DNA of 64,000 nucleotides, from assembly GCF_020442045.1 (NCBI RefSeq), contig NZ_JAGRLA010000002.1, forward strand, positions 1-64,000. Reading direction: 5' to 3'. Below, piece by piece: positions 1-64,000 of the stretch (position 1 is the first letter of the stretch; each line of letters starts with the position of its first letter). The notes beneath the pieces were generated by a model that searched no databases, was not told the DNA's origin, and was given only the letters and a program-made list of their open reading frames with translations. The DNA comes from Bauldia sp. (GTDB lineage Bacteria > Pseudomonadota > Alphaproteobacteria > Rhizobiales > Kaistiaceae). The translations under genes were made by a program, and so were the position numbers.

Positions 1-16
1 CTTCACCGCGGCCTGA
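1..16 (+). CDS. 3' end of an upstream gene, probably the GTA major tail protein
   Basis: Only the last four codons (Phe-Thr-Ala-Ala) and a TGA stop at 14-16 lie in the window. The next start codon follows two bases later. In GTA clusters the gene before the first tail assembly chaperone is the major tail protein, so identity is inferred from position alone. Confidence 0.35.
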
Positions 17-18
17 CC

Positions 19-387
19 ATGGTCAACCGCCAGCGCGGCGAAATCGCCGCGACGCTCGACGGCCGGAGCTGGACGCTCTGCCTGACGCTCGGCGCATTGG
101 CCGAGCTGGAGGCGGCGCTCGACGCGCCCGACCTGATGGCGCTGGCCAGGCGCTTCGAGGCGGGCGAGCTCTCGGCGCGCGACGCGATCCGGGTGATCGG
201 CGCAGGGCTGCGCGGCGCCGGCAACGACGTCGACGACGCGACGGTGGCGCGGATGACGGCGGAGGGTGGGGCGGCCGGCTTCGTCGCGATCGTCGCGGAG
301 CTGCTGGCCGCGCCCTTCGGGGGTGGGGCGGGGTCGCGCCGTGCGGGCTTCGAGGCCCGGCTCTGCCGGGCACCTCAGCATGGCTAG
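19..387 (+). CDS. GTA tail assembly chaperone-like protein (RcGTA g10 type)
   Basis: A 122-aa protein. Residues 1-100 match the small 'gene transfer agent family' proteins that precede the tape measure gene and probably act as tail assembly chaperones, with an early GEIAATLDGRSWTLCLTLG segment and a helical 'LAELEAAL' segment. It starts two bases after the preceding stop, as expected in a translationally coupled late operon. The last dozen codons (from about 348) are read through the left half of a REP-like palindrome, so the C-terminal end RAGFEARLCRAPQHG is probably not ancestral. The call rests on gene order and general similarity; the family is poorly characterised. Confidence 0.7.
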   Translation: MVNRQRGEIAATLDGRSWTLCLTLGALAELEAALDAPDLMALARRFEAGELSARDAIRVIGAGLRGAGNDVDDATVARMTAEGGAAGFVAIVAELLAAPFGGGAGSRRAGFEARLCRAPQHG

Positions 388-470
388 GCGAGGAATGCTG
401 GAAGGCGGGACACTGTCGAACACCAACCTCGCCATCCTGAGGTGCGAGCGAAGCGAGCCTCGAAGGACGC
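348..470. repeat. REP-like paired inverted element, copy 1
   Basis: Two related half-elements in opposite orientation: 348-384 reads cttcgaggc...cacctcag.atggc, and 431-470 carries the same motif on the other strand, with 46 bp between them. The left half has an internal hairpin, cccgg-ctctg-ccggg at 356-370. Copies 2 and 3 at 15144-15249 and 35572-35711 have the same arrangement. This copy contains the stop codon of the upstream gene and the likely Shine-Dalgarno sequence of the downstream gene. Confidence 0.8.
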
Positions 471-476
471 ACCGGC

Positions 477-701
477 GTGAATGACCCCGAGACATTCCCC
501 TGGCGGGCGATGATGGCGATCGGTTTCGGGCGGCTGCGCCTCGCCAGCCGCGATTTCTGGGCGATGACACCATGCGAGCTGGCGGCGGCCGTGGAGGGAA
601 CTTTCGGCCGCGCCGCGGCGCCGCCCGACCGGGCGATGCTCGACCGCCTGATGACCCGTTTTCCCGACAGGAGAGGCGACCAGGATGCCGGCACCGGTTG
701 A
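477..701 (+). CDS. phage/GTA tail assembly chaperone (TIGR02216-like)
   Basis: A 74-aa protein typical of the small GTA protein between g10 and the tape measure, which as a family carries a conserved region like PWRAMMAIGFGRLRL...FWAMTPCEL near the N-terminus. I chose the GTG start at 477. An AAGGA at 463-467 sits nine bases upstream and lies inside the REP-like element, so the repeat appears to supply the ribosome binding site. The 3' end overlaps the tape measure gene by 17 bases. Its presumed role is helping tail tube assembly around the tape measure in the cytoplasm. Confidence 0.75.
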   Translation: MNDPETFPWRAMMAIGFGRLRLASRDFWAMTPCELAAAVEGTFGRAAAPPDRAMLDRLMTRFPDRRGDQDAGTG

Positions 702-1263
702 AGAGCTGACCGTCGCGGTCAAGGCCGACACCAGGCCGTTCAGCGACAGGCTCGCCGAGCTGAGCCGGCAAAGCTCCGCTTTTTCGAGCTCGATCACCGC
801 CGCGTTCAAAGCGGCGGTGACGGGCGGGCGGAGCTTCGAGACGGTGCTCGACACGCTGGCCCTGAAGCTCGCGAGCATCGCCTTCGACCGCGCCCTGCAA
901 CCGGTCTCCAACATCATCGGCAATGCGATCGGCGCGGCCTTCAGCGGCGCGGGCCTGGCCGATGGCGGGATCATCGCCGGCGGCCGGCTGAAGCCCTTCG
1001 CCCGCGGCGGGGTGCTCGACGCGCCGACGGTGTTTCCGCTCGGGCAGGGCCTGGGACTTGCCGGCGAGGCGGGACCCGAGGCGGTGCTTCCGCTGACGCG
1101 CGGGCGGGACGGCCGGCTCGGCGTCGCCAGCGACGGGGGCGGGCGGCAGACGGTGATCAACGTCCATATCGCGACGCCGGACGCAGAAGGATTCCGGCGG
1201 TCCGAGGCGCAGGTGACGGCGATGCTCGCCCGCGCCGTCGGACGCGGCAGGAGAGGGCTCTGA
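685..1263 (+). CDS. GTA short tail tape measure protein
   Basis: A 192-aa protein whose second half has the glycine-rich segment common to GTA tape measure proteins (LADGGIIAGGRLKPFARGG, then a GEAGPEAVLPL motif). The N-terminal half is helical (ELSRQSSAFSSSITAAF...). The tape measure sets tail length and may take part in DNA delivery. At about 190 residues it is as short as RcGTA g11 and far shorter than tape measures of long-tailed phages, which fits the short GTA tail. It overlaps the preceding chaperone gene by 17 bases, and DUF2460 follows after one base. Confidence 0.85.
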   Translation: MPAPVEELTVAVKADTRPFSDRLAELSRQSSAFSSSITAAFKAAVTGGRSFETVLDTLALKLASIAFDRALQPVSNIIGNAIGAAFSGAGLADGGIIAGGRLKPFARGGVLDAPTVFPLGQGLGLAGEAGPEAVLPLTRGRDGRLGVASDGGGRQTVINVHIATPDAEGFRRSEAQVTAMLARAVGRGRRGL

Positions 1264-1264
1264 C

Positions 1265-1915
1265 ATGCCGGCACTGACGGGCTTTCACGAGGTGCGCTTT
1301 CCGACCGAGATCGCCTTCGGCTCGGCCGGCGGGCCGGAACGGCTGACCGAGGTGGTGACCCTCGGCTCCGGCCACGAGGAGCGCAACAGCCGCTGGGCGG
1401 ATTCGCGGCGGCGCTACAACGCCGGCTACGGTATCCGCTCGATCGACGATCTCGACGCGGTGATTGCCTTCTTCGAGGAGCGGCGCGGCCGGCTCTATGG
1501 TTTCCGCTGGCGCGACCGGCTCGACTTCAACTCCGCGACGCCGTCGGGGACGGTGGCGCCGACCGACCAGACGATCGGCACCGGCGACGGCGCGACGGCC
1601 GATTTCCAGCTCGCCAAGACCTACGGCGCGCTGCATGCGCCCTACCAGCGGACGATCGCCAAGCCGGTCTCCGGCACGGTACGGGTCGCCGTCGACGGGC
1701 TGGAGCTGACCGAGGTCGACGACTGGACGGTGGACACGACGACCGGCGTCGTCAGCTTCCAGCCGGGCTCGGTGCCGGCGGCCGCCGCGGTGGTCACCGC
1801 CGGCTTCGTCTTCGACGTGCCGGTGCGCTTCGATACCGACCGGCTCGACATCAACCTGACCAGCTTCGCGGCCGGCGACATCCCGGCGATTCCGCTGGTC
1901 GAGATCCGGCTCTGA
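1265..1915 (+). CDS. DUF2460 GTA distal tail protein (TIGR02217)
   Basis: A 216-aa protein of the TIGR02217/DUF2460 family. It has the typical start FHEVRFPTEIAFGSAGG, a central EERRGRLYGFRWRDRLDF segment and the terminal IPLVEIRL. In RcGTA this is g12, a distal tail ring protein linking tail tube and baseplate. It starts one base after the tape measure stop and ends one base before the DUF2163 start, so it is part of one operon. Full length and no disruption seen. Confidence 0.92.
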   Translation: MPALTGFHEVRFPTEIAFGSAGGPERLTEVVTLGSGHEERNSRWADSRRRYNAGYGIRSIDDLDAVIAFFEERRGRLYGFRWRDRLDFNSATPSGTVAPTDQTIGTGDGATADFQLAKTYGALHAPYQRTIAKPVSGTVRVAVDGLELTEVDDWTVDTTTGVVSFQPGSVPAAAAVVTAGFVFDVPVRFDTDRLDINLTSFAAGDIPAIPLVEIRL

Positions 1916-1916
1916 C

Positions 1917-2807
1917 ATGAGAGAGATCGACGCTGGCCTCGCGGCGCATATCGCCGGAGGGGTGACGACGCTCGCCCGCTGCTGGCGGATCGCGCGGGGT
2001 GATGGCGTCGTGCTCGGCTTCACCGACCACGACCGGACGCTGAGCTTCGAGGGAACCGACTACGAGCCGGCGACCGGCTTCGACGCCGGCGAGGACGTGT
2101 CGGCGACCGGCTTCGCGGTCGGCGGGCAGGAGGTCTCCGGGGCGCTGTCGTCGGACCGGCTCGATGCGGCCGATCTCGCCGCGGGCCGCTACGACAATGC
2201 CGAGGTGCGTGCCTACCTGGTCAACTGGACGACGCCGACCGAGCGCCATCTGCTGAGGGTCGGCCATCTCGGCGAGGTGGTGCGCGAGGACGGCGCCTTC
2301 CGCGCCGAGGTGCGCGGACTGGCGGCACGGCTCGACGAGGCGAAGGGGCGCGCCTTCCGGCCGAGCTGCGACGCAGACCTCGGCGACGCGCGCTGCGGGG
2401 TCGACCTCGACGACCCGGATTTCACCGCGACCGGTGCCGTGACTGCGGTCCATGACCGGCGCCGCTTCGTGGCGAGCGGCCTGGCGAGCTACGCGGCGGG
2501 CTGGTTCGACCGCGGCTATTTCGTCTGGACCGACGGCGACAATGCCGGCGCCGCGTTCGAGGTACGGAGCCACCGGCTGGTCGGCGGCACGGTCGAGGTC
2601 GAGCTGTGGCAGCCGGCCTTCCACGACATCGCGCCGGGCGACGGCTTCACCATCTCCGCCGGCTGCGACAAGCGCTTCGAGACCTGCCGGAAGAAATTCG
2701 ACAACACGGTCAACTTCCGCGGCTTCCCGCACATGCCGGGCAACGACTTCACGCTCGCCTACGCCAAGCAGGGCGACAAGAACAACGGCAAGGCGGTGGT
2801 CGAGTGA
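1917..2807 (+). CDS. DUF2163 GTA baseplate hub protein (TIGR02218)
   Basis: A 296-aa protein of the TIGR02218/DUF2163 family, RcGTA g13, a baseplate hub component. Family-like segments are the N-terminal 'HIAGGVTTLARCWRI' and 'GFTDHDRTLSFEGTDY', a cysteine pair region around residues 150-162 (FRPSCDADLGDARCGVDL), and the C-terminal CDKRFETCRKKFDNTVNFRG. The cysteines resemble those that bind a metal cluster in RcGTA hub proteins, which is inference here. Its TGA stop shares a base with the ATG of the peptidase gene. Confidence 0.92.
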   Translation: MREIDAGLAAHIAGGVTTLARCWRIARGDGVVLGFTDHDRTLSFEGTDYEPATGFDAGEDVSATGFAVGGQEVSGALSSDRLDAADLAAGRYDNAEVRAYLVNWTTPTERHLLRVGHLGEVVREDGAFRAEVRGLAARLDEAKGRAFRPSCDADLGDARCGVDLDDPDFTATGAVTAVHDRRRFVASGLASYAAGWFDRGYFVWTDGDNAGAAFEVRSHRLVGGTVEVELWQPAFHDIAPGDGFTISAGCDKRFETCRKKFDNTVNFRGFPHMPGNDFTLAYAKQGDKNNGKAVVE

Positions 2808-3406
2808 TGATCACCCGTGCGGCGATCGTTGCTGAGGCGATGAGCTGGATTGGCACGCCATACCGCCACCAGGCGTCGCTGAAGGGCGTCGGCTGCGATT
2901 GCCTCGGGCTGGTGCGCGGCGTGTGGCGGGCGCTCTACGGTGACGAGCCGGAGCCGCTCGTCGCCTATACGCCCGACTGGGCCGAGGCGCGGGGCGCGGA
3001 GACGCTCGCAACGGCGGCCGAACGGCATCTCGTGCCGGTCGCGCTGGCGGAGGCACGGGAGGGCGACGTCGTGCTGCTCCGCTGGCGCGCCAACCTGCCG
3101 GCCAAGCACGCGGCAATCCTGATCTCGGCGGAGCGCATGGTCCATGCCCACCAGGGCGCGGCCGTGACGCCCGCTTCCTTTACGCCGTGGTGGCGGCGCC
3201 GGGCTGCCTTTGCGTTTTCCTTTCCGGGAGTCGCCGACAAGAGGCGAGGAGCGGCGGAGCCGCGACCGGGAATAGTGAAGAGGCGAGGAGCGGCGGAGCC
3301 GCGACCGGGAATAGTGAAGAGGCGAGGAGCGGCGGAGCCGCGACCGGGAATAGTGAAGAGGCGGAAAGTGGCGGAGCCGCGACAGGGAATGCAAGAGAAG
3401 ACCTGA
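2807..3406 (+). CDS. GTA NlpC/P60 peptidase (TIGR02219) with repeat-derived C-terminal extension
   Basis: A 199-aa protein. Residues 1-145 form the NlpC/P60-type cell wall peptidase of GTAs (RcGTA g14), probably used to cross peptidoglycan. The catalytic cysteine lies in GVGCDCLGLVRG (about residue 29) and the histidine in KHAAILI. The ATG at 2807 overlaps the previous stop, fixing the start. From about residue 146 the protein is unlike the family: three perfect and one decayed copy of a 13-residue arginine/proline-rich unit (RRGAAEPRPGIVK), encoded by 39-bp DNA repeats. The fold should end before the repeats. The gene ends by sharing an A with the next ATG. Confidence 0.9.
   Translation: MITRAAIVAEAMSWIGTPYRHQASLKGVGCDCLGLVRGVWRALYGDEPEPLVAYTPDWAEARGAETLATAAERHLVPVALAEAREGDVVLLRWRANLPAKHAAILISAERMVHAHQGAAVTPASFTPWWRRRAAFAFSFPGVADKRRGAAEPRPGIVKRRGAAEPRPGIVKRRGAAEPRPGIVKRRKVAEPRQGMQEKT
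3241..3391 (+). repeat. 39-bp tandem repeat inside the GTA peptidase gene
   Basis: Three identical 39-bp units at 3241-3279, 3280-3318 and 3319-3357, followed by a diverged fourth at 3358 to about 3391. Each begins gaggcgaggagcggcggagc and ends gggaatagtgaa, and holds the short palindrome gcggcggagccgc. Thirty-nine bases is exactly 13 codons, so copy number can change without a frameshift. Confidence 0.95.
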
Positions 3407-6400
3407 TGGCGACACTTGTCCTTTCGTCCGCCGGGGCGGCGATCGGCGGCCTGTTCGGCCCGGTCGGCGCGGCACTCGGGCGCGCGGCCGGCGCGCTTGC
3501 CGGTTATGCCATCGACCAGTCGCTGTTCGGCGAGAAGCGGACGGTCGAGCAAGGCCGGCTCGGCGATCTCGACATCCAGACTTCCCGCGAGGGCGCGCCG
3601 ATGCCGCGCGTCTACGGACGGGTGCGGATCGCCGGCCAGGTCATCTGGGCGACCCGCTTCGAGGAGGAGGTGTCGAAGGAGACGAGCGGCGGCAAGGGCG
3701 GATCGAGCGGCTCGACGGTCAAGACCTACAGCTATTTCGCCAATTTCGCCGTCGGGCTCTGTGAGGGCAGGATCGACCGGATCGGCCGGGTCTGGGCCGA
3801 CGGCCGGCCCTTCAACATGGTCGCCGCCGACTTCCGTATCCACTTCGGCAACGAGCATCAGGACCCCGACAGCCTGATCGAGGCGAAGCAGGGGAGCGGC
3901 GAGGCGCCGGCCTATCGCGGCACCGCCTATATCGTCTTCGAGCGGCTGCCGCTGGAGGAATTCGGCAACCGCATCCCGCTCTTCTCCTTCGAGGTGATCC
4001 GCTCGGTCGGCGCGCTGGAGCGCGACATCCGCGCCGTGACGATGATCCCCGGCGCGACCGAATTCGGCTATTCGCCGACCTCGGTGAAGGAGATCAAGTC
4101 GCCGGGGCACAAGGTGCCCCTGACCCGCCACACCGACCGGCGGTCCACCGACTGGGATGCCTCGGTCGCCGACCTGACCGCGCTCTGCCCGAACCTCGAA
4201 CGGGTGGGGCTGGTCGCGGCCTGGTTCGGCGACGACCTGCGCGCCAACCACTGCACGATCAAGCCGGGCGTGACCGACCGCGACATCGAGACGACGGTTG
4301 CCTGGGGGACAGCCGGCCTCGGCCGGGCGACGGCAAGGCTGGTCAGCCAGTACAAGGGCAAGCCCGCCTATGGCGGGACGCCGAGCGACGCGACGGTGGT
4401 CGCCGCTCTCCGCGATCTCGACGATCGCGGCCTCAAGGTGACCTTCATCCCCTTTATCATGATGGATATCGCCGAGGATAACGGCCTGACCGACCCCTAT
4501 GGCGGGGCGGAGCAGGGCGCCTATCCGTGGCGGGGGATGATCACCGGCTCGCGGGCGCCGGGGATATCCGGATCGCCCGACAAGACGAGCACAGCGGCCG
4601 ACCAGGTCGACGCCTTGGTCGGGACGGCGGCACCGGGCGACTTCTCCCTCTCCGGCGACACGGTGGTCTATTCCGGCCCGGACGAATGGTCCTTCCGCCG
4701 GCTGATCCTGCATTACGCATGGCTCTGCAAGGCGGCGGGCGGCGTCGACGCCTTCCTGCTCGGCTCGGAGCTGCGCGGCCTGACGACGCTGCGCTCCGCC
4801 ACCTCGACCTATCCCTTCGTCGATGCGCTGGTCGATCTCGCGGCCGATGTCCGTTCGGTGCTGGGACCGTCGGTGAAGCTCTCCTACGGCGCCGACTGGA
4901 CCGAATATTTCGGCCACCAGCCCGACGACGGCTCGGGCGACGTCCATTTCCACCTCGATCCGCTGTGGGCGAGCGACGACATCGACGCGGTGGCGATCGA
5001 CAACTACATGCCGCTCGCCGACTGGCGCGACGGCAGCGACCACCTCGACGCTGGGAGCTGGGACGATGGCCGGAGCGCCGGCTATTTCCGCGCCAATGTC
5101 GCGGCCGGCGAGGGCTTCGACTGGTATTATGCCAGCGACGCGGATCGCGACGCCCAGACCCGGACGGCGATCACCGACGGCGCCTATGGCAAGCCCTGGG
5201 TGTTCCGCTACAAGGACCTGAAGAGCTGGTGGTCGAACCAGCATCATGACCGGCCGGGCGGGGTCGAAGCGGCGGGCGCGACCGACTGGGTGCCGGAGGC
5301 GAAGCCCTTCTGGTTCACCGAGCTCGGCTGCCCGGCGGTCGACAAGGGCGCCAACCAGCCGAACGTCTTTCCCGACAAGAAATCCTCGGCGAGCGCCATA
5401 CCCTGGTATTCGACGGGCGCGCGGGACGACCTGGTCCAGCGCCGCTTCCTCGAGGCGGCACTCTCCTTCTTCGACCCGACGCATGACGATTACGCGGCCG
5501 GCAGCAACCCGGTCTCGGCGGTCTATGGCGACCGGATGGTCGATCCCGACATGACCCACCTCTGGACCTGGGACGCGCGGCCCTATCCGGCCTTCCCCTA
5601 CCTCACCGACGTCTGGTCAGACGGGGCGAACTGGACGACCGGGCACTGGCTGACCGGGCGATTGGGCGCGGCGTCGGCCTCGGACCTCGTCGCCAGGATC
5701 CTCGAGGATTATGCGATCGACGACGTCTCCGTGGGAGAGCTCGACGGCACGGTCGACGGCTACCTGATCGACAGCATCGTCTCGGCCCGCGACGCGCTGG
5801 AGCCGCTGGCGTCGCTCCTGATGTTCGAGGCGCTGGAATCGGGCGACGTGATCCGCTTCGTCCGTCGCGGCCGAAAGGCATCCGCCTCGCTCGGCGAGGA
5901 CGACCTGGCGGAGGAGGGCGGCCGGCCCCTGGTCACCGCGCGGCGGGCGCAGGAAACCGAATTGCCGGCCGAGATCGCCATCGGATTCGACGACCCGCTC
6001 GCCGATTTCAGGGCGACGGCGGTCAGTGCCCGGCGGCTCGTGACCGGCAGCGGCCGGACACAGACGAGGGCGACCGGCGCGGCAATGGGCCATGCGGTGG
6101 CGACCGGGCTCGCCGAGGCGGCGCTGCAGGATCTGTGGGCCGGACGCGAGGTCTATTCACTGTCGCTGACGGCCAGGGCGCTGTCGCTCGAACCGGCCGA
6201 CATCTGCGACCTGACCGCCGACGGGGTGAGCCGGACGCTGCTCGTCACCCGCATAGAGGACGGGGTTTCGCGGCGGATCGAGGCACGGAGCATCGAGCCC
6301 GCGCTGCTTTCGCCGGCGCCGGCGGAGCCGAGGATTCTCCCGCCCGAGACGACATCGCTCGCCTCTCCCCCCGAAGTGCTCCTTCTCGACCTGCCGCTGC

Positions 6401-7305
6401 TGACCGGTGACGAGCCGGGATACGCGCCGCGCGTCGCCGCCTTCGCGGAACCGTGGACCGGGCCGATGGCGATCGCCATCGGAACACCCGACACCGGCTA
6501 TGTCGCGCGCCAGGCGATTGAACGGAGCGCGGTAATGGGCGCGTTGACGGCATCGCTCGCCGCCGGACCGCTCGGCCGCTGGGACCGTGCGAATGCCATC
6601 GAGGTCGGCCTCTATGGCGGGACGCTCGCGTCGCTACCCGAGACGGGGGTGCTGAACGGCGGCAACGTCGTGGCGATCGGAGACGCGGCATCGGGCTACG
6701 AGGTGGTGCAGTTCCAGACCGCGACGATGCTCGACGCCACGACCTGGCGGCTCGAAGGATTGCTGCGCGGACAGGGCGGGACAGGCGACATGGCGGACGC
6801 AGGTCACGCCATCGGCGCCCGTTTCGTGCTGCTCGACGGGGCGATCGAGCCGCTTGATCTCAGCGAGGCGGAATCGGGCCTCGGCCTCACCGCGCGCTGC
6901 GGACCGGCCGGGACCGTCTACGATCCGGATATCTTCGTCGACATCGTCGTGCCGTCGGCGCGGCGCGGGCTCGCCTGCCTGCCGCCGGTCCATGTCGCGG
7001 CACGCCGCGATACGGTGAGCGGCGACGTCGCCATCTCGTGGATCCGCCAGACCCGGATCGGCGGCGACGCCTGGGAGCCCTTCGCGGTGCCGCTCGGCGA
7101 GGCGAGCGAGGCCTACCAGGTCGAAATCCTCGACGACGGAGAGCCGGTCCGCACGATCGACGTTACCACGGCATCGCTGACCTACACGACGGCCGAACAG
7201 ATCGCCGACTTCGGCACGCCACCATCCAGCCTCGCCATTCGCGTCCGTCAGGTGAGCCCGACCGAGGGACCGGGCCTCGCCGCCGAAAGGTTGCTCCATG
7301 TCTGA
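3406..7305 (+). CDS. GTA TIM-barrel-like megatron / tail hub protein (RcGTA g15)
   Basis: A 1299-aa protein, the largest gene of the cluster. The N-terminus has a glycine-rich segment (GGLFGPVGAALGRAAGALAG), then a hub region (RVYGRVRIAGQVIWATRF). A glycoside hydrolase TIM-barrel-like domain (GTA_TIM) spans roughly residues 400-740, with the family's FWFTELGCPAVDKG segment, followed by a phage-tail_3-like region and a C-terminal Rcc01698-like region. It forms the central baseplate megatron of the particle. The ATG at 3406 is chosen because it overlaps the previous stop (ATGA); in-frame codons upstream lie within the peptidase gene. The next gene overlaps it by 8 bases. Confidence 0.93.
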   Translation: MATLVLSSAGAAIGGLFGPVGAALGRAAGALAGYAIDQSLFGEKRTVEQGRLGDLDIQTSREGAPMPRVYGRVRIAGQVIWATRFEEEVSKETSGGKGGSSGSTVKTYSYFANFAVGLCEGRIDRIGRVWADGRPFNMVAADFRIHFGNEHQDPDSLIEAKQGSGEAPAYRGTAYIVFERLPLEEFGNRIPLFSFEVIRSVGALERDIRAVTMIPGATEFGYSPTSVKEIKSPGHKVPLTRHTDRRSTDWDASVADLTALCPNLERVGLVAAWFGDDLRANHCTIKPGVTDRDIETTVAWGTAGLGRATARLVSQYKGKPAYGGTPSDATVVAALRDLDDRGLKVTFIPFIMMDIAEDNGLTDPYGGAEQGAYPWRGMITGSRAPGISGSPDKTSTAADQVDALVGTAAPGDFSLSGDTVVYSGPDEWSFRRLILHYAWLCKAAGGVDAFLLGSELRGLTTLRSATSTYPFVDALVDLAADVRSVLGPSVKLSYGADWTEYFGHQPDDGSGDVHFHLDPLWASDDIDAVAIDNYMPLADWRDGSDHLDAGSWDDGRSAGYFRANVAAGEGFDWYYASDADRDAQTRTAITDGAYGKPWVFRYKDLKSWWSNQHHDRPGGVEAAGATDWVPEAKPFWFTELGCPAVDKGANQPNVFPDKKSSASAIPWYSTGARDDLVQRRFLEAALSFFDPTHDDYAAGSNPVSAVYGDRMVDPDMTHLWTWDARPYPAFPYLTDVWSDGANWTTGHWLTGRLGAASASDLVARILEDYAIDDVSVGELDGTVDGYLIDSIVSARDALEPLASLLMFEALESGDVIRFVRRGRKASASLGEDDLAEEGGRPLVTARRAQETELPAEIAIGFDDPLADFRATAVSARRLVTGSGRTQTRATGAAMGHAVATGLAEAALQDLWAGREVYSLSLTARALSLEPADICDLTADGVSRTLLVTRIEDGVSRRIEARSIEPALLSPAPAEPRILPPETTSLASPPEVLLLDLPLLTGDEPGYAPRVAAFAEPWTGPMAIAIGTPDTGYVARQAIERSAVMGALTASLAAGPLGRWDRANAIEVGLYGGTLASLPETGVLNGGNVVAIGDAASGYEVVQFQTATMLDATTWRLEGLLRGQGGTGDMADAGHAIGARFVLLDGAIEPLDLSEAESGLGLTARCGPAGTVYDPDIFVDIVVPSARRGLACLPPVHVAARRDTVSGDVAISWIRQTRIGGDAWEPFAVPLGEASEAYQVEILDDGEPVRTIDVTTASLTYTTAEQIADFGTPPSSLAIRVRQVSPTEGPGLAAERLLHV

Positions 7306-8689
7306 TCCGCTCGCCACGAACCTGCTCGGTCTGCCCTATCTGGCGGCCGCCCAGGCGCAGAAGCACGTCACCCATAACGAAGCCCTGCGCATGCTCGATG
7401 CGCTGGTGCAGGTCGGCGTCGCCGACACGACGGTGACCGACCCGCCGGGGTCGCCGGCCGAAGGCGACCGCTACATCGTGGCGGCCACCGCGACCGGCGA
7501 CTGGGCCGGTCACGAGAACGATATCGCCGCCTATGCCGACGGCGTCTGGGTCTTCTTCACGCCGCTGGCCGGGTGGCTCGCCTTCGATGCCGCAAGCGGC
7601 GCGCTCCTGCTCTTCGACGGCGGCGATTGGCTGCCGGTCGGCGACTATCTCGGGGCGGTGACGCAATTCGGGATCAACGCGACCGCCGACGCGACAAACC
7701 GGCTGGCGGTCGGCTCGAATGCCGTGCTCTTCGCCGCGATCGAGGCGGGCGACGGCGGCAGCGGCGACGTCCGCTTCGTCGTCAACAAGGAGACCGACGG
7801 GGACACGGCGTCGCTGCTCTTCCAGAGCGGCTATTCGGGCCGGGCGGAGGTCGGCCTTGCCGGTGACACCGACTTCGTCTTCAAGGTCTCGGCGAATGGC
7901 ACGGACTGGGTCGAGGCGATCCGCATCGACAAGGATACCGGCCTGCCGGCGATCCTCTACGACAACACCGGGTCGGGCCTCACCGCCGCCACGGTGCAGG
8001 CGGCGATCGACGAGGTGGCGGCGGCCGGTGGCGGCGGCGCGGTCGACAGCGTCTTCGGCCGGACCGGGGCGGTGGTGGCGGCGGCGAGCGATTATGACGC
8101 CAGCCAGGTCGACAACGACAGCGGCGTCTCCGGATCGACGGTGGCGGATGCCCTCGACGCATTGGCGGCGGCCATCCCGGCCGACTCCGACGACATCGTC
8201 AATGCCAGCGGCGTCTCCGGGACGAACGTCTCCGACGCCCTCGACGCCATCGCGGCAGCCATCCCGGCCGATGCCGGCGATCTCGCCTCTTCGGCGAAAT
8301 ACCAGATCGACGCGACGACGGTGCAGGGCGCCATCGACCAGCTGGCATCGATCGTCCGGACGGTCGATTCCGTCCCCATTGCCGACGACGCGGTCGGCTC
8401 GATCTTCACCCTCGACAGTGGTCGCGGCGGGCTGCTGATGATCGGCACGGCGATGAATGCGCCGTCGATGTCGTTGTTCTATATCGACCAGCCCGGCACC
8501 ACCGAAATCGTTACGGTCCATGTCTCCGGCAACGGGGTCAACAACGGCTCTGCCTCGCCGTCGCCGGGAAGCGGCACCGACGGCAAGATCAATTTCTACA
8601 ACGACGGCGGGACGATCAAGGTCAGCAATCGACTTGGCGCCACGATCAATATCGTGGCGACCTTCATCGAGCTGGGGACCCCGTTCTAG
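7298..8689 (+). CDS. DUF2793 protein, GTA head-spike or fibre candidate (GhsA-like)
   Basis: A 463-aa protein. Residues 1-115 are a DUF2793 domain (LGLPYLAAAQAQKHVTHNEA, then a GDRYIV and WLAF pattern). The same domain occurs in the GhsA head spike of RcGTA, which binds the capsule of recipient cells. The middle part holds two copies of a 29-residue repeat (SGVSGS.VADALDALAAAIPAD type) and two 'TVQxAIDxx' motifs, as in trimeric fibre shafts. The C-terminus (about 370-463) looks like a beta-rich tip and I do not recognise it. It overlaps the megatron gene by 8 bases. Spike versus tail fibre cannot be settled from sequence alone. Confidence 0.75.
   Translation: MSDPLATNLLGLPYLAAAQAQKHVTHNEALRMLDALVQVGVADTTVTDPPGSPAEGDRYIVAATATGDWAGHENDIAAYADGVWVFFTPLAGWLAFDAASGALLLFDGGDWLPVGDYLGAVTQFGINATADATNRLAVGSNAVLFAAIEAGDGGSGDVRFVVNKETDGDTASLLFQSGYSGRAEVGLAGDTDFVFKVSANGTDWVEAIRIDKDTGLPAILYDNTGSGLTAATVQAAIDEVAAAGGGGAVDSVFGRTGAVVAAASDYDASQVDNDSGVSGSTVADALDALAAAIPADSDDIVNASGVSGTNVSDALDAIAAAIPADAGDLASSAKYQIDATTVQGAIDQLASIVRTVDSVPIADDAVGSIFTLDSGRGGLLMIGTAMNAPSMSLFYIDQPGTTEIVTVHVSGNGVNNGSASPSPGSGTDGKINFYNDGGTIKVSNRLGATINIVATFIELGTPF
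8112..8285 (+). repeat. two 87-bp units encoding a 29-aa fibre repeat
   Basis: The segment gcggcgtctccgg recurs at 8121-8133 and 8208-8220, a period of 87 bp or 29 codons. Each unit encodes SGVSG-x-x-V-x-DALDA-x-AAAIPAD. The copies have diverged at the DNA level but keep the protein pattern. Confidence 0.8.
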
Positions 8690-8706
8690 AGGGAGATGAA
8701 ACGGCA

Positions 8707-9126
8707 ATGGCCATCTTGACCATCGACGACTTCCAGCCGACGCAGATCCGCGGCATCTACCGGCATCCGCTGCTGGGCAGGGTGCGGATATCCATCCCCT
8801 TCGAGGACCTCGCCGCCAGGCTCGACGCGGAGGACTTCAGGGAGATCGAGCCGGGGATCTTCACGCATGACGGAATGCCCGGCCTCAGGTTGTATGCGCG
8901 TCCCGGCCAGACGGTGGCGGAGGTCTTCGCCGAATTCGATCCCGCCGTCCGGGCACGGGGCGAGCCGGCGGCGGTCGCGGACACGTCTGCCGTCGACCGC
9001 CGGATGCTGCTCGACGCCACGATCGCCAGGGCGGCGGCCGAGATCGCGGCCGACGACACCGCCGACGCCGACCTCAAGGCGGCGGCGACACGCGAGCTGA
9101 CGCGGCTGGCGGCCGCCGTCCGCTAA
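8707..9126 (+). CDS. unknown 139-aa protein between spike and endolysin
   Basis: I do not recognise this protein. Residues 1-80 are compact and mixed (MAILTIDDFQPTQIRGIYRH...GIFTHDGMPGLRLYARPGQT). Residues 85-139 are alanine-rich and probably helical. There is no signal peptide or membrane segment. It lies 17 bases after the DUF2793 gene, with GAGGGAGATGAAA upstream of the ATG, so it is probably co-transcribed with the GTA genes. It could be a spike accessory or chaperone, but only position suggests this. About 210 bp without a supported gene follow. Confidence 0.6.
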   Translation: MAILTIDDFQPTQIRGIYRHPLLGRVRISIPFEDLAARLDAEDFREIEPGIFTHDGMPGLRLYARPGQTVAEVFAEFDPAVRARGEPAAVADTSAVDRRMLLDATIARAAAEIAADDTADADLKAAATRELTRLAAAVR

Positions 9127-9339
9127 CCGCGAAGCGACCAACGGTCGGCTGTCGCCGGCGTCCCGGTCCTGCTCGTCCATGCGAGCAAGCTCGGCCCGCG
9201 GGAGCCGTTGCGATCGGCTCGACGAGGCTGCGATCGAGGGCGGCGATCCGGCCGCGGCGAAGAACCGGTCGCGCCGCCGCCGCCGATGAGGTCCGGCCGT
9301 CACCCTCCCTGTATCGACCTGACATGAAAGAGAAATCCC

Positions 9340-10203
9340 ATGCGCGTGAGCGACAGGGGGCTGGCATTCATCGCCGGCCACGAAGGCGTCGTGACCCGGG
9401 CCTATCGGGACGTCGCCGGCGTCTGGACGATCGGCGTCGGCCATACCGCGGCCGCCGGCGCGCCGACGCCCCGGGCCGGAATGACGATCAGCCGGGGCGA
9501 GGCCTTGGCGATCCTTTCGCGCGACCTGCCGCGCTACGAGCGCCGGGTCGCGGCGGCTCTCGGCAACGTCCGTCAGCATGTCTTCGACGGCGCGACCTCC
9601 TTCGACTTCAACACCGGGGCCGTCCATCGCGCCTCCTGGGTCGCGGCTTTCCGGGCCGGTGACATGGCGGCGGCGCGGCTCGGACTGATGAAGTGGGTCA
9701 AGGCCGGCGGCCGCACCGTGAAGGGACTGGTCAGGCGCCGCGAGGCCGAGGGCCGGCTGATCTTTGCCGGAGACTATGGCGATCACGGCGGAGCGACAGG
9801 CTTGCCGGACGCGGCCGCCGACGTCAGAGCCTGGCAGAGCCAGCTTGCCACGATCGGATTCGATCCCGGCCCGCTCGACGGGATCGCGGGACCACGAACA
9901 AGGGCGGCGGTGCTCGCCTATCAACGCGCCCACGACGACCTTGTCGTCGACGGCATCGTCGGACCCGCGACACGGGCGAGCCTCGCCCGCGACATCGCCG
10001 CGCGAGAAAGGATGCGGCAGGTCGGCGGCGGCGCCATTGCCTCGGTGATCCTCGGCGGGACCGCGGGGGCCGCTGCCGAGGGCGATCCGCTCGCCTGGGC
10101 GATGCTTGCCGCCATGGCCGTGCTGGTCCTCGCCGGCGGCATTTTCGCCTGGCGCTATCGCGGCGAATTGCGCCGCTTCTTCCGCACCATCAAAGGAGCA
10201 TAG
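9340..10203 (+). CDS. T4-type endolysin with peptidoglycan-binding domain and C-terminal membrane anchor
   Basis: A 287-aa protein. Residues 1-145 are a GH24 muramidase: Glu15, Asp24 and Thr30 have the same 9- and 6-residue spacing as the catalytic triad of T4 lysozyme (E11, D20, T26). Residues about 160-215 form a PG_binding_1 domain (LDGIAGPRTRAAVLAYQRAH). Residues about 245-270 are a hydrophobic membrane segment with a basic tail (FAWRYRGELRRFFRTIKGA). It would cut the murein of the producing cell to release GTA particles. The C-terminal anchor is not part of a standard phage lysozyme. A small membrane protein follows after two bases. Confidence 0.88.
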   Translation: MRVSDRGLAFIAGHEGVVTRAYRDVAGVWTIGVGHTAAAGAPTPRAGMTISRGEALAILSRDLPRYERRVAAALGNVRQHVFDGATSFDFNTGAVHRASWVAAFRAGDMAAARLGLMKWVKAGGRTVKGLVRRREAEGRLIFAGDYGDHGGATGLPDAAADVRAWQSQLATIGFDPGPLDGIAGPRTRAAVLAYQRAHDDLVVDGIVGPATRASLARDIAARERMRQVGGGAIASVILGGTAGAAAEGDPLAWAMLAAMAVLVLAGGIFAWRYRGELRRFFRTIKGA

Positions 10204-10205
10204 AG

Positions 10206-10415
10206 ATGCTGTCCCGACTTTCCCGCGCGCTTCGTCCGGTCAAGGGCTGGAAGACCATGGGCTTCTCCGTTGCGATCGCGGTCGCGGGCGCCTTGCAAGC
10301 CACAGATTGGACGACCATCGTCGCGCCGTCGCAGGTCGGACCGACGCTGCTGGCGATCGGCGTGGTCGTCGCCGTGCTCCGGGCGGTGACCGACGGACCG
10401 GTCGGCAGGAAGTGA
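10206..10415 (+). CDS. small holin-like membrane protein (69 aa)
   Basis: It starts with MLSRLSRALRPVKGWK and has two hydrophobic stretches: about 17-28 (MGFSVAIAVAGA) and 43-60 (VGPTLLAIGVVVAVLRAV). The ends are basic. The start lies two bases after the endolysin stop with a GGAGCATAGAG leader. Size, topology and position directly after an endolysin suggest a holin or holin-like partner. No sequence family is recognised with certainty, and a short phage-type membrane protein of other function is possible. Confidence 0.6.
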   Translation: MLSRLSRALRPVKGWKTMGFSVAIAVAGALQATDWTTIVAPSQVGPTLLAIGVVVAVLRAVTDGPVGRK

Positions 10416-10448
10416 GCCTGCTGCGGGAATGAACCGCGGGCGTCACCC

Positions 10449-10466
10449 GTATTCAGCCGGTATTCA
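10449..10466 (+). promoter_or_regulatory. PhoP-box-like direct repeat ahead of the feuN/feuP/feuQ-like genes
   Basis: GTATTCA occurs at 10449-10455 and again at 10460-10466, an 11-bp period or one helical turn. OmpR/PhoP-family regulators bind tandem half-sites with this spacing. It lies 26 bp before the ATG of the PepSY-like gene and may be an autoregulatory FeuP site. The binding is inferred. Confidence 0.4.
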
Positions 10467-10491
10467 TAAACGGGGCGCTATCAGGAACGGC

Positions 10492-10812
10492 ATGTTCGGA
10501 AAAACCCTGCCAGCCTTGCTCTTCGGTCTGGCCCTGCTGCTGGCGGGGGCGGCGGTTCCGGTCGATCTCGCCGAGGCGGCGAATTGCATGTCGGACCGCG
10601 ACGCCCGCTCCGCCGTGCAATCGGGCGACGCGGTGTCGCTGTCGAAAATGATCAAGCGCATCCGTTCAGCCACCGGCGGCGAGATCGTGCCGCCGCCGAA
10701 GCTCTGCAAGCAGGGCAAGCGGCTGGTCTATGTCGTCAACGTCCTCGCGCCCGACGGCAAGGTGACGAAACTGACGGTCGATGCGGCAAGCGGTAATATC
10801 CTGGGCAAGTAG
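10492..10812 (+). CDS. secreted PepSY-like protein, FeuN candidate
   Basis: A 106-aa protein with a signal peptide (MFGKTLPALLFGLALLLAGA, cleavage near AEA-AN at about residue 31), then a short PepSY-like domain (CMSDRDARSAVQSGDAVSL, ending KLTVDAASGNILGK) with two cysteines that could pair. I chose the ATG at 10492, which has AGGAA upstream and begins directly with the signal peptide; an in-frame ATG at 10429 would put 21 polar residues before it. It lies 26 bp before the response regulator. In Sinorhizobium the small periplasmic protein FeuN sits next to feuP and restrains FeuQ. That identity is inferred from location and domain type. Confidence 0.65.
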   Translation: MFGKTLPALLFGLALLLAGAAVPVDLAEAANCMSDRDARSAVQSGDAVSLSKMIKRIRSATGGEIVPPPKLCKQGKRLVYVVNVLAPDGKVTKLTVDAASGNILGK

Positions 10813-10838
10813 CAAGATTCGTTCGAAGGAGGGCGGCG

Positions 10839-11510
10839 ATGCGGGTCCTGATCGTTGAGGATGATGCCGATCTCAACCGGCAGCTCGCAACGGCGATGAA
10901 GGAAGCAGGCTACGCGGTCGATACCGCGACGGACGGCGAGGAAGGCCATTTCCTCGGCGATACCGAGCCGTATGACGCGGTGGTGCTCGATATCGGCCTG
11001 CCGCAGCTCGACGGCATCAGCGTCCTCGAGCAATGGCGGCGTGCCGGCCGGACCATGCCGGTGCTGCTGCTCACCGCCCGCGACCGCTGGAGCGACAAGG
11101 TGCAGGGAATCGATGCCGGCGCCGACGACTATGTCGCCAAGCCCTTCCATATCGAGGAGGTGCTCGCCCGGATTCGCGCCCTGGTACGGCGGGCGGCGGG
11201 CCATGCCTCGAACGAGATCGAATGCGGGCCGGTGCGGCTCGATGCCAAGGCCGGCCGGGTGACGGTCGACGGCAATCCGGTCAAGCTCACCTCCCACGAA
11301 TACAAGGTGCTCGAATACCTGATGCTCCACCGCGAGCGGGTGGTCTCGCGCACCGAGCTGATCGAGCATCTCTACGACCAGGATTTCGACCGCGACTCCA
11401 ACACCATCGAGGTGTTCGTCGGCCGCCTGCGCAAGAAGGTCTCCGCCGACCTGATCGAGACCGTGCGCGGCCTCGGCTACCGGCTCGTCGCGCCGGGTGA
11501 TGCGGCGTAA
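10839..11510 (+). CDS. feuP: OmpR/PhoP-family response regulator FeuP
   Basis: A 223-aa protein: receiver domain (residues 1-115) with acidic pair Asp8/Asp9, phospho-acceptor Asp51 (VVLDIGLP), Thr79 and Lys101, then a winged-helix DNA-binding domain (about 125-220; SHEYKVLEYLM and a C-terminal VRGLGYRL). The sensor gene overlaps its end. In Rhizobium, feuPQ lie beside cycHJKL, as here, and in Sinorhizobium they control cyclic glucan export in response to osmolarity. Those roles are transferred by family and context. GGAGGGCGGCG provides a good ribosome binding site. Confidence 0.82.
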   Translation: MRVLIVEDDADLNRQLATAMKEAGYAVDTATDGEEGHFLGDTEPYDAVVLDIGLPQLDGISVLEQWRRAGRTMPVLLLTARDRWSDKVQGIDAGADDYVAKPFHIEEVLARIRALVRRAAGHASNEIECGPVRLDAKAGRVTVDGNPVKLTSHEYKVLEYLMLHRERVVSRTELIEHLYDQDFDRDSNTIEVFVGRLRKKVSADLIETVRGLGYRLVAPGDAA

Positions 11511-12861
11511 TTCGCTTTCCTTCCGCCTGATCGCCGCGGCGGCGCTGTGGAGCGTCGTCGCGCTCGTCGCCGCCGGGCTGATCCTCACCAACCTCTATCG
11601 CGAGACGGTCGAACGCGCCTTCGACGAGCGGCTCAGCGTCTATCTCCGGACGCTGGTCGGCAACCTCGCCGAGCAGGACCCGGCCAATCTCTCCGACCCC
11701 GGAAATCTCGGCGAGCCGCGCTTCGAGCTGACCTATTCCGGCTGGTACTGGCAGGTGCGGGAGGCGGCGGAGGGGCCGGTGGTCCTCGCCTCGAAATCCC
11801 TCTTCACCGACACGCTGGATTTCGCCGAGGCGAGCGGCCAGACCGACTTCAACGGCATGGTGAGTGGCGCGCTGGTCGGACCCGACAACCAGTCGCTCCG
11901 CGCGCTGACGTTGACCGTGACGTTCGGCGACCACCGCTACGATGTCCTGGTCGCCGGTGACGCCGGCGAGACGGCGGATGAGATCCGCTCCTTCCGCCGC
12001 AGCGTGATCCTGACCCTGAGCGTCTTCGGCGTCGGGCTGGTGCTGGCGACCATGGCCCAGACCCGCTGGGGGCTGAGACCACTCGACAATGTCCGCCGCG
12101 GCCTGGCGGCGTTGCGGAGCGGCAAGGAGGCGCGGTTCGAGGGACCATTCCCGGCCGAAATCGAACCGCTTGCCAAGGAGTTGAACGCACTTCTTGAATC
12201 AAACCGGCAAATCGTCGAACGGGCCAGAACGCAGGTAGGCAACCTCGCCCACGCGCTGAAGACGCCGCTCAGCGTCATCACCAACGAGGCGCGGGCGGGC
12301 TCCGGCCCCCTTGCCGGGAAGGTCGCCGAGCAGGCCGAGATCATGCGCATGCAGGTCAACCACTATCTCGACCGCGCCCAGATCGCGGCGCGCTCCAAGG
12401 TGATCGGCGCGGTGACCGAGGTGACGCCGGCCGTGGCGAGCCTGGCGCGCGCCATGCGCCGCATCCACGAGGACCGTGACCTGGACCTGACGGTCGATTC
12501 GCCGGGCAATGCGCGGTTTGCCGGCGAGAAACAGGATTTCGAGGAGATCGTCGGCAACCTGGTCGACAATGCCTGCAAGTGGGCGAAGTCGACGGTGACG
12601 GTGGCGATCGACTATCAGTCGCCGGGCGCCGGCTCGCCGGGCAAGCTCGTAATCCTGATCGACGACGACGGGCCCGGGCTCACCCCGGCGCAGCGCGAAG
12701 AGGTGACGCGGCGCGGCCGCCGCCTCGACGAATCGAAGCCGGGCTCCGGCCTCGGCCTGTCGATCGTCACCGAGCTGGTCCAGCTCTACCAGGGGTCGTT
12801 CACCCTCGACGGCTCGCCGCTCGGCGGCCTGCGCGTCAAGGTCGACCTGCCGGCGGCGTGA
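11500..12861 (+). CDS. feuQ: sensor histidine kinase FeuQ (PhoQ-like)
   Basis: A 453-aa membrane kinase counted from the ATG at 11500; a GTG directly before it at 11497 is an equal alternative. Membrane segments lie at about 10-32 and 168-190, enclosing a periplasmic domain of about 135 residues. The phosphorylated His is at about 251 in NLAHALKTPLSV, the PhoQ-type variant with alanine before leucine. The ATP-binding domain has NLVDNACKWA, DDDGPGL and GSGLGLSIV. It overlaps feuP by 11 bases, so the two are translationally coupled. It probably senses an envelope or osmotic signal and may be restrained by the secreted PepSY-like protein encoded upstream. Confidence 0.82.
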   Translation: MRRNSLSFRLIAAAALWSVVALVAAGLILTNLYRETVERAFDERLSVYLRTLVGNLAEQDPANLSDPGNLGEPRFELTYSGWYWQVREAAEGPVVLASKSLFTDTLDFAEASGQTDFNGMVSGALVGPDNQSLRALTLTVTFGDHRYDVLVAGDAGETADEIRSFRRSVILTLSVFGVGLVLATMAQTRWGLRPLDNVRRGLAALRSGKEARFEGPFPAEIEPLAKELNALLESNRQIVERARTQVGNLAHALKTPLSVITNEARAGSGPLAGKVAEQAEIMRMQVNHYLDRAQIAARSKVIGAVTEVTPAVASLARAMRRIHEDRDLDLTVDSPGNARFAGEKQDFEEIVGNLVDNACKWAKSTVTVAIDYQSPGAGSPGKLVILIDDDGPGLTPAQREEVTRRGRRLDESKPGSGLGLSIVTELVQLYQGSFTLDGSPLGGLRVKVDLPAA

Positions 12862-12950
12862 GGCGGCAACAATCTCAATTCCGCCATCGTGACATGGGAC
12901 GAGCATCGTCCTAATGATTGCGGCTGTTCGTGTTTCGAGAGGCGAGGGGT

Positions 12951-13367
12951 ATGGCGCGCGTTCCGGCGCTGGCAGTGGCGGTTTCAGGTGTTCTGGCCCT
13001 TGCCGGGTGTAGCCAGACGACGACCGGTGCCCCGGAGGCGCTGGCGGTGACCGGCGATTCGATCGCCGGGACCAGCCCGGCCGAGGCGGCGGCGACCGCC
13101 GCCATCGGCATTCCTCTCGACAAATCGGCGGCACGCAAGGCGCATGAGGCGGAAATCCGCGCCCTCGAGCATGGCCGCACGGGCGTGCCGGTCGCCTGGC
13201 GGAGCGGCAAGTTCCGCGGCGAGGTGGTTCCCGGCGCGATGTATCAGGTCAACGCCTATACCTGCCGCGATTACACACAGACGGTCTATGTCAGTGGCCA
13301 GCCACCCCAGGCCACCCGCCAGAGCGCCTGCCGCCAGCCGGATGGAAGCTGGAAGGCGGTCAGCTAA
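12951..13367 (+). CDS. small lipoprotein, 17-kDa surface antigen/RT0821-like
   Basis: A 138-aa protein with a lipoprotein signal peptide: MARVPALAVAVSGVLALAGC, lipobox LAGC with Cys20. The C-terminal half (about 85-138; WRSGKFRGEVVPG, YTCRDYTQTVYV, then ACRQPDGSWK) resembles the RT0821/Lpp0805 surface protein domain at the end of alphaproteobacterial 17-kDa antigen-like lipoproteins. I chose the ATG at 12951 because GAGGCGAGGGG lies just upstream; a TTG 33 bases earlier would place extra residues before the signal peptide. It is monocistronic between feuQ and ccmI. Function is not known beyond envelope localisation. Confidence 0.72.
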   Translation: MARVPALAVAVSGVLALAGCSQTTTGAPEALAVTGDSIAGTSPAEAAATAAIGIPLDKSAARKAHEAEIRALEHGRTGVPVAWRSGKFRGEVVPGAMYQVNAYTCRDYTQTVYVSGQPPQATRQSACRQPDGSWKAVS

Positions 13368-13494
13368 GGCGGTGCGGCGATCTGCCGGGCACGGCCGCGG
13401 CAAATCGCTGCTAGATCAGGGCGCATGGCAGAGCCCCGTCGCCCGAGAATGGAAATGCGAGCCGGGCATTGGCGAATTGCGTTAGACGGACACG

Positions 13495-14625
13495 ATGATT
13501 TTCTGGGTGATCATGGCGGTTCTGGCGGCCTCCGTATCGCTGTCGGTGCTGATGCCCCTCTACCGGACCCGCCAGCTTGGGCGGCGGCTGGAAGAGCAGG
13601 AAATGTCGGTCTATCGCGACCAGCTCGGCGAGATCGACCGCGACGTGGAGCGGGGACTGATCGCCCCGTCCGAAGCCGAGGCGGCCCGCAACGAGATCGC
13701 CCGGCGGCTGATCAAGGCAGACGGCAGCAAGCCGGGGTCGGAGCAGGGGGCGGCCGCGACGCCGCGCGCCGAAAGGCCCCGCCAGGTCGCCGGCATCCTC
13801 GTCGTGGTGGTGATGCCGCTGGCCGCGATCGGCCTCTACCTGTGGGTCGGCTCGCCGAACCTTCCCGATGCGCCCCTCGAGGCGCGCCTGTCCGCGCCGC
13901 CGGCGGAGCAGGACACCGCCGCGCTGCTGGCGCGGGTCGAGAAGCACCTCGCCGACAACCCCGACGACGCGCAGGGCTGGCGGGTGCTGGCGCCGGTCTA
14001 TGCCCGCATGGGCCGCTACGACGAGGCCGCGACCGCCTACCGCAACATCGTCCGCCTGCTCGGCGGCACGGCGGAAAACGAGACCGCACTCGGCGAGGCC
14101 CTGGTCAGGGCCGACGGCGGCACGGTGACGGACGAGGCGAAAGCGGCCTTCGAACGCGCCCGGGCGCTCGATCCGCAGATGATCGGGCCGCGCTTCTATC
14201 TGGCGCTGGCAAAGGGGCAGGCGGGCGAGACGGAAGACGCGATCGCGGGCCTGCAGAAGCTGGTCGAGGATTCGCCGGCCGACGCGCCGTGGCTCGGCTC
14301 GGTCCGGCAGGTCATCGCCCACCTCGAATCGATCGGCGAGGCGCCGCGCGGCCCCTCCGCCGCCGACATCGAGGCGGCCGGCGGGATGGACGGCGAGGAC
14401 CGGGCGGCGATGATCGAGGGGATGGTGGCGCAGCTCGCCGACCGGCTGGAGGCGGAACCCGATGACGCATCCGGTTGGGCGCGGCTGGTGCGCTCCTATA
14501 TGGTTCTTGGACGGCCGGACGATGCCCGCGCCGCGCTCGACAAGGCGCGGGCGGCGCTGGCGGGTGACGAGGAGAAACTCGCCCGGGTCGAATCGGAAGC
14601 GGCCGCTTCCGGCCTGAGCGAGTGA
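13495..14625 (+). CDS. ccmI: cytochrome c maturation protein CcmI (CycH)
   Basis: A 376-aa membrane protein: N-terminal membrane helix (residues 1-20), a cytoplasmic leucine-zipper-like loop (RRLEEQEMSVYRDQLGEIDRD, then RNEIARRLIKAD), a second helix at about 100-120, and a periplasmic TPR domain to the C-terminus. The family delivers apocytochrome c to the CcmF/CcmH ligation complex. The TPR region shows the repeated 'A..AYRNIVRLLGG' and 'DPQMIGPRFYLALAKGQAG' units. First gene of ccmI-ccmE-ccmF-ccmH; ccmE follows after 21 bases. Confidence 0.93.
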   Translation: MIFWVIMAVLAASVSLSVLMPLYRTRQLGRRLEEQEMSVYRDQLGEIDRDVERGLIAPSEAEAARNEIARRLIKADGSKPGSEQGAAATPRAERPRQVAGILVVVVMPLAAIGLYLWVGSPNLPDAPLEARLSAPPAEQDTAALLARVEKHLADNPDDAQGWRVLAPVYARMGRYDEAATAYRNIVRLLGGTAENETALGEALVRADGGTVTDEAKAAFERARALDPQMIGPRFYLALAKGQAGETEDAIAGLQKLVEDSPADAPWLGSVRQVIAHLESIGEAPRGPSAADIEAAGGMDGEDRAAMIEGMVAQLADRLEAEPDDASGWARLVRSYMVLGRPDDARAALDKARAALAGDEEKLARVESEAAASGLSE

Positions 14626-14646
14626 GCGGTCGATGAAGGAGGTCGC

Positions 14647-15114
14647 ATGACCCGCAAGCAGCGCCGGCTGACGTTGATCGGGGTTGCCGGTGTGGTCCTG
14701 GCATGCGCGGCCGGGCTGGTGCTCTACGCCATGTCCGACCGGATCGTCTTTTTCAATTCGCCGAGCGACCTTGCCGAGAAGACCATGCCGCCCGGCACCC
14801 GGATCCGGCTCGGCGGGCTGGTGGTTACCGGCAGCGTCGTCAAGAGCGACGACGGCGGCGTGAAATTCGAGGTGACCGACGGCGCGGCGACGGTACCGGT
14901 CGCCTACAAGGGCATCCTTCCCGACCTCTTCGACGAAGGGCAGGGCGTGGTGGCCGAGGGCCTGGTCGGCGACGACGGGGTGTTTGCCGCCGATACCGTG
15001 CTTGCCAAGCACGACGAGAAATACATGCCGCGCGAGGTGGTCGACGCTCTGAAGGCACAAGGCGTGTGGCAGCATGACGGCACCATGCCGACCGAAGCGG
15101 CGGCGGCGAAATGA
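14647..15114 (+). CDS. ccmE: heme chaperone CcmE (CycJ)
   Basis: A 155-aa membrane-anchored periplasmic protein that holds heme covalently before passing it to CcmF. An N-terminal helix lies at about 8-30 and an OB-fold at 40-120. The conserved [10 protein letters not shown] motif has the heme-attaching His122 and the helper Tyr126. Length and motif fit the family. GAAGGAGG sits a few bases before the ATG. The gap to ccmF holds a REP-like element. Confidence 0.96.
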
Positions 15115-15143
15115 CGGCCGCATCGGCATTTTGGTCGGCGCGT

Positions 15144-15249
15144 GCTTCGAGTCTCGCTCCGCTCGCACCTCAGCATGGCGGGGGGGAATGCCTGGGCGTC
15201 TATCCTCGCCATCCTGAGGTGCCCGGCGGAGCCGGGCCTCGAAGGACGC
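15144..15249. repeat. REP-like paired inverted element, copy 2
   Basis: The left half at 15144-15180 (gcttcgagtctcgctccgct...) and the inverted right half at 15208-15249 are separated by 27 bp. The right half has an internal hairpin, cccggc-gga-gccggg at 15222-15236. It lies between ccmE and ccmF, 19 bp before the ccmF start. The complete pair could form a large stem-loop in ccm mRNA. Confidence 0.85.
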
Positions 15250-15268
15250 TAAGCCGGGACGGGAAAGC

Positions 15269-17248
15269 ATGATCGCCGAGCTCGGCCATTTCGCCCTGAT
15301 CCTCGCCTTCGTGCTCGCGGTGGCGCAGGCGACGCTGCCCTTCTGGGGGGCGATGCGAAACGACCCCCGGATGATCGCCGTCGCCGGCCCGGCGGCGGTG
15401 ACCCAGTTCCTGCTCGTCGGCCTTGCCTTCGCGGCGCTGGTCCACGCCTATATCGTCTCCGACTTCTCGCTGCTCAACGTCGTCGAGAATTCGCATTCGC
15501 AGAAGCCGCTGCTCTTCAAGATCACCGGGACCTGGGGCAACCACGAAGGCTCGATGCTGCTCTGGGTGCTGATCCTCGCGCTCTTCGGCGCGTTGGTGGC
15601 CGCCTTCGGCAGGAACCTGCCCGACAGGCTGAAGGCGCTGGTGCTGTCGGTCCAGGCCTGGGTCGCCTCGACCTTCCTGCTCTTCATCCTCCTCACCTCC
15701 AATCCCTTCCTGAGGCTCGATCCGGCGCCGATCGAGGGCAACGACCTCAATCCGGTCCTCCAGGATATCGGTCTGGCGATCCATCCGCCGCTGCTCTATC
15801 TCGGCTATGTCGGCTGCTCGATCTCTTTCGCCTTCGCCATCGCCGCCCTGATCGACGGGCGGATCGACGCCGCCTGGGCGCGCTGGGTCCGGCCCTGGAC
15901 GCTCGCCGCCTGGGGGTTCCTGACGCTCGGCATCGCGATGGGCTCCTACTGGGCCTATTACGAGCTCGGCTGGGGCGGCTTCTGGTTCTGGGACCCGGTC
16001 GAGAATGCCTCGCTGATGCCGTGGCTGGCGGCGACCGCGCTGCTGCACTCCGCGATCGTGATGGAGAAGCGCGACGCGCTGAAGATCTGGACGATCCTCC
16101 TCGCCATCCTCGCCTTCAGCCTCAGCCTGCTCGGCACCTTCCTGGTCCGCTCCGGCGTGCTGACCTCGGTCCATACCTTCGCCTCGGACCCGACGCGCGG
16201 CATCTTCATCCTGGCCATCCTCTGCATCTTCATCGGCGGCGCGCTGACGCTGTTCGCCCTGCGCGCCAGCCGGCTCGCGCCGGGCGGGGTCTTCGCGCCG
16301 ATCAGCCGGGAAGGGGCGCTGATCCTCAACAACCTCTTCCTGACCGTCATGGCGGCGGTGGTGCTGACCGGAACGCTCTATCCGCTGGTCCTCGAGGCAC
16401 TGACCGGCGCGCGGATCTCGGTCGGCGCGCCCTTCTTCAACCTGATCTTCATCCCGCTCGCCGTGCCGCTCCTCCTGATGGTGCCCTTCGGGCCGATGCT
16501 CGCCTGGAAGCGCGGCGACCTCCGGGCCGCTTCGGAGCGCCTCTTCGCGGCCTTCGGCGCGGCGATCCTGGCGGCGATGGCCTCGGCATGGCTCGCCGGC
16601 ACGGAGCATATCCTGTCGCTCTTCGGCGTGGCGCTCGCCTTCTGGCTGATCGTCGGCGCGCTCTCGGAACTGGCCTTCCGCATCAAGCTCTTCCGGACCC
16701 CGCCCGGCGACAGCCTGCGCCGGCTCGCGGGTATGCCCCGTTCGGCGATCGGCACGACGATCGCCCATGCCGGCGTCGGCGTGACCGTCCTCGGCCTCGT
16801 CGTGGCGACGACCTGGGCGACGGAGGACATCCGTTCGATGAAGGCGGGCGACGGTGTCGAGATCGGCTCGCGCTACGTGCAGCTCGACGGATTCCTGCAA
16901 CGGGATGGCGCCAACTACAAGGAGACCGTGGTCCGGTTCACCGTCTACCGGACCAGCGACGTGGTCGCGGTGATGGAGCCGTCGAAGCGCAGCTTCGCCG
17001 CCCGCCAGACGACGACAACCGAAGCCGCGATCGCCACATTCGGCTTCTCGCAGCTCTATGTCTCGCTCGGCGACATCACCGCCGATTCGACGGTGACCGT
17101 GCGCATCTACTGGAAGCCGCTGGTGACGCTGATCTGGCTCGGCGCGGTGGTGATGGCGCTCGGCGGCGTCCTCTCGCTGAGCGACCGGCGCCTGCGGGTC
17201 GGCGCCCCGCGGCCGGCGCGGCGGGCGGCGGCGGCACCGGCGGAGTAA
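15269..17248 (+). CDS. ccmF: cytochrome c heme lyase subunit CcmF (CycK)
   Basis: A 659-aa protein with many membrane helices. The tryptophan-rich heme-handling WWD motif is intact (WGGFWFWDPVENASLMPWL, about residues 235-255), followed by further helices and a periplasmic C-terminal domain (about 510-615), with conserved histidines expected around the WWD loop. It transfers heme from CcmE to apocytochrome c together with CcmI and CcmH. The length is normal. ccmH begins four bases downstream. Confidence 0.97.
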   Translation: MIAELGHFALILAFVLAVAQATLPFWGAMRNDPRMIAVAGPAAVTQFLLVGLAFAALVHAYIVSDFSLLNVVENSHSQKPLLFKITGTWGNHEGSMLLWVLILALFGALVAAFGRNLPDRLKALVLSVQAWVASTFLLFILLTSNPFLRLDPAPIEGNDLNPVLQDIGLAIHPPLLYLGYVGCSISFAFAIAALIDGRIDAAWARWVRPWTLAAWGFLTLGIAMGSYWAYYELGWGGFWFWDPVENASLMPWLAATALLHSAIVMEKRDALKIWTILLAILAFSLSLLGTFLVRSGVLTSVHTFASDPTRGIFILAILCIFIGGALTLFALRASRLAPGGVFAPISREGALILNNLFLTVMAAVVLTGTLYPLVLEALTGARISVGAPFFNLIFIPLAVPLLLMVPFGPMLAWKRGDLRAASERLFAAFGAAILAAMASAWLAGTEHILSLFGVALAFWLIVGALSELAFRIKLFRTPPGDSLRRLAGMPRSAIGTTIAHAGVGVTVLGLVVATTWATEDIRSMKAGDGVEIGSRYVQLDGFLQRDGANYKETVVRFTVYRTSDVVAVMEPSKRSFAARQTTTTEAAIATFGFSQLYVSLGDITADSTVTVRIYWKPLVTLIWLGAVVMALGGVLSLSDRRLRVGAPRPARRAAAAPAE

Positions 17249-17252
17249 CGGG

Positions 17253-17738
17253 ATGTTCGCGCGTCTCGCAGCATTGATTATGCTGATCCTGATGGCGGTC
17301 GCGCCGGCGACAACCGCCTGGGCGGTGACGCCCGACGAAATGCTCGACGATCCGGCGCTCGAGGCGCGGGCAAGGGCGCTGTCGGCCGAGCTGCGCTGCA
17401 TGGTCTGCCAGAACCAGTCGATCGACGATTCCGACGCGCCGCTCGCCCACGATCTCCGTGTCCTGCTGCGCGAGCGGCTGGTCGCCGGCGACAGCGACGA
17501 GGCGGTGATCGACTTCCTCGTCGCCCGCTACGGGGAGTTCATCCTCCTCAAGCCGCGCTTCAATCCCCGCACCGCGCTGCTGTGGCTGACGCCGGCGCTG
17601 CTGCTCGTCATCGGCGGGACGATCGCCCTCACGGTGTTCCGCAAGCGCCGGCTGACGAGTGCCGGCATAGCCGCCGACCTCAGCGACGAGGAAGAGGCGG
17701 CTCTCAAGACGATCCTGTCGCGACGGGACGGCGCGTAG
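17253..17738 (+). CDS. ccmH: cytochrome c maturation thiol protein CcmH (CycL)
   Basis: A 161-aa protein with a signal peptide (ending near AWA-VTPDE, residue 24), the redox motif RCMVCQNQ with Cys49 and Cys52, and a C-terminal membrane helix at about 108-128 followed by a short cytoplasmic tail. It reduces the apocytochrome CxxCH cysteines before heme attachment. It is the last gene of the ccm operon. About 260 bp of apparently non-coding sequence separates it from degP, and I see no clear terminator there. Confidence 0.95.
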   Translation: MFARLAALIMLILMAVAPATTAWAVTPDEMLDDPALEARARALSAELRCMVCQNQSIDDSDAPLAHDLRVLLRERLVAGDSDEAVIDFLVARYGEFILLKPRFNPRTALLWLTPALLLVIGGTIALTVFRKRRLTSAGIAADLSDEEEAALKTILSRRDGA

Positions 17739-17997
17739 CGCCCGAAGCCCGGCCCGGAGGGCGAATCACAGCGCGCACGAATCGCCAAGGATTCGCGGGC
17801 GAAATGTCGGATTCGAGCCGACCGCGGCCGTGGCACGGAGCGTTTATTGCCGAAAACGCCCTGAAATCCGCCGAACATTACCGAAGTTTAATCGGGCTGA
17901 CAGTGGCCCGTAAGGTTCGCTCGCCCATATTCGACAGCGATAGGCGCGGCGCCGCTTGGATGGCCACCGGCGCCAAGTACCAGCCTGGAGAGAGTGA

Positions 17998-19470
17998 ATG
18001 AACGACCAGTCGAATATCAAGAGAATCCGTAACCGCGCCCTGCTCGGCACAGCGGCCGCCGTCCTCCTCGGTGGCGCGATCGCCGGCGAGGCGGTCCTGC
18101 TGCCGAAGACGCCGGCCTATGCCGACGCCGTCCATGTCGAAGGCGTGCAACCCGTCAGCTTCGCCGATGTGGTGGAGAAGGTTCGCCCGGCGGTGGTCAG
18201 CGTCCGCGTCAAGGGCCCGGCTCGCGAGATGGCCGGCCTCGATCAGTTCGAGTTTCCCGACGGCTCGCCGATGGAGAAATTCTTCAAGCAGTTCCGCGAC
18301 AATCCGCAGAAGCAGTTCCGCCAGCGGCAGCCCTCGACCAGCCTTGGCTCCGGCTTCATCATCTCCGAGGACGGCTACATCGTGACCAACGACCACGTGG
18401 TCGACGATGGCGAGTCCGAGACGGTGATCCTCGACGACGGCACCGAGTTCGTCGCCGACCTGGTCGGCGTCGACCAGAAGACCGACCTCGCGCTGCTCAA
18501 GATCAAGAATCCGGACCGCAAGTTCACCTATGTGAAGTTCTCCGGAGAAAAGGCCCGCATCGGCGACTGGGTGGTCGCGGTCGGCAACCCGTTCGGCCTT
18601 GGCGGCACCGTCACCGCCGGCATCGTCTCGGCCGAGGGCCGCAACATCGGCTCCGGTCCGTATGACGACTTCATCCAGATCGACGCGGCCGTCAACCGCG
18701 GCAATTCCGGCGGTCCGGCCTTCAACCTCAAGGGTGAGGTGATCGGCATCAACACCGCGATCTTCTCGCCGTCGGGCGGCAATGTCGGCATCGCCTTCGC
18801 GATCCCGGCGAGCACGGCGGAGAATATCATCAACGACCTGATGGACGACGGACAGGTGGTCCGCGGCTGGCTCGGCGTCGAGATCCAGAATATCGACCGC
18901 GACATTGCCGACGGCCTGCAGCTCGCCGACGCCAAGGGTTCGCTCGTGACCCAGGCGCAGGAAGGCAGCCCCGCCGCCGCGGCCGGCCTCAGGTCCGGCG
19001 ACGCGATCCTCGCGGTCAACGGCCAGCCGGTCGACGATCCGCGCGCGCTCGCCACCAAGATCGCCAGCATCGCGCCCGGCACCACGGTGACGGTTTCGGT
19101 CTGGCGTTCGGGCAAGGCCGAGGACGTCAACGTCAAGCTCGGCACCCTTCCGGGCAACGATCAGGTGGCTTCGCTGGAGCCCGGCAAGGGCGGCGCCGAA
19201 GCCTCGCCGCTGACCGACTTCGGTCTGGTCGTCGGCCAGGGCGACGAAGGCGTGACCATCGAGGATGTCGATCCCAACGGCCAGGCGGCCGAGCGCGGCC
19301 TGCAGCCCGGCGACGTCATCCTGTCGGTCGGAAAGGCCGAGGTGACCAACCCGGCAGACGTCGAGAAGCTGGTCAAGGACGCCGAGAAAGACGGCATGAA
19401 GGCCGTTCTGTTGCGGGTCAAGTCGGGCGATCAGACGCGCTTCGTCGCGCTGAGCTTCGTCCGCACCTGA
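17998..19470 (+). CDS. degP: periplasmic serine endoprotease DegP/HtrA (MucD type)
   Basis: A 490-aa Do-family protease that degrades misfolded envelope proteins. It has an N-terminal signal/anchor segment (about 13-40, ending near AYA-DAVH), a trypsin-like domain with His133 (TNDHVVDD), Asp163 (KTDLALLKI) and Ser237 (GNSGGPAFN), and two PDZ domains (about 285-375 and 400-485). A Q-linker-like stretch lies before the catalytic domain (FKQFRDNPQKQFRQRQPS). A strong terminator follows. Upstream, 259 bp may hold its own promoter, although I could not place one with confidence. Confidence 0.95.
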   Translation: MNDQSNIKRIRNRALLGTAAAVLLGGAIAGEAVLLPKTPAYADAVHVEGVQPVSFADVVEKVRPAVVSVRVKGPAREMAGLDQFEFPDGSPMEKFFKQFRDNPQKQFRQRQPSTSLGSGFIISEDGYIVTNDHVVDDGESETVILDDGTEFVADLVGVDQKTDLALLKIKNPDRKFTYVKFSGEKARIGDWVVAVGNPFGLGGTVTAGIVSAEGRNIGSGPYDDFIQIDAAVNRGNSGGPAFNLKGEVIGINTAIFSPSGGNVGIAFAIPASTAENIINDLMDDGQVVRGWLGVEIQNIDRDIADGLQLADAKGSLVTQAQEGSPAAAAGLRSGDAILAVNGQPVDDPRALATKIASIAPGTTVTVSVWRSGKAEDVNVKLGTLPGNDQVASLEPGKGGAEASPLTDFGLVVGQGDEGVTIEDVDPNGQAAERGLQPGDVILSVGKAEVTNPADVEKLVKDAEKDGMKAVLLRVKSGDQTRFVALSFVRT

Positions 19471-19529
19471 CCCCAGGCAGCTGGACGGAGGCGCTCGATC
19501 GTCGCCCCGACGCTTCCGCTTCAGTGGAC

Positions 19530-19564
19530 GGCAGGCCGGTTCGCCGGCCTGCCGCTCTTTATTT
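19530..19564 (+). terminator. rho-independent terminator of degP
   Basis: A perfect 10-bp GC-rich stem, ggcaggccgg at 19530-19539 and ccggcctgcc at 19544-19553, encloses the stable loop ttcg and is followed by the T-rich tract gctctttattt. Confidence 0.88.
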
Positions 19565-19612
19565 GGCCATGCCGATCTGGCAAAGCAGCATCGGACAAGG
19601 CGAGTTGATCCG

Positions 19613-20293
19613 ATGCGGATTCTGATCATCGAGGACGACCGGGAGGCGGCCGCGTATCTCTGCAAGGCGCTGCGGGAGGCGGGCCATGTCGCCGACCACG
19701 CCGCCGATGGTGAAACCGGTACGACCATGGCGCTCGAAGGCGGATATGACGTCCTGGTCGTCGACCGGATGCTGCCCAAGCGCGACGGCCTGGCGATCAT
19801 CGAGGAGATGCGGGAACGCGGCGACGAGACGCCGGCGCTGATCCTCTCCGCGCTCGGCCAGGTCGACGACCGGGTGACCGGGCTGCGCTCGGGCGGCGAT
19901 GACTACCTCGCCAAGCCCTATGCCTTTTCGGAGCTGCTCGCCAGGGTCGAGGCGCTGGCGCGCCGCCGCCGGCCGGGTGAGGCGGAGACCGTCTACCGGG
20001 TCGGCGATCTCGAGCTCGACCGCCTCGGCCACACGGTCTCGCGGGCCGGGCAGAATGTGCCGCTGCAGCCCCGCGAATTCAGGCTGCTGGAATATCTGAT
20101 GAAGAATGCCGGACAGGTGGTGACCCGCACCATGCTGCTGGAGAATGTCTGGGACTATCACTTCGATCCCCAGACCAACGTCATCGACGTGCATATCTCG
20201 CGGCTGCGCGGCAAGATCGACAAGGGCTTCGACGCGCCGCTCCTGCACACGGTGCGTGGCGCGGGATACATGATCCGTGACAGCGCTCGGTAA
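19613..20293 (+). CDS. OmpR-family response regulator
   Basis: A 226-aa protein with a receiver domain (acidic Asp8/Asp9, phospho-acceptor Asp51 in VVDRMLPKRDG, Lys in DDYLAKPYAF) and a winged-helix domain (PREFRLLEYLMKNAGQVVTR, about 125-225). It starts about 50 bp after the degP terminator, so any promoter must lie in this short gap. The kinase gene overlaps its 3' end by 17 bases. Linkage to degP suggests an envelope stress role, which is inference. Confidence 0.9.
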   Translation: MRILIIEDDREAAAYLCKALREAGHVADHAADGETGTTMALEGGYDVLVVDRMLPKRDGLAIIEEMRERGDETPALILSALGQVDDRVTGLRSGGDDYLAKPYAFSELLARVEALARRRRPGEAETVYRVGDLELDRLGHTVSRAGQNVPLQPREFRLLEYLMKNAGQVVTRTMLLENVWDYHFDPQTNVIDVHISRLRGKIDKGFDAPLLHTVRGAGYMIRDSAR

Positions 20294-21668
20294 GGTCGTC
20301 CGCACCACCGCCTTCAAGCTTTCCGCCATCTACATCGCGGTGTTCTCGATCTTCGCGGTGTCGCTGATCCTCTACATTTCCTACAGCGTCAACGTGCTGC
20401 TCAACGACCAGCTGCGCGCGACGATCGCTGCCGAGATCCGCGGCCTCGCCGAGCAGGCGCGCGTCGGCGGCATCGCGGCGATCTTCCAGACCATCGAGGA
20501 ACGCAGCCACCAGCCGGGCGCCAGCCTCTACCTGATCACCGACGTCAACGGCCGCATCCTGACCGGCAATATCAGCCAGGTCCCCGCCGACATCTTCGAG
20601 CGCTCCGGCATCGGGCCGATCACGGTTTCCTACGAGCGCAACGTCGGCGAGGGCTCCCGCCACGTCGCCATGGTGCAGGTGCTGCGGCTGCCGGGCGGGT
20701 TCTGGATGCTGGTCGGCCGCGATATCGCCGAGCGCGAGCAGTTCCGGGACATCATCGGCCAGGCGCTGGGCTGGGCGGTGGCGCTGATGATCGTGCTGGC
20801 CATGGTGAGCTGGTTCTTCGTCAGCCGCCGCGTGCTGAAGCGGATCGACTCGGTCAGCGCCACCAGCCGCCAGATCGTCGCCGGCGACCTCTCGGGACGA
20901 CTTGAGGTGACCGGAACCGGGGACGAATTCGACCGCCTGGCCGAGAGCCTGAACGACATGCTCGAGCGCATCGAGCATCTCCTCTACGGACTCAAGGACG
21001 TTTCGGACAACATCGCCCATGACCTGAAGACGCCGCTGACCCGGCTGCGCAACAGGGTCGAAGGGGCGCTTGCCGGTCCCGCCAGCGTCGAGGCCTATCG
21101 CGACGCGCTGGAATCGACGATCGAGGAGTCCGACCAGCTGATCAAGACCTTCAACGCGCTGTTGATGATCGCCCGGATCGAGGCCGGGTCGCCGGACGGC
21201 GCGATCACCGAGGTCGACGCCGGCGCCATCGTCCGCGACGTCGCCGAGCTCTACGAGCCCGTTGCGGAAGAGCAGGGCGCCGAGCTGACCGTCACCTCGG
21301 CGGAGGCGGTGACGATCAAGGCAAGTCGCGAACTGCTCGGCCAGGCGCTCGCCAATCTCGTCGACAACGCGATCAAATACGCGCCGAGCGATACCGGCCG
21401 GCCGCTGAAGATCGAGGTGTCGAGCAGCCGCGAGGGCGGCATGCTGGCGCTCAGGGTCGCCGACAATGGTGTCGGGGTGCCGGAAGGCGACCGGGAACGT
21501 ATCCTCCAGCGTTTCGTCAGGCTCGAGGAGAGCCGGTCGCAATCCGGCAGCGGACTGGGCCTCAGCCTTGTCGCAGCGGTCGCCAGGCTGCACCATGGTA
21601 CGATCGAACTCAGCGACAACCAGCCGGGTCTGATCGTTACGATCCGCCTGCCGACCGAAACCGGGTGA
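20277..21668 (+). CDS. sensor histidine kinase, partner of the preceding regulator
   Basis: A 463-aa kinase starting at a GTG that overlaps the regulator gene. It has membrane helices at about 16-38 and 160-185, a periplasmic sensor of about 120 residues, a HAMP region (about 186-238), the phosphorylated His248 in NIAHDLKTPLTRLR, and an ATP-binding domain (NLVDNAIKYA, VADNGVGVP, GSGLGLSLVAA). The HDLKTPLTRLR box is typical of the family that includes QseC and CpxA-like sensors. The stimulus is unknown. glnE starts one base after its stop. Confidence 0.9.
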   Translation: MTALGKVVRTTAFKLSAIYIAVFSIFAVSLILYISYSVNVLLNDQLRATIAAEIRGLAEQARVGGIAAIFQTIEERSHQPGASLYLITDVNGRILTGNISQVPADIFERSGIGPITVSYERNVGEGSRHVAMVQVLRLPGGFWMLVGRDIAEREQFRDIIGQALGWAVALMIVLAMVSWFFVSRRVLKRIDSVSATSRQIVAGDLSGRLEVTGTGDEFDRLAESLNDMLERIEHLLYGLKDVSDNIAHDLKTPLTRLRNRVEGALAGPASVEAYRDALESTIEESDQLIKTFNALLMIARIEAGSPDGAITEVDAGAIVRDVAELYEPVAEEQGAELTVTSAEAVTIKASRELLGQALANLVDNAIKYAPSDTGRPLKIEVSSSREGGMLALRVADNGVGVPEGDRERILQRFVRLEESRSQSGSGLGLSLVAAVARLHHGTIELSDNQPGLIVTIRLPTETG

Positions 21669-21669
21669 C

Positions 21670-24666
<2,997 letters not shown>

Positions 24667-24731
24667 ACCCGAATATGATTGCCCGCCGCCCGGACGGCGG
24701 GCGAATGGATGACGGGTGGGAGGAATTCGTG

Positions 24732-25250
24732 ATGCGCGGGTTATGCGGACTGGCGGGATTGGCGACCCTGGCGACCTTCGTGCCGCTGCCGGCGAATGCC
24801 GCCGACATCTGGCACGTCTTCTCCGCTGACGCGTCTTTCGCCTTCCTCGCGGTCGTCGACGAGGCGGAAGTCGACGAGGCCGAAGCCTATTATCCCTTCT
24901 CCATGGACTGCTCGACCGACCGCGACTGGACGATGCGGGTCGGCGGCCTCGACCACGTTGCCCTTGGCGAGGCGATCGCCGGCAACGAGCCGCCGGTCTT
25001 CACGCTTGTCTTCGACGGGACGGAGGACCGGTTCTTCAGCCAGTACTTTCCCGATCTCGATTTCGGCGAGATGTGGGGCGAGTGGGAATATGTCGCCCGC
25101 TGGTCTCCCGGCGTCCTCGACCTGATGCTTGCCGCGAAAGAAACCCGCGTGAAGGGGCCGGGCGTCGACGCGGTGCTGCCAGGTGGTGGCGCCGAGGCGA
25201 TCGGCGCCTTCAAGGTCGCCTGCGAGACAATCGAGGCGACGAGCGAGTAG
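24732..25250 (+). CDS. secreted protein of unknown function (172 aa)
   Basis: It has a signal peptide (MRGLCGLAGLATLATFVPLP, cleavage near ANA-AD) and a mature part rich in aromatic and acidic residues (DIWHVFSADASFAFLAVVDE; YFPDLDFGEMWGEWEY), with two cysteines at about 58 and 165. I chose the ATG at 24732 because GGGAGGA lies upstream; a GTG codon directly before it is the alternative. I recognise no family. It follows glnE and converges with the PleC-like kinase gene, leaving three bases between their stops. Confidence 0.75.
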   Translation: MRGLCGLAGLATLATFVPLPANAADIWHVFSADASFAFLAVVDEAEVDEAEAYYPFSMDCSTDRDWTMRVGGLDHVALGEAIAGNEPPVFTLVFDGTEDRFFSQYFPDLDFGEMWGEWEYVARWSPGVLDLMLAAKETRVKGPGVDAVLPGGGAEAIGAFKVACETIEATSE

Positions 25251-25253
25251 CTA

Positions 25254-27599
<2,346 letters not shown>

Positions 27600-27784
27600 G
27601 CGAGGCCCCCTCGATTTGTGTCTACTTGGCTTCGGAGTACGCCACGCCCCGAATCACTTCATTTGAATCGAGGCGAATCGCCATGTCCAGAGCATTTAAT
27701 TAAAAATTTACGAGTTGGAGACCGTCGGCATTTTGGTCGGGTCGAAGGGCCGGTTCGTCGCGGCGACGCGGCGGTGGGAGCGGC

Positions 27785-30415
27785 TCAGGCGAGTGTGCGG
27801 GTGACGATGTCGCGGGTATCCGAGGAGAGATCGTCGCTCGCGGCAATGCGCTGCAGGGCCTTTTCCGCGCGCGCGCGCCGACCCGCCTCGAGTGCCTTCC
27901 ACGAGCGGAAGGTGACCAGCAGGCGCGCGGCTGTCTGCGGGTTGCGCCCGTCGAGGGCGAGAATGAAGTCGGCGACGAAATCGAAGCCGGCGCCATCGGC
28001 CCGGTTGAACTGGGTCTGGTTGCCGCCGGCGAAGCCTCCGACCAGGGCGCGGATGCGGTTCGGATTGGTCATCGAGAAGGCGGCATGGCCGGTCAGCTCC
28101 CTGACCCGGCCGAGGGTCGCCTCGGCCGGCACGATCGCCTCCATGGTCAGCCATTTGTCGAGCACCAGCGGATCGTTGCGATAGCGCGCGTAGAAGGCGT
28201 CGAGCGCCGCGAGCCGCTCGTCGAAGGCGTTGGCGGCGAGGATCGAAAGGGCGGCGAGCCGATCGGTCATGTTGTCGGCGGCCTCATAGCGGGTGACCAC
28301 CCGGTCGATGGCATCCCGCGAGCCGTCGCCGACCGACAGCCCGAGGGCGGCATTGGCCAGCGCGCGGCGGCCGGCGGACGCCGCATCCGGGCTGTAGTCG
28401 CCGGCGCCGGACATGCCGTCGGCGACGCCAGCGAGGCGATCGCCGATCCGCTCGGCGATCATCGCGACAAGGCGCTTGCGGGCGGTGGCGATCGCGTCCG
28501 GGTCGATATCGGCGCCGATCTCGCGGGCGATGTCGGCCTCGCCGGGCAGCTGGAGGATCTGGGCGCGGAAGGCCGGCTCCAGGTCGTCATTCTCGGCGAC
28601 CTCGGCAAGCGCTTCGGCAAAGGCCCCGTCGAGCTCGCTGGCCTGGCCGCTCCGCACGGCCGCGGTCTCGGCGGAAAGCATCGCGATGGCGATCTGCTGC
28701 GATGCGCGCCAGCGATTGAAGTCGTCCGCGTCGGTCCGCATCAGGAACAGGAGGTCGTCCGGGGAGAGGCCGGTCGCCAGCTTGACCGGTGCCGAGAAGC
28801 CGCGCAGCAGGGACGGCACCGGCGGCGACGACACGCCCGCGAAGACGAGCGTCTGCTCGGCCGCGGTCAGATGGATCACGTCGGCCTCGACGGCGCCGCC
28901 CGAGACCGAGGCGAAGGCGAGGTCGCCGCCATTCGGCCCGACCAGCCCGAAGCGGACCGGGATATGCATCGGCTGCTTGACGGGCTGTCCAGGCGTCGGC
29001 GGACAGGACTGCTTCAGCGAGAGCGTGTAGGTGCGATCGCCGGCATCGTAGCGGCCTTCGGCCGTGACCTCCGGCGTCCCGGCCTGCGCGTACCAGAGCT
29101 TGAATTGCGCCAGGTCCGTGCCCGTGGCGTCGGCGAAGCAGGCGAGGAAATCCTCAATGGTGACAGCCTGTCCGTCATGGCGGTCGAAATAGAGGTCCAT
29201 GCCGGCGCGGAAGCCCTCGTCGCCGAGCAGGGCCTTCAGCATGCGGATCACCTCGGCGCCCTTGTCGTATACCGTCGCCGTGTAGAAGTTATTGATCTCG
29301 CTGTAGACTTCGGGCCGGACCGGATGGGCGAGGGGGCCGGCATCCTCGGGGAACTGGCGCGCCAGCAGGGTGCGGACGTCGGCGATCCGCTTGACCCCGC
29401 GCGAGCGCTCGTCGGAGGAAAATTCCTGGTCGCGGAAGACGGTGAGGCCTTCCTTCAGGCAGAGCTGGAACCAGTCGCGGCAGGTGATGCGGTCGCCGGT
29501 CCAGTTGTGGAAATACTCGTGGGCGATGACCGTCTCGATGCCGGCATAGTCGGTATCGGTGGCGGTGTCGGCATCGGCCAGCACGTATTTGTCGTTGAAG
29601 ACGTTGAGGCCCTTGTTCTCCATCGCCCCCATGTTGAAGTCCGAGACGGCGACGATCATGAAGATGTCGAGATCATATTCGCGGCCATAGGCGGTCTCGT
29701 CCCAGCGCATCGACCGCTTGAGCGCATCCATCGCATAGGCGCAGCGCTCTTCCTTGCCGTGCTCGCAATAGATGTGGAGGGTCACCTCCCGGCCGGACAT
29801 GGTGGTGAAGCTATCGGCGACCAGCGCGAGGTCGCCGGCAACCGCGGCGAAAAGGTATGACGGCTTGGGGAAAGGGTCGTGCCAGACGGCGAAATGGTGG
29901 TCGCTGTCGGGGATATCGCCGGTATCGACGCGGTTGCCGTTGGAGAGCAGGACCGGTACGCTCTTCGGCGCTTCGAGACGGGTCGTGTAGACGGCGAGCA
30001 CGTCCGGCCGGTCGAGGAAATAGGTGATGCGGCGGAAGCCTTCCGCCTCGCACTGGGTGCAGTAGTTGCCGTTCGAGAGATAGAGCCCCATCAGCGCCGT
30101 GTTGGTTGAGGGGCTGATCTCGGTGACGGTTTCCAGCACGAAGGGATCGGAGGGCGGCGCCTTGATGGTCAACCGGTCCGGCGATGCTTCATAGGCGCCG
30201 TCGGCAAGCGGGCTGCCATTGATCGCAACGGAGACCAGCGACAACTCGTCGCCATCAAGGACCAGTGGCGCACCCGGTTCGAGAGGACGCATCTCCAGCC
30301 GCGCCGAAACCCGGGTCTGGGTTGGGTCGAGCGCAAGGTCGAGGGTGACGGTGTCGATCGCGAAGGCGGGGGGCTGATACTCGCTGAGGCGGACAGGCGT
30401 TGTCTCGGTCTTCAT
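27785..30415 (-). CDS. pepN: aminopeptidase N
   Basis: An 876-aa M1-family zinc metallopeptidase, close to the usual length for bacterial PepN. The zinc site is intact: His299, Glu300 and His303 in HEYFHNWTG, with Glu322 as third ligand. The substrate-binding MGAMENKGLN motif lies upstream, and the C-terminal helical domain is complete. It trims N-terminal residues from peptides in the cytoplasm. I chose the ATG at 30415 because MKTETTPVRLSEYQPP begins the normal N-terminus; the reading frame is open further upstream but low-quality. The 185-bp gap to the PleC-like gene is AT-richer (TTAATTAA near 27700). Confidence 0.95.
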   Translation of the reverse strand: MKTETTPVRLSEYQPPAFAIDTVTLDLALDPTQTRVSARLEMRPLEPGAPLVLDGDELSLVSVAINGSPLADGAYEASPDRLTIKAPPSDPFVLETVTEISPSTNTALMGLYLSNGNYCTQCEAEGFRRITYFLDRPDVLAVYTTRLEAPKSVPVLLSNGNRVDTGDIPDSDHHFAVWHDPFPKPSYLFAAVAGDLALVADSFTTMSGREVTLHIYCEHGKEERCAYAMDALKRSMRWDETAYGREYDLDIFMIVAVSDFNMGAMENKGLNVFNDKYVLADADTATDTDYAGIETVIAHEYFHNWTGDRITCRDWFQLCLKEGLTVFRDQEFSSDERSRGVKRIADVRTLLARQFPEDAGPLAHPVRPEVYSEINNFYTATVYDKGAEVIRMLKALLGDEGFRAGMDLYFDRHDGQAVTIEDFLACFADATGTDLAQFKLWYAQAGTPEVTAEGRYDAGDRTYTLSLKQSCPPTPGQPVKQPMHIPVRFGLVGPNGGDLAFASVSGGAVEADVIHLTAAEQTLVFAGVSSPPVPSLLRGFSAPVKLATGLSPDDLLFLMRTDADDFNRWRASQQIAIAMLSAETAAVRSGQASELDGAFAEALAEVAENDDLEPAFRAQILQLPGEADIAREIGADIDPDAIATARKRLVAMIAERIGDRLAGVADGMSGAGDYSPDAASAGRRALANAALGLSVGDGSRDAIDRVVTRYEAADNMTDRLAALSILAANAFDERLAALDAFYARYRNDPLVLDKWLTMEAIVPAEATLGRVRELTGHAAFSMTNPNRIRALVGGFAGGNQTQFNRADGAGFDFVADFILALDGRNPQTAARLLVTFRSWKALEAGRRARAEKALQRIAASDDLSSDTRDIVTRTLA

Positions 30416-30632
30416 CGGGAGAAATCTACCGTTTCGGGGGGAAGGCGGGCGATCGGCCGGCCGGGGATCGGGCTCTTCTAGAAGTTTTGGCCGCAGGATG
30501 CCACGCCTTGCTGCGAAATGTCCGGATCGAGGCGAGCCGGGGGCAGATATGACGTACGCCCCTCGCGAGCCGACCGCATGGAATTGCTTTCCTTTCTGGC
30601 GCGCGATATCAGAATATGAGGGAGGCAAGTCA

Positions 30633-31658
30633 TTGTCGCGCACGACACTTCAGGACGTGGCGAAGACCGCCGGCGTCAGCCTGGCCACGGTCGACCGCGT
30701 GCTCAATCGTCGACCTGGCGTGCATGCCGACACGGCCGAGCGGGTGCAGCGGGCGATCGAGCGGCTGAACTATCGGCCGGACCGCCTTGCGGCGCGCCTT
30801 GCCCGGGGACGCGACCATCGTTTCGAATTCATCCTGCCGACCGGCACCAACGCCTTCATGCAGTTGTTGGAGGAACGCCTGCGCGCGACCGCCGAATATG
30901 TCGCCGGCGAGCGGGTGCGGATCAGCGTCTCCCATGCCGACGTCTTCGACGGTGACGCGCTGGCCGCCTCGCTGGAGAAGCTGAAGGGCCACGCCGACGG
31001 TGTCGCGGTGGTGGCGCTCGACCACCCGGCGGTCTGCGAGGCGATCGACGATTTGACGGAATCCGGCGTGACGGTGGTGACACTGGTCTCCGACGCGCCA
31101 CGCTCGAGGCGCGCGCACTACGTCGGCATCGACAATTCGGCGGCGGGACGGACGGCGGGCACCTTGCTCGGCCGCTTCCTCGGCGGCCGGCAGGGCAAGG
31201 TCGGGCTGATCGCCGGATCGATGGCGCTGCGCGACCATGTCGAGCGGCAATTCGGCTTCGAGCAGGTGATCACCCGCGACTTCCCGGCGCTTACCCTGCT
31301 GCCGATCCGGGAGGGGCGCGACAAGGATGATCGCGTCGAGGAACTCGCCACCGGCCTGCTGAGGGAACATGACGACCTGGTCGGCATCTACAATGTCGGG
31401 GCCGGCAACGGGGGGATCGTCGCGGCGCTCGAGGCGAGCGGGCGCGCCCGCGACGTGATCTTCGTCGCGCATGAGCTGACCGCCTTTTCGCGGCGTCACC
31501 TGATCCGCGGCACGATCGACGCGATCATCAACCAGGACCCCGGACACGAAGGACGCAGCGCCACCCGCCTGCTGGTCGCGGAGCGGGAGGGTATGCCGAT
31601 CGACGCGGGCCAGGAGCGGATACGGATCGACATTTTCATGCGCGACAACGTTCCTTGA
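30633..31658 (+). CDS. LacI-family transcriptional regulator of the xyl-type operon
   Basis: A 341-aa protein: LacI helix-turn-helix at residues 3-50 (TLQDVAKTAGVSLATVDRVL) followed by a periplasmic-binding-protein-like sensor domain (about 60-340). I chose the TTG at 30633 because GGGAGG lies seven bases upstream and the HTH begins at once; longer in-frame starts add about 45 unrelated residues. It precedes xylB by 30 bases, suggesting local control of this sugar operon. The motif TVDRVLNRRPGVH (rather than TVSRVLN) is common in the group with Peripla_BP_4 sensor domains. The inducer is unknown. Confidence 0.88.
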   Translation: MSRTTLQDVAKTAGVSLATVDRVLNRRPGVHADTAERVQRAIERLNYRPDRLAARLARGRDHRFEFILPTGTNAFMQLLEERLRATAEYVAGERVRISVSHADVFDGDALAASLEKLKGHADGVAVVALDHPAVCEAIDDLTESGVTVVTLVSDAPRSRRAHYVGIDNSAAGRTAGTLLGRFLGGRQGKVGLIAGSMALRDHVERQFGFEQVITRDFPALTLLPIREGRDKDDRVEELATGLLREHDDLVGIYNVGAGNGGIVAALEASGRARDVIFVAHELTAFSRRHLIRGTIDAIINQDPGHEGRSATRLLVAEREGMPIDAGQERIRIDIFMRDNVP

Positions 31659-31688
31659 GGGCGCTGGCGAAGGGGAGGAGACCAAGGC

Positions 31689-33140
31689 ATGTATCTGGGT
31701 ATCGACATCGGAACGTCTTCTCTGAAGGCGGTGCTGATGGACGAGGGACAGCGCATCATCGGCAGCCGCTCGGTGTCGCTCGAGGTTTCGCGTCCACATT
31801 CCGGCTGGTCCGAGCAGGATCCCGACAGCTGGTGGCAGGCCTGCGAGGCCGTGCTCGACGGGCTGGCGAGCGACCACCGCGCCGAGATGACGGCGGTCAA
31901 GGGGATCGGCCTTTCCGGCCAGATGCACGGCGCGACGCTTCTCGACGAGGCCGACCAGGTGCTGCGCCCCTGCATCCTGTGGAATGACGGCCGCTCGGCC
32001 GAGGAAGCCGCCGAGATCAGCGAGGTCAGCGAGCGGATCACCGGCAACATCGCGATGCCGGGCTTCACCGCGCCGAAGCTGATGTGGGTGAAGCGGCACG
32101 AGCCCGACATCTTCGCCAGGGTCCGCACCGTGCTTCTGCCGAAGGATTATGTCCGCCTCAAGCTGACCGGCGACAAGGCGAGCGACATGTCGGATTCCGC
32201 CGGCACGCTCTGGCTCGACACGGCCGAGCGGGCGTGGTCGGACGAGATGCTTTCAGTGACCGGCATGGACCGGTCGCAGATGCCGGAGCTGTTCGAAGGC
32301 AGCGAGGCCACGGGCAAGCTCAAGGCCGACCTCGCCAGCCGCTGGGGGATGTCCGCCGACGTGGTCGTTGCCGGTGGCGGCGGCGACAATGCCGCCTCGG
32401 GCTGCGGCGTCGGGGCCGTGGCGCCCGGCACCGGCTTCGTCTCGATCGGCACCTCGGGCGTCATCTTCGTCACCGCCGACCGCTATCGCAGCAACCCCGC
32501 CGGCGCCGTGCATGCCTTCTGCCACGCGGTTCCCCGCACCTGGCACCAGATGGGCGTGTCGCTGTCCTCGGCCGCCTGCCTCGACTGGCTGGCCGGCATC
32601 CTCCAGGCGTCGCCGGGAGACCTCGTCGATGCGCTGGGAGACCGGCCGAGCGGGCCGTCGTCGATCCGCTTCCTGCCGTATCTCTCCGGCGAGCGGACTC
32701 CGCATAACGACGTTGCCATCCGCGGCGCCTTCGTCGGCCTCGACCAGGCGGACGACCGCAAGGCGATGACCCAGGCGGTCCTGGAGGGCGTCGGCTTTGC
32801 CTTCAAGGATTGTCTCGACGTCCTGACCATGCCGCTGGCACCGCCGAAGCGGCTGCTGGCCGTCGGCGGCGGCAGCCGCTCGCGCTATTGGCTGGCGACC
32901 ATCGCGACGATCCTCGGCCTGCCGATCGCGGTTCCCGAGGACGGCGACTTCGGCGCTGCCTTCGGGGCGGCCCGGCTTGGCCTGCTTGCCGCCGAGGATG
33001 CCGACCCGTTCGAAATCTGCGCGCCGCCGGCGATCCGCGAGACGATCGAGCCGATCGCCGGGCTGGCCGAGGCCTACGGCGCCGCGCATGCCACCTACTG
33101 TGACCTTTACCCCGCCATCAAGGAGGCGATGTCCCGATGA
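31689..33140 (+). CDS. xylB: xylulokinase XylB
   Basis: A 483-aa FGGY-family kinase that phosphorylates D-xylulose to xylulose 5-phosphate. The first actin-like domain begins [20 protein letters not shown] (ATP loop) and carries the xylulokinase [13 protein letters not shown] substrate motif and ILWNDGRS. The second domain has [15 protein letters not shown] and [28 protein letters not shown] supplies the ribosome binding site. The stop overlaps the xylA start (ATGA), so the two are coupled. Confidence 0.96.
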
Positions 33141-34447
33141 ATGCTCCCTATTTCACGCAGAAACAGCCGATCAAATACAAGAAGGGCAAGTCCAAGGGAC
33201 TGACCTACCGCTATTACGATCCCGACCGCATGGTGCTGGGCAAGCGGATGGAGGACCAGCTCCGCTTCGCGGTCTGCTATTGGCATTCCTTCTGCTGGAC
33301 GGGAACCGATCCGTTCGGCGGCGACACCTTCATGCGTCCGTGGCAGGCCGCCGATACGATGGAGAATGCGCGGATGAAGGCGGATGCCGCCTTCGAGATG
33401 TTCGAGCTTCTCGGCGTACCCTTCTTCAGCTTCCACGATCGCGACATCGCGCCGGAGGGAGCGACGCTCGCCGAATCCAACAAGAATGTCCGCGCGATAG
33501 GCGAGGTCTTCGCCAGGAAGATGGAGAAAGCCAAGGTGCGGCTCCTGTGGGGCACCGCCAACCTCTTCTCCAACCGGCGCTTCATGGCGGGCGCGGCGAC
33601 CAATCCCGATCCGGAGGTCTTCGCCTATGCCGCCGCGCAGGTGAAGAATGTGCTGGAACTCACCCACGAGCTCGGAGGCGAGAACTACGTATTGTGGGGC
33701 GGCCGCGAGGGCTATGAGACGCTGCTCAACACCGACATCAAGCGGGAGCTCGACCAGCTCGGCCGCTTCCTGACGATGGTCGTCGAGCACAAGAACAAGA
33801 TCGGCTTCAAGGGCACGATCCTGATCGAGCCGAAGCCGAAGGAGCCGACCAAGCACCAATACGACTACGACGTGGCGAGCATCTTCGGCATGCTGAAGGC
33901 CTTCAACCTCGAGGACCAGGTCAAGATCAACATCGAGCAGAACCACGCGATCCTCGCCGGCCACACCTTCGAGCACGAGCTGGCGCTTGCCGCGGGCCTC
34001 GGCATCCTCGGGTCGATCGACATCAACCGCGGCGACTACCTGCTCGGCTGGGACACCGACCAGTTCGCGATGAACATCCCGGAGATGGCGCTCGCCTGCT
34101 ACACCATCTTCAAGGCCGGCGGGCTGGGCACCGGCGGCTTCAACTTCGACGCCAAGGTGCGCCGCCAGTCGATCGAACCGGACGACTTGCTCATCGCCCA
34201 TGCCGCCTCGATGGATGCCTGCGCCCGCGGATTGCTGATCGCCGAGAAGATGATCGACGACGGCGCGCTCGCCGACTTCGTCGCCGAGCGCTATTCCGGC
34301 TGGGATACGCGCGAGGGCAAGGCGATCCTCGCCGGCAAGCGGTCACTGGACGACCTGTCCGCGTCTGTGCTGAAGAAGGGCGTCGAGCCGCAGCCCAAGA
34401 GCGGCAAGCAGGAATATCTCGAGCGCCTGCTCAACGATTACCTCTAG
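33137..34447 (+). CDS. xylA: xylose isomerase XylA
   Basis: A 436-aa enzyme that isomerises D-xylose to D-xylulose, with the length of class II xylose isomerases. Signature segments are the active-site [13 protein letters not shown] (His and Asp of the proton shuttle) and the metal-binding region [16 protein letters not shown], followed by [19 protein letters not shown] and [19 protein letters not shown]. It overlaps xylB by four bases. Both catalytic steps of xylose entry are thus in the operon, but no xylose transporter is in this window. Confidence 0.97.
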
Positions 34448-34478
34448 GCGCGACGCGGGACCAGAAAGGGAAGAAACG

Positions 34479-35531
34479 ATGAAGACGATGAAGGGACCGG
34501 CGATCTTCCTCGCCCAGTTCGCGGGCGACGACGCGCCGTTCAACTCGCTGGACGGGATGGCCGCCTGGGCGGCCGGACACGGCTACAAGGGCATCCAGAT
34601 TCCGAGCTGGGACGGACGCCTCTTCGACCTCAAGAAGGCCGCGTCGAGCAAGGCTTATTGCGCCGATGTCAAGGGTATCGTCGAGGAGCACGGGCTGGAG
34701 ATCACCGAACTCTCCACCCACCTGCAGGGGCAGCTGGTCGCGGTCAATCCGCTCTATGACGACGCCTTCGACGCCTTCGCCGCGCCGGAAGTCCGGGGCA
34801 ATCCCAAGGAGCGGACCAAGTGGGCGATCAACCAGATGAAGCTTGGGGCGAAGGCCTGCCGCAACCTCGGCCTCGACACCCAGGTCTCCTTCACCGGCGC
34901 CTTTTGCTGGCCTTTCATCTATCCCTGGCCGCAGCGTCCGCCGGGACTGATCGAGGAGGGCTTCGACGAATTGGCCAAGCGGTGGCGGCCGATCTTCGAT
35001 GCCTGCGACGCGCAGGGCGTCGACATCGGCTTCGAGCTGCATCCGGGAGAGGACGTCTTCGACGGCGAGACCTTCGAGATGCTGCTCGACCGGGTCGACA
35101 ACCATCCCCGCTGCGGGATCAACTACGACCCGTCGCATTTCGCGCTGCAGTGCCTCGACTATCTCGAATTCATCGACATCTACCACGAGCGGATCGTGGC
35201 CTTCCACGTCAAGGATGCCGAGTTCAACCCGACCGGCAAACAGGGCGTCTATGGCGGCTTCCAGTCATGGGTGAACCGCGCCGGCCGCTTCCGCTCGCTC
35301 GGCGACGGGCAGGTGGATTTCGCCGGCATCTTTTCCAAGCTCGCCCAGTACGACTATGACAGCTGGGCGGTGCTGGAATGGGAATGCGCGCTGAAGCACC
35401 CGGAAGAGGGTGCGCGGGAGGGCGCCGAGTTCATCAAGGCGCATATCATCAAGGTGACGGAGCGGGCCTTCGACGATTTCGCCGACGCGGGCACCGACCG
35501 CAAGGCCAACAGGAAGATGCTGGGGATCTGA
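34479..35531 (+). CDS. sugar phosphate isomerase/epimerase, AP endonuclease 2-type TIM barrel
   Basis: A 350-aa protein of the xylose isomerase-like TIM barrel superfamily (IolE/IolI-type). Barrel motifs include YKGIQIPSWDGRLFDL, LEITELSTHLQGQL, IGFELHPGEDVFDG and CGINYDPSHFALQ, the last two with likely metal ligands. Its C-terminal part has AFHVKDAEFNPTGKQGVYGG. It follows xylA after 31 bases and precedes a Gfo/Idh/MocA dehydrogenase. Such pairs oxidise and isomerise sugars or inositols. The actual substrate cannot be told from sequence. Confidence 0.85.
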   Translation: MKTMKGPAIFLAQFAGDDAPFNSLDGMAAWAAGHGYKGIQIPSWDGRLFDLKKAASSKAYCADVKGIVEEHGLEITELSTHLQGQLVAVNPLYDDAFDAFAAPEVRGNPKERTKWAINQMKLGAKACRNLGLDTQVSFTGAFCWPFIYPWPQRPPGLIEEGFDELAKRWRPIFDACDAQGVDIGFELHPGEDVFDGETFEMLLDRVDNHPRCGINYDPSHFALQCLDYLEFIDIYHERIVAFHVKDAEFNPTGKQGVYGGFQSWVNRAGRFRSLGDGQVDFAGIFSKLAQYDYDSWAVLEWECALKHPEEGAREGAEFIKAHIIKVTERAFDDFADAGTDRKANRKMLGI

Positions 35532-35571
35532 CCATCCTGGGCGCGGGTCGTCGCTCGAGTGGCGTCGATCT

Positions 35572-35711
35572 GCGTCCTTCGAGGCCCGGCCGCCTTGCGG
35601 CCGTGCACCTCAGGATGGCGGGAATGGAGTAAGGCTCAACGGCCGCCCGGGTTCGGCGGGAACAATCCCGTCGCCACCCCGAGGTGCGAGCGCAGCGAGC
35701 CTCGAAGGACG
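35572..35711. repeat. REP-like paired inverted element, copy 3
   Basis: The left half at 35572-35620 (gcgtccttcgaggcccgg...) and the inverted right half at 35672-35711 are separated by 51 bp. The left half has a 7-bp internal hairpin, cggccgc-ctt-gcggccg at 35587-35603. It lies between the isomerase and the dehydrogenase gene, 22 bp before the latter's start. Confidence 0.85.
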
Positions 35712-35733
35712 CACAGACAGGGAGACGAGAGAA

Positions 35734-36903
35734 ATGGTTGAGGGACGCAGCGACAAGGTCGAGGGCGGCCGCATAAGGCTCGGAATGGTCGGCGGCGGGC
35801 AGGGGGCCTTCATCGGCGCCGTGCACCGTCTCGCCGCGCGGATGGACGATCACTACGACCTGGTCGCCGGGGCACTCTCCTCGAACAAGGCCAGGGCGCT
35901 CGCCTCGGCGAAGGAGCTCGGGCTCGATCCCGACCGTTCCTACGGCTCCTACGAGGAGATGGCGAAGGCGGAAGCCAAGCGCCCGGACGGCATCGAGGCG
36001 GTCGCGATCGTGACGCCGAACCACATGCACGGGCCTGTCGCCAAGGCCTTCCTCAAGGCCGGCATCAACGTCATCTGCGACAAGCCGATGACGACGACGG
36101 TCAAGGAGGCGAAGGAGCTCGTCCAGCTCGTCAAGAAGTCGGGCCTCGTCTTCGTTCTGACCCACAACTACACCGGCTATCCCATGGTCCGGCAGGCCCG
36201 CGCCATGGTCGCCGCGGGCAAGCTCGGCGACATCCGCGTCGTCCAGGCCGAGTATGCGCAGGACTGGCTGACCGAGAAGGCCGAGGCCACCGCCAACAAG
36301 CAGGCCAAGTGGCGGACCGACCCCAGGCAGTCCGGGGCCGGCGGCTCGATCGGCGACATCGGCACCCACGCCTATAACCTCGCCAGCTTCGTCACCGGGC
36401 TGAAGCTCGACTCGCTGTGCGCGGACCTCACCGCCTTCGTCAAGGGACGCAAGCTCGACGACAACGACAACATCCTCCTGCGCTGGAAGGGCGGCGCCAA
36501 GGGGATGCTGTGGGCGAGCCAGGTCGCGGTCGGTCATGAGAATGGCGCCATGCTGCGCGTCTACGGCTCGAAGGGTGGTCTCGTCTGGAAACAGGAGCAC
36601 CCCAACCACCTGTGGTTCTCCGCCTTCGGCAAGCCGCCGCAGCTGATCACCCGCGCCGGCGCCGGTTCCGGGCCGGAGGCGGGCCGCGTCAGCCGCGTCC
36701 CGGCCGGGCATCCCGAGGGCTATCTCGAGGGCTTCGCCAACATCTACACCGAGGCGGCCCGGGCGATCCGCGCCCATCGCGACGGCAAGAAGCTCGACCC
36801 GGCTGTCGTCTATCCGACAGTCGAGGACGGCCTTGCCGGCATGCAGTTCATCGAGGCAGCCGTTGCGTCGAGCAAGAAGGGCGCCGTCTGGGTGAAGGTC
36901 TAG
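35734..36903 (+). CDS. Gfo/Idh/MocA-family oxidoreductase
   Basis: A 389-aa NAD(P)-dependent dehydrogenase. The N-terminal Rossmann fold has RLGMVGGGQGAFIGAVH (dinucleotide loop), and a CDKPMTTTVKEAKEL segment carries the family's (E/D)KP motif with the catalytic lysine; a GGSIGDIGTHAYNL motif follows with the conserved Asp and His. GAGACGAGAGAA provides a modest ribosome binding site. Likely partner of the TIM-barrel isomerase in the same operon. Its stop codon shares bases with the stop of the convergent gene. Confidence 0.9.
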   Translation: MVEGRSDKVEGGRIRLGMVGGGQGAFIGAVHRLAARMDDHYDLVAGALSSNKARALASAKELGLDPDRSYGSYEEMAKAEAKRPDGIEAVAIVTPNHMHGPVAKAFLKAGINVICDKPMTTTVKEAKELVQLVKKSGLVFVLTHNYTGYPMVRQARAMVAAGKLGDIRVVQAEYAQDWLTEKAEATANKQAKWRTDPRQSGAGGSIGDIGTHAYNLASFVTGLKLDSLCADLTAFVKGRKLDDNDNILLRWKGGAKGMLWASQVAVGHENGAMLRVYGSKGGLVWKQEHPNHLWFSAFGKPPQLITRAGAGSGPEAGRVSRVPAGHPEGYLEGFANIYTEAARAIRAHRDGKKLDPAVVYPTVEDGLAGMQFIEAAVASSKKGAVWVKV

Positions 36904-37376
36904 CGACCGGCGCCAATGGCAGCGGCCCGCCGTTCGAGGCTTTCGGCGGGCCACAGCTCCCGCGTGCTGTAATAGGCCTCGAAGGCGGGGACGTCGTCGG
37001 GAAGCGCGACCCACGGCAGTTTCGAGCGCGTGTAGATATGCACGTCCGGCGTCACGGCCGCCGGGTCGTCGAGCGTCCCGATGCGCACGAAACGGAGGCC
37101 CGGGCGCCGGCCATAGTCGCTCCATACCGCCGTGCCGCAGGCGACGCAGCGATAGACGTCGTGCGGCCGGCCGCTGTCGGTCGGCATGGCGTCGGCCTTC
37201 GTCTCGCCCGAGAGCATCTCGATCCGGTTCGTCTCGATCAGCGCATTGAGGACGAAGGCGGTGCCGGTCTGGCGCTGGCAGTCGCGGCAATGGCAGCAAT
37301 GGACGAACATCGGGTCGGACGAGAGGCGGTAGCGCAGCGCGCCGCAGGCGCATCCGCCGTCATGGGGCGCAGGCAT
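36900..37376 (-). CDS. GFA-family protein (Mss4-like zinc fold)
   Basis: A 158-aa protein of the 'glutathione-dependent formaldehyde-activating' GFA family. Zinc ligands are visible in CACGALRY (Cys10, Cys12), HCCHCRDCQRQTG and a C-terminal RCVACGTAVWSDYG, all in their usual places. The family name overstates function: most members have no demonstrated activity with formaldehyde. It stands alone, convergent with the dehydrogenase gene, sharing three bases at the stop codons. Confidence 0.9.
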   Translation of the reverse strand: MPAPHDGGCACGALRYRLSSDPMFVHCCHCRDCQRQTGTAFVLNALIETNRIEMLSGETKADAMPTDSGRPHDVYRCVACGTAVWSDYGRRPGLRFVRIGTLDDPAAVTPDVHIYTRSKLPWVALPDDVPAFEAYYSTRELWPAESLERRAAAIGAGR

Positions 37377-37427
37377 CGGGCCCTCCGGTCAGGACTATGG
37401 GCGACACTAGCACATCCGCCGCCGCCT

Positions 37428-37901
37428 TCACTCCTGGGAGAGGTTGTCGGGGTTGATGTCGTAGGCAGGCCCGACGGTGAGCGGCTTCTTCGGCAGCACC
37501 GTCTGATCGATATCCGACTTGATCTGGTAGTCGACGGTCTGGAGCGCCTCGCCATCGGAATCGAATACCCGGACGACCACGTGATACGGCTTGTCCGCCA
37601 CCACGCCGGCGAGCGGCGGGGTGGTGAAGGAATAGCGCTTGCGATCCGGGGTCACCGCCTTGGCGATGACGATCGGCGGCCCACCGGCGGGGTTGTCGAA
37701 GGTCGCCTCGAGCTTGCCGCCGTCGGGCAGGGCGCGCTGGGGCTCGGCAATCACGCCCGCCGTCGCCTCGGCGATCCGGTAGTTGAAGATGAAGCCACCG
37801 CCGCCGACCTTCACATAGTCGCCGGATTCGCCGGAGCAGGCCGACAGCGCGGTCAGGGCCAGGGCACCGACGCAGGACACCCAGGCGCGTGAATAGGACA
37901 T
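37428..37901 (-). CDS. putative lipoprotein of unknown function (157 aa)
   Basis: A lipoprotein signal peptide with lipobox LSAC (cysteine near residue 22: ALALTALSACSGESGDYV). The mature part is predicted beta-rich (GGGGFIFNYRIAEATAGVIA; TPDRKRYSFTTPPLAGV; KPYHVVVRVFDSDG), like a small immunoglobulin-type domain, but I recognise no family. I chose the ATG at 37901, which has GGGAGG eight bases upstream. It diverges from the Sel1-repeat gene across 156 bp. Confidence 0.75.
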   Translation of the reverse strand: MSYSRAWVSCVGALALTALSACSGESGDYVKVGGGGFIFNYRIAEATAGVIAEPQRALPDGGKLEATFDNPAGGPPIVIAKAVTPDRKRYSFTTPPLAGVVADKPYHVVVRVFDSDGEALQTVDYQIKSDIDQTVLPKKPLTVGPAYDINPDNLSQE

Positions 37902-38057
37902 CTGATTGGCCTCCCGTGCTGGAATTGCTGCGAACCGCGAGATTAGGCCGAGTCCGGCGGCGGCGGAAGCGGCGTTCCGAGGTGTGAGCATCCTCACTGA
38001 TGCAATGCGCGGAAACGGTGTAGCCTGCGGCCTGGGTCTGGGCACAGGAGGCGCAGG

Positions 38058-40751
38058 ATGGCGTGGCTCGCTCGGGTTTCGGCTTTCGTCAGTCTGGTTC
38101 TGATCGCGGCTCCCGCCTTTGCGGAAACGGATGCCGAGAAGGAAGCGCGGATCCAGGCAGCGGTCGACCTCTGCGACCAGGAAGCGGCGGTGCCGCTCGA
38201 CCCCGAGGCCACCGCGCCGCCGATACAGTTCAGCGAGCTCTTCGTGCCTTTTGATCAGGAGGTCTTCGAGAAGCGCGCCGCGACCTGCCGAGAGGCGATG
38301 GTCGGTGCCCCGGACAAGAAGCGGCTCCGGCTCCAGTACCTGCGGACGGCGATTCCGGCGCGGATCGATATTCCGCAGATGGTGCCGGACCTTCGCGCCC
38401 TTGCCGCGACCGGCAGCGCCGAGGCGCGGTTCCTGCTCTACATCCTCTATGGGGAACGCCAGGCGTCCGCGGAAAATGACATCACCCGCGCGGAAGCGAT
38501 CCACGCCCTGACGGCCGCGGCCGAGGCGGGCCATCAGAATGCGCTCGAACAGGCGCTCCGCGAATACCGTTTCGGGCCCAACGTCCTCCGCGACCCGGCA
38601 CGCGCGGCGCACTTCGCGGAGGGTCTGATGAACCTTCCGCGGCAGGGACCACACTTCGCCGGCAAAGGCGAGGAGGCCGCCCGCGAGCGTGGCCGATGGA
38701 CGCTGGGCTGGGTTCTGGTGATGGACGGCGGTTTCGACGACGAGCGGCGTGCCGCGGGCTTCGCCATCGTCAAGGAGATTTACGACAGCGGCGACCAGTC
38801 GATGCTCGTTCCCTATCTCACCGCACTCCGTTATGGGCGCGGCACGGTGCAGGACGCGGCGCAGGCCCGCGCTCTGGCCGAGCAGGCTGTCGCGGAGGGC
38901 AGGGTCGCGGCAGTCTCGGTGCTCGCCGGCATGCTCGCCGAGGGCGAGGGCGGTCCGGCCGACGGCAAGCGCGCCCTCGCGCTGCTCACCAGCGAGATCG
39001 GCCAGAAGGATTTCGGAGCCAAGGAGGTTCTCGCCGGCCTCTATCTCGACAACCGCTATACCGGCCGCCGACCCCGCGAGGCGGCGCGCCTGCTCGCGGC
39101 GGGCTATATCGAGTCGCTGGTCCGGGCGGCGGCGCTGTTCACCGACTACGACGTTATGATCGACGGCGCGACACGCTACGAGACCAGACTGGCGATGGCG
39201 GCGGAGGTCGGCGAACCCGGCGCGGCGATGGCCCTGGTCCGGCTGAAATTCTCCAACCATCCCGATTTCGGCAATGACGATTCCGGTGCGCGGGCGATCC
39301 TTGCCCGGCTCGCCGCGGCCGGCGATCGCGAGGCGGCCCTGATGCTGGTCGAGACGCAATTTGGCGACCTTGGAACGTCGAGCTTCAACCCGCGGCCCCG
39401 CGGCGACGCGATGCCGGACGAGGAGGCGCGCGCCGTCGTCGAGGCCGGTATCGCCGACGGCATGGCATCGGCCTATCGCGTCAAGGGAAGGCTTCAGCGC
39501 GTCGGCGTGGTGTTCCCGCAGGATGACGCCGCGGCGACCAAGGCGCTGCTCGATGCTGCGGAGCGTGGCGACGTCGCGGCGATGATCCTGGTCGGCGATG
39601 CCTACGGCGATGGCCTCGGGATCGCCGAGAACCACCGCGAGCGCCTGCGCTGGTGGCGGGAGGCCGCGGCGCGCGGCGCGCTAGCGGCGCGCGAGAAGCT
39701 CGCCAACGCCTTCGTCTTCGACAGCTTCGACAAGCTGATGACGCTCCGCGAGGGCGTGACCGAGCGGGTCGCGCTCTACAACAACAGCGGCGCCGGATTC
39801 GTGACGTCGTCGGGGCCGGTGCAGTTGATGGGCATGTTCAGCGGCGGCCGCGCCATGGACGCCGGAACCTCTCCCATGGCGAGCGCGGTGATGGACGCCT
39901 TCCGCGTCGCGCCGGCCGGGCTCGCCGAGGAGAAGCTGGTGCCGCTGATCCGAGTGATCCCCGACGCGATCCGGATCGAGATCGAGCGGCAGCTCAAGGC
40001 GGCCGAATTCTTTTCCGGGACGCCGGACGGCAATTTCGGTCCGGACGTTCGCCAGGCCCTCGCCGACTGGGTGGACGCCATGGGGCCGCTTCCCGATGTC
40101 GACCCGTCCGATGCGGGCGGCACCACCGCGCCTGTCGCCGCTGGCCCGCTTCCGATGGAGCTTGTCGACCGGGTCCGTGACCGGGTGTTCACGGCGGCGA
40201 TGAAAAAGAAGATGACCGACGCCGAACGGACGGCGGTGATCGCCCAGATCAACGCGCTTGCCGCCTACGGCGACCTGCCGGCCCGCTGGGTGCTGGTGCG
40301 CAACTATCACCAATCGGGCGCCATCCGACAGGGGGTCTCGCCGGCGGAGGTGACCCGTTACGGGCTCGATATCCTCGTTACGCGCCCGGAGGGCGTCGAG
40401 AAGCCGGACTTCGAGTTCATCTTCGATGTCACCGCGATGATGGACGAGGGCACTATCGACCAGTTCGGCGCGGCGCTGGTCAACGCGGTCCGCGACGACG
40501 AAAGGTTGCGCGATCCGCTGACGCTGGGCGCGATCATGCAGCAGATGATCTTCGCACCCGGCGCCTGCGATTCCGTGCTCAAGGCGATTGAAACATTGAA
40601 GATCGCCGATGGCGGCGACGACGGTTGCGGCGAGGGTGCCCGCTCGGCGATCATCGCATTCGCCAAATCCTCAGGCGCGGCGAATGTCGACTCAGCCGCC
40701 CGGCAAGCCGCGGCGCAGACGCTTGCCGAACTCGATGCCGGGGCAAACTGA
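38058..40751 (+). CDS. large secreted Sel1-repeat protein with a peptidoglycan-binding-like motif
   Basis: An 897-aa protein with a signal peptide (MAWLARVSAFVSLVLIAAPA, cleavage near AFA-ETD). Many helical Sel1/TPR-like units follow (GSAEARFLLYILYGERQAS; HQNALEQALREYRFGPNV; GDVAAMILVGDAYGDGLGI). Around residues 645-675 there is a segment like peptidoglycan-binding domains (LKAAEFFSGTPDGNFGPDVR). Such proteins serve as periplasmic scaffolds. No catalytic motif is seen. It is followed by about 105 bp and then adenine deaminase. Confidence 0.8.
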   Translation: MAWLARVSAFVSLVLIAAPAFAETDAEKEARIQAAVDLCDQEAAVPLDPEATAPPIQFSELFVPFDQEVFEKRAATCREAMVGAPDKKRLRLQYLRTAIPARIDIPQMVPDLRALAATGSAEARFLLYILYGERQASAENDITRAEAIHALTAAAEAGHQNALEQALREYRFGPNVLRDPARAAHFAEGLMNLPRQGPHFAGKGEEAARERGRWTLGWVLVMDGGFDDERRAAGFAIVKEIYDSGDQSMLVPYLTALRYGRGTVQDAAQARALAEQAVAEGRVAAVSVLAGMLAEGEGGPADGKRALALLTSEIGQKDFGAKEVLAGLYLDNRYTGRRPREAARLLAAGYIESLVRAAALFTDYDVMIDGATRYETRLAMAAEVGEPGAAMALVRLKFSNHPDFGNDDSGARAILARLAAAGDREAALMLVETQFGDLGTSSFNPRPRGDAMPDEEARAVVEAGIADGMASAYRVKGRLQRVGVVFPQDDAAATKALLDAAERGDVAAMILVGDAYGDGLGIAENHRERLRWWREAAARGALAAREKLANAFVFDSFDKLMTLREGVTERVALYNNSGAGFVTSSGPVQLMGMFSGGRAMDAGTSPMASAVMDAFRVAPAGLAEEKLVPLIRVIPDAIRIEIERQLKAAEFFSGTPDGNFGPDVRQALADWVDAMGPLPDVDPSDAGGTTAPVAAGPLPMELVDRVRDRVFTAAMKKKMTDAERTAVIAQINALAAYGDLPARWVLVRNYHQSGAIRQGVSPAEVTRYGLDILVTRPEGVEKPDFEFIFDVTAMMDEGTIDQFGAALVNAVRDDERLRDPLTLGAIMQQMIFAPGACDSVLKAIETLKIADGGDDGCGEGARSAIIAFAKSSGAANVDSAARQAAAQTLAELDAGAN

Positions 40752-40856
40752 CACCAGCGAGGGCCGGGTCCGTTGAGACGGCCGGCGGAGCGTGCAACGC
40801 TTCGTTGATCACTCCCGGGTGATGGTTCGCCGGTCGCCCGGCCTCAAGGACTGGAT

Positions 40857-42572
40857 ATGGTGATGACGCAGCATGCATTCCTCGAACAGGCCATCGCCCA
40901 GGGCCGTGGCACGGAGCCCGCCGACCTGGTGATCAAGGAGGTCGGGTTGCTCGACATCCTGTCCGGTGGCGTGACGACCACGGACATCGCGATCTGCGGC
41001 GATCGCATCGTCGGGACTTATGAGGATTACAGCGGCAAACGGGAGATCGACGGCAAGGGGCTCTTCGCGGTTCCCGGTTTCATCGACACGCATCTCCATA
41101 TCGAGTCGTCCCTCGTCACCCCGGCCGAGTTCGACCGCTGCGTCCTGCCCCATGGCGTCACCACGGCGATCTGCGACCCGCACGAGATCGCCAACGTGCT
41201 CGGCGTCGAGGGCATCCGCTACTTCCTCGCCTCGGCCGAGGCGACGGTCATGGACCTGCGCGTCCAGCTTTCCTCCTGCGTGCCTTCCTCGGCCTTCGAG
41301 ACCTCTGGCGCACGGCTGCTTGCCGCGGACCTCCTGCCATTCCGCGACCATCCCAAGGTGATCGGCCTCGCCGAATTCATGAATTTTCCCGGCGTGCTGG
41401 CCGCCGATCCGGAGGTGCTCGACAAGCTGGCGCCGTTCCAGGACGGGCATATCGACGGCCACGCGCCGCTGCTGCGCGGCGCCGACCTCAACGGCTATCT
41501 CACGGCCCGGATCGCCACCGACCACGAAACGACGACCGCCGACGAGGCCCGCGAGAAACTCAGGAAGGGAATGACCATCCTCATTCGCGAGGGATCGGTG
41601 TCGAAGGATCTCCATGCGCTTGCCGAGGTGCTCGACGAGAACACGTCGAGCTTCATGTGCCTGTGCACCGACGATCGCAACCCGCTCGACATCGCCGAGC
41701 AGGGCCATCTCGACTACATGATCCGCACCCTGATCGCGCTCGGCCGTCCGTTGCACCACGTCTATCGCGCGGCAAGCTGGTCGGCCGCCCGCGCCTTCGG
41801 TCTTCGCGACCGTGGCATGATCGCACCCGGCCGGCGCGCCGATATCGTGCTCGTCGAGGACCTCGCCGCCTGTTCGGTGAACACGGTGATTTCGGCCGGG
41901 CGTCTCGTCGAGCCCGGCATCTTCGATGACCGGCCGGTGATCGCGCCGGTCGGTCTCGACAGCATGAAGGCCGAGCCGGTTTCCGCGGCCGACTTCGAAG
42001 TCGCGGGTGGCCCGGCCGACCTCCCGGTGATCGGCGTCGAGGCGGGGCTGATCATCACCCAGCACCGGACCATGGCGGTTCCTTCCAAGGGCAATGTCCG
42101 CCTGGCGGACGCCGCCAACGATATCGCCAAGGTCGCGGTGGTGGCGCGCCACGGCCTCAATCGCAACATCGGCCGCGGCTTCGTCACCGGCTTCGGCCTG
42201 AAACGGGGCGCGATCGCGTCGTCGGTCGCCCACGATGCCCACAATATCTGCGTCATCGGCGTCGACGACGAGGACATGGCCGTCGCGGTCAACCGATTGA
42301 TCGACCTGAAGGGCGGCTTTGTCGTCGCTTCAGGCGGCGAAGTGCTTGCCGATCTTGCCCTTCCGCTTGCCGGTCTGATGAGCCTCGGGTCGTTCGAGGC
42401 CGTCCGCAGCGGGCTCTCGCCGCTCCGCAGCGCGGCGCGTCGCCTCGGATGCACGCTCGAGGAACCATTCCTCCAGGTCGCGTTCCTTGCCCTGCCGGTC
42501 ATCCCGCACCTCAAGATCACCGACTTCGGCCTCTTCGATGTCGACCGCTTCGCCATCGTCGGCGGCAGCTGA
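40857..42572 (+). CDS. ade: adenine deaminase Ade
   Basis: A 571-aa amidohydrolase converting adenine to hypoxanthine. The metal-binding motif [16 protein letters not shown], the [18 protein letters not shown] region and EFMNFPGVL match the Ade family, and the C-terminal Ade_C domain ends at [18 protein letters not shown]. Length is close to that of E. coli Ade. An ATG six bases downstream is an alternative start. The last 243 bp overlap the 3' end of the MFS gene on the opposite strand. Confidence 0.93.
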
Positions 42573-43889
42573 GGCGGGGCGGTTGTCCTGGGCGAGACCG
42601 GTCACAGGCCGGTCGAGCCGCACCCGGATTTCTTCGCCGCGATAGGCGAAATAGGCGAGCAGCAACAGGCTGGCCGCAATCGCGACCGGCAGGGCATTCG
42701 GACCGTAAAGGTCGATGAGGTAGCCGATCGGGGTCGCGCCGACGACAGCCCCGGCGGAATAGGCCATCGCAAAGCCGGTCGAGACCACCGCGAGGCTGTG
42801 GCCCTTGAAGTCCTGGCCGATCAGGATCAGTCCGAGCGTATAGATGGCGCCGAGCGTGCCACCCGCGACGAAGAGCAGGACCACGAGAGCGGGTATGACG
42901 GTCGCGACGAAGGGGAGGGCGATGGCGATCGCCAGCGTCGGGATCGCGCAAAGCTTCAGGAGTTCCCAGCGTCCGTAGCGGTCGGCGAGGAAGCCGACGA
43001 CAAGCACCAGCATCGCCTCGCCCAGACCGAAGACGGCGACCAGCGTCGAGGCCGCCTCGTCGTCCAGGCCCCGTGAGACGCCGAACAAGGGGAGGAGGCT
43101 GTAGATCGCGGTCGAGGCGACTCCGACGAGGAAAGACGCGATGATCAGCGACCTCGCCAGGGAAAACGCGGCGCGGAAGCCGAGGCGGCCGGCGACGGCC
43201 GACAGGTCTCCGGGGCCGGTCGAGGGGCCTTCGCGTATGGCAAGGGCGACGATCGCCGCCGCGGCGAGGGGCGCCATCGCCGCAACCAGCGGCAGGTAAC
43301 CGACAACGCCGGTTGCGTTGATCATCAGCGGGCCGACAAACTGGGCGCCCGTATAGAGCACCATTGCCAAAGACATGACGCGGCCGCGCTGATGATCGCT
43401 GGCCAGGCCGTTGAGCCAGATTTCGGTCGTCGCCCACAGCGCCGCGAAGCAGGCGCCCATGACGAAACGCGAGGCGAACCAGATCGCCACGTCGTCGAAG
43501 ACAAGGATGACGGCGAAGCAGAGCACCGGCACCGCATACATGGCCGCCGCGAAGCGCGGCAGCCCGAGGACGGCGATCAGCCGGGGGAGGAAGGGACCGA
43601 CCATGAGAATGCCCGCCCCGGCAAATGAGGCATTGAGCCCGATCAGCCAGTTGGACAGGCCGTGGTCTTCGAGGGCCAGCGAAAAATAGGGATAGCTGAA
43701 CGCGGAGATGACCGATTCCACCACGATCAGGACCAGAATGCCCGCGATCGCCCAGGTCAGCCGGAAGTCGGACCGCTCCCGTTCGAACGGGATATTGTCC
43801 TGCCTGACGGAGACGAGCCGCCCCGGCGCAGACATTGCACCGCCCGTAGCCGGCGGCGCGACGGGCTTTTTCTGCTCCGCGAAACTCAT
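42330..43889 (-). CDS. MFS transporter with antisense-encoded C-terminal tail
   Basis: A 519-aa protein. Twelve membrane helices span about residues 45-425 ([19 protein letters not shown] first; [18 protein letters not shown] last), with MFS loop signatures [11 protein letters not shown] and [10 protein letters not shown]. It resembles the YcaD/UMF2 group of small-molecule exporters. The transporter core ends near 42600. The frame then stays open for about 80 more codons into ade, giving a charged tail ([20 protein letters not shown]). There is no earlier stop, so the tail should be made. Substrate is unknown. Confidence 0.82.
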
Positions 43890-43932
43890 GCGACGAAGCC
43901 CCCCGCCGGGTCGATGAAGCGCACTCCGACTG

Positions 43933-43960
43933 TTGGATCGGAGGCCGACTTGGCTATAAC
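43933..43960 (+). promoter_or_regulatory. possible sigma70-type promoter of the first SET-domain gene
   Basis: A TTGGAT at 43933-43938 and TATAAC at 43955-43960 are 16 bp apart, and the gene starts 37 bp after the -10 element. The -10 matches the consensus at five of six bases; the -35 is weak. Confidence 0.35.
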
Positions 43961-43996
43961 AGGCCGCAATCGACGACGGGCTGGAGAATTGCCGAG

Positions 43997-44404
43997 ATGA
44001 TGCTTGTCCCCAACTATCTCGACAGGAGTCCGATTCACGGCATCGGAATCTTCGCCCGGGATTCCATTCCGGAGGGAACCCGGGTGTGGGAATTCACGCC
44101 CGGCTTCGATCAGGTTTTCTCCGACGTGGAGCTGGCGACCCTCAAACCGCTCGAGCGGGAGGCCATCCTCTTCTATTGCTACGTCGAGCAGGGGCTCAAC
44201 AGCCTCGTCCTGTGCTGTGACAATGCCCGTCACTTCAACTATGCCGACGACCCGAATTGCGGGCCCCGCGATCATTCCGTCCAGGGGTTTCTGTCGGCCT
44301 TCGCCCTTCGGGATATCGCCGCCGGAGAGGAGCTCACATACTCCACCGCCGAAGACGCGGACGCCGGCAGGAAGCTGGGAAACACGGAGGGTACCGCCGC
44401 GTAA
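43997..44404 (+). CDS. small SET-domain protein (135 aa)
   Basis: An almost bare SET domain, the fold of protein lysine methyltransferases. It has SPIHGIGIFARDSIPEGTRV at the N-terminus (the G-x-G cofactor loop), ARHFNYADDPNC (replacing the usual RFINHSCxPN) and the terminal RDIAAGEELTYST that supplies the catalytic tyrosine region. The C-terminus lacks post-SET cysteines. No pre-SET domain is present. The substrate is unknown. It faces a second SET gene across about 110 bp. Confidence 0.85.
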   Translation: MMLVPNYLDRSPIHGIGIFARDSIPEGTRVWEFTPGFDQVFSDVELATLKPLEREAILFYCYVEQGLNSLVLCCDNARHFNYADDPNCGPRDHSVQGFLSAFALRDIAAGEELTYSTAEDADAGRKLGNTEGTAA

Positions 44405-44516
44405 CGCCGGTGACCGTCCAAGGCCCCGATGAGTGTCAGCCACCATCCCTGCAATCCGTCGTCTGGTGGTTGCCGGCAGCGCATGTCCCGCAGCCTCGGG
44501 CGGCGGGCTGCCTTGT

Positions 44517-44930
44517 TCAGATCATGCAGCGCCCTTCGGGGCACCAGCACTTGATGCCCTCCGGCACCAGGTTGAAGGAGCGATAGTCGACCGTGATCTC
44601 TTCGCCCGCCTCGATGTCCCGATTGGCATAGACGTAGAGCTTGTCCTCTACGCGGGCAGTCGGCCGGCAGCTGTGGTTGAGGAAGTCGACGCCATCCGGC
44701 TCCCACTGCGGCAACAGGCAGAGAAGTTTCGAGCCCTCGCGCTTCAGGTGAACCGACTGCCGCCACCAGAAGACATCGAGCTCATCCCTGCTGTCGAGAT
44801 CGACCATCACGGCCTTGCCGTCGAAGAACCCGATCAACTCGTCTTTCCTGATCCTCGCCTTGGCGAAGACGCCCTTGTGCTCGGCACTGAAGTCACGAAC
44901 CTCGACGAGCTGGTTATTCGTATAACTCAT
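44517..44930 (-). CDS. small SET-domain protein with post-SET cysteines (137 aa)
   Basis: A SET domain with HKGVFAKARIRKDELIGFFDG, the cofactor-binding FLNHSCRPTARV and RDIAAGEE-like RDIEAGEEITVDYRSF. The C-terminus carries a CWCPEGRC post-SET cluster that, with the NHSC cysteine, could bind one zinc ion as in eukaryotic methyltransferases. The ATG at 44930 fits the N-terminus (MSYTNNQLVEVRDF). It converges with the other SET gene. Bacterial SET proteins of this type are known but mostly untested. Confidence 0.88.
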   Translation of the reverse strand: MSYTNNQLVEVRDFSAEHKGVFAKARIRKDELIGFFDGKAVMVDLDSRDELDVFWWRQSVHLKREGSKLLCLLPQWEPDGVDFLNHSCRPTARVEDKLYVYANRDIEAGEEITVDYRSFNLVPEGIKCWCPEGRCMI

Positions 44931-45522
44931 GACTCACTTCACCTCATGCCACTAGACGCCGAATAACCCGCTTCCGGACAATCAGGGACGTCCGGCCAAA
45001 AGCGCATCCGGTACCAGGCCGCCCGGCAACGAAGTGACGGAATCTCGTGGTGAGACACGCAAACGGCGCCGCACCGCCGCCTCCTCGCACTGGTTAACAA
45101 TACCTTACCGCATTACTGGGAAATCTAAGCGCGCCGGTTAATGAATTGTCAACCATTCGAGGCCCGCGCGAAGCGTCGCCAGCCTCTGGAATCCTCAGCA
45201 AATTGTCTTCTAAAACATTGGATTAACCATAATGGACGATTGCCCGGCCGGTGTCGGCCCCGCCCAGGCGCCGAGGCAGCTTGAAATCGGTTTTCGCACG
45301 CGAACTAAACTTATGGGTGCATTACCGCGGGGCGGCTACGATGAATCGATCGAGACGCAGGATTTAAACCAAACGACAATTTGCGATTGCTCGGAACAAT
45401 CCACCTGCCGACAGCATTCGTAGCGCGAGTGCATAAATTCGCGCCGGTTTTCTCTTAAACATATGGAAATTGTTTCGTGTGACGGTGAGGGCCTTAGCTA
45501 AGGGCTGCAGGGCATCCGAGAA
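44931..45522. other. 592-bp AT-richer intergenic region with CtrA-like motifs
   Basis: I see no convincing gene here. The base composition is lower in GC than its surroundings. CtrA-like motifs: TTAA-N7-TTAC at 45094-45108, TTAA-N7-TCAA at 45138-45152 and TTAACCAT at 45223-45230. All lie upstream of the tandem GGDEF-EAL genes, and the region probably also carries the promoter of the minus-strand SET gene. These motifs are short and one mismatch from the TTAA-N7-TTAA consensus, so they are suggestive only. Confidence 0.4.
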
Positions 45523-47715
45523 ATGAACAAGGGAATCACCAGCCGTATCACGCTCAACCTGATTGCGGGTATCGTGATCACGGTGGTTACCGTCGTCGTC
45601 GCCATATTCTGGATGGCGGCGCGCCAGAACGACCAGGCCGCCAAGTCGACCGAGACGATGGTGGTCGGCGGCGTGGAAGCCATGGTCCGACGGGTCAACG
45701 GCCTCGCGAATGATTACGCCTGGTGGCAGGACTTCTACGACGCGTATGTGACGCGCGACGACGAATGGATGCGCACCAACATTGAGTCCAGCGTCGCGGA
45801 AACCGAGATCGCCGATATCATGGCGGTCGTCTCCCCCGCCGGCGATATCGACTATGCATATGTGCTGGGCGACGAGCTCACGGCCGACAAAATCCTTCCG
45901 CCCACGGTGATCCAGGGCATCGACAAGCTGGCCGAGGGTATGCCGATCGAGAATTTCGCGGCGCGAAGCGCGTTTCTGGACGTCGACGGCACGATCATGC
46001 TGATCGCGGTCTCCCGCGTCACCCCGGTCTACGAGGAAGACAAGCAGGACCCGGCAAAGCTGCCGTTCTTCGTCGTCGGCATCACGCTGAACGAAGATGC
46101 GCTGCTCGACCTTGGCCGGTCGTTCCTTATCGATGACCTGCATATCGAGTTGGCGGGCGATCCGAACCAGGCCGCGTTTCCCGATGCGCCGCCGATCGTC
46201 GATATCTTCGGCAACACGATCGGCCATTTCGTCTGGACGCCGCCGACGCCGGGCTATGCGGTCCTCCGCAACGTCCTCCTGCCGATCACCATCGCGCTGG
46301 CGCTGTTCTGCGTGGTCGCCTTCACGACCGCATTCAGGGCGCGCCGGATAGCGATCGCGTTGAGCGACAGCGAGAAGGAAGCCGTCATCGCCGCGCGGAC
46401 CGACAGCATGACCGCGTTGATGAACCGTACCGGCTTCACGGAACTGCTCGAATCCTCCGCCTACGAGCAGGCATGCGCCAACGGCAAGCTGGCGATCATC
46501 TACATGGATATCAATGGCTTCAAGGCGGTCAACGACTCGATCGGCCATCATGGCGGCGACGAGCTGGTCAAGGCGCTTGCAAGGCGCGTAACCGGTGCCC
46601 TCCCGGACGATGCCACATTCGCGCGGATCGGCGGCGACGAATTCGCGGTCGCCATAACCGGTGACTCGGTGCGCGAGACGACCGCCAGCGCCGCCGCCGA
46701 CGTCGTCGGATGCCTCGATCAGCCCTTTACCGTGCACGGCTTCGAGTTCCACGTCTCGGTCGCCGTCGGCTACGCGGTCGCCGGCGGCACGGGGCTGACG
46801 TCGAGCGAGATTGTCCGTCGCGCCGACATTGCGATGTACCACGCGAAGAACGGCGCCGAACGGGAAGCGGTCCTCTACAACTCCACCATGGAGACCGGGG
46901 CGCTCGAGAAGAAGCAGATCGAGACGTCGCTTCGCAGGGCGATCGATCTCGGCGATCTCCAGGTCTTCTACCAGCCGGTGGTGCGCGCCAGCGACCTGGC
47001 GGTCGTCGGCATGGAAGCCCTGCTGCGCTGGACGTCGAAGGAACTCGGCACCGTCTCGCCGGCAACCTTCATCCCGGTCGCCGAAGAGACCGGTCTGATC
47101 CACGATATCGGGCGCTTCGTGGTCGACCGCGTCTGCAAGGACGCGTCGAACTGGCCGGGGATGAAGATGGCCATCAACCTGTCGCCGGTCCAGTTGCGTG
47201 ATCCGGACTTCGCGACGGGGCTGCTGGAGGCGGTTCGAAGCCATGGCCTGGAGCCGAGCCGCTTCGAGCTCGAACTCACCGAAGGCATCCTGGTCAACAA
47301 CCCGACCATCGCCAAGCGAAAGCTCGCCAAGCTCAAGGAAATGGGCTTCACGCTCTCGCTCGACGACTTCGGAACCGGTTTCTCGTCGATCGGCTACCTG
47401 CGGCAGTTCCCCTTCGACATCCTCAAGGTGGACCGGTCTTTCGTGCGCGACATCGGCCTGAACGCGACCGCCAATGCGCTTATCCAGTCCCTGGTGTCGC
47501 TCGGCGACGCGATGAACCTGTCGGTGATCGCGGAAGGGATCGAGAACGAGGATCAGCTGAAGCTCCTGCGTCTCGTCCAGTGCGAATATGTCCAGGGTTA
47601 TCTGATCAGCCGGCCGATTCCCGGGGAGCAGATCACCGACCTGCTGGAGAAGGCCGGCGAGCAGAGGCGCCTCGTTCTCGGCGCCAGGGACGATCGCGAG
47701 GCGGTCGCGAGATAA
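45523..47715 (+). CDS. CHASE4-GGDEF-EAL cyclic-di-GMP protein, first of two
   Basis: A 730-aa membrane protein: membrane helix at about 9-31, an extracellular CHASE4-type sensor (about 50-240, with LANDYAWWQDFYDAY), a second helix at about 248-275, a GGDEF domain with intact motif at residues 370-374 and an EAL domain with motif at 498-500, INLSP, DDFGTGFSS and AEGIEN. Both synthesis and hydrolysis of cyclic-di-GMP are possible; the net activity is unknown. It is the first gene after the 592-bp intergenic region, with the paralogue starting about 84 bp later. Confidence 0.93.
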   Translation: MNKGITSRITLNLIAGIVITVVTVVVAIFWMAARQNDQAAKSTETMVVGGVEAMVRRVNGLANDYAWWQDFYDAYVTRDDEWMRTNIESSVAETEIADIMAVVSPAGDIDYAYVLGDELTADKILPPTVIQGIDKLAEGMPIENFAARSAFLDVDGTIMLIAVSRVTPVYEEDKQDPAKLPFFVVGITLNEDALLDLGRSFLIDDLHIELAGDPNQAAFPDAPPIVDIFGNTIGHFVWTPPTPGYAVLRNVLLPITIALALFCVVAFTTAFRARRIAIALSDSEKEAVIAARTDSMTALMNRTGFTELLESSAYEQACANGKLAIIYMDINGFKAVNDSIGHHGGDELVKALARRVTGALPDDATFARIGGDEFAVAITGDSVRETTASAAADVVGCLDQPFTVHGFEFHVSVAVGYAVAGGTGLTSSEIVRRADIAMYHAKNGAEREAVLYNSTMETGALEKKQIETSLRRAIDLGDLQVFYQPVVRASDLAVVGMEALLRWTSKELGTVSPATFIPVAEETGLIHDIGRFVVDRVCKDASNWPGMKMAINLSPVQLRDPDFATGLLEAVRSHGLEPSRFELELTEGILVNNPTIAKRKLAKLKEMGFTLSLDDFGTGFSSIGYLRQFPFDILKVDRSFVRDIGLNATANALIQSLVSLGDAMNLSVIAEGIENEDQLKLLRLVQCEYVQGYLISRPIPGEQITDLLEKAGEQRRLVLGARDDREAVAR

Positions 47716-47798
47716 GGGGCGGGCCGGTCGCCTGGCCCCGGTATCCCGGGGCACGGCCGGCGCTTCCCGAAGCGCCTCGATCCGCGGACAAACGGCAG

Positions 47799-49967
47799 AT
47801 GCCGAAGCTCGAGTCGATCATTTCCCGGTTTGGAATCCGCATCCTATTGCCGGCGGTTGTGGTGCTCGTCGGCGCGCTGACCATCGTCATCGTCTCGCTC
47901 GGTGAAATGGCGAACGAGGTCAATCGTATCGAAGATCGGCTGACCGCGCGGTCCGCCGAGGCCGCGATCCAGGTCAGCCTTCGCCGTATCGGCGATTCTC
48001 ACCGCGACTATGCCTCCTGGGATGACGCGGTCCGCAATCTCTATGGCCGGGTGGACGAGGAATTCCTCGACGAGGGGTATGTGTCGGCGGCGATAGACGC
48101 CGTCTTCTTCGACAGCTTCTATCTGATCGACGAGTCCGGCCGCGACGTCGTCGGCTACCATTTCGGCGAGCGGCTGGAAGAGAGCTCGGCTTCGGTCTAC
48201 GGCGACCAGCTTGCGAAGTTGATCGCCTCGCTCCCGCGTGACGGCAAGACATACGCCGTGAAAACGGGGATTTTGCAAACAAAATGGGGCCTGGCGAAAG
48301 TCGCCGTCGGCCCCGTGGTTCCGTTTTCCGAGGACTATTCGCCCCGGCCGGCGGCCTCGCGGCTGCTCCTGATCAGTCATGCATTCGACGGGGCGGCGGT
48401 CGCAAGTCTCGGGGAAGACTATCTCATAGAAGGTCTCAGGCTCGTGGATGCCGGGGCGGCCGGGCCTTCATCCGTTACCATTACCGATCCGTCCGGTACC
48501 GTTCTGGCGGCGCTTGACTGGACGTCGCGGGCGCTCGGCAACGAGGCGAGGGCGCGGATCGGCCCCGCGGTCTTCGTCATGCTGGCATTGATATGCGTGG
48601 TGATGATCTTCCTGCTCGTGGTCGCGCGACGAAGCGTCGACGCGATCAAGCAAAAGGAAGCCGAAGCCCGGCATATGGCGACCCATGACCAACTGACCGG
48701 CCTGCCCAATCGCTCGGTCGCGGTGACGACGATCGACGAGGCGCTTGCGAAGCGGAAAGGGGGCGAGGGGGTTGCCGCCATCTATGTCGATCTCGACCGG
48801 TTCAAGGACGTTGACGACACCTTCGGCCATGAGACCGGTGACCGGCTGCTGGTGAAGATCGCAGGCCTGTTCCAGGAGTGTGCCGGGGAGCATCTTCTCG
48901 CCCGGATCGGTGGAGACGAGTTCGTCTTCGTCGTCTGCGACCGCAAGGCCGTCGAGGCCGCCTGCACCATCGGCTGGAAGATCATCGACTCGCTGGCCGT
49001 GCCGTTCGTCATCGACGGCCGGGTGATCTCCATCGCCGCCAATGTCGGCATCGCGGTGGCCGACACAATCGATCCCTCGGCGCAGGAGCTGCTGCGCCGG
49101 GCCGACGTGGCGATGGATCAGGCCAAGTCGCTGGGTTCGAACCGCTTCTTCGTCTACGAGCCGTTCATCGACACGGTTCGCCATGAACGGCTCGAGCTGG
49201 CGGACGATCTGCGGCGGGCGCTCCTCGGCGACGAGCTGGACCTCGTCTACCAGCCGGTTTTCGACGCGGAGACGCGGGATGTCGTCGGGGTCGAGGCATT
49301 GCTGCGCTGGGAGCGGCCGCTGTTTGGCGCGGTTTCTCCGGAAGTGATCATACCGATCGCCGAGGAATCGGGATTGATCGACGCCCTTAGCCAGTGGACG
49401 CTCCGCCGGGCGTGCCGCGACGCGCGCGACTGGCAGGATGTCTGGCTCGCGGTGAACATCTCGACGCTGGAGTTCCGCAATCCCAATTTCGACGGTCACG
49501 TCGCCAGGATATTGGCCGAGACCGGGTTGCCGGCGAGCCGCATGGAGATCGAGGTTATCGAGAGCGAGCTGCTCGGCCGTCCCGACCAGATCCGCCGAAC
49601 CATCGATGCGGTTCGTGGCCTCGGGGTCGCCGTCGCGCTCGACGATTTCGGGACGGGCTATTCCAGCATCGGCTATCTCCGCAGCTTCGCCCTCGACAAG
49701 ATCAAGCTCGACCGGTCGATGGTCGATGGCATTACCGTGGACGAGGACAAGCTCAAGCTTCTCCGCGCGACGGTGGACCTCGCCCATGCGCTCAACCTCA
49801 AGGTGACCGCCGAGGGTGTCGAAAGCGCCGAGGAAGCGCGCTTGCTCTGCCAGGTGGGATGTCGCGAGCTGCAGGGATTCTACCTGGCCGATGTGATGTC
49901 GGCCGCCAGGATCGATGACTTTCTCGCCGCCCGGCGGGACGCCGGGAGCCTTGCTCACACCGCTTGA
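47799..49967 (+). CDS. CHASE4-GGDEF-EAL cyclic-di-GMP protein, second of two
   Basis: A 722-aa paralogue: membrane helix at about 12-34, a CHASE4-like sensor (about 50-240, DSHRDYASWDDAVRNLY), a second helix at about 255-280, a GGDEF motif at 371-375 in ARIGGDEFVFVV and an EAL motif at 499-501, with VNIS, DDFGTGYSS and AEGVES. I chose the ATG at 47799, which puts the first helix at the N-terminus; the reading frame is open into the previous gene but that stretch is low-complexity. No strong ribosome binding site is seen. It converges with the hyi-like gene. Confidence 0.92.
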   Translation: MPKLESIISRFGIRILLPAVVVLVGALTIVIVSLGEMANEVNRIEDRLTARSAEAAIQVSLRRIGDSHRDYASWDDAVRNLYGRVDEEFLDEGYVSAAIDAVFFDSFYLIDESGRDVVGYHFGERLEESSASVYGDQLAKLIASLPRDGKTYAVKTGILQTKWGLAKVAVGPVVPFSEDYSPRPAASRLLLISHAFDGAAVASLGEDYLIEGLRLVDAGAAGPSSVTITDPSGTVLAALDWTSRALGNEARARIGPAVFVMLALICVVMIFLLVVARRSVDAIKQKEAEARHMATHDQLTGLPNRSVAVTTIDEALAKRKGGEGVAAIYVDLDRFKDVDDTFGHETGDRLLVKIAGLFQECAGEHLLARIGGDEFVFVVCDRKAVEAACTIGWKIIDSLAVPFVIDGRVISIAANVGIAVADTIDPSAQELLRRADVAMDQAKSLGSNRFFVYEPFIDTVRHERLELADDLRRALLGDELDLVYQPVFDAETRDVVGVEALLRWERPLFGAVSPEVIIPIAEESGLIDALSQWTLRRACRDARDWQDVWLAVNISTLEFRNPNFDGHVARILAETGLPASRMEIEVIESELLGRPDQIRRTIDAVRGLGVAVALDDFGTGYSSIGYLRSFALDKIKLDRSMVDGITVDEDKLKLLRATVDLAHALNLKVTAEGVESAEEARLLCQVGCRELQGFYLADVMSAARIDDFLAARRDAGSLAHTA

Positions 49968-49971
49968 GGCA

Positions 49972-50754
49972 TCAGAGCGACATGCCGAGGCTCTGGAGCC
50001 AGACGAGTCCCTCGTCCGTCCCGCTGCGCGGGAGATATTCCGCGCCGACCCAGCCGTCATAGCCGAGGCCGTCGAGGGTCCTCAGCACCCGTCCATAGGC
50101 GATTTCGCCTTCGTCCGGCTCGGCCCGGCTCGGCACGGCGGCGATCTGGACATGTCCGATGCGGCCGAACTGCTCGCGCATGCGCGTCAGGACGTCTCCC
50201 TGGCATGCGCCGACATGATACATGTCGAACATCAGCTTCAGGTTCCGCGCCTCGACCCGGTCGATGATTTCGGCCGCCTGCTCGACGCGCGAATAGAAGT
50301 AGCCGGGCATGTCGCGCGGGTTGAGAGGCTCGAGCAGGATCGTCAGGCCATGCTCCGCGGCCCTGGCCGTTGCCTTCCGCAGATTGGCGACCAACACGTC
50401 AGCGGCCGCGGCGCGGTCTTCGTCGGCGACGAGGCCCGCCATGACATGGACCGCCGTCCCGCCGACCGCGTGGCAATAGGTGATCGCCTGGTTGGCAAGC
50501 GCCTCGAAGTCTGCTTCCCGGCCGGGAACGGCGGCCAGTCCGCGATGGCCGGTGGCGCCCGCGCCGATATCGGTGTTGATGCCGAGGATCCGGACCCCGT
50601 TGCGCGCGCAGGCCTCGCGCAATGCCTCGGCTGGCGTAGCGTAGGGATAGTGGAACTCGACTGCCTTGAAACCGGCCCTGGCCGCGGCGTCGATGCGCTC
50701 GATCAGCGGACGGTCGGGCCAAAGGAAGCCGAGATTGGCCGAGAAGCGGGGCAT
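49972..50754 (-). CDS. hyi: hydroxypyruvate isomerase-like TIM-barrel protein
   Basis: A 260-aa protein of the Hyi family (E. coli Hyi is 258 aa), which interconverts hydroxypyruvate and tartronate semialdehyde. Conserved segments are PRFSANLGFLW at the start, AGFKAVEFHYPYATP, VHVMAGL, LLEPLNPRDMPGYF (metal ligand Glu), LKLMFDMYHVGACQGD and VGAEYLPRS. I chose the ATG at 50754 because it gives the usual N-terminus; another ATG at 50820 would add 22 unrelated residues. It diverges from the LacI-family gene across about 240 bp. Confidence 0.85.
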   Translation of the reverse strand: MPRFSANLGFLWPDRPLIERIDAAARAGFKAVEFHYPYATPAEALREACARNGVRILGINTDIGAGATGHRGLAAVPGREADFEALANQAITYCHAVGGTAVHVMAGLVADEDRAAAADVLVANLRKATARAAEHGLTILLEPLNPRDMPGYFYSRVEQAAEIIDRVEARNLKLMFDMYHVGACQGDVLTRMREQFGRIGHVQIAAVPSRAEPDEGEIAYGRVLRTLDGLGYDGWVGAEYLPRSGTDEGLVWLQSLGMSL

Positions 50755-50970
50755 GGGATCAAACCGTGGTTGCCGGGCGAATGGATGGTCGGGCGTGTCG
50801 GGCGGTATCGACCTGTTCATGCCCCGCTGTCATGGTCTTGACAAGCCCTCGCCCGGAGCCCGATGACCTTCGTTTCGACCCGTCCTTGCATATGATCTCC
50901 GCCAGGACGATCACGCGTCCCTGAAACCCATGCGCATGGCCAGATACGGTGTTTCCAGTTGAAACGCCCG

Positions 50971-50986
50971 TGTCCTACGTGAGACA
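50971..50986. promoter_or_regulatory. candidate LacI-type operator in front of the repressor gene
   Basis: TGTCCTACGTGAGACA is a 16-bp imperfect palindrome centred on CG (50978/50979), nine bases before the ATG of the LacI-family gene. LacI-family operators are typically 14-18-bp palindromes centred on CG. The half-site TGTCTCAC recurs downstream at 52054-52061. Confidence 0.5.
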
Positions 50987-50994
50987 AATCCGTT

Positions 50995-51984
50995 ATGAAC
51001 ACCCAAAAGGATATCGCCCGCGCCGCCGGGGTTTCACTGAAGACCGTCTCCCGCGTCATGAACGGCGAAGAGGGCGTGAAGCCAGCGACCCGCGAAAAAG
51101 TGCGCAGGCTGATGCGGGAGATGGGGTATCAGCCGAGCGTCGCGGCCCAACTCATGCGCACGAAGCAGAGCGATATCGTCGGCTTCATAGCCGATCGCGT
51201 GGCGACGTCGTTTTCCTCGATCGACCTGATCCGGGGCGCCCAGGACATGGCGTGGGAACTTGGTCGCCGCATGATGCTCCTGAGCACCCAAGGCACGGCA
51301 CGGGACGAATATCTTGCCGAGGCCGAGCTGGCGCAATTCCGGGCGGGCGCCGCCATATACGCAACGATCTCGCACCAGGCCGTCCGCCTCGATCCGGCTC
51401 CGCGGCGGCGAATCTTGCTGAATTGCTTCGATCCCGAGACGCCGTCGCTGGCGTTCGTGCCGGACGATTACCAGATGGCGCGTGACCTGACGCGGACGAT
51501 CTTCGAGCGTGGCTACCGCAGGCCCTTCTTCCTGAACCTTTCGGAAGACCACGTTGCGGCGAAACTCAGACGAGACGGCTTCATCGACGAGGCGCGCGCC
51601 TGCGGTCTGGAGGTCGCCGACCGTGTGCTCGAAGGAACGGTTGCGGTGGATGGGGGGCATCGCCAATGCGTCGACGATGTCCTGCCGCCGCTCCTGTCGG
51701 ACAAGGAGCGGCCGGATCTGGTTTTGTGCGGCCAGGATCAGATGGCGATGCAGGTCTATGCACAGCTCTGGCGCGCTGGTCTCGAGGTCGGGCGTGACGT
51801 GGGCGTCGCGAGTTTCGACAACCAGGAGCCGATTGCCGCGAACCTGACGCCGGGCCTTTCGACGATGGCATTGCCGTACTACGAAATGGGTCGACAGGCG
51901 ATGGTTGCGGCCTGCGCCGCAAGCGACGGCGCGCCCGAAATCGTGAGAATTCCCGGGACCTTGCAAGACCGGGCATCCTTCTAG
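50995..51984 (+). CDS. LacI-family repressor of the sugar ABC/GH32 operon
   Basis: A 329-aa protein: LacI helix-turn-helix at residues 3-50 (DIARAAGVSLKTVSRVMN), hinge helix at about 50-60 (SVAAQLMRTKQSDIVGF) and a ligand-sensing domain to the end. It precedes the ABC substrate-binding gene by 148 bp in the same direction. Operator-like palindromes lie before both its own gene and the ABC operon, so autoregulation and repression of sucrose- or fructan-type uptake are likely. The inducer is inferred from the GH32 enzyme. Confidence 0.9.
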   Translation: MNTQKDIARAAGVSLKTVSRVMNGEEGVKPATREKVRRLMREMGYQPSVAAQLMRTKQSDIVGFIADRVATSFSSIDLIRGAQDMAWELGRRMMLLSTQGTARDEYLAEAELAQFRAGAAIYATISHQAVRLDPAPRRRILLNCFDPETPSLAFVPDDYQMARDLTRTIFERGYRRPFFLNLSEDHVAAKLRRDGFIDEARACGLEVADRVLEGTVAVDGGHRQCVDDVLPPLLSDKERPDLVLCGQDQMAMQVYAQLWRAGLEVGRDVGVASFDNQEPIAANLTPGLSTMALPYYEMGRQAMVAACAASDGAPEIVRIPGTLQDRASF

Positions 51985-52018
51985 GAAGACGGCCGCCGGA
52001 ACACCAGTGACAGGAGTA

Positions 52019-52069
52019 TTGACAACGTGCGCCATTTTGGCCATGCTCAAAAATGTCTCACGTTGTCAT
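52019..52069 (+). promoter_or_regulatory. promoter with two operator-like sites for the sugar ABC operon
   Basis: A perfect -35 TTGACA lies at 52019-52024, with a weak -10 CATGCT at 52042-52047 (17-bp spacing). Two ACGT-centred sites bracket it: TTGACAACGTGCGCCA at 52019-52034 and TGTCTCACGTTGTCAT at 52054-52069, with centres 35 bp apart. The inner sequences TGACAACGTG and CACGTTGTCA form a perfect inverted repeat. A repressor bound here would block RNA polymerase. Confidence 0.5.
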
Positions 52070-52132
52070 TATGGCGAGAGATAGAAGTCCGTGGCTTGGG
52101 AGGGCCTCGGTAAACCAATCTGGGAGGTCACC

Positions 52133-53404
52133 ATGAAAGCTCTGTTCACCGCCGCAGCAGCGGTTTATGGACTCATGTCCGCCAGCGCCGTCTGCGCGCA
52201 GGACATCACTGCCTGGGTCATCGACGGAGATGCCGAGAAGGCATACTTCGTCCAACTCGAAGAAGCCTTCAACGCCAGCGACGCAGGCGTGACCGTCAAG
52301 CTCGTGCCGATCCCCGGCTACAACGACGCCATCAACGCGGCGACGCTTGCCGGCGATCTTCCCGACGTGATCATGATCGACGGCCCCAACATGGCTGCGA
52401 TGGCCTGGGCGGGGACGATCCAGCCCATCGGCGACCTGCTCGACGGCGCCGTCCTCGACGACCTTCTGCCGGCCGTCCGGGCCCAGGGCACCTATGGTCC
52501 CGACGAGGACTTCTATTTCGTCAGCCCCTATGACAGTTCCGTCCTTCTCTGGGGCAACCGGGCCATCCTCGAAAGCGCCGGCATCGAGATCCCGACCTCG
52601 ATCGAAGACGCATGGACCGCCGAGGAACTCGGCGACGTGCTGGCCAAGCTGAAGGAGCAGGACGGCATCGAATGGCCGCTCGATGTCAAGCTGAACTACG
52701 GCGCGGGCGAGTGGCTGACCTACGGTTTTTCTCCGTTCATCCAGTCCGCCGGAGGCGACATCATCGACCGAAAGACCTGGCACGCTGATGGCACGATAAA
52801 CTCCGAGTCCAATGTCGCGGTGCTGCAGACCCTGCAGGACTGGGTCAACGCCGGCTATGTCGTTCCGGCCTCGGCGGGCGACAACAAATTCTACGGCGAG
52901 AAGACAGCCGCGCTTTCCTGGGTCGGCAACTGGATGTGGGGCGCGCACAAGGAAGGGCTCGGCGACGACCTCGTGCTGATCCCGGCACCCTCGTTCGGCG
53001 AGGCCGGTCCTGTCTCGCCAAACGGCGGTTGGGGCTGGGCTGTGCCCGCTTCGACGGAGAACCTCGACGCAGTGGGCAAGTTCCTCAACTTCGCAATGTC
53101 GACCGACCAGGTCGCAAAATACGCCGACATGACGGGCTATATCCCGGCCCGGGCTTCCGCCGTACCGCTTTCGGCGCGGTATGGCGAGGGCGGCGAGGGT
53201 GAGCTGTTCGCCAAGCAGGCCGCCTGCTGCGCCATCGTGCGTCCAGTTCACCCGGCCTATCCGGTGATCACGGCCGCTTTCGCCGGGGCGATCGACAACA
53301 TCATGACCGGTACGGCTGACGTGAAGGCGGAGCTCGACAAGGCCGCCGAGACCATCGACGAGGATATCGAGGACAACGCAGGCTATCCGCCCTTCGACCA
53401 GTGA
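52133..53404 (+). CDS. ABC transporter sugar-binding protein (CUT1 family)
   Basis: A 423-aa secreted solute-binding protein, family 1. The signal peptide ends near Ala22 (SAVCA-QDITAWV). Recognisable motifs are DLPDVIMIDGPNMA and SPYDSSVLLWGNRAIL in the N-lobe, then NGGWGWAVPASTENLDAV and YADMTGYIPARASAV near the C-terminus. I chose the ATG at 52133 because GGGAGGTCACC lies upstream; an earlier in-frame ATG adds 14 residues before the signal peptide. The GH32 gene downstream points to sucrose or fructo-oligosaccharide as ligand. Confidence 0.92.
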   Translation: MKALFTAAAAVYGLMSASAVCAQDITAWVIDGDAEKAYFVQLEEAFNASDAGVTVKLVPIPGYNDAINAATLAGDLPDVIMIDGPNMAAMAWAGTIQPIGDLLDGAVLDDLLPAVRAQGTYGPDEDFYFVSPYDSSVLLWGNRAILESAGIEIPTSIEDAWTAEELGDVLAKLKEQDGIEWPLDVKLNYGAGEWLTYGFSPFIQSAGGDIIDRKTWHADGTINSESNVAVLQTLQDWVNAGYVVPASAGDNKFYGEKTAALSWVGNWMWGAHKEGLGDDLVLIPAPSFGEAGPVSPNGGWGWAVPASTENLDAVGKFLNFAMSTDQVAKYADMTGYIPARASAVPLSARYGEGGEGELFAKQAACCAIVRPVHPAYPVITAAFAGAIDNIMTGTADVKAELDKAAETIDEDIEDNAGYPPFDQ

Positions 53405-53413
53405 TCCTCCCTG

Positions 53414-53444
53414 TCCCCGGTAGCGGCCCGTCCGCTGCCGGGGA
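53414..53444 (+). other. strong intercistronic stem-loop after the substrate-binding protein gene
   Basis: Bases 53414-53426 (tccccggtagcgg) pair with 53432-53444 (ccgctgccgggga) over 13 pairs with one G-U, around the loop cccgt. It lies 10 bp after the stop and about 39 bp before the first permease start. The sequence after it (tccttt) is only mildly T-rich. It may protect the binding-protein mRNA or cause partial termination. Confidence 0.7.
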
Positions 53445-53482
53445 TCCTTTCAGATCACGAACCGTCACGCAGGAGAGCGCAC

Positions 53483-54370
53483 ATGAGCCTCAAATCCAAA
53501 TCGCGCCGTCAGCAATGGCTCATGCTGAGCCCCGCAATCCTCGGCCTGTCCCTGATCGTCATCCTGCCCTTCTTCCTGTCAATCTGGTTTTCCTTCACCG
53601 ACCAGCGGCTTGTCCCCCGTCCGATCCCGACTCAGGTCGTTGGCTTCCGGAACTACGAACGCATCCTCACGGATGATGAATTCTGGCAGGCGGTCGGGAA
53701 CACCGTGCTCTTCGCCGTCCTCGTCGTGCCGTTCCAGCTGGCGATTTCGCTGGGCGCGGCGATGATCCTCAACTCGAAGCTGCGCCTCCGGGCCGCGCTC
53801 CGAACCGTCGCCATCTTGCCGTTGCTGCTTCCAATGACGGTGATCGTCGCGATCTGGGCGGTGCTGTACCGTATCCCCAACGGTCCCTTCAACGCGGTCT
53901 TCCAGCTTTTCGCGGGCAGCGGGAACTACGTCGATTGGCTCGGCTCGTCCTCGACGGCGATGGTCGCCATCGTGGTCCTGTCCGCCTGGGCGACCTTCCC
54001 GTACCAGATGCTGATCTACCTCGCCGGCCTTCAGGACATCGCCGAGGAGCTCTACGAGGCAGCTCGGATCGACGGCGCCACGCGCTGGCAGCAGTTCTGG
54101 AACGTCACCTGGCCGGGCCTTCGCAACGTCAACATCTTCCTTCTGATCATCACCACCATCGGTGCGCTCAAGCTCTTCACCCAGATCGCGATCCTGACGC
54201 GCGGCGGTCCCAATGGATCGACCACGACGATCATCTACTACCTCTTCAAGGAGGGGTATCAGACGCAGAAGGTCGGGTTCGCCTCGGCGGTCGCAGTGAT
54301 GTTCTTCCTTGCCGTCACCGCCATCGCGCTGCTGCAGCGGAAGATCTTCAAGAACGAAGAGGAGACCTGA
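53483..54370 (+). CDS. ABC transporter permease 1 (MalF/UgpA-like)
   Basis: A 295-aa inner-membrane permease with six predicted helices, the first at about 14-36 (LSPAILGLSLIVILPFFLS). The EAA loop is visible as LYEAARIDGATRWQQFWNVT, which docks on the ATPase. The C-terminus ends in basic residues (QRKIFKNEEET). Part of a CUT1 carbohydrate importer; the second permease starts two bases after its stop. GGAGAGC precedes the ATG. Confidence 0.95.
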   Translation: MSLKSKSRRQQWLMLSPAILGLSLIVILPFFLSIWFSFTDQRLVPRPIPTQVVGFRNYERILTDDEFWQAVGNTVLFAVLVVPFQLAISLGAAMILNSKLRLRAALRTVAILPLLLPMTVIVAIWAVLYRIPNGPFNAVFQLFAGSGNYVDWLGSSSTAMVAIVVLSAWATFPYQMLIYLAGLQDIAEELYEAARIDGATRWQQFWNVTWPGLRNVNIFLLIITTIGALKLFTQIAILTRGGPNGSTTTIIYYLFKEGYQTQKVGFASAVAVMFFLAVTAIALLQRKIFKNEEET

Positions 54371-54372
54371 GT

Positions 54373-55221
54373 ATGGCGACCCTGTCATCGACCCGTCCGT
54401 CGCGCTTCACGATGCTTTCGGCCGGTATCCTCTTCGTCGGCGTCGTGGCGCCGCTGATGATGGCGATCACCATCAGCCTGAACCCCGACGAACAGCGCAT
54501 CCTCGTCGACATGGGCACCTGGCGCGCGTTCATCCCAACCGTGATCTCCGGCCAGAACTACGTCGAGGTCTGGACCGACCCGGTCCATCCGTTCCTGCGG
54601 TACCTGTTCAACACGACCTTCATAACGCTGACCACGCTGATCCTGTCGATCCTGATCAACTCGATGGCGGCCTTCGTGCTGGCGCAGGGCACGGTCGGAG
54701 GACGCAAGCTCCTGATCGCGATCATCCTGGCCACGCTCGTCGTCCCGGCGGAAAGTCTCGTCCTGCCGCAGCTCATAATGGCATCACGGGCCGGAATCAT
54801 CGACAGCTACGAAGTGCAGATCCTGCCCGGCGTCGCGAATGCCATGGCGATCTTCCTGTTCTACCAGTTCTTCTCGCGCCTGCCGCGCGACCTGATCGAG
54901 GCGGCGCGGGTGGACGGGTTCAGCTTCTTCCAGATCTATCGCCACATCGCGATGCCGCTGTCGAAGCCCGTCGTCTCGGCCATCGCGGTCCTGCAATTCC
55001 TGGAAATCTGGAACAGCTATCTCTGGCCGGTCATGGTTACCCGTGGCCCCGAGGTCCGGCCGCTCTCGGTTGCCATGTCCGCTTACTTCGGCACCAACCA
55101 GGCCGCCTGGGGCAACATCATGGCCTTCGCCGTGTCGATGGCGATACCGGTGATCCTGTTCTTCCTGCTCCTGCAGAAACAGTTCATTGCCAGCGTCGTC
55201 AGCTCCGGCGTCAAGGGGTGA
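54373..55221 (+). CDS. ABC transporter permease 2 (MalG/UgpE-like)
   Basis: A 282-aa permease with six helices and the EAA loop LIEAARVDGFSFFQIYRHIA followed by PLSKPVVSAIAVLQF. The ATG at 54373 comes two bases after the stop of the first permease; the frame is open upstream only as a shadow within that gene. It forms the heterodimeric channel with permease 1. The GH32 gene starts immediately after. Confidence 0.95.
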   Translation: MATLSSTRPSRFTMLSAGILFVGVVAPLMMAITISLNPDEQRILVDMGTWRAFIPTVISGQNYVEVWTDPVHPFLRYLFNTTFITLTTLILSILINSMAAFVLAQGTVGGRKLLIAIILATLVVPAESLVLPQLIMASRAGIIDSYEVQILPGVANAMAIFLFYQFFSRLPRDLIEAARVDGFSFFQIYRHIAMPLSKPVVSAIAVLQFLEIWNSYLWPVMVTRGPEVRPLSVAMSAYFGTNQAAWGNIMAFAVSMAIPVILFFLLLQKQFIASVVSSGVKG

Positions 55222-55222
55222 G

Positions 55223-56548
55223 ATGATGACCGACGAGCCGTTCCGACCCAGTCTTCATCTGACCCCGCCAAAGGGTTGGATGAACGACCCCAACGGGCTG
55301 ATCAAGATCGGTGACATCTGGCATGTCTTCTACCAGCACGACCCGGGCAGCACGCTCCACGACCGGATGCACTGGGGCCGCGCCTCGACGCGCGACTTTG
55401 TGAGCTGGGTCCACCATCCCGACGCGCTTGCTCCCGAGGGCGAGTGGATGTGTTATTCCGGCTCGGCCGTCGCCACGGATGACGGCGTGAAGCTCCTCTT
55501 TACCGAGCACAAGCCGCTTCCGTCCGGAGGGGAGTGCCAGCGCCAGTCCCTGGTGCACGCCGACCTCGACGCCGGAACGTTCCGCCGCGACCCGGCCAAC
55601 CCTGTCTTGACCAGCCACGGGGCGGGCGTGTTCCGGGATCCGAAGGTCATTCGGCACGAAAGCTCGGGGCGCTGGATCATGCTGATAACCACCGGGCAGG
55701 AGATCGCGTTCTATTCGTCCCAGGATCTCGTCGCCTGGGAGTTCGAAAGCGTATTCGGTGCGAATGACGGGTTTCACACCGACGCGCCCTGGGAGTGCCC
55801 CGATCTTTTCGAACTCGCGACCCCGGAGGGTGAAACCGCCTGGGTCCTTTCCGTCGGTGTTGCCGGCGGCGTGCCGGGAGGGGGGACCGGGACACAGTAT
55901 TTCGTCGGCGATTTCGATGGCCGGAGGTTCATCAATCGAAACGCGCCCGACCAGGTCCTCTGGGCCGATTGGGGTCGCGACTTCTACGCCGCCCAGAGTT
56001 TCTTCCGCTCGGACGGCGGCACGCCCGTCTGGCTCGCCTGGGCGTCGAACTGGCGCTACGCGCGCCAAACGCCAACCGTGGCGTTTCGCGGAGCACTGAC
56101 GCACCCGCGGGAGCTTTCCCTGAGGCAAACGCCAGGCGGCCTGAGGCTGATCCAGCGCCTTCCCGAGACCGTCCGGAGGTCGCTGCCTCTGGCCTCCGAA
56201 GCAGGGCCCGGCGGCGTTGCCGCCTACCGCGAAGAGTTCACGCTCGCCCCCGGCGAAGTCCTCCGGCTCTTCGGCGAAGACACTCCGCAGCTTCGCCGCT
56301 CGGAAGATGGTCGCTCCCTGATGGTCACCCGCTACGGTGCCTGGGCCGAGACCGCGGCACCCGCCTTCGCCGGCAGCTATCAGCTGCCCATCTCCGACGG
56401 ACCGCTCAGGGGTGAGGTCTACGTCGATCACGGCATCGTCGAGATTGCACTCGACGACGGAGCGACCTGGATCACTGAAGTGCATTACCCTGACGCCCTG
56501 ACCGTGGCGCCGGAAGTCTGCCGCTGGTCCCCGCAGGAGGCAGCCTGA
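55223..56548 (+). CDS. GH32 fructosidase (sucrose/fructan hydrolase), cytoplasmic
   Basis: A 441-aa glycoside hydrolase family 32 enzyme. All three catalytic motifs are seen: WMNDPNG with the nucleophile Asp22, FRDPKVI (transition-state Asp) and WECPDLF (acid/base Glu). The N-terminal five-bladed propeller is followed by a beta-sandwich domain (about 325-441). There is no signal peptide, so substrate is cleaved after import. The ATG at 55223 is one base after the permease stop, and a second ATG at 55226 is equally possible. Sucrose, sucrose 6-phosphate and short fructans cannot be told apart here. Confidence 0.92.
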   Translation: MMTDEPFRPSLHLTPPKGWMNDPNGLIKIGDIWHVFYQHDPGSTLHDRMHWGRASTRDFVSWVHHPDALAPEGEWMCYSGSAVATDDGVKLLFTEHKPLPSGGECQRQSLVHADLDAGTFRRDPANPVLTSHGAGVFRDPKVIRHESSGRWIMLITTGQEIAFYSSQDLVAWEFESVFGANDGFHTDAPWECPDLFELATPEGETAWVLSVGVAGGVPGGGTGTQYFVGDFDGRRFINRNAPDQVLWADWGRDFYAAQSFFRSDGGTPVWLAWASNWRYARQTPTVAFRGALTHPRELSLRQTPGGLRLIQRLPETVRRSLPLASEAGPGGVAAYREEFTLAPGEVLRLFGEDTPQLRRSEDGRSLMVTRYGAWAETAAPAFAGSYQLPISDGPLRGEVYVDHGIVEIALDDGATWITEVHYPDALTVAPEVCRWSPQEAA

Positions 56549-56590
56549 TGCCTTGCACGGCCGGCAAGAAACCCTGTCTGGGAGGATAAG

Positions 56591-57595
56591 ATGTCCGAAG
56601 TCATCCTGAAAAACGTCCGCAAAGCCTACAGCGCGGTCGAGGTCATTCCCAATATCAATCTCACGATCCCCGACGGGTCGTTCACCGTGCTCGTCGGACC
56701 ATCCGGTTGCGGCAAGTCAACGCTCCTGCGGATGATCGCGGGCCTCGAAGAGGTCTCCGACGGCCAGATCCTGATCGGCGGCCAGGACGTGACCGGCGCC
56801 GAACCGTCGGAGCGCGGTATCGCGATGGTGTTCCAGTCCTACGCGCTCTATCCGCATATGACGGTCGCCGACAACATCGGCTTCGGGCTGAAGCTCGCCA
56901 AGATGCCGCAGGATGAGCGCGAACAGCGGGTTCGCGAAGCGGCGGACATCCTGCAACTGACGCAGCTTCTCGACCGGAAGCCCAAGCAGCTTTCAGGCGG
57001 CCAGCGGCAGCGCGTCGCCATCGGCCGCGCGATCGTCCGGAAGCCCAAGGTGTTCCTGTTCGACGAGCCTCTGTCCAACCTCGACGCCGCGCTCCGGGGC
57101 CAGATGCGTGTCGAGCTCTCGGAATTGCATGATCGGCTTGGCGCCACGATGGTCTACGTCACGCACGACCAGGTCGAAGCAATGACCATGGCCGATCAGA
57201 TCGTTACCCTGTCGAAGGGGATCATCGAGCAGGTCGGCTCTCCGATGAGCCTCTACGAGACGCCTCGAACGCCGTTCGTGGCTGGCTTCATCGGCTCGCC
57301 CAAGATGAACCTCTTCAGCGGCGAGGCAGTCGGCGAACCCGGAATCGACACGTTCGGCGTCAGGCCGGAACATATCGACATAACGACGGGCGATGACGGC
57401 AGGTGGCGCGGCAAGATCCGGCACTCGGAACTGCTCGGGGCAGAAACGATTTCCCACGTCGAGGTCGCCGGGCTGGGCACCGTTGTCGTCAGGAGCGAAG
57501 GCGCCGTGCGCCACACGCCGGGGACCGAAGTCTCACTCGCGATACGCGATGGTGCCGAGCATCGCTTCTCGGCTGGTGAACGTTTGGCAACCTAG
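56591..57595 (+). CDS. ABC transporter ATPase (MalK/UgpC-like)
   Basis: A 334-aa ATPase: Walker [10 protein letters not shown] at residues 36-44, Q-loop around [12 protein letters not shown], signature [12 protein letters not shown], Walker [13 protein letters not shown] and the switch histidine in [14 protein letters not shown]-terminal OB-fold regulatory domain (about 240-334) contains the [12 protein letters not shown] motif. It energises the CUT1 importer encoded just upstream. GGGAGGATAAG is its ribosome binding site. It is the last gene of the operon; I see no clear terminator. Confidence 0.96.
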
Positions 57596-58009
57596 CCCGG
57601 TCTTGGCACTTGCGGACGGTGTCGCGCAGGCGCCGGAAGCGATCCTCCGGCGGTTGTTCGGCATATTCGTGGTGGGCTGACTGTGCCCGCGGCGTCCGTC
57701 GAGGCGGCGCGCTTATCGACGGGTCCGCCCGGATGCCGCGCGCCGCTTGATCCCGCGGGCCCGAGTCGGGTCCTGGTTGCCGCTCGATCTGGATCTGGGT
57801 GCGGCTTCAACCGCGCCGGGGCCGTTCTTCGCATTGGCCGAGCCAGGCAATGGTCGTTGACCCGCGCTTGAAGGTCTCGTTCCCTCGCAGGGCGATCCTG
57901 GCGCCGCGCCTTATGACAATCCGCGCGCGCCATGCTACGACCCGTCCTTGCGCGATGCTTTGCTAGGGTGCCCATCGCGGCGCACCATTGCCTTCAGCGG
58001 TACCAAGTA
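57596..58009. other. 414-bp region without a supported gene
   Basis: Open frames here are short and arginine/proline-rich, as is common by chance in high-GC DNA. No transposon end, tRNA or clear terminator was found. It separates the sugar operon from dusA and may contain the dusA promoter. If dusA starts at the ATG at 57932, the last 78 bases are coding. Confidence 0.4.
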
Positions 58010-59059
58010 TTGAAAAGTGAGAGAAAATCGCGGATTGGCGTATCCCGGCGTTTCGCCGTCGCGCCGATGATGGACTGGACCGACCGTCATTGTCGGTTCT
58101 TCCATCGCCGCCTGACCCGATGCGCCATGCTCTATACGGAGATGGTGGTCGCCGACGCGGTTCTCCATGGCGATGGGGAGCGCCTGCTGGGATTTTCGCG
58201 GCAGGAGCATCCGATCGCCATCCAGCTCGGCGGGTCGGATCCGGCGAAGCTCGCCGAGGCGGCGCGCATCGCCGAGGATCGCGGCTATGACGAGATCAAT
58301 CTCAATGTCGGATGCCCGTCCGATCGGGTGCGGTCGGGAACCTTCGGCGCCTGCCTGATGCTGACGCCCGGCCTGGTCGCCGATTGCGTGGCGGCGATGA
58401 AATCCGCGGTCGATGTCCCGGTGACGGTCAAATGCCGGCTCGGCGTCGACGACCAGGACACCGGCCCGGCGCTCGACGCACTCGCCGACGCCGTGGTGGC
58501 GGCCGGCTGCGACGGGCTGTGGGTCCATGCCCGCAAGGCATGGCTCTCGGGGCTGAGCCCGAAGGAGAACCGCGAGGTTCCGCCGCTCGACTATGGCCGG
58601 GTCCATGCCCTGAAGCGGCGCCTGCCCGACGTCTTCGTCGGTATCAATGGCGGCATCCCTTCGCTCGATGAGGCCTCCCGCCAGCTCGACCATGTCGATG
58701 GCGTGATGCTCGGCCGCGCCGCCTATCATACCCCGGCTATCCTGCTCGATGTCGACCGGCGCTTCTTTGGCATCGACGCGCCGCAGGATGTCCGGGCCGC
58801 CGCCCTGGCGATGGTTCCCTATGTCGAGAAGGAGCTGGCACGTGGCGCCCGCCTGTCCCAGACCGCCCGGCACATGCTGGGCCTGTTTCACGGGCGTCCC
58901 GGCGCGCGCCAGTGGCGGCGCATCCTCTCCGTCGAAGGCGCACGTCCCGACGCGGGCGTGGAGGTGCTGTTCGAGGCGCTTGCCGCGGTCGAGGCCGGCG
59001 GGCTGGACATTCTCGGGCAAACGTCCGAAACAGGCCTGATCGACCTCCAGCCCGCCTGA
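58010..59059 (+). CDS. dusA: tRNA-dihydrouridine synthase DusA
   Basis: A 349-aa flavoenzyme that reduces U20/U20a in tRNA. Motifs: RFAVAPMMDWTDRHCRFFHR (FMN-binding start), YDEINLNVGCPSDRV, the catalytic cysteine in GTFGACLM, TVKCRLGVDD, and VHARKAWLSGLSPKENR, which is DusA-specific. The start is uncertain: I used the TTG at 58010, 12-15 residues before the conserved core; an ATG at 57932 and a GTG at 57968 are in frame. No Shine-Dalgarno sequence decides. The stop is followed by the TauE gene after 33 bases. Confidence 0.92.
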   Translation: MKSERKSRIGVSRRFAVAPMMDWTDRHCRFFHRRLTRCAMLYTEMVVADAVLHGDGERLLGFSRQEHPIAIQLGGSDPAKLAEAARIAEDRGYDEINLNVGCPSDRVRSGTFGACLMLTPGLVADCVAAMKSAVDVPVTVKCRLGVDDQDTGPALDALADAVVAAGCDGLWVHARKAWLSGLSPKENREVPPLDYGRVHALKRRLPDVFVGINGGIPSLDEASRQLDHVDGVMLGRAAYHTPAILLDVDRRFFGIDAPQDVRAAALAMVPYVEKELARGARLSQTARHMLGLFHGRPGARQWRRILSVEGARPDAGVEVLFEALAAVEAGGLDILGQTSETGLIDLQPA

Positions 59060-59092
59060 CCGGCGGCGTTCTTCGCACTTTCGGGGGGGCGC

Positions 59093-59920
59093 ATGCAGAT
59101 CACCGCCACGTCGGCCGAGCTGATCCAGCTCGGCATCGCGCTTCTATTGGCCGGGGCGCTGTCAGGCCTCCTCGCGGGTATCTTCGGGATCGGCGGCGGA
59201 GCGGTCATCGTTCCGGTGCTCTACCAGGCACTCGTCTACCTCGGCGTCGATGAGTCGGTGCGGATGCATGTTGCCGTCGGTACGTCGCTGGCGATCATCG
59301 TTCCGACTTCCCTGCGATCCTTCTTCGCGCACAAGCGCCGTGGCGCGGTCGACATGGCTCTCTTCCGGAGTTTCCTGATCCCGGTTCCCCTGGGGGTGAT
59401 CGTCGCCTCGATCGTCGCGGCGTCGATATCGGGCGCCGCGCTGAGAGGCATTTTCGCCGCGATCGCGCTTGCCGTTGCGCTGAAGCTGATCCTGCAGAGG
59501 CAAGGCTGGCAGTTGGGGCAGGACATCCCGGGCAACCCGTCGCGCGCGATCATCGGCGGGCTGATCGGCTTCTTCTCGACACTGATGGGGATCGGCGGCG
59601 GGATCATCACCAACACCTACATGACCCTCTTCGGCCGTCCGATCCATCAGGCGGTCGCGACGTCGTCGGGGGTCGGGGTGCTGATCTCGATACCGGGGGT
59701 GATCGGCTACGTCTGGGCGGGCTGGGGCAATCCGCTGCTGCCGCCATTCTCGCTGGGTTTCGTCAATCTCATCGGCGTGCTGGTGGTCATCCCGGCCAGC
59801 GTCCTGATCGCTCCGCTGGGCGTCCGGATTGCCCATGTGCTGACCCGCCGGCAGCTCGAACTGGGTTTCGGAATATTCCTGGTCGTCGTCGCGATCCGGT
59901 TCGCGGTGTCGCTGCTGTGA
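59093..59920 (+). CDS. TauE/SafE-family membrane permease
   Basis: A 275-aa protein with about eight membrane helices arranged as two related halves, each with the family's G-I-G-G-G motif: GIFGIGGGAVIVPVLYQAL in the first half and LMGIGGGIITNTYM in the second, together with HVAVGTSLAIIVPTSLRSF. TauE/SafE proteins export sulfonates, sulfite or related anions; the substrate here is unknown. It converges with the aspartyl protease gene, three bases apart. Confidence 0.92.
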   Translation: MQITATSAELIQLGIALLLAGALSGLLAGIFGIGGGAVIVPVLYQALVYLGVDESVRMHVAVGTSLAIIVPTSLRSFFAHKRRGAVDMALFRSFLIPVPLGVIVASIVAASISGAALRGIFAAIALAVALKLILQRQGWQLGQDIPGNPSRAIIGGLIGFFSTLMGIGGGIITNTYMTLFGRPIHQAVATSSGVGVLISIPGVIGYVWAGWGNPLLPPFSLGFVNLIGVLVVIPASVLIAPLGVRIAHVLTRRQLELGFGIFLVVVAIRFAVSLL

Positions 59921-59923
59921 CCC

Positions 59924-60658
59924 TTATGGCGACAGGATCAGCCGGTCGCCGGATATCGAATAGCCGTGCAGCCGGTTGAGGAAGGAGAGGCCGAGAAGGC
60001 TCTGCTCCAGCGAGCCATGTGGCGCGACCAGCGCCTGGATGTCGCGATGTTCGATCGGACCGACGCTCATCCGATGGAGGGTGATCGCCGCCGCCGTCAT
60101 CACGCCATTCGCAGTGCGGATCGGGACGGTGTAGGCGAGCGAGGCGGGATCGATGCCGATGCGCCGGGCGTCGCGCGTGGTGAGCGTGACAAAGCTCGCG
60201 CCCGTATCGAACAGCATCGCCACCTGGACGTCATCGACCATGGCGCGGACCGCGAAATGGCCCTGCGACGACCGGATGAAGGCGACGCTGTCCGCTCCGT
60301 CCGCCCCGGCCAGGCGTCCGGTAATCGGCATGCCCGGCGCGAGGGAGCCGAGCAGGCGGCCGGCAAACCCCGCAAGCTGGTCGCGGCTGGCATAGAGGCC
60401 CGCCACCACCAGTATCATGGCGGCCCAGACGGCCATCGAACGCAGGATCTGCCACGCGCCGAGGGGGCGCGCGAAGACGCCGGCACCGACGAAGAGCAGG
60501 ATCGCCAGGAGCGCGACCAGACGCGGCAGGTCGATATCGTCGATCGTGATGCCGGCATCGGTCGCGAACAGCGCGCCCGCCACCACCAGCGCGACCACGG
60601 CCAGCCCCAGCAGCAGCCGGGGCAGCAGGGTATTCGGCCTTTTGGGTTCGTCGCTCAC
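59924..60658 (-). CDS. membrane-anchored retropepsin-like aspartyl protease (TIGR02281, clan AA)
   Basis: A 244-aa protein: three hydrophobic segments at about 12-35, 45-62 and 74-92, then a soluble domain (about 115-244) with the catalytic VAMLFDTGASFVTLT motif (Asp-Thr-Gly) and a terminal LLGLSFLNRLHGYSISGDRLIL, typical of the single-domain, dimeric bacterial aspartyl proteases. It should face the periplasm. Substrate and physiological role are unknown. It is followed by cobS on the same strand 28 bases upstream. Confidence 0.85.
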   Translation of the reverse strand: MSDEPKRPNTLLPRLLLGLAVVALVVAGALFATDAGITIDDIDLPRLVALLAILLFVGAGVFARPLGAWQILRSMAVWAAMILVVAGLYASRDQLAGFAGRLLGSLAPGMPITGRLAGADGADSVAFIRSSQGHFAVRAMVDDVQVAMLFDTGASFVTLTTRDARRIGIDPASLAYTVPIRTANGVMTAAAITLHRMSVGPIEHRDIQALVAPHGSLEQSLLGLSFLNRLHGYSISGDRLILSP

Positions 60659-60686
60659 GGCTGTTGCCCAGCTTCGACGGTGACGT

Positions 60687-61493
60687 TCAGGTCGCGGCGG
60701 CGACGCCTGTCAGAAACGACACAAGGGCGATCTGCTGGCAGGCACCGAGCGTATCTCCGGTCCGGCCGCCGATCTGGCGGCGCGTCCAGAAAGCAAGGAT
60801 ATAGGTACCCGCGAGCGAAAGGAGAATGCCGGCGATCACAGCGGCGAGCCCGGCACCCGGCCACACCAGGACAAAGGTGAGGGCCAGGGCGATCGCCTGG
60901 GCGGTCAGCATCGCCCCGGAGTCCGGCGGGCCGGTGTCGTGGGCGAGGCCGTCGGCGCGGGCGGCAGGCAGGTCGTGCCACATGCGCATCATCGCCGTGC
61001 GGGACACCGCCTCGGCGGCGACCAGGGCAAAGCCGGCGGCCCAAGCCGACGAAGCCGCGATAGCCCCGAGCGCCGCAGTCCGAGTCAGGATCGAGAAGAC
61101 CAGCGCCGCCGCTCCATGACTTCCGATGCGGCTGTCCCGCATGATCTCAAGCTTGCCGGCGATGTCGTTTCCGCCGCCAAAGCCGTCGAACGTATCGGCG
61201 AGCCCATCCTCGTGAAGGCCGCCCGTCACCAGCATTGTCGCGGCGACCGCGAGCGCCGCCGCCACGAGCAGCGGCACGCCGAGTCCGACCGCGATCACGA
61301 TAACCGCACCGCCGACGAGTCCGACAAGCGCGCCGGCGACCGGGAACATCCGCGAGGCCCGGCCGAATTCCGGGCGGGCGCCGGAGACCGGCAGGAGCCG
61401 CGCGACCGGGAGGCGCGTCAGGAAGCCGATGGACGTCGCCAGGTCCTCGCCAAGCGAGGCGGCATATCCACCAAGTCGGTCTGCGGCTGGCAT
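60687..61493 (-). CDS. cobS: adenosylcobinamide-GDP ribazoletransferase CobS (CobV)
   Basis: A 268-aa membrane enzyme that joins adenosylcobinamide-GDP and alpha-ribazole in the last steps of cobalamin synthesis. It shows the conserved FLTRLPV N-terminal motif, GGLHEDGLADTFDGFGGG (acidic, metal-binding) and MRDSRIGSHGAAAL, followed by several membrane helices. I chose the ATG at 61493 (MPAADRLGGYA); the frame is open 29 codons further but unlike the family. It diverges from cobT, with which it forms a functional pair. Confidence 0.95.
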   Translation of the reverse strand: MPAADRLGGYAASLGEDLATSIGFLTRLPVARLLPVSGARPEFGRASRMFPVAGALVGLVGGAVIVIAVGLGVPLLVAAALAVAATMLVTGGLHEDGLADTFDGFGGGNDIAGKLEIMRDSRIGSHGAAALVFSILTRTAALGAIAASSAWAAGFALVAAEAVSRTAMMRMWHDLPAARADGLAHDTGPPDSGAMLTAQAIALALTFVLVWPGAGLAAVIAGILLSLAGTYILAFWTRRQIGGRTGDTLGACQQIALVSFLTGVAAAT

Positions 61494-61588
61494 ATGGGGC
61501 AGCGTCCCGCCACGGTTGCTTGTGAACGATCCGACTCGGGTTATAGAACCACGCTCACGGCGCGTCCAAGAGACGCCCAACGGAGCCC

Positions 61589-62620
61589 ATGATGCCGCCC
61601 GCCGAATCGGTGCTGCCCTTCGACGACATACGGAACCTGGTCAGGAGCATGCCGGATGCCGATGAGGCGGCGGCCGCTGCGGTTCGTGCCCGGGATGCCG
61701 AGCTGACCAAGCCGGCCGGCTCGCTCGGGCGGCTCGAGACTCTCGCCGAATGGCTCGCAAGCTGGCAGGGCAAGGCGCCGCCGACCGTCGACCGGCCGCT
61801 GGTAGCGATATTCGCCGGCAACCACGGCGTCGTCGCCCGTGGCGTCTCGGCTTTTCCCGGTGCGGTGACGCAGCAGATGGTCGAGAATTTCGCGGCCGGC
61901 GGGGCGGCGATCAACCAGATCTGCCTGACCCTCGATCTCGGCCTCAAGGTCTTCGACCTCGGCCTCGACGTTCCGACCGGCGACATCACGGTCGAGGCGG
62001 CGATGGACGAGGTCGCTTGCGCGAGGGCGATGGCTTTCGGCATGGAGGCGACGGCCGGCGGCATCGACCTGCTTTGTGTCGGCGAGATGGGGATCGGCAA
62101 TACGACGGTCGCCGCAGCGATCTTCAACGCGCTCTATGGTGGGCCGGCAGTGGAATGGGTGGGGCCGGGAACCGGGCTCGACGCGTCCGGAATCGAGCGG
62201 AAGGCCGCCGCGGTCGAGGCGGCTCTCGACGTTCACCGCAACGGCCTGTCGGACCCGCTCGAGGTGCTCAGGCGCGTCGGGGGCAGGGAGGTCGCGGCGA
62301 TGGCCGGCGCCATCCTCGCCGCGCGCCACGGACGCATTCCGGTCATCGTCGACGGCTATGTCGCGACGTCCGCGGCGGCCGTCATCCATGCCATGGATGC
62401 CGGCGCGATCGACCATTGCCTGTTCGGCCATCTGTCGACCGAACCAGGGCATCGCCGGGCCCTTGACCGGATGGGCAGGCGGCCGCTCCTCGATCTGGAT
62501 ATGCGGCTCGGGGAAGGAAGCGGCGCAGCCCTTGCCGCCGGCATCGTCCGCTCGGCCGCGCGGGTGCATGCCGGGATGGCGACCTTTTCCCAGGCGGGAG
62601 TCTCGGGAAAGGAAGGCTGA
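61589..62620 (+). CDS. cobT: nicotinate-nucleotide--dimethylbenzimidazole phosphoribosyltransferase CobT
   Basis: A 343-aa enzyme producing alpha-ribazole phosphate, the substrate for the lower cobalamin ligand joined by CobS. Motifs are LTKPAGSLGRLE, IFAGNHGVVARGVSAFP, the catalytic-region GEMGIGNTTVAAAI and VVDGYVATSAAAVIH-like VIVDGYVATSAAA. The C-terminus has the family's EPGHRRAL and LDMRLGEGSGAALA. The 95-bp gap to cobS holds no cobalamin riboswitch that I can see, only a possible TTATAG -10 at 61541-61546. Downstream it converges with the kinase gene after 16 bases. Confidence 0.96.
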   Translation: MMPPAESVLPFDDIRNLVRSMPDADEAAAAAVRARDAELTKPAGSLGRLETLAEWLASWQGKAPPTVDRPLVAIFAGNHGVVARGVSAFPGAVTQQMVENFAAGGAAINQICLTLDLGLKVFDLGLDVPTGDITVEAAMDEVACARAMAFGMEATAGGIDLLCVGEMGIGNTTVAAAIFNALYGGPAVEWVGPGTGLDASGIERKAAAVEAALDVHRNGLSDPLEVLRRVGGREVAAMAGAILAARHGRIPVIVDGYVATSAAAVIHAMDAGAIDHCLFGHLSTEPGHRRALDRMGRRPLLDLDMRLGEGSGAALAAGIVRSAARVHAGMATFSQAGVSGKEG

Positions 62621-62636
62621 GCCGCAAGGCCGGCGG

Positions 62637-64000
62637 TCAGCCGACGCGCAGCCAGCGGTTCCTTCGCCCGCTGTCCTCCTCGATCGGCGGAAGCGCTTCC
62701 ATCACCCGCGACGAGGGGAAGGTCGCGATGACCTCGGTTCCCTCGCGAAGCTTCGATTTCAGCTCGAACGCGCCGTCGTGCATGCGAACCAGCGCCTGGA
62801 CGATCGGCAGGCCGAGGCCGGCGCCCTGTTCGGCATTCTTGATCGCGATCGCTCCCTGACCGAAGGAGGTCAGCACGATCGGGATCTCTTCCTCCGGGAT
62901 GCCGGGACCGTTGTCGCGGATCGAAAGGAATTGCGCGCCGTCGGCTGTCGATCCGGCCCGGGCGGTGATCTGGCCGCCGGACGGGGTGAACTTGATCGCG
63001 TTCGAGACGAGATTGAGGACGATCTGGCGGATGGCACGATCGTCGGCCCAGATTCGCGGCATGTCGCGTTGGTAGTCCTCGACGATCCTGATGTTCTTTC
63101 CGCTGGCCTTGAGCTGCAGGAGATGACAGCACTCCTCGACGAGGGCGACCAGATTGACGGGTTCCTCGTAGAGCTCGTAGTGGCCCGCCTCGATGCGGGA
63201 AAGATCGAGGATTTCGTTGATCAGATCGAGGAGATGCTTGCCGCTCTCGTGGATATTGGCGGCATAGTCGCGATAGCTCTCGTTCTCGATCGGGCCGAGC
63301 ACCTCGCCCTTCATGACCTCCGAGAAGCCGAGGATCGCGTTCAGCGGGGTCCGCAGCTCGTGGCTCATCGTCGCGAGGAAACGCGACTTGGCGAGATTCG
63401 CCTCTTCAGCGCGGCGCCGCGATTCGTCGGACATCGCCTTTGCCGTACCGAGCTCGGTGATCAGCAGGTCCTTCTCGGCGCGATATTCATGCATCGTCAG
63501 GGTCGCCGAATAGAGGCGCGACGCCAGGATGAGGAAGAAGGACTGGGCGCCGATGGCCATGACCGCCAACGCTACGAACAGGAGCTCGCCGCGGCCGATA
63601 TAGACGGCGGCGAGGGTCAGGGTGACCGGTATCGTACCGACAACCGCCGCGGTGGGGATCGTCGAGGCGAGCATGGTGGTCGCGGCAATCGCGATCAGGG
63701 CGGTCGCGAAGAGGAAGATATCGGCGCCGTTTTGCTGGTCGAGCGCGGATGGTACCAGGATGAACAGCGCAGCCCACGAAACGCCGCCGACGAATTCGGC
63801 CGAGATGAACCGGGCGGTCCAGTTGCGGACCTGGACGTCGGCCATGGGAAGCCGCAAGAACTGGCGGCAATAGAGGTACATCCGGAAGTGGACAGCGAGC
63901 ATCAGGACCGCCCAGGCAAGGACCTCGGGAAGACCGATCCAGAGCAGGGCGGCAGCGGAGACAACCGCCACCATCAACGGCACGACGAATGCGGCGCTCA
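62637..64000 (-). CDS. membrane sensor histidine kinase, 5' end at or beyond window edge
   Basis: About 454 codons lie in the window. The frame is open to base 64000, so the real start may be the codon xTG at 63999-64001 or further right; a GTG at 63983 is internal. Several membrane helices fill the first 160 residues, followed by a coiled stretch (LLITELGTAKAMSDESRRRA), the phosphorylated-His motif FLATMSHELRTPLNAILGF and an ATP-binding domain (LNLVSNAIKF, IRDNGPGIP, GAGLGLPIVQ). The kinase core resembles the PleC/PdhS group. It lacks a PAS domain in the visible part. The stimulus is unknown. Confidence 0.85.
   Translation of the reverse strand, partial: SAAFVVPLMVAVVSAAALLWIGLPEVLAWAVLMLAVHFRMYLYCRQFLRLPMADVQVRNWTARFISAEFVGGVSWAALFILVPSALDQQNGADIFLFATALIAIAATTMLASTIPTAAVVGTIPVTLTLAAVYIGRGELLFVALAVMAIGAQSFFLILASRLYSATLTMHEYRAEKDLLITELGTAKAMSDESRRRAEEANLAKSRFLATMSHELRTPLNAILGFSEVMKGEVLGPIENESYRDYAANIHESGKHLLDLINEILDLSRIEAGHYELYEEPVNLVALVEECCHLLQLKASGKNIRIVEDYQRDMPRIWADDRAIRQIVLNLVSNAIKFTPSGGQITARAGSTADGAQFLSIRDNGPGIPEEEIPIVLTSFGQGAIAIKNAEQGAGLGLPIVQALVRMHDGAFELKSKLREGTEVIATFPSSRVMEALPPIEEDSGRRNRWLRVG

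Follow-up and report, generated by a model that had tools for sequence, protein, structure and literature searches.

In enterobacteria, a comparable self-limiting arrangement is MgrB-PhoP-PhoQ, in which PhoP turns on MgrB, an inhibitor of PhoQ that is a small membrane protein and not a PepSY protein. In Sinorhizobium meliloti, FeuN is described as binding FeuQ and as a negative regulator of this kinase (PMC12486126), and in V. cholerae the PepSY-domain protein DbfQ, a small secreted protein encoded just upstream of the DbfR-DbfS regulator-kinase pair, is reported to bind DbfS and to shift it towards phosphatase activity (PMC12714742). A transcription-start study of S. meliloti found a direct repeat, TTCA-N7-TTCA (Motif 3), upstream of 12 genes, five of them FeuP-dependent, and upstream of feuN too, and suggested it as a candidate FeuP site (PMC3616915). 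The literature searched contained no paper naming both FeuN and PepSY, although the original FeuN paper lay outside its scope and may note the link, and the word FeuN is missing from the DbfQ paper in the text available (PMC12714742). The feedback loop is thus known from S. meliloti, a nitrogen-fixing symbiont; what is added here is its breadth, a link to DbfQ-type brakes and different likely targets.

The window, a stretch of 64,000 nucleotides from Bauldia sp. (NZ_JAGRLA010000002.1, positions 1 to 64,000), carries feuN (10492-10812), feuP (10839-11510) and feuQ (11497-12861) adjacent and in this order on the forward strand, with feuP beginning 26 bases on from the feuN stop at 10812 and overlapping feuQ by 14 bases. 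According to Pfam, the last two encode an OmpR/PhoB-type response regulator and a sensor histidine kinase, which are 77% (76.7%) and 44% (44.1%) identical to S. meliloti FeuP and FeuQ, respectively. The best NCBIfam score of the catalytic half of FeuQ is to PhoQ, at 172 of 497 bits, far below the cut-off. The reference locus, identified in a tblastn search of plasmid records with FeuP as query, lies on a 3.7-Mb replicon of S. meliloti Ak57 that is filed as a plasmid and whose annotation names feuN, feuP and feuQ. Among the genes listed, the order common to both is feuN, feuP, feuQ, a small gene, ccmI, ccmE, ccmF and a second regulator-kinase pair, so that the cyc/ccm genes and this pair lie downstream in each species. 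The members of the second pair are 76.1% and 48.9% identical between the two loci, whereas window FeuP is 40.4% identical to the second S. meliloti regulator vs 76.7% to FeuP, and on such sequence comparison it is the FeuP orthologue and not a paralogue. Since gene order, FeuP identity and the box before feuN discussed below all agree, the locus is the counterpart of Sinorhizobium feuNPQ, as had been proposed from the DNA sequence. A Brucella study gives BOV_0603-0604 as feuPQ and BOV_0611-0612 as a further regulator-kinase pair, which is consistent with the same layout. The small gene behind feuQ (12951-13367, forward strand) encodes a lipoprotein-like product with a lipobox recognized by eye, is 46% (46.3%) identical to the S. 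meliloti gene in the same place and has a weak, below cut-off match to the 17-kDa antigen; kept in this position in S. meliloti, it is possibly a member of the feu operon or a further part of the system.

The original prediction had a small secreted PepSY-like protein encoded directly ahead of feuP, and this is borne out by Pfam, in which the 106-aa form of FeuN matches PepSY (PF03413) at 24.2 bits for a cut-off of 24, with 24.9 bits in a six-frame search and 23.6 bits, just under the cut-off, for a 127-aa form; a signal-peptide-like N-terminus was read by eye. The locus therefore matches the description of DbfQRS, namely a single-domain small PepSY protein beside a regulator and a kinase, with secretion judged by eye and FeuPQ likened to DbfRS by module layout. 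A single-sequence AlphaFold2 model of window FeuN has a block-mean pLDDT of 80-89 from residue 31 onwards, after the signal peptide. The model's best five VIA rows are CD1622, YpmB (two entries), YpeB and UipA (Z 5.8-7.9), all of which we take to be PepSY proteins, and matches further down, among them monellin and amine oxidase, score lower in Z, while a Foldseek search of the model gave a best E of 0.033. UipA, whose fold is similar to the FeuN model with a Z of 5.8, presumably adjoins a two-component system in Microbacterium. It is named a PepSY protein binding uranium and iron in the title of a reference cited in the DbfQ paper (PMC12714742). A profile of 74 long FeuNs (defined below) matches a PepSY-M4 propeptide chain (E 7.7e-7) and YpmB (0.08), and 41 of these 74 proteins match PepSY individually (E of at most 0.01). 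By family, fold and profile, the second judged on a predicted model, window FeuN would be placed with PepSY domains. Unlike DbfQ, long-type FeuNs have two cysteines that are invariant in the 74 aligned sequences and correspond to Cys32 and Cys72 of the window protein. The paralogous PepSY protein of the Bauldia genome has no cysteine; it belongs to a second PepSY-regulator-kinase module, on another contig, whose regulator is 54% identical to FeuP and in which no FeuP box is seen.

How this protein relates to the FeuN first described is less straightforward. S. meliloti FeuN is a short form of 83 aa without any Pfam match, whereas window FeuN is a long form of 106 aa with PepSY at cut-off. The short FeuNs (19 proteins including that of S. 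meliloti) likewise have two invariant cysteines, PepSY matches were found in 0/19 of them, and they apparently lack two elements of the long PepSY form, namely additional residues following the first cysteine and a C-terminal strand. By BLAST, the S. meliloti and window proteins are not alignable, and S. meliloti FeuN scores no better than decoys (E 7.8; best decoy 0.016) against a profile built from 75 long FeuNs. The only method joining both forms is profile-profile comparison, which gives 92% (P 6.5e-7) for short vs long FeuNs. In the hhalign controls, a reversed profile gave 0.2% and, with gap columns removed, 0/100 column shuffles reached the real score; when gappy columns were kept, one of 20 shuffles gave 99.6%, which is taken as an artefact of these columns.

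Two GTATTCA half-sites, 11 bp apart from start to start as originally claimed, are present at 10449-10466 on the forward strand, with a TTCA-N7-TTCA core at 10452-10466. This candidate FeuP box is Motif 3 of S. meliloti, as that motif is described in the transcription-start study (PMC3616915). The exact 18-bp pattern GTATTCA-N4-GTATTCA has one copy in the window and one in the 4.19-Mb draft genome. Within the window, however, one observed vs 0.61 expected occurrences with up to three mismatches, or one vs 0.15 for RTTCA-N6-RTTCA, are not decisive, and the significance of the repeat therefore rests on relatives. There, the repeat itself proved to be conserved, but the general form is RTTCA-N6-RTTCA and not GTATTCA-N4-GTATTCA, which as a general motif is too narrow; an exact scan of genome contigs with the latter returned at least 118 stretches across unrelated phyla and was uninformative.

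Relatives were selected by FeuN or FeuP similarity and never by the motif. Of the 297 genomes of the order, 181 have FeuN-like matches (E 0.001) and 273 have FeuP matches (E 1e-70). A FeuN-anchored set comprised 30 + 60 loci and three named records, 93 in all, from which one locus was dropped when feuP was not found there. A FeuP-anchored set comprised 30 + 39 loci, 69 in all after a wrongly chosen region of 100 bases had been removed, whose FeuP matches were accepted by E-value only, so that some may be paralogues. With the seven genomes common to both sets counted once, and the three named records and a locus with 323 nt upstream only omitted, 142 genomes were available. TTCA-N7-TTCA stands ahead of feuN or feuP in 137 of them, and in at least one genome of 37 of the 38 families. 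Both cores are preceded by A or G in 136/142 genomes, one further genome having the core without A/G, and the five genomes in which the exact core is missing are spread over four families. In the same upstream regions of the 142 genomes, the reversed pattern occurs in none, the opposite strand has one, a gap of 6 is seen in 5 and a gap of 8 in 7. The FeuN-anchored set gives a similar picture: at 84 of its 92 feuP-like loci the encoded protein shares 60% identity or more with window FeuP, and the motif is present at all but one of them (83/84), with the 7-base gap found within 650 nt upstream in 82 loci and any other gap (0 to 24) in at most four, compared with 0/84 in a coding control and 0.19 per set of 84 in base shuffles. 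In the FeuP-anchored set, the motif was found at 64/69 loci, one of the five misses being an incomplete contig. By comparison, TTCA-N7-TTCA was found in 0/8 paralogous PepSY-regulator loci (regulator 48-56% identical to window FeuP), and no FeuP box was found in 900 nt upstream of the paralogous locus of the Bauldia genome. A lack of conservation had been named in advance as one finding that would count against the prediction; the box instead proves almost invariant in most of the relatives studied. The pairing of FeuN with the box is not universal, since in three genomes of one family the box lies 72 nt before feuP with no intervening ORF of at least 45 aa, perhaps representing a loop without FeuN, and a FeuN-like ORF was not read in several other loci. 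Nine sites show another arrangement, in which TGAA-like cores are followed by two TTCA cores at steps of ~11 bp, some of them ahead of genes that look by eye clpS-, hsp20- or acetyltransferase-like; a different regulator is likely there.

The surroundings of the box are conserved as well. When upstream regions are aligned on the motif, the conserved bases read C/T, A/G, TTCA, T/G and then A/G, TTCA, G/T, followed by TA 27-28 bases past the first T. This TA is found in 91 of the 137 genomes, with A at the second column in 114, and in the window it falls within the -10-like TATCAG at 10479-10484 (forward strand), at the conserved distance from the box. Such fixed spacing suggests that the box occupies the position of a -35 element, which would suit an activator of the OmpR/PhoB type. 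The first ATG of the feuN ORF, at 10429, precedes both the box and the -10, and 10492 was therefore adopted as the working start. The latter is at column 40 of the alignment, which coincides with the predicted transcript start. Across the relatives, in-frame ATGs are most frequent at columns 39 and 40, and one is found at columns 38-42 in 88 of 122 readable loci, a count that, like the FeuN alignments, omits loci with ORFs badly picked by the script. Because the start codon sits at the predicted transcript start in so many of these cases, feuN mRNA is probably leaderless. S. meliloti feuN differs from window feuN in this respect, its annotated ATG lying 68 nt after the start of the box and not at the predicted transcript start, and leaderless messages do exist in that species, with 171 such starts reported (PMC3616915).

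With a probability of about 0.8, we consider 10449-10812 to be the promoter and first gene of a self-limiting feuN-feuP-feuQ operon in which FeuN acts as a DbfQ-like PepSY sensor brake. Phosphorylated FeuP would bind the direct repeat with its 11-bp period and activate transcription of feuN, feuP and feuQ together; exported FeuN would then bind the periplasmic part of FeuQ and lower its kinase output, so that the pathway would limit itself. Both the binding of FeuP to the box and the restraint of FeuQ by FeuN in Bauldia are put forward by analogy with FeuN of S. meliloti and DbfQ of V. cholerae. The locus is best read as a feedback loop of ancestral origin: FeuP would increase FeuN, and FeuN would restrain FeuQ. 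The repeat invites comparison with another regulator, as the alphaproteobacterial LexA site is GTTC-N7-GTTC and has the same 11-bp period. Indeed, G precedes both TTCA cores in 30 of 83 box loci, which fit this SOS consensus too, but in 23 of the 83, including the window, both cores are preceded by A, which a GTTC box excludes, and a LexA box was rejected for the window site for this reason. The box moreover tracks FeuP orthologues, is missing from the paralogues examined, carries a fixed -10 spacing and precedes S. meliloti ndvA, the gene of a glucan transporter and a reported FeuP target, all of which makes LexA a highly improbable owner of the repeat.

The role of FeuN leaves somewhat more room for other views. 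Roles in metal binding and protease inhibition have been ascribed to PepSY domains (PMC12714742) and S. meliloti FeuN is very divergent, so the protein might have such a job and merely be co-transcribed with feuPQ. We regard this as unlikely: FeuN-like genes beside feuP recur in many of the families sampled, S. meliloti FeuN is stated to be a negative regulator of FeuQ (PMC12486126) and DbfQ is described as restraining its kinase in an analogous module (PMC12714742). Alternatively, FeuN could be a positive co-sensor that activates FeuQ by presenting a signal to it, so that feedback in this lineage would be positive; the extra stretch and C-terminal strand of the long form could make its effect different from that of short FeuNs. 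Yet DbfQ, which has the Pfam PepSY domain, is reported to push its kinase to phosphatase activity (PMC12714742), and a co-sensor appears less probable still than an unrelated PepSY function.

If FeuN is a brake on FeuQ, the question is which other genes the loop would control. A search for the motif upstream of ndvA-like genes had been suggested as a check, and no ndvA-like target was found in the Bauldia draft genome (98% complete, 196 contigs). The best score for ChvA/NdvA in this genome is 291 for a cut-off of 585 (the S. meliloti NdvA control scoring 1182), and neither PF10091 (ndvB-type) nor OpgG (MdoG) was found there, although the former was found in an S. meliloti control and the latter in an E. 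coli control. With no ndvA, ndvB-type or opgG gene, the known cyclic-glucan output seems to be missing in Bauldia, as judged from its gene content, unlike in S. meliloti, where ndvA has the box. In the Bauldia genome, RTTCA-N6-RTTCA occurs at 13 sites, against one for the reversed control. A stricter pattern, with the flanking bases and the -10 A, gives 59 sites in 15 genomes of the family vs two when reversed, seven of the 59 being in the Bauldia genome. For the 30 of these 59 sites with DNA for the downstream gene, the downstream genes were chosen by a script with a preference for signal-like N-termini, which partly builds in the label 'secreted'; by eye they were eight feuN, six BA14K-like, five SH3-like, two DUF6600-like and nine others. 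In Pfam, all six BA14K candidates were confirmed, one of them from the Bauldia genome, and OmpA was confirmed for another box-preceded gene of that genome. The cut-off was passed by one SH3-like protein and one DUF6600 protein, and of the remaining SH3-like proteins one was below it and three had no match, so this label rests on mutual resemblance. The simple pattern is found at 23 sites in S. meliloti and its control at seven, a weaker enrichment; of the 15 sites there with the -10 A whose surroundings were inspected, 10 lie within 350 nt ahead of a listed gene on the same strand, and the genes behind them include feuN, the glucan transporter gene (ndvA), an L,D-transpeptidase gene and two BA14K genes. 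The other FeuP targets in Bauldia are thus probably secreted envelope proteins (BA14K, OmpA-family and the weak-SH3 family) rather than cyclic-glucan export.

A more far-reaching scheme can be drawn from these comparisons, to which, taken as a whole, we would give slightly less than an even chance. FeuN would be the alphaproteobacterial branch of DbfQ-kind PepSY sensor brakes, worn to a half-domain in the Rhizobiaceae, the family of its first description; secreted envelope proteins (BA14K, SH3-like, OmpA-like and FeuN) would have been the original output of FeuP, with cyclic-glucan export added later in the rhizobial line; and box, -10 and start codon would be held at fixed spacing for a leaderless inhibitor message. 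A feedback loop studied in one symbiont appears in any case to be conserved widely in its order, and in genomes where ndvA is missing the box can serve as a DNA signature by which to trace the FeuP regulon. Joining FeuN to DbfQ would connect two separate lines of work on small periplasmic proteins that set the sensitivity of histidine kinases, and the predicted leaderless start of the inhibitor gene is a detail that can be tested directly.

Other features of the window may be recorded here. At 17998-21668, a gene that looks by eye to encode a DegP-like protease is followed by the regulator-kinase pair matching that behind ccm in S. meliloti. On the other side, phage-like genes (1917-10415) end directly ahead of feuN, including a 1372-aa ORF (3187-7305), genes for a DUF2793 protein and a phage lysozyme (9340-10203) and a 69-aa ORF; these probably mark where a gene transfer agent cluster ends. 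At its start (about 3187-3400), the 1372-aa ORF encodes about four copies of a tandem peptide repeat, EEARSGGAATGNS, which likely reflects tandemly repeated DNA lying ahead of the true start.
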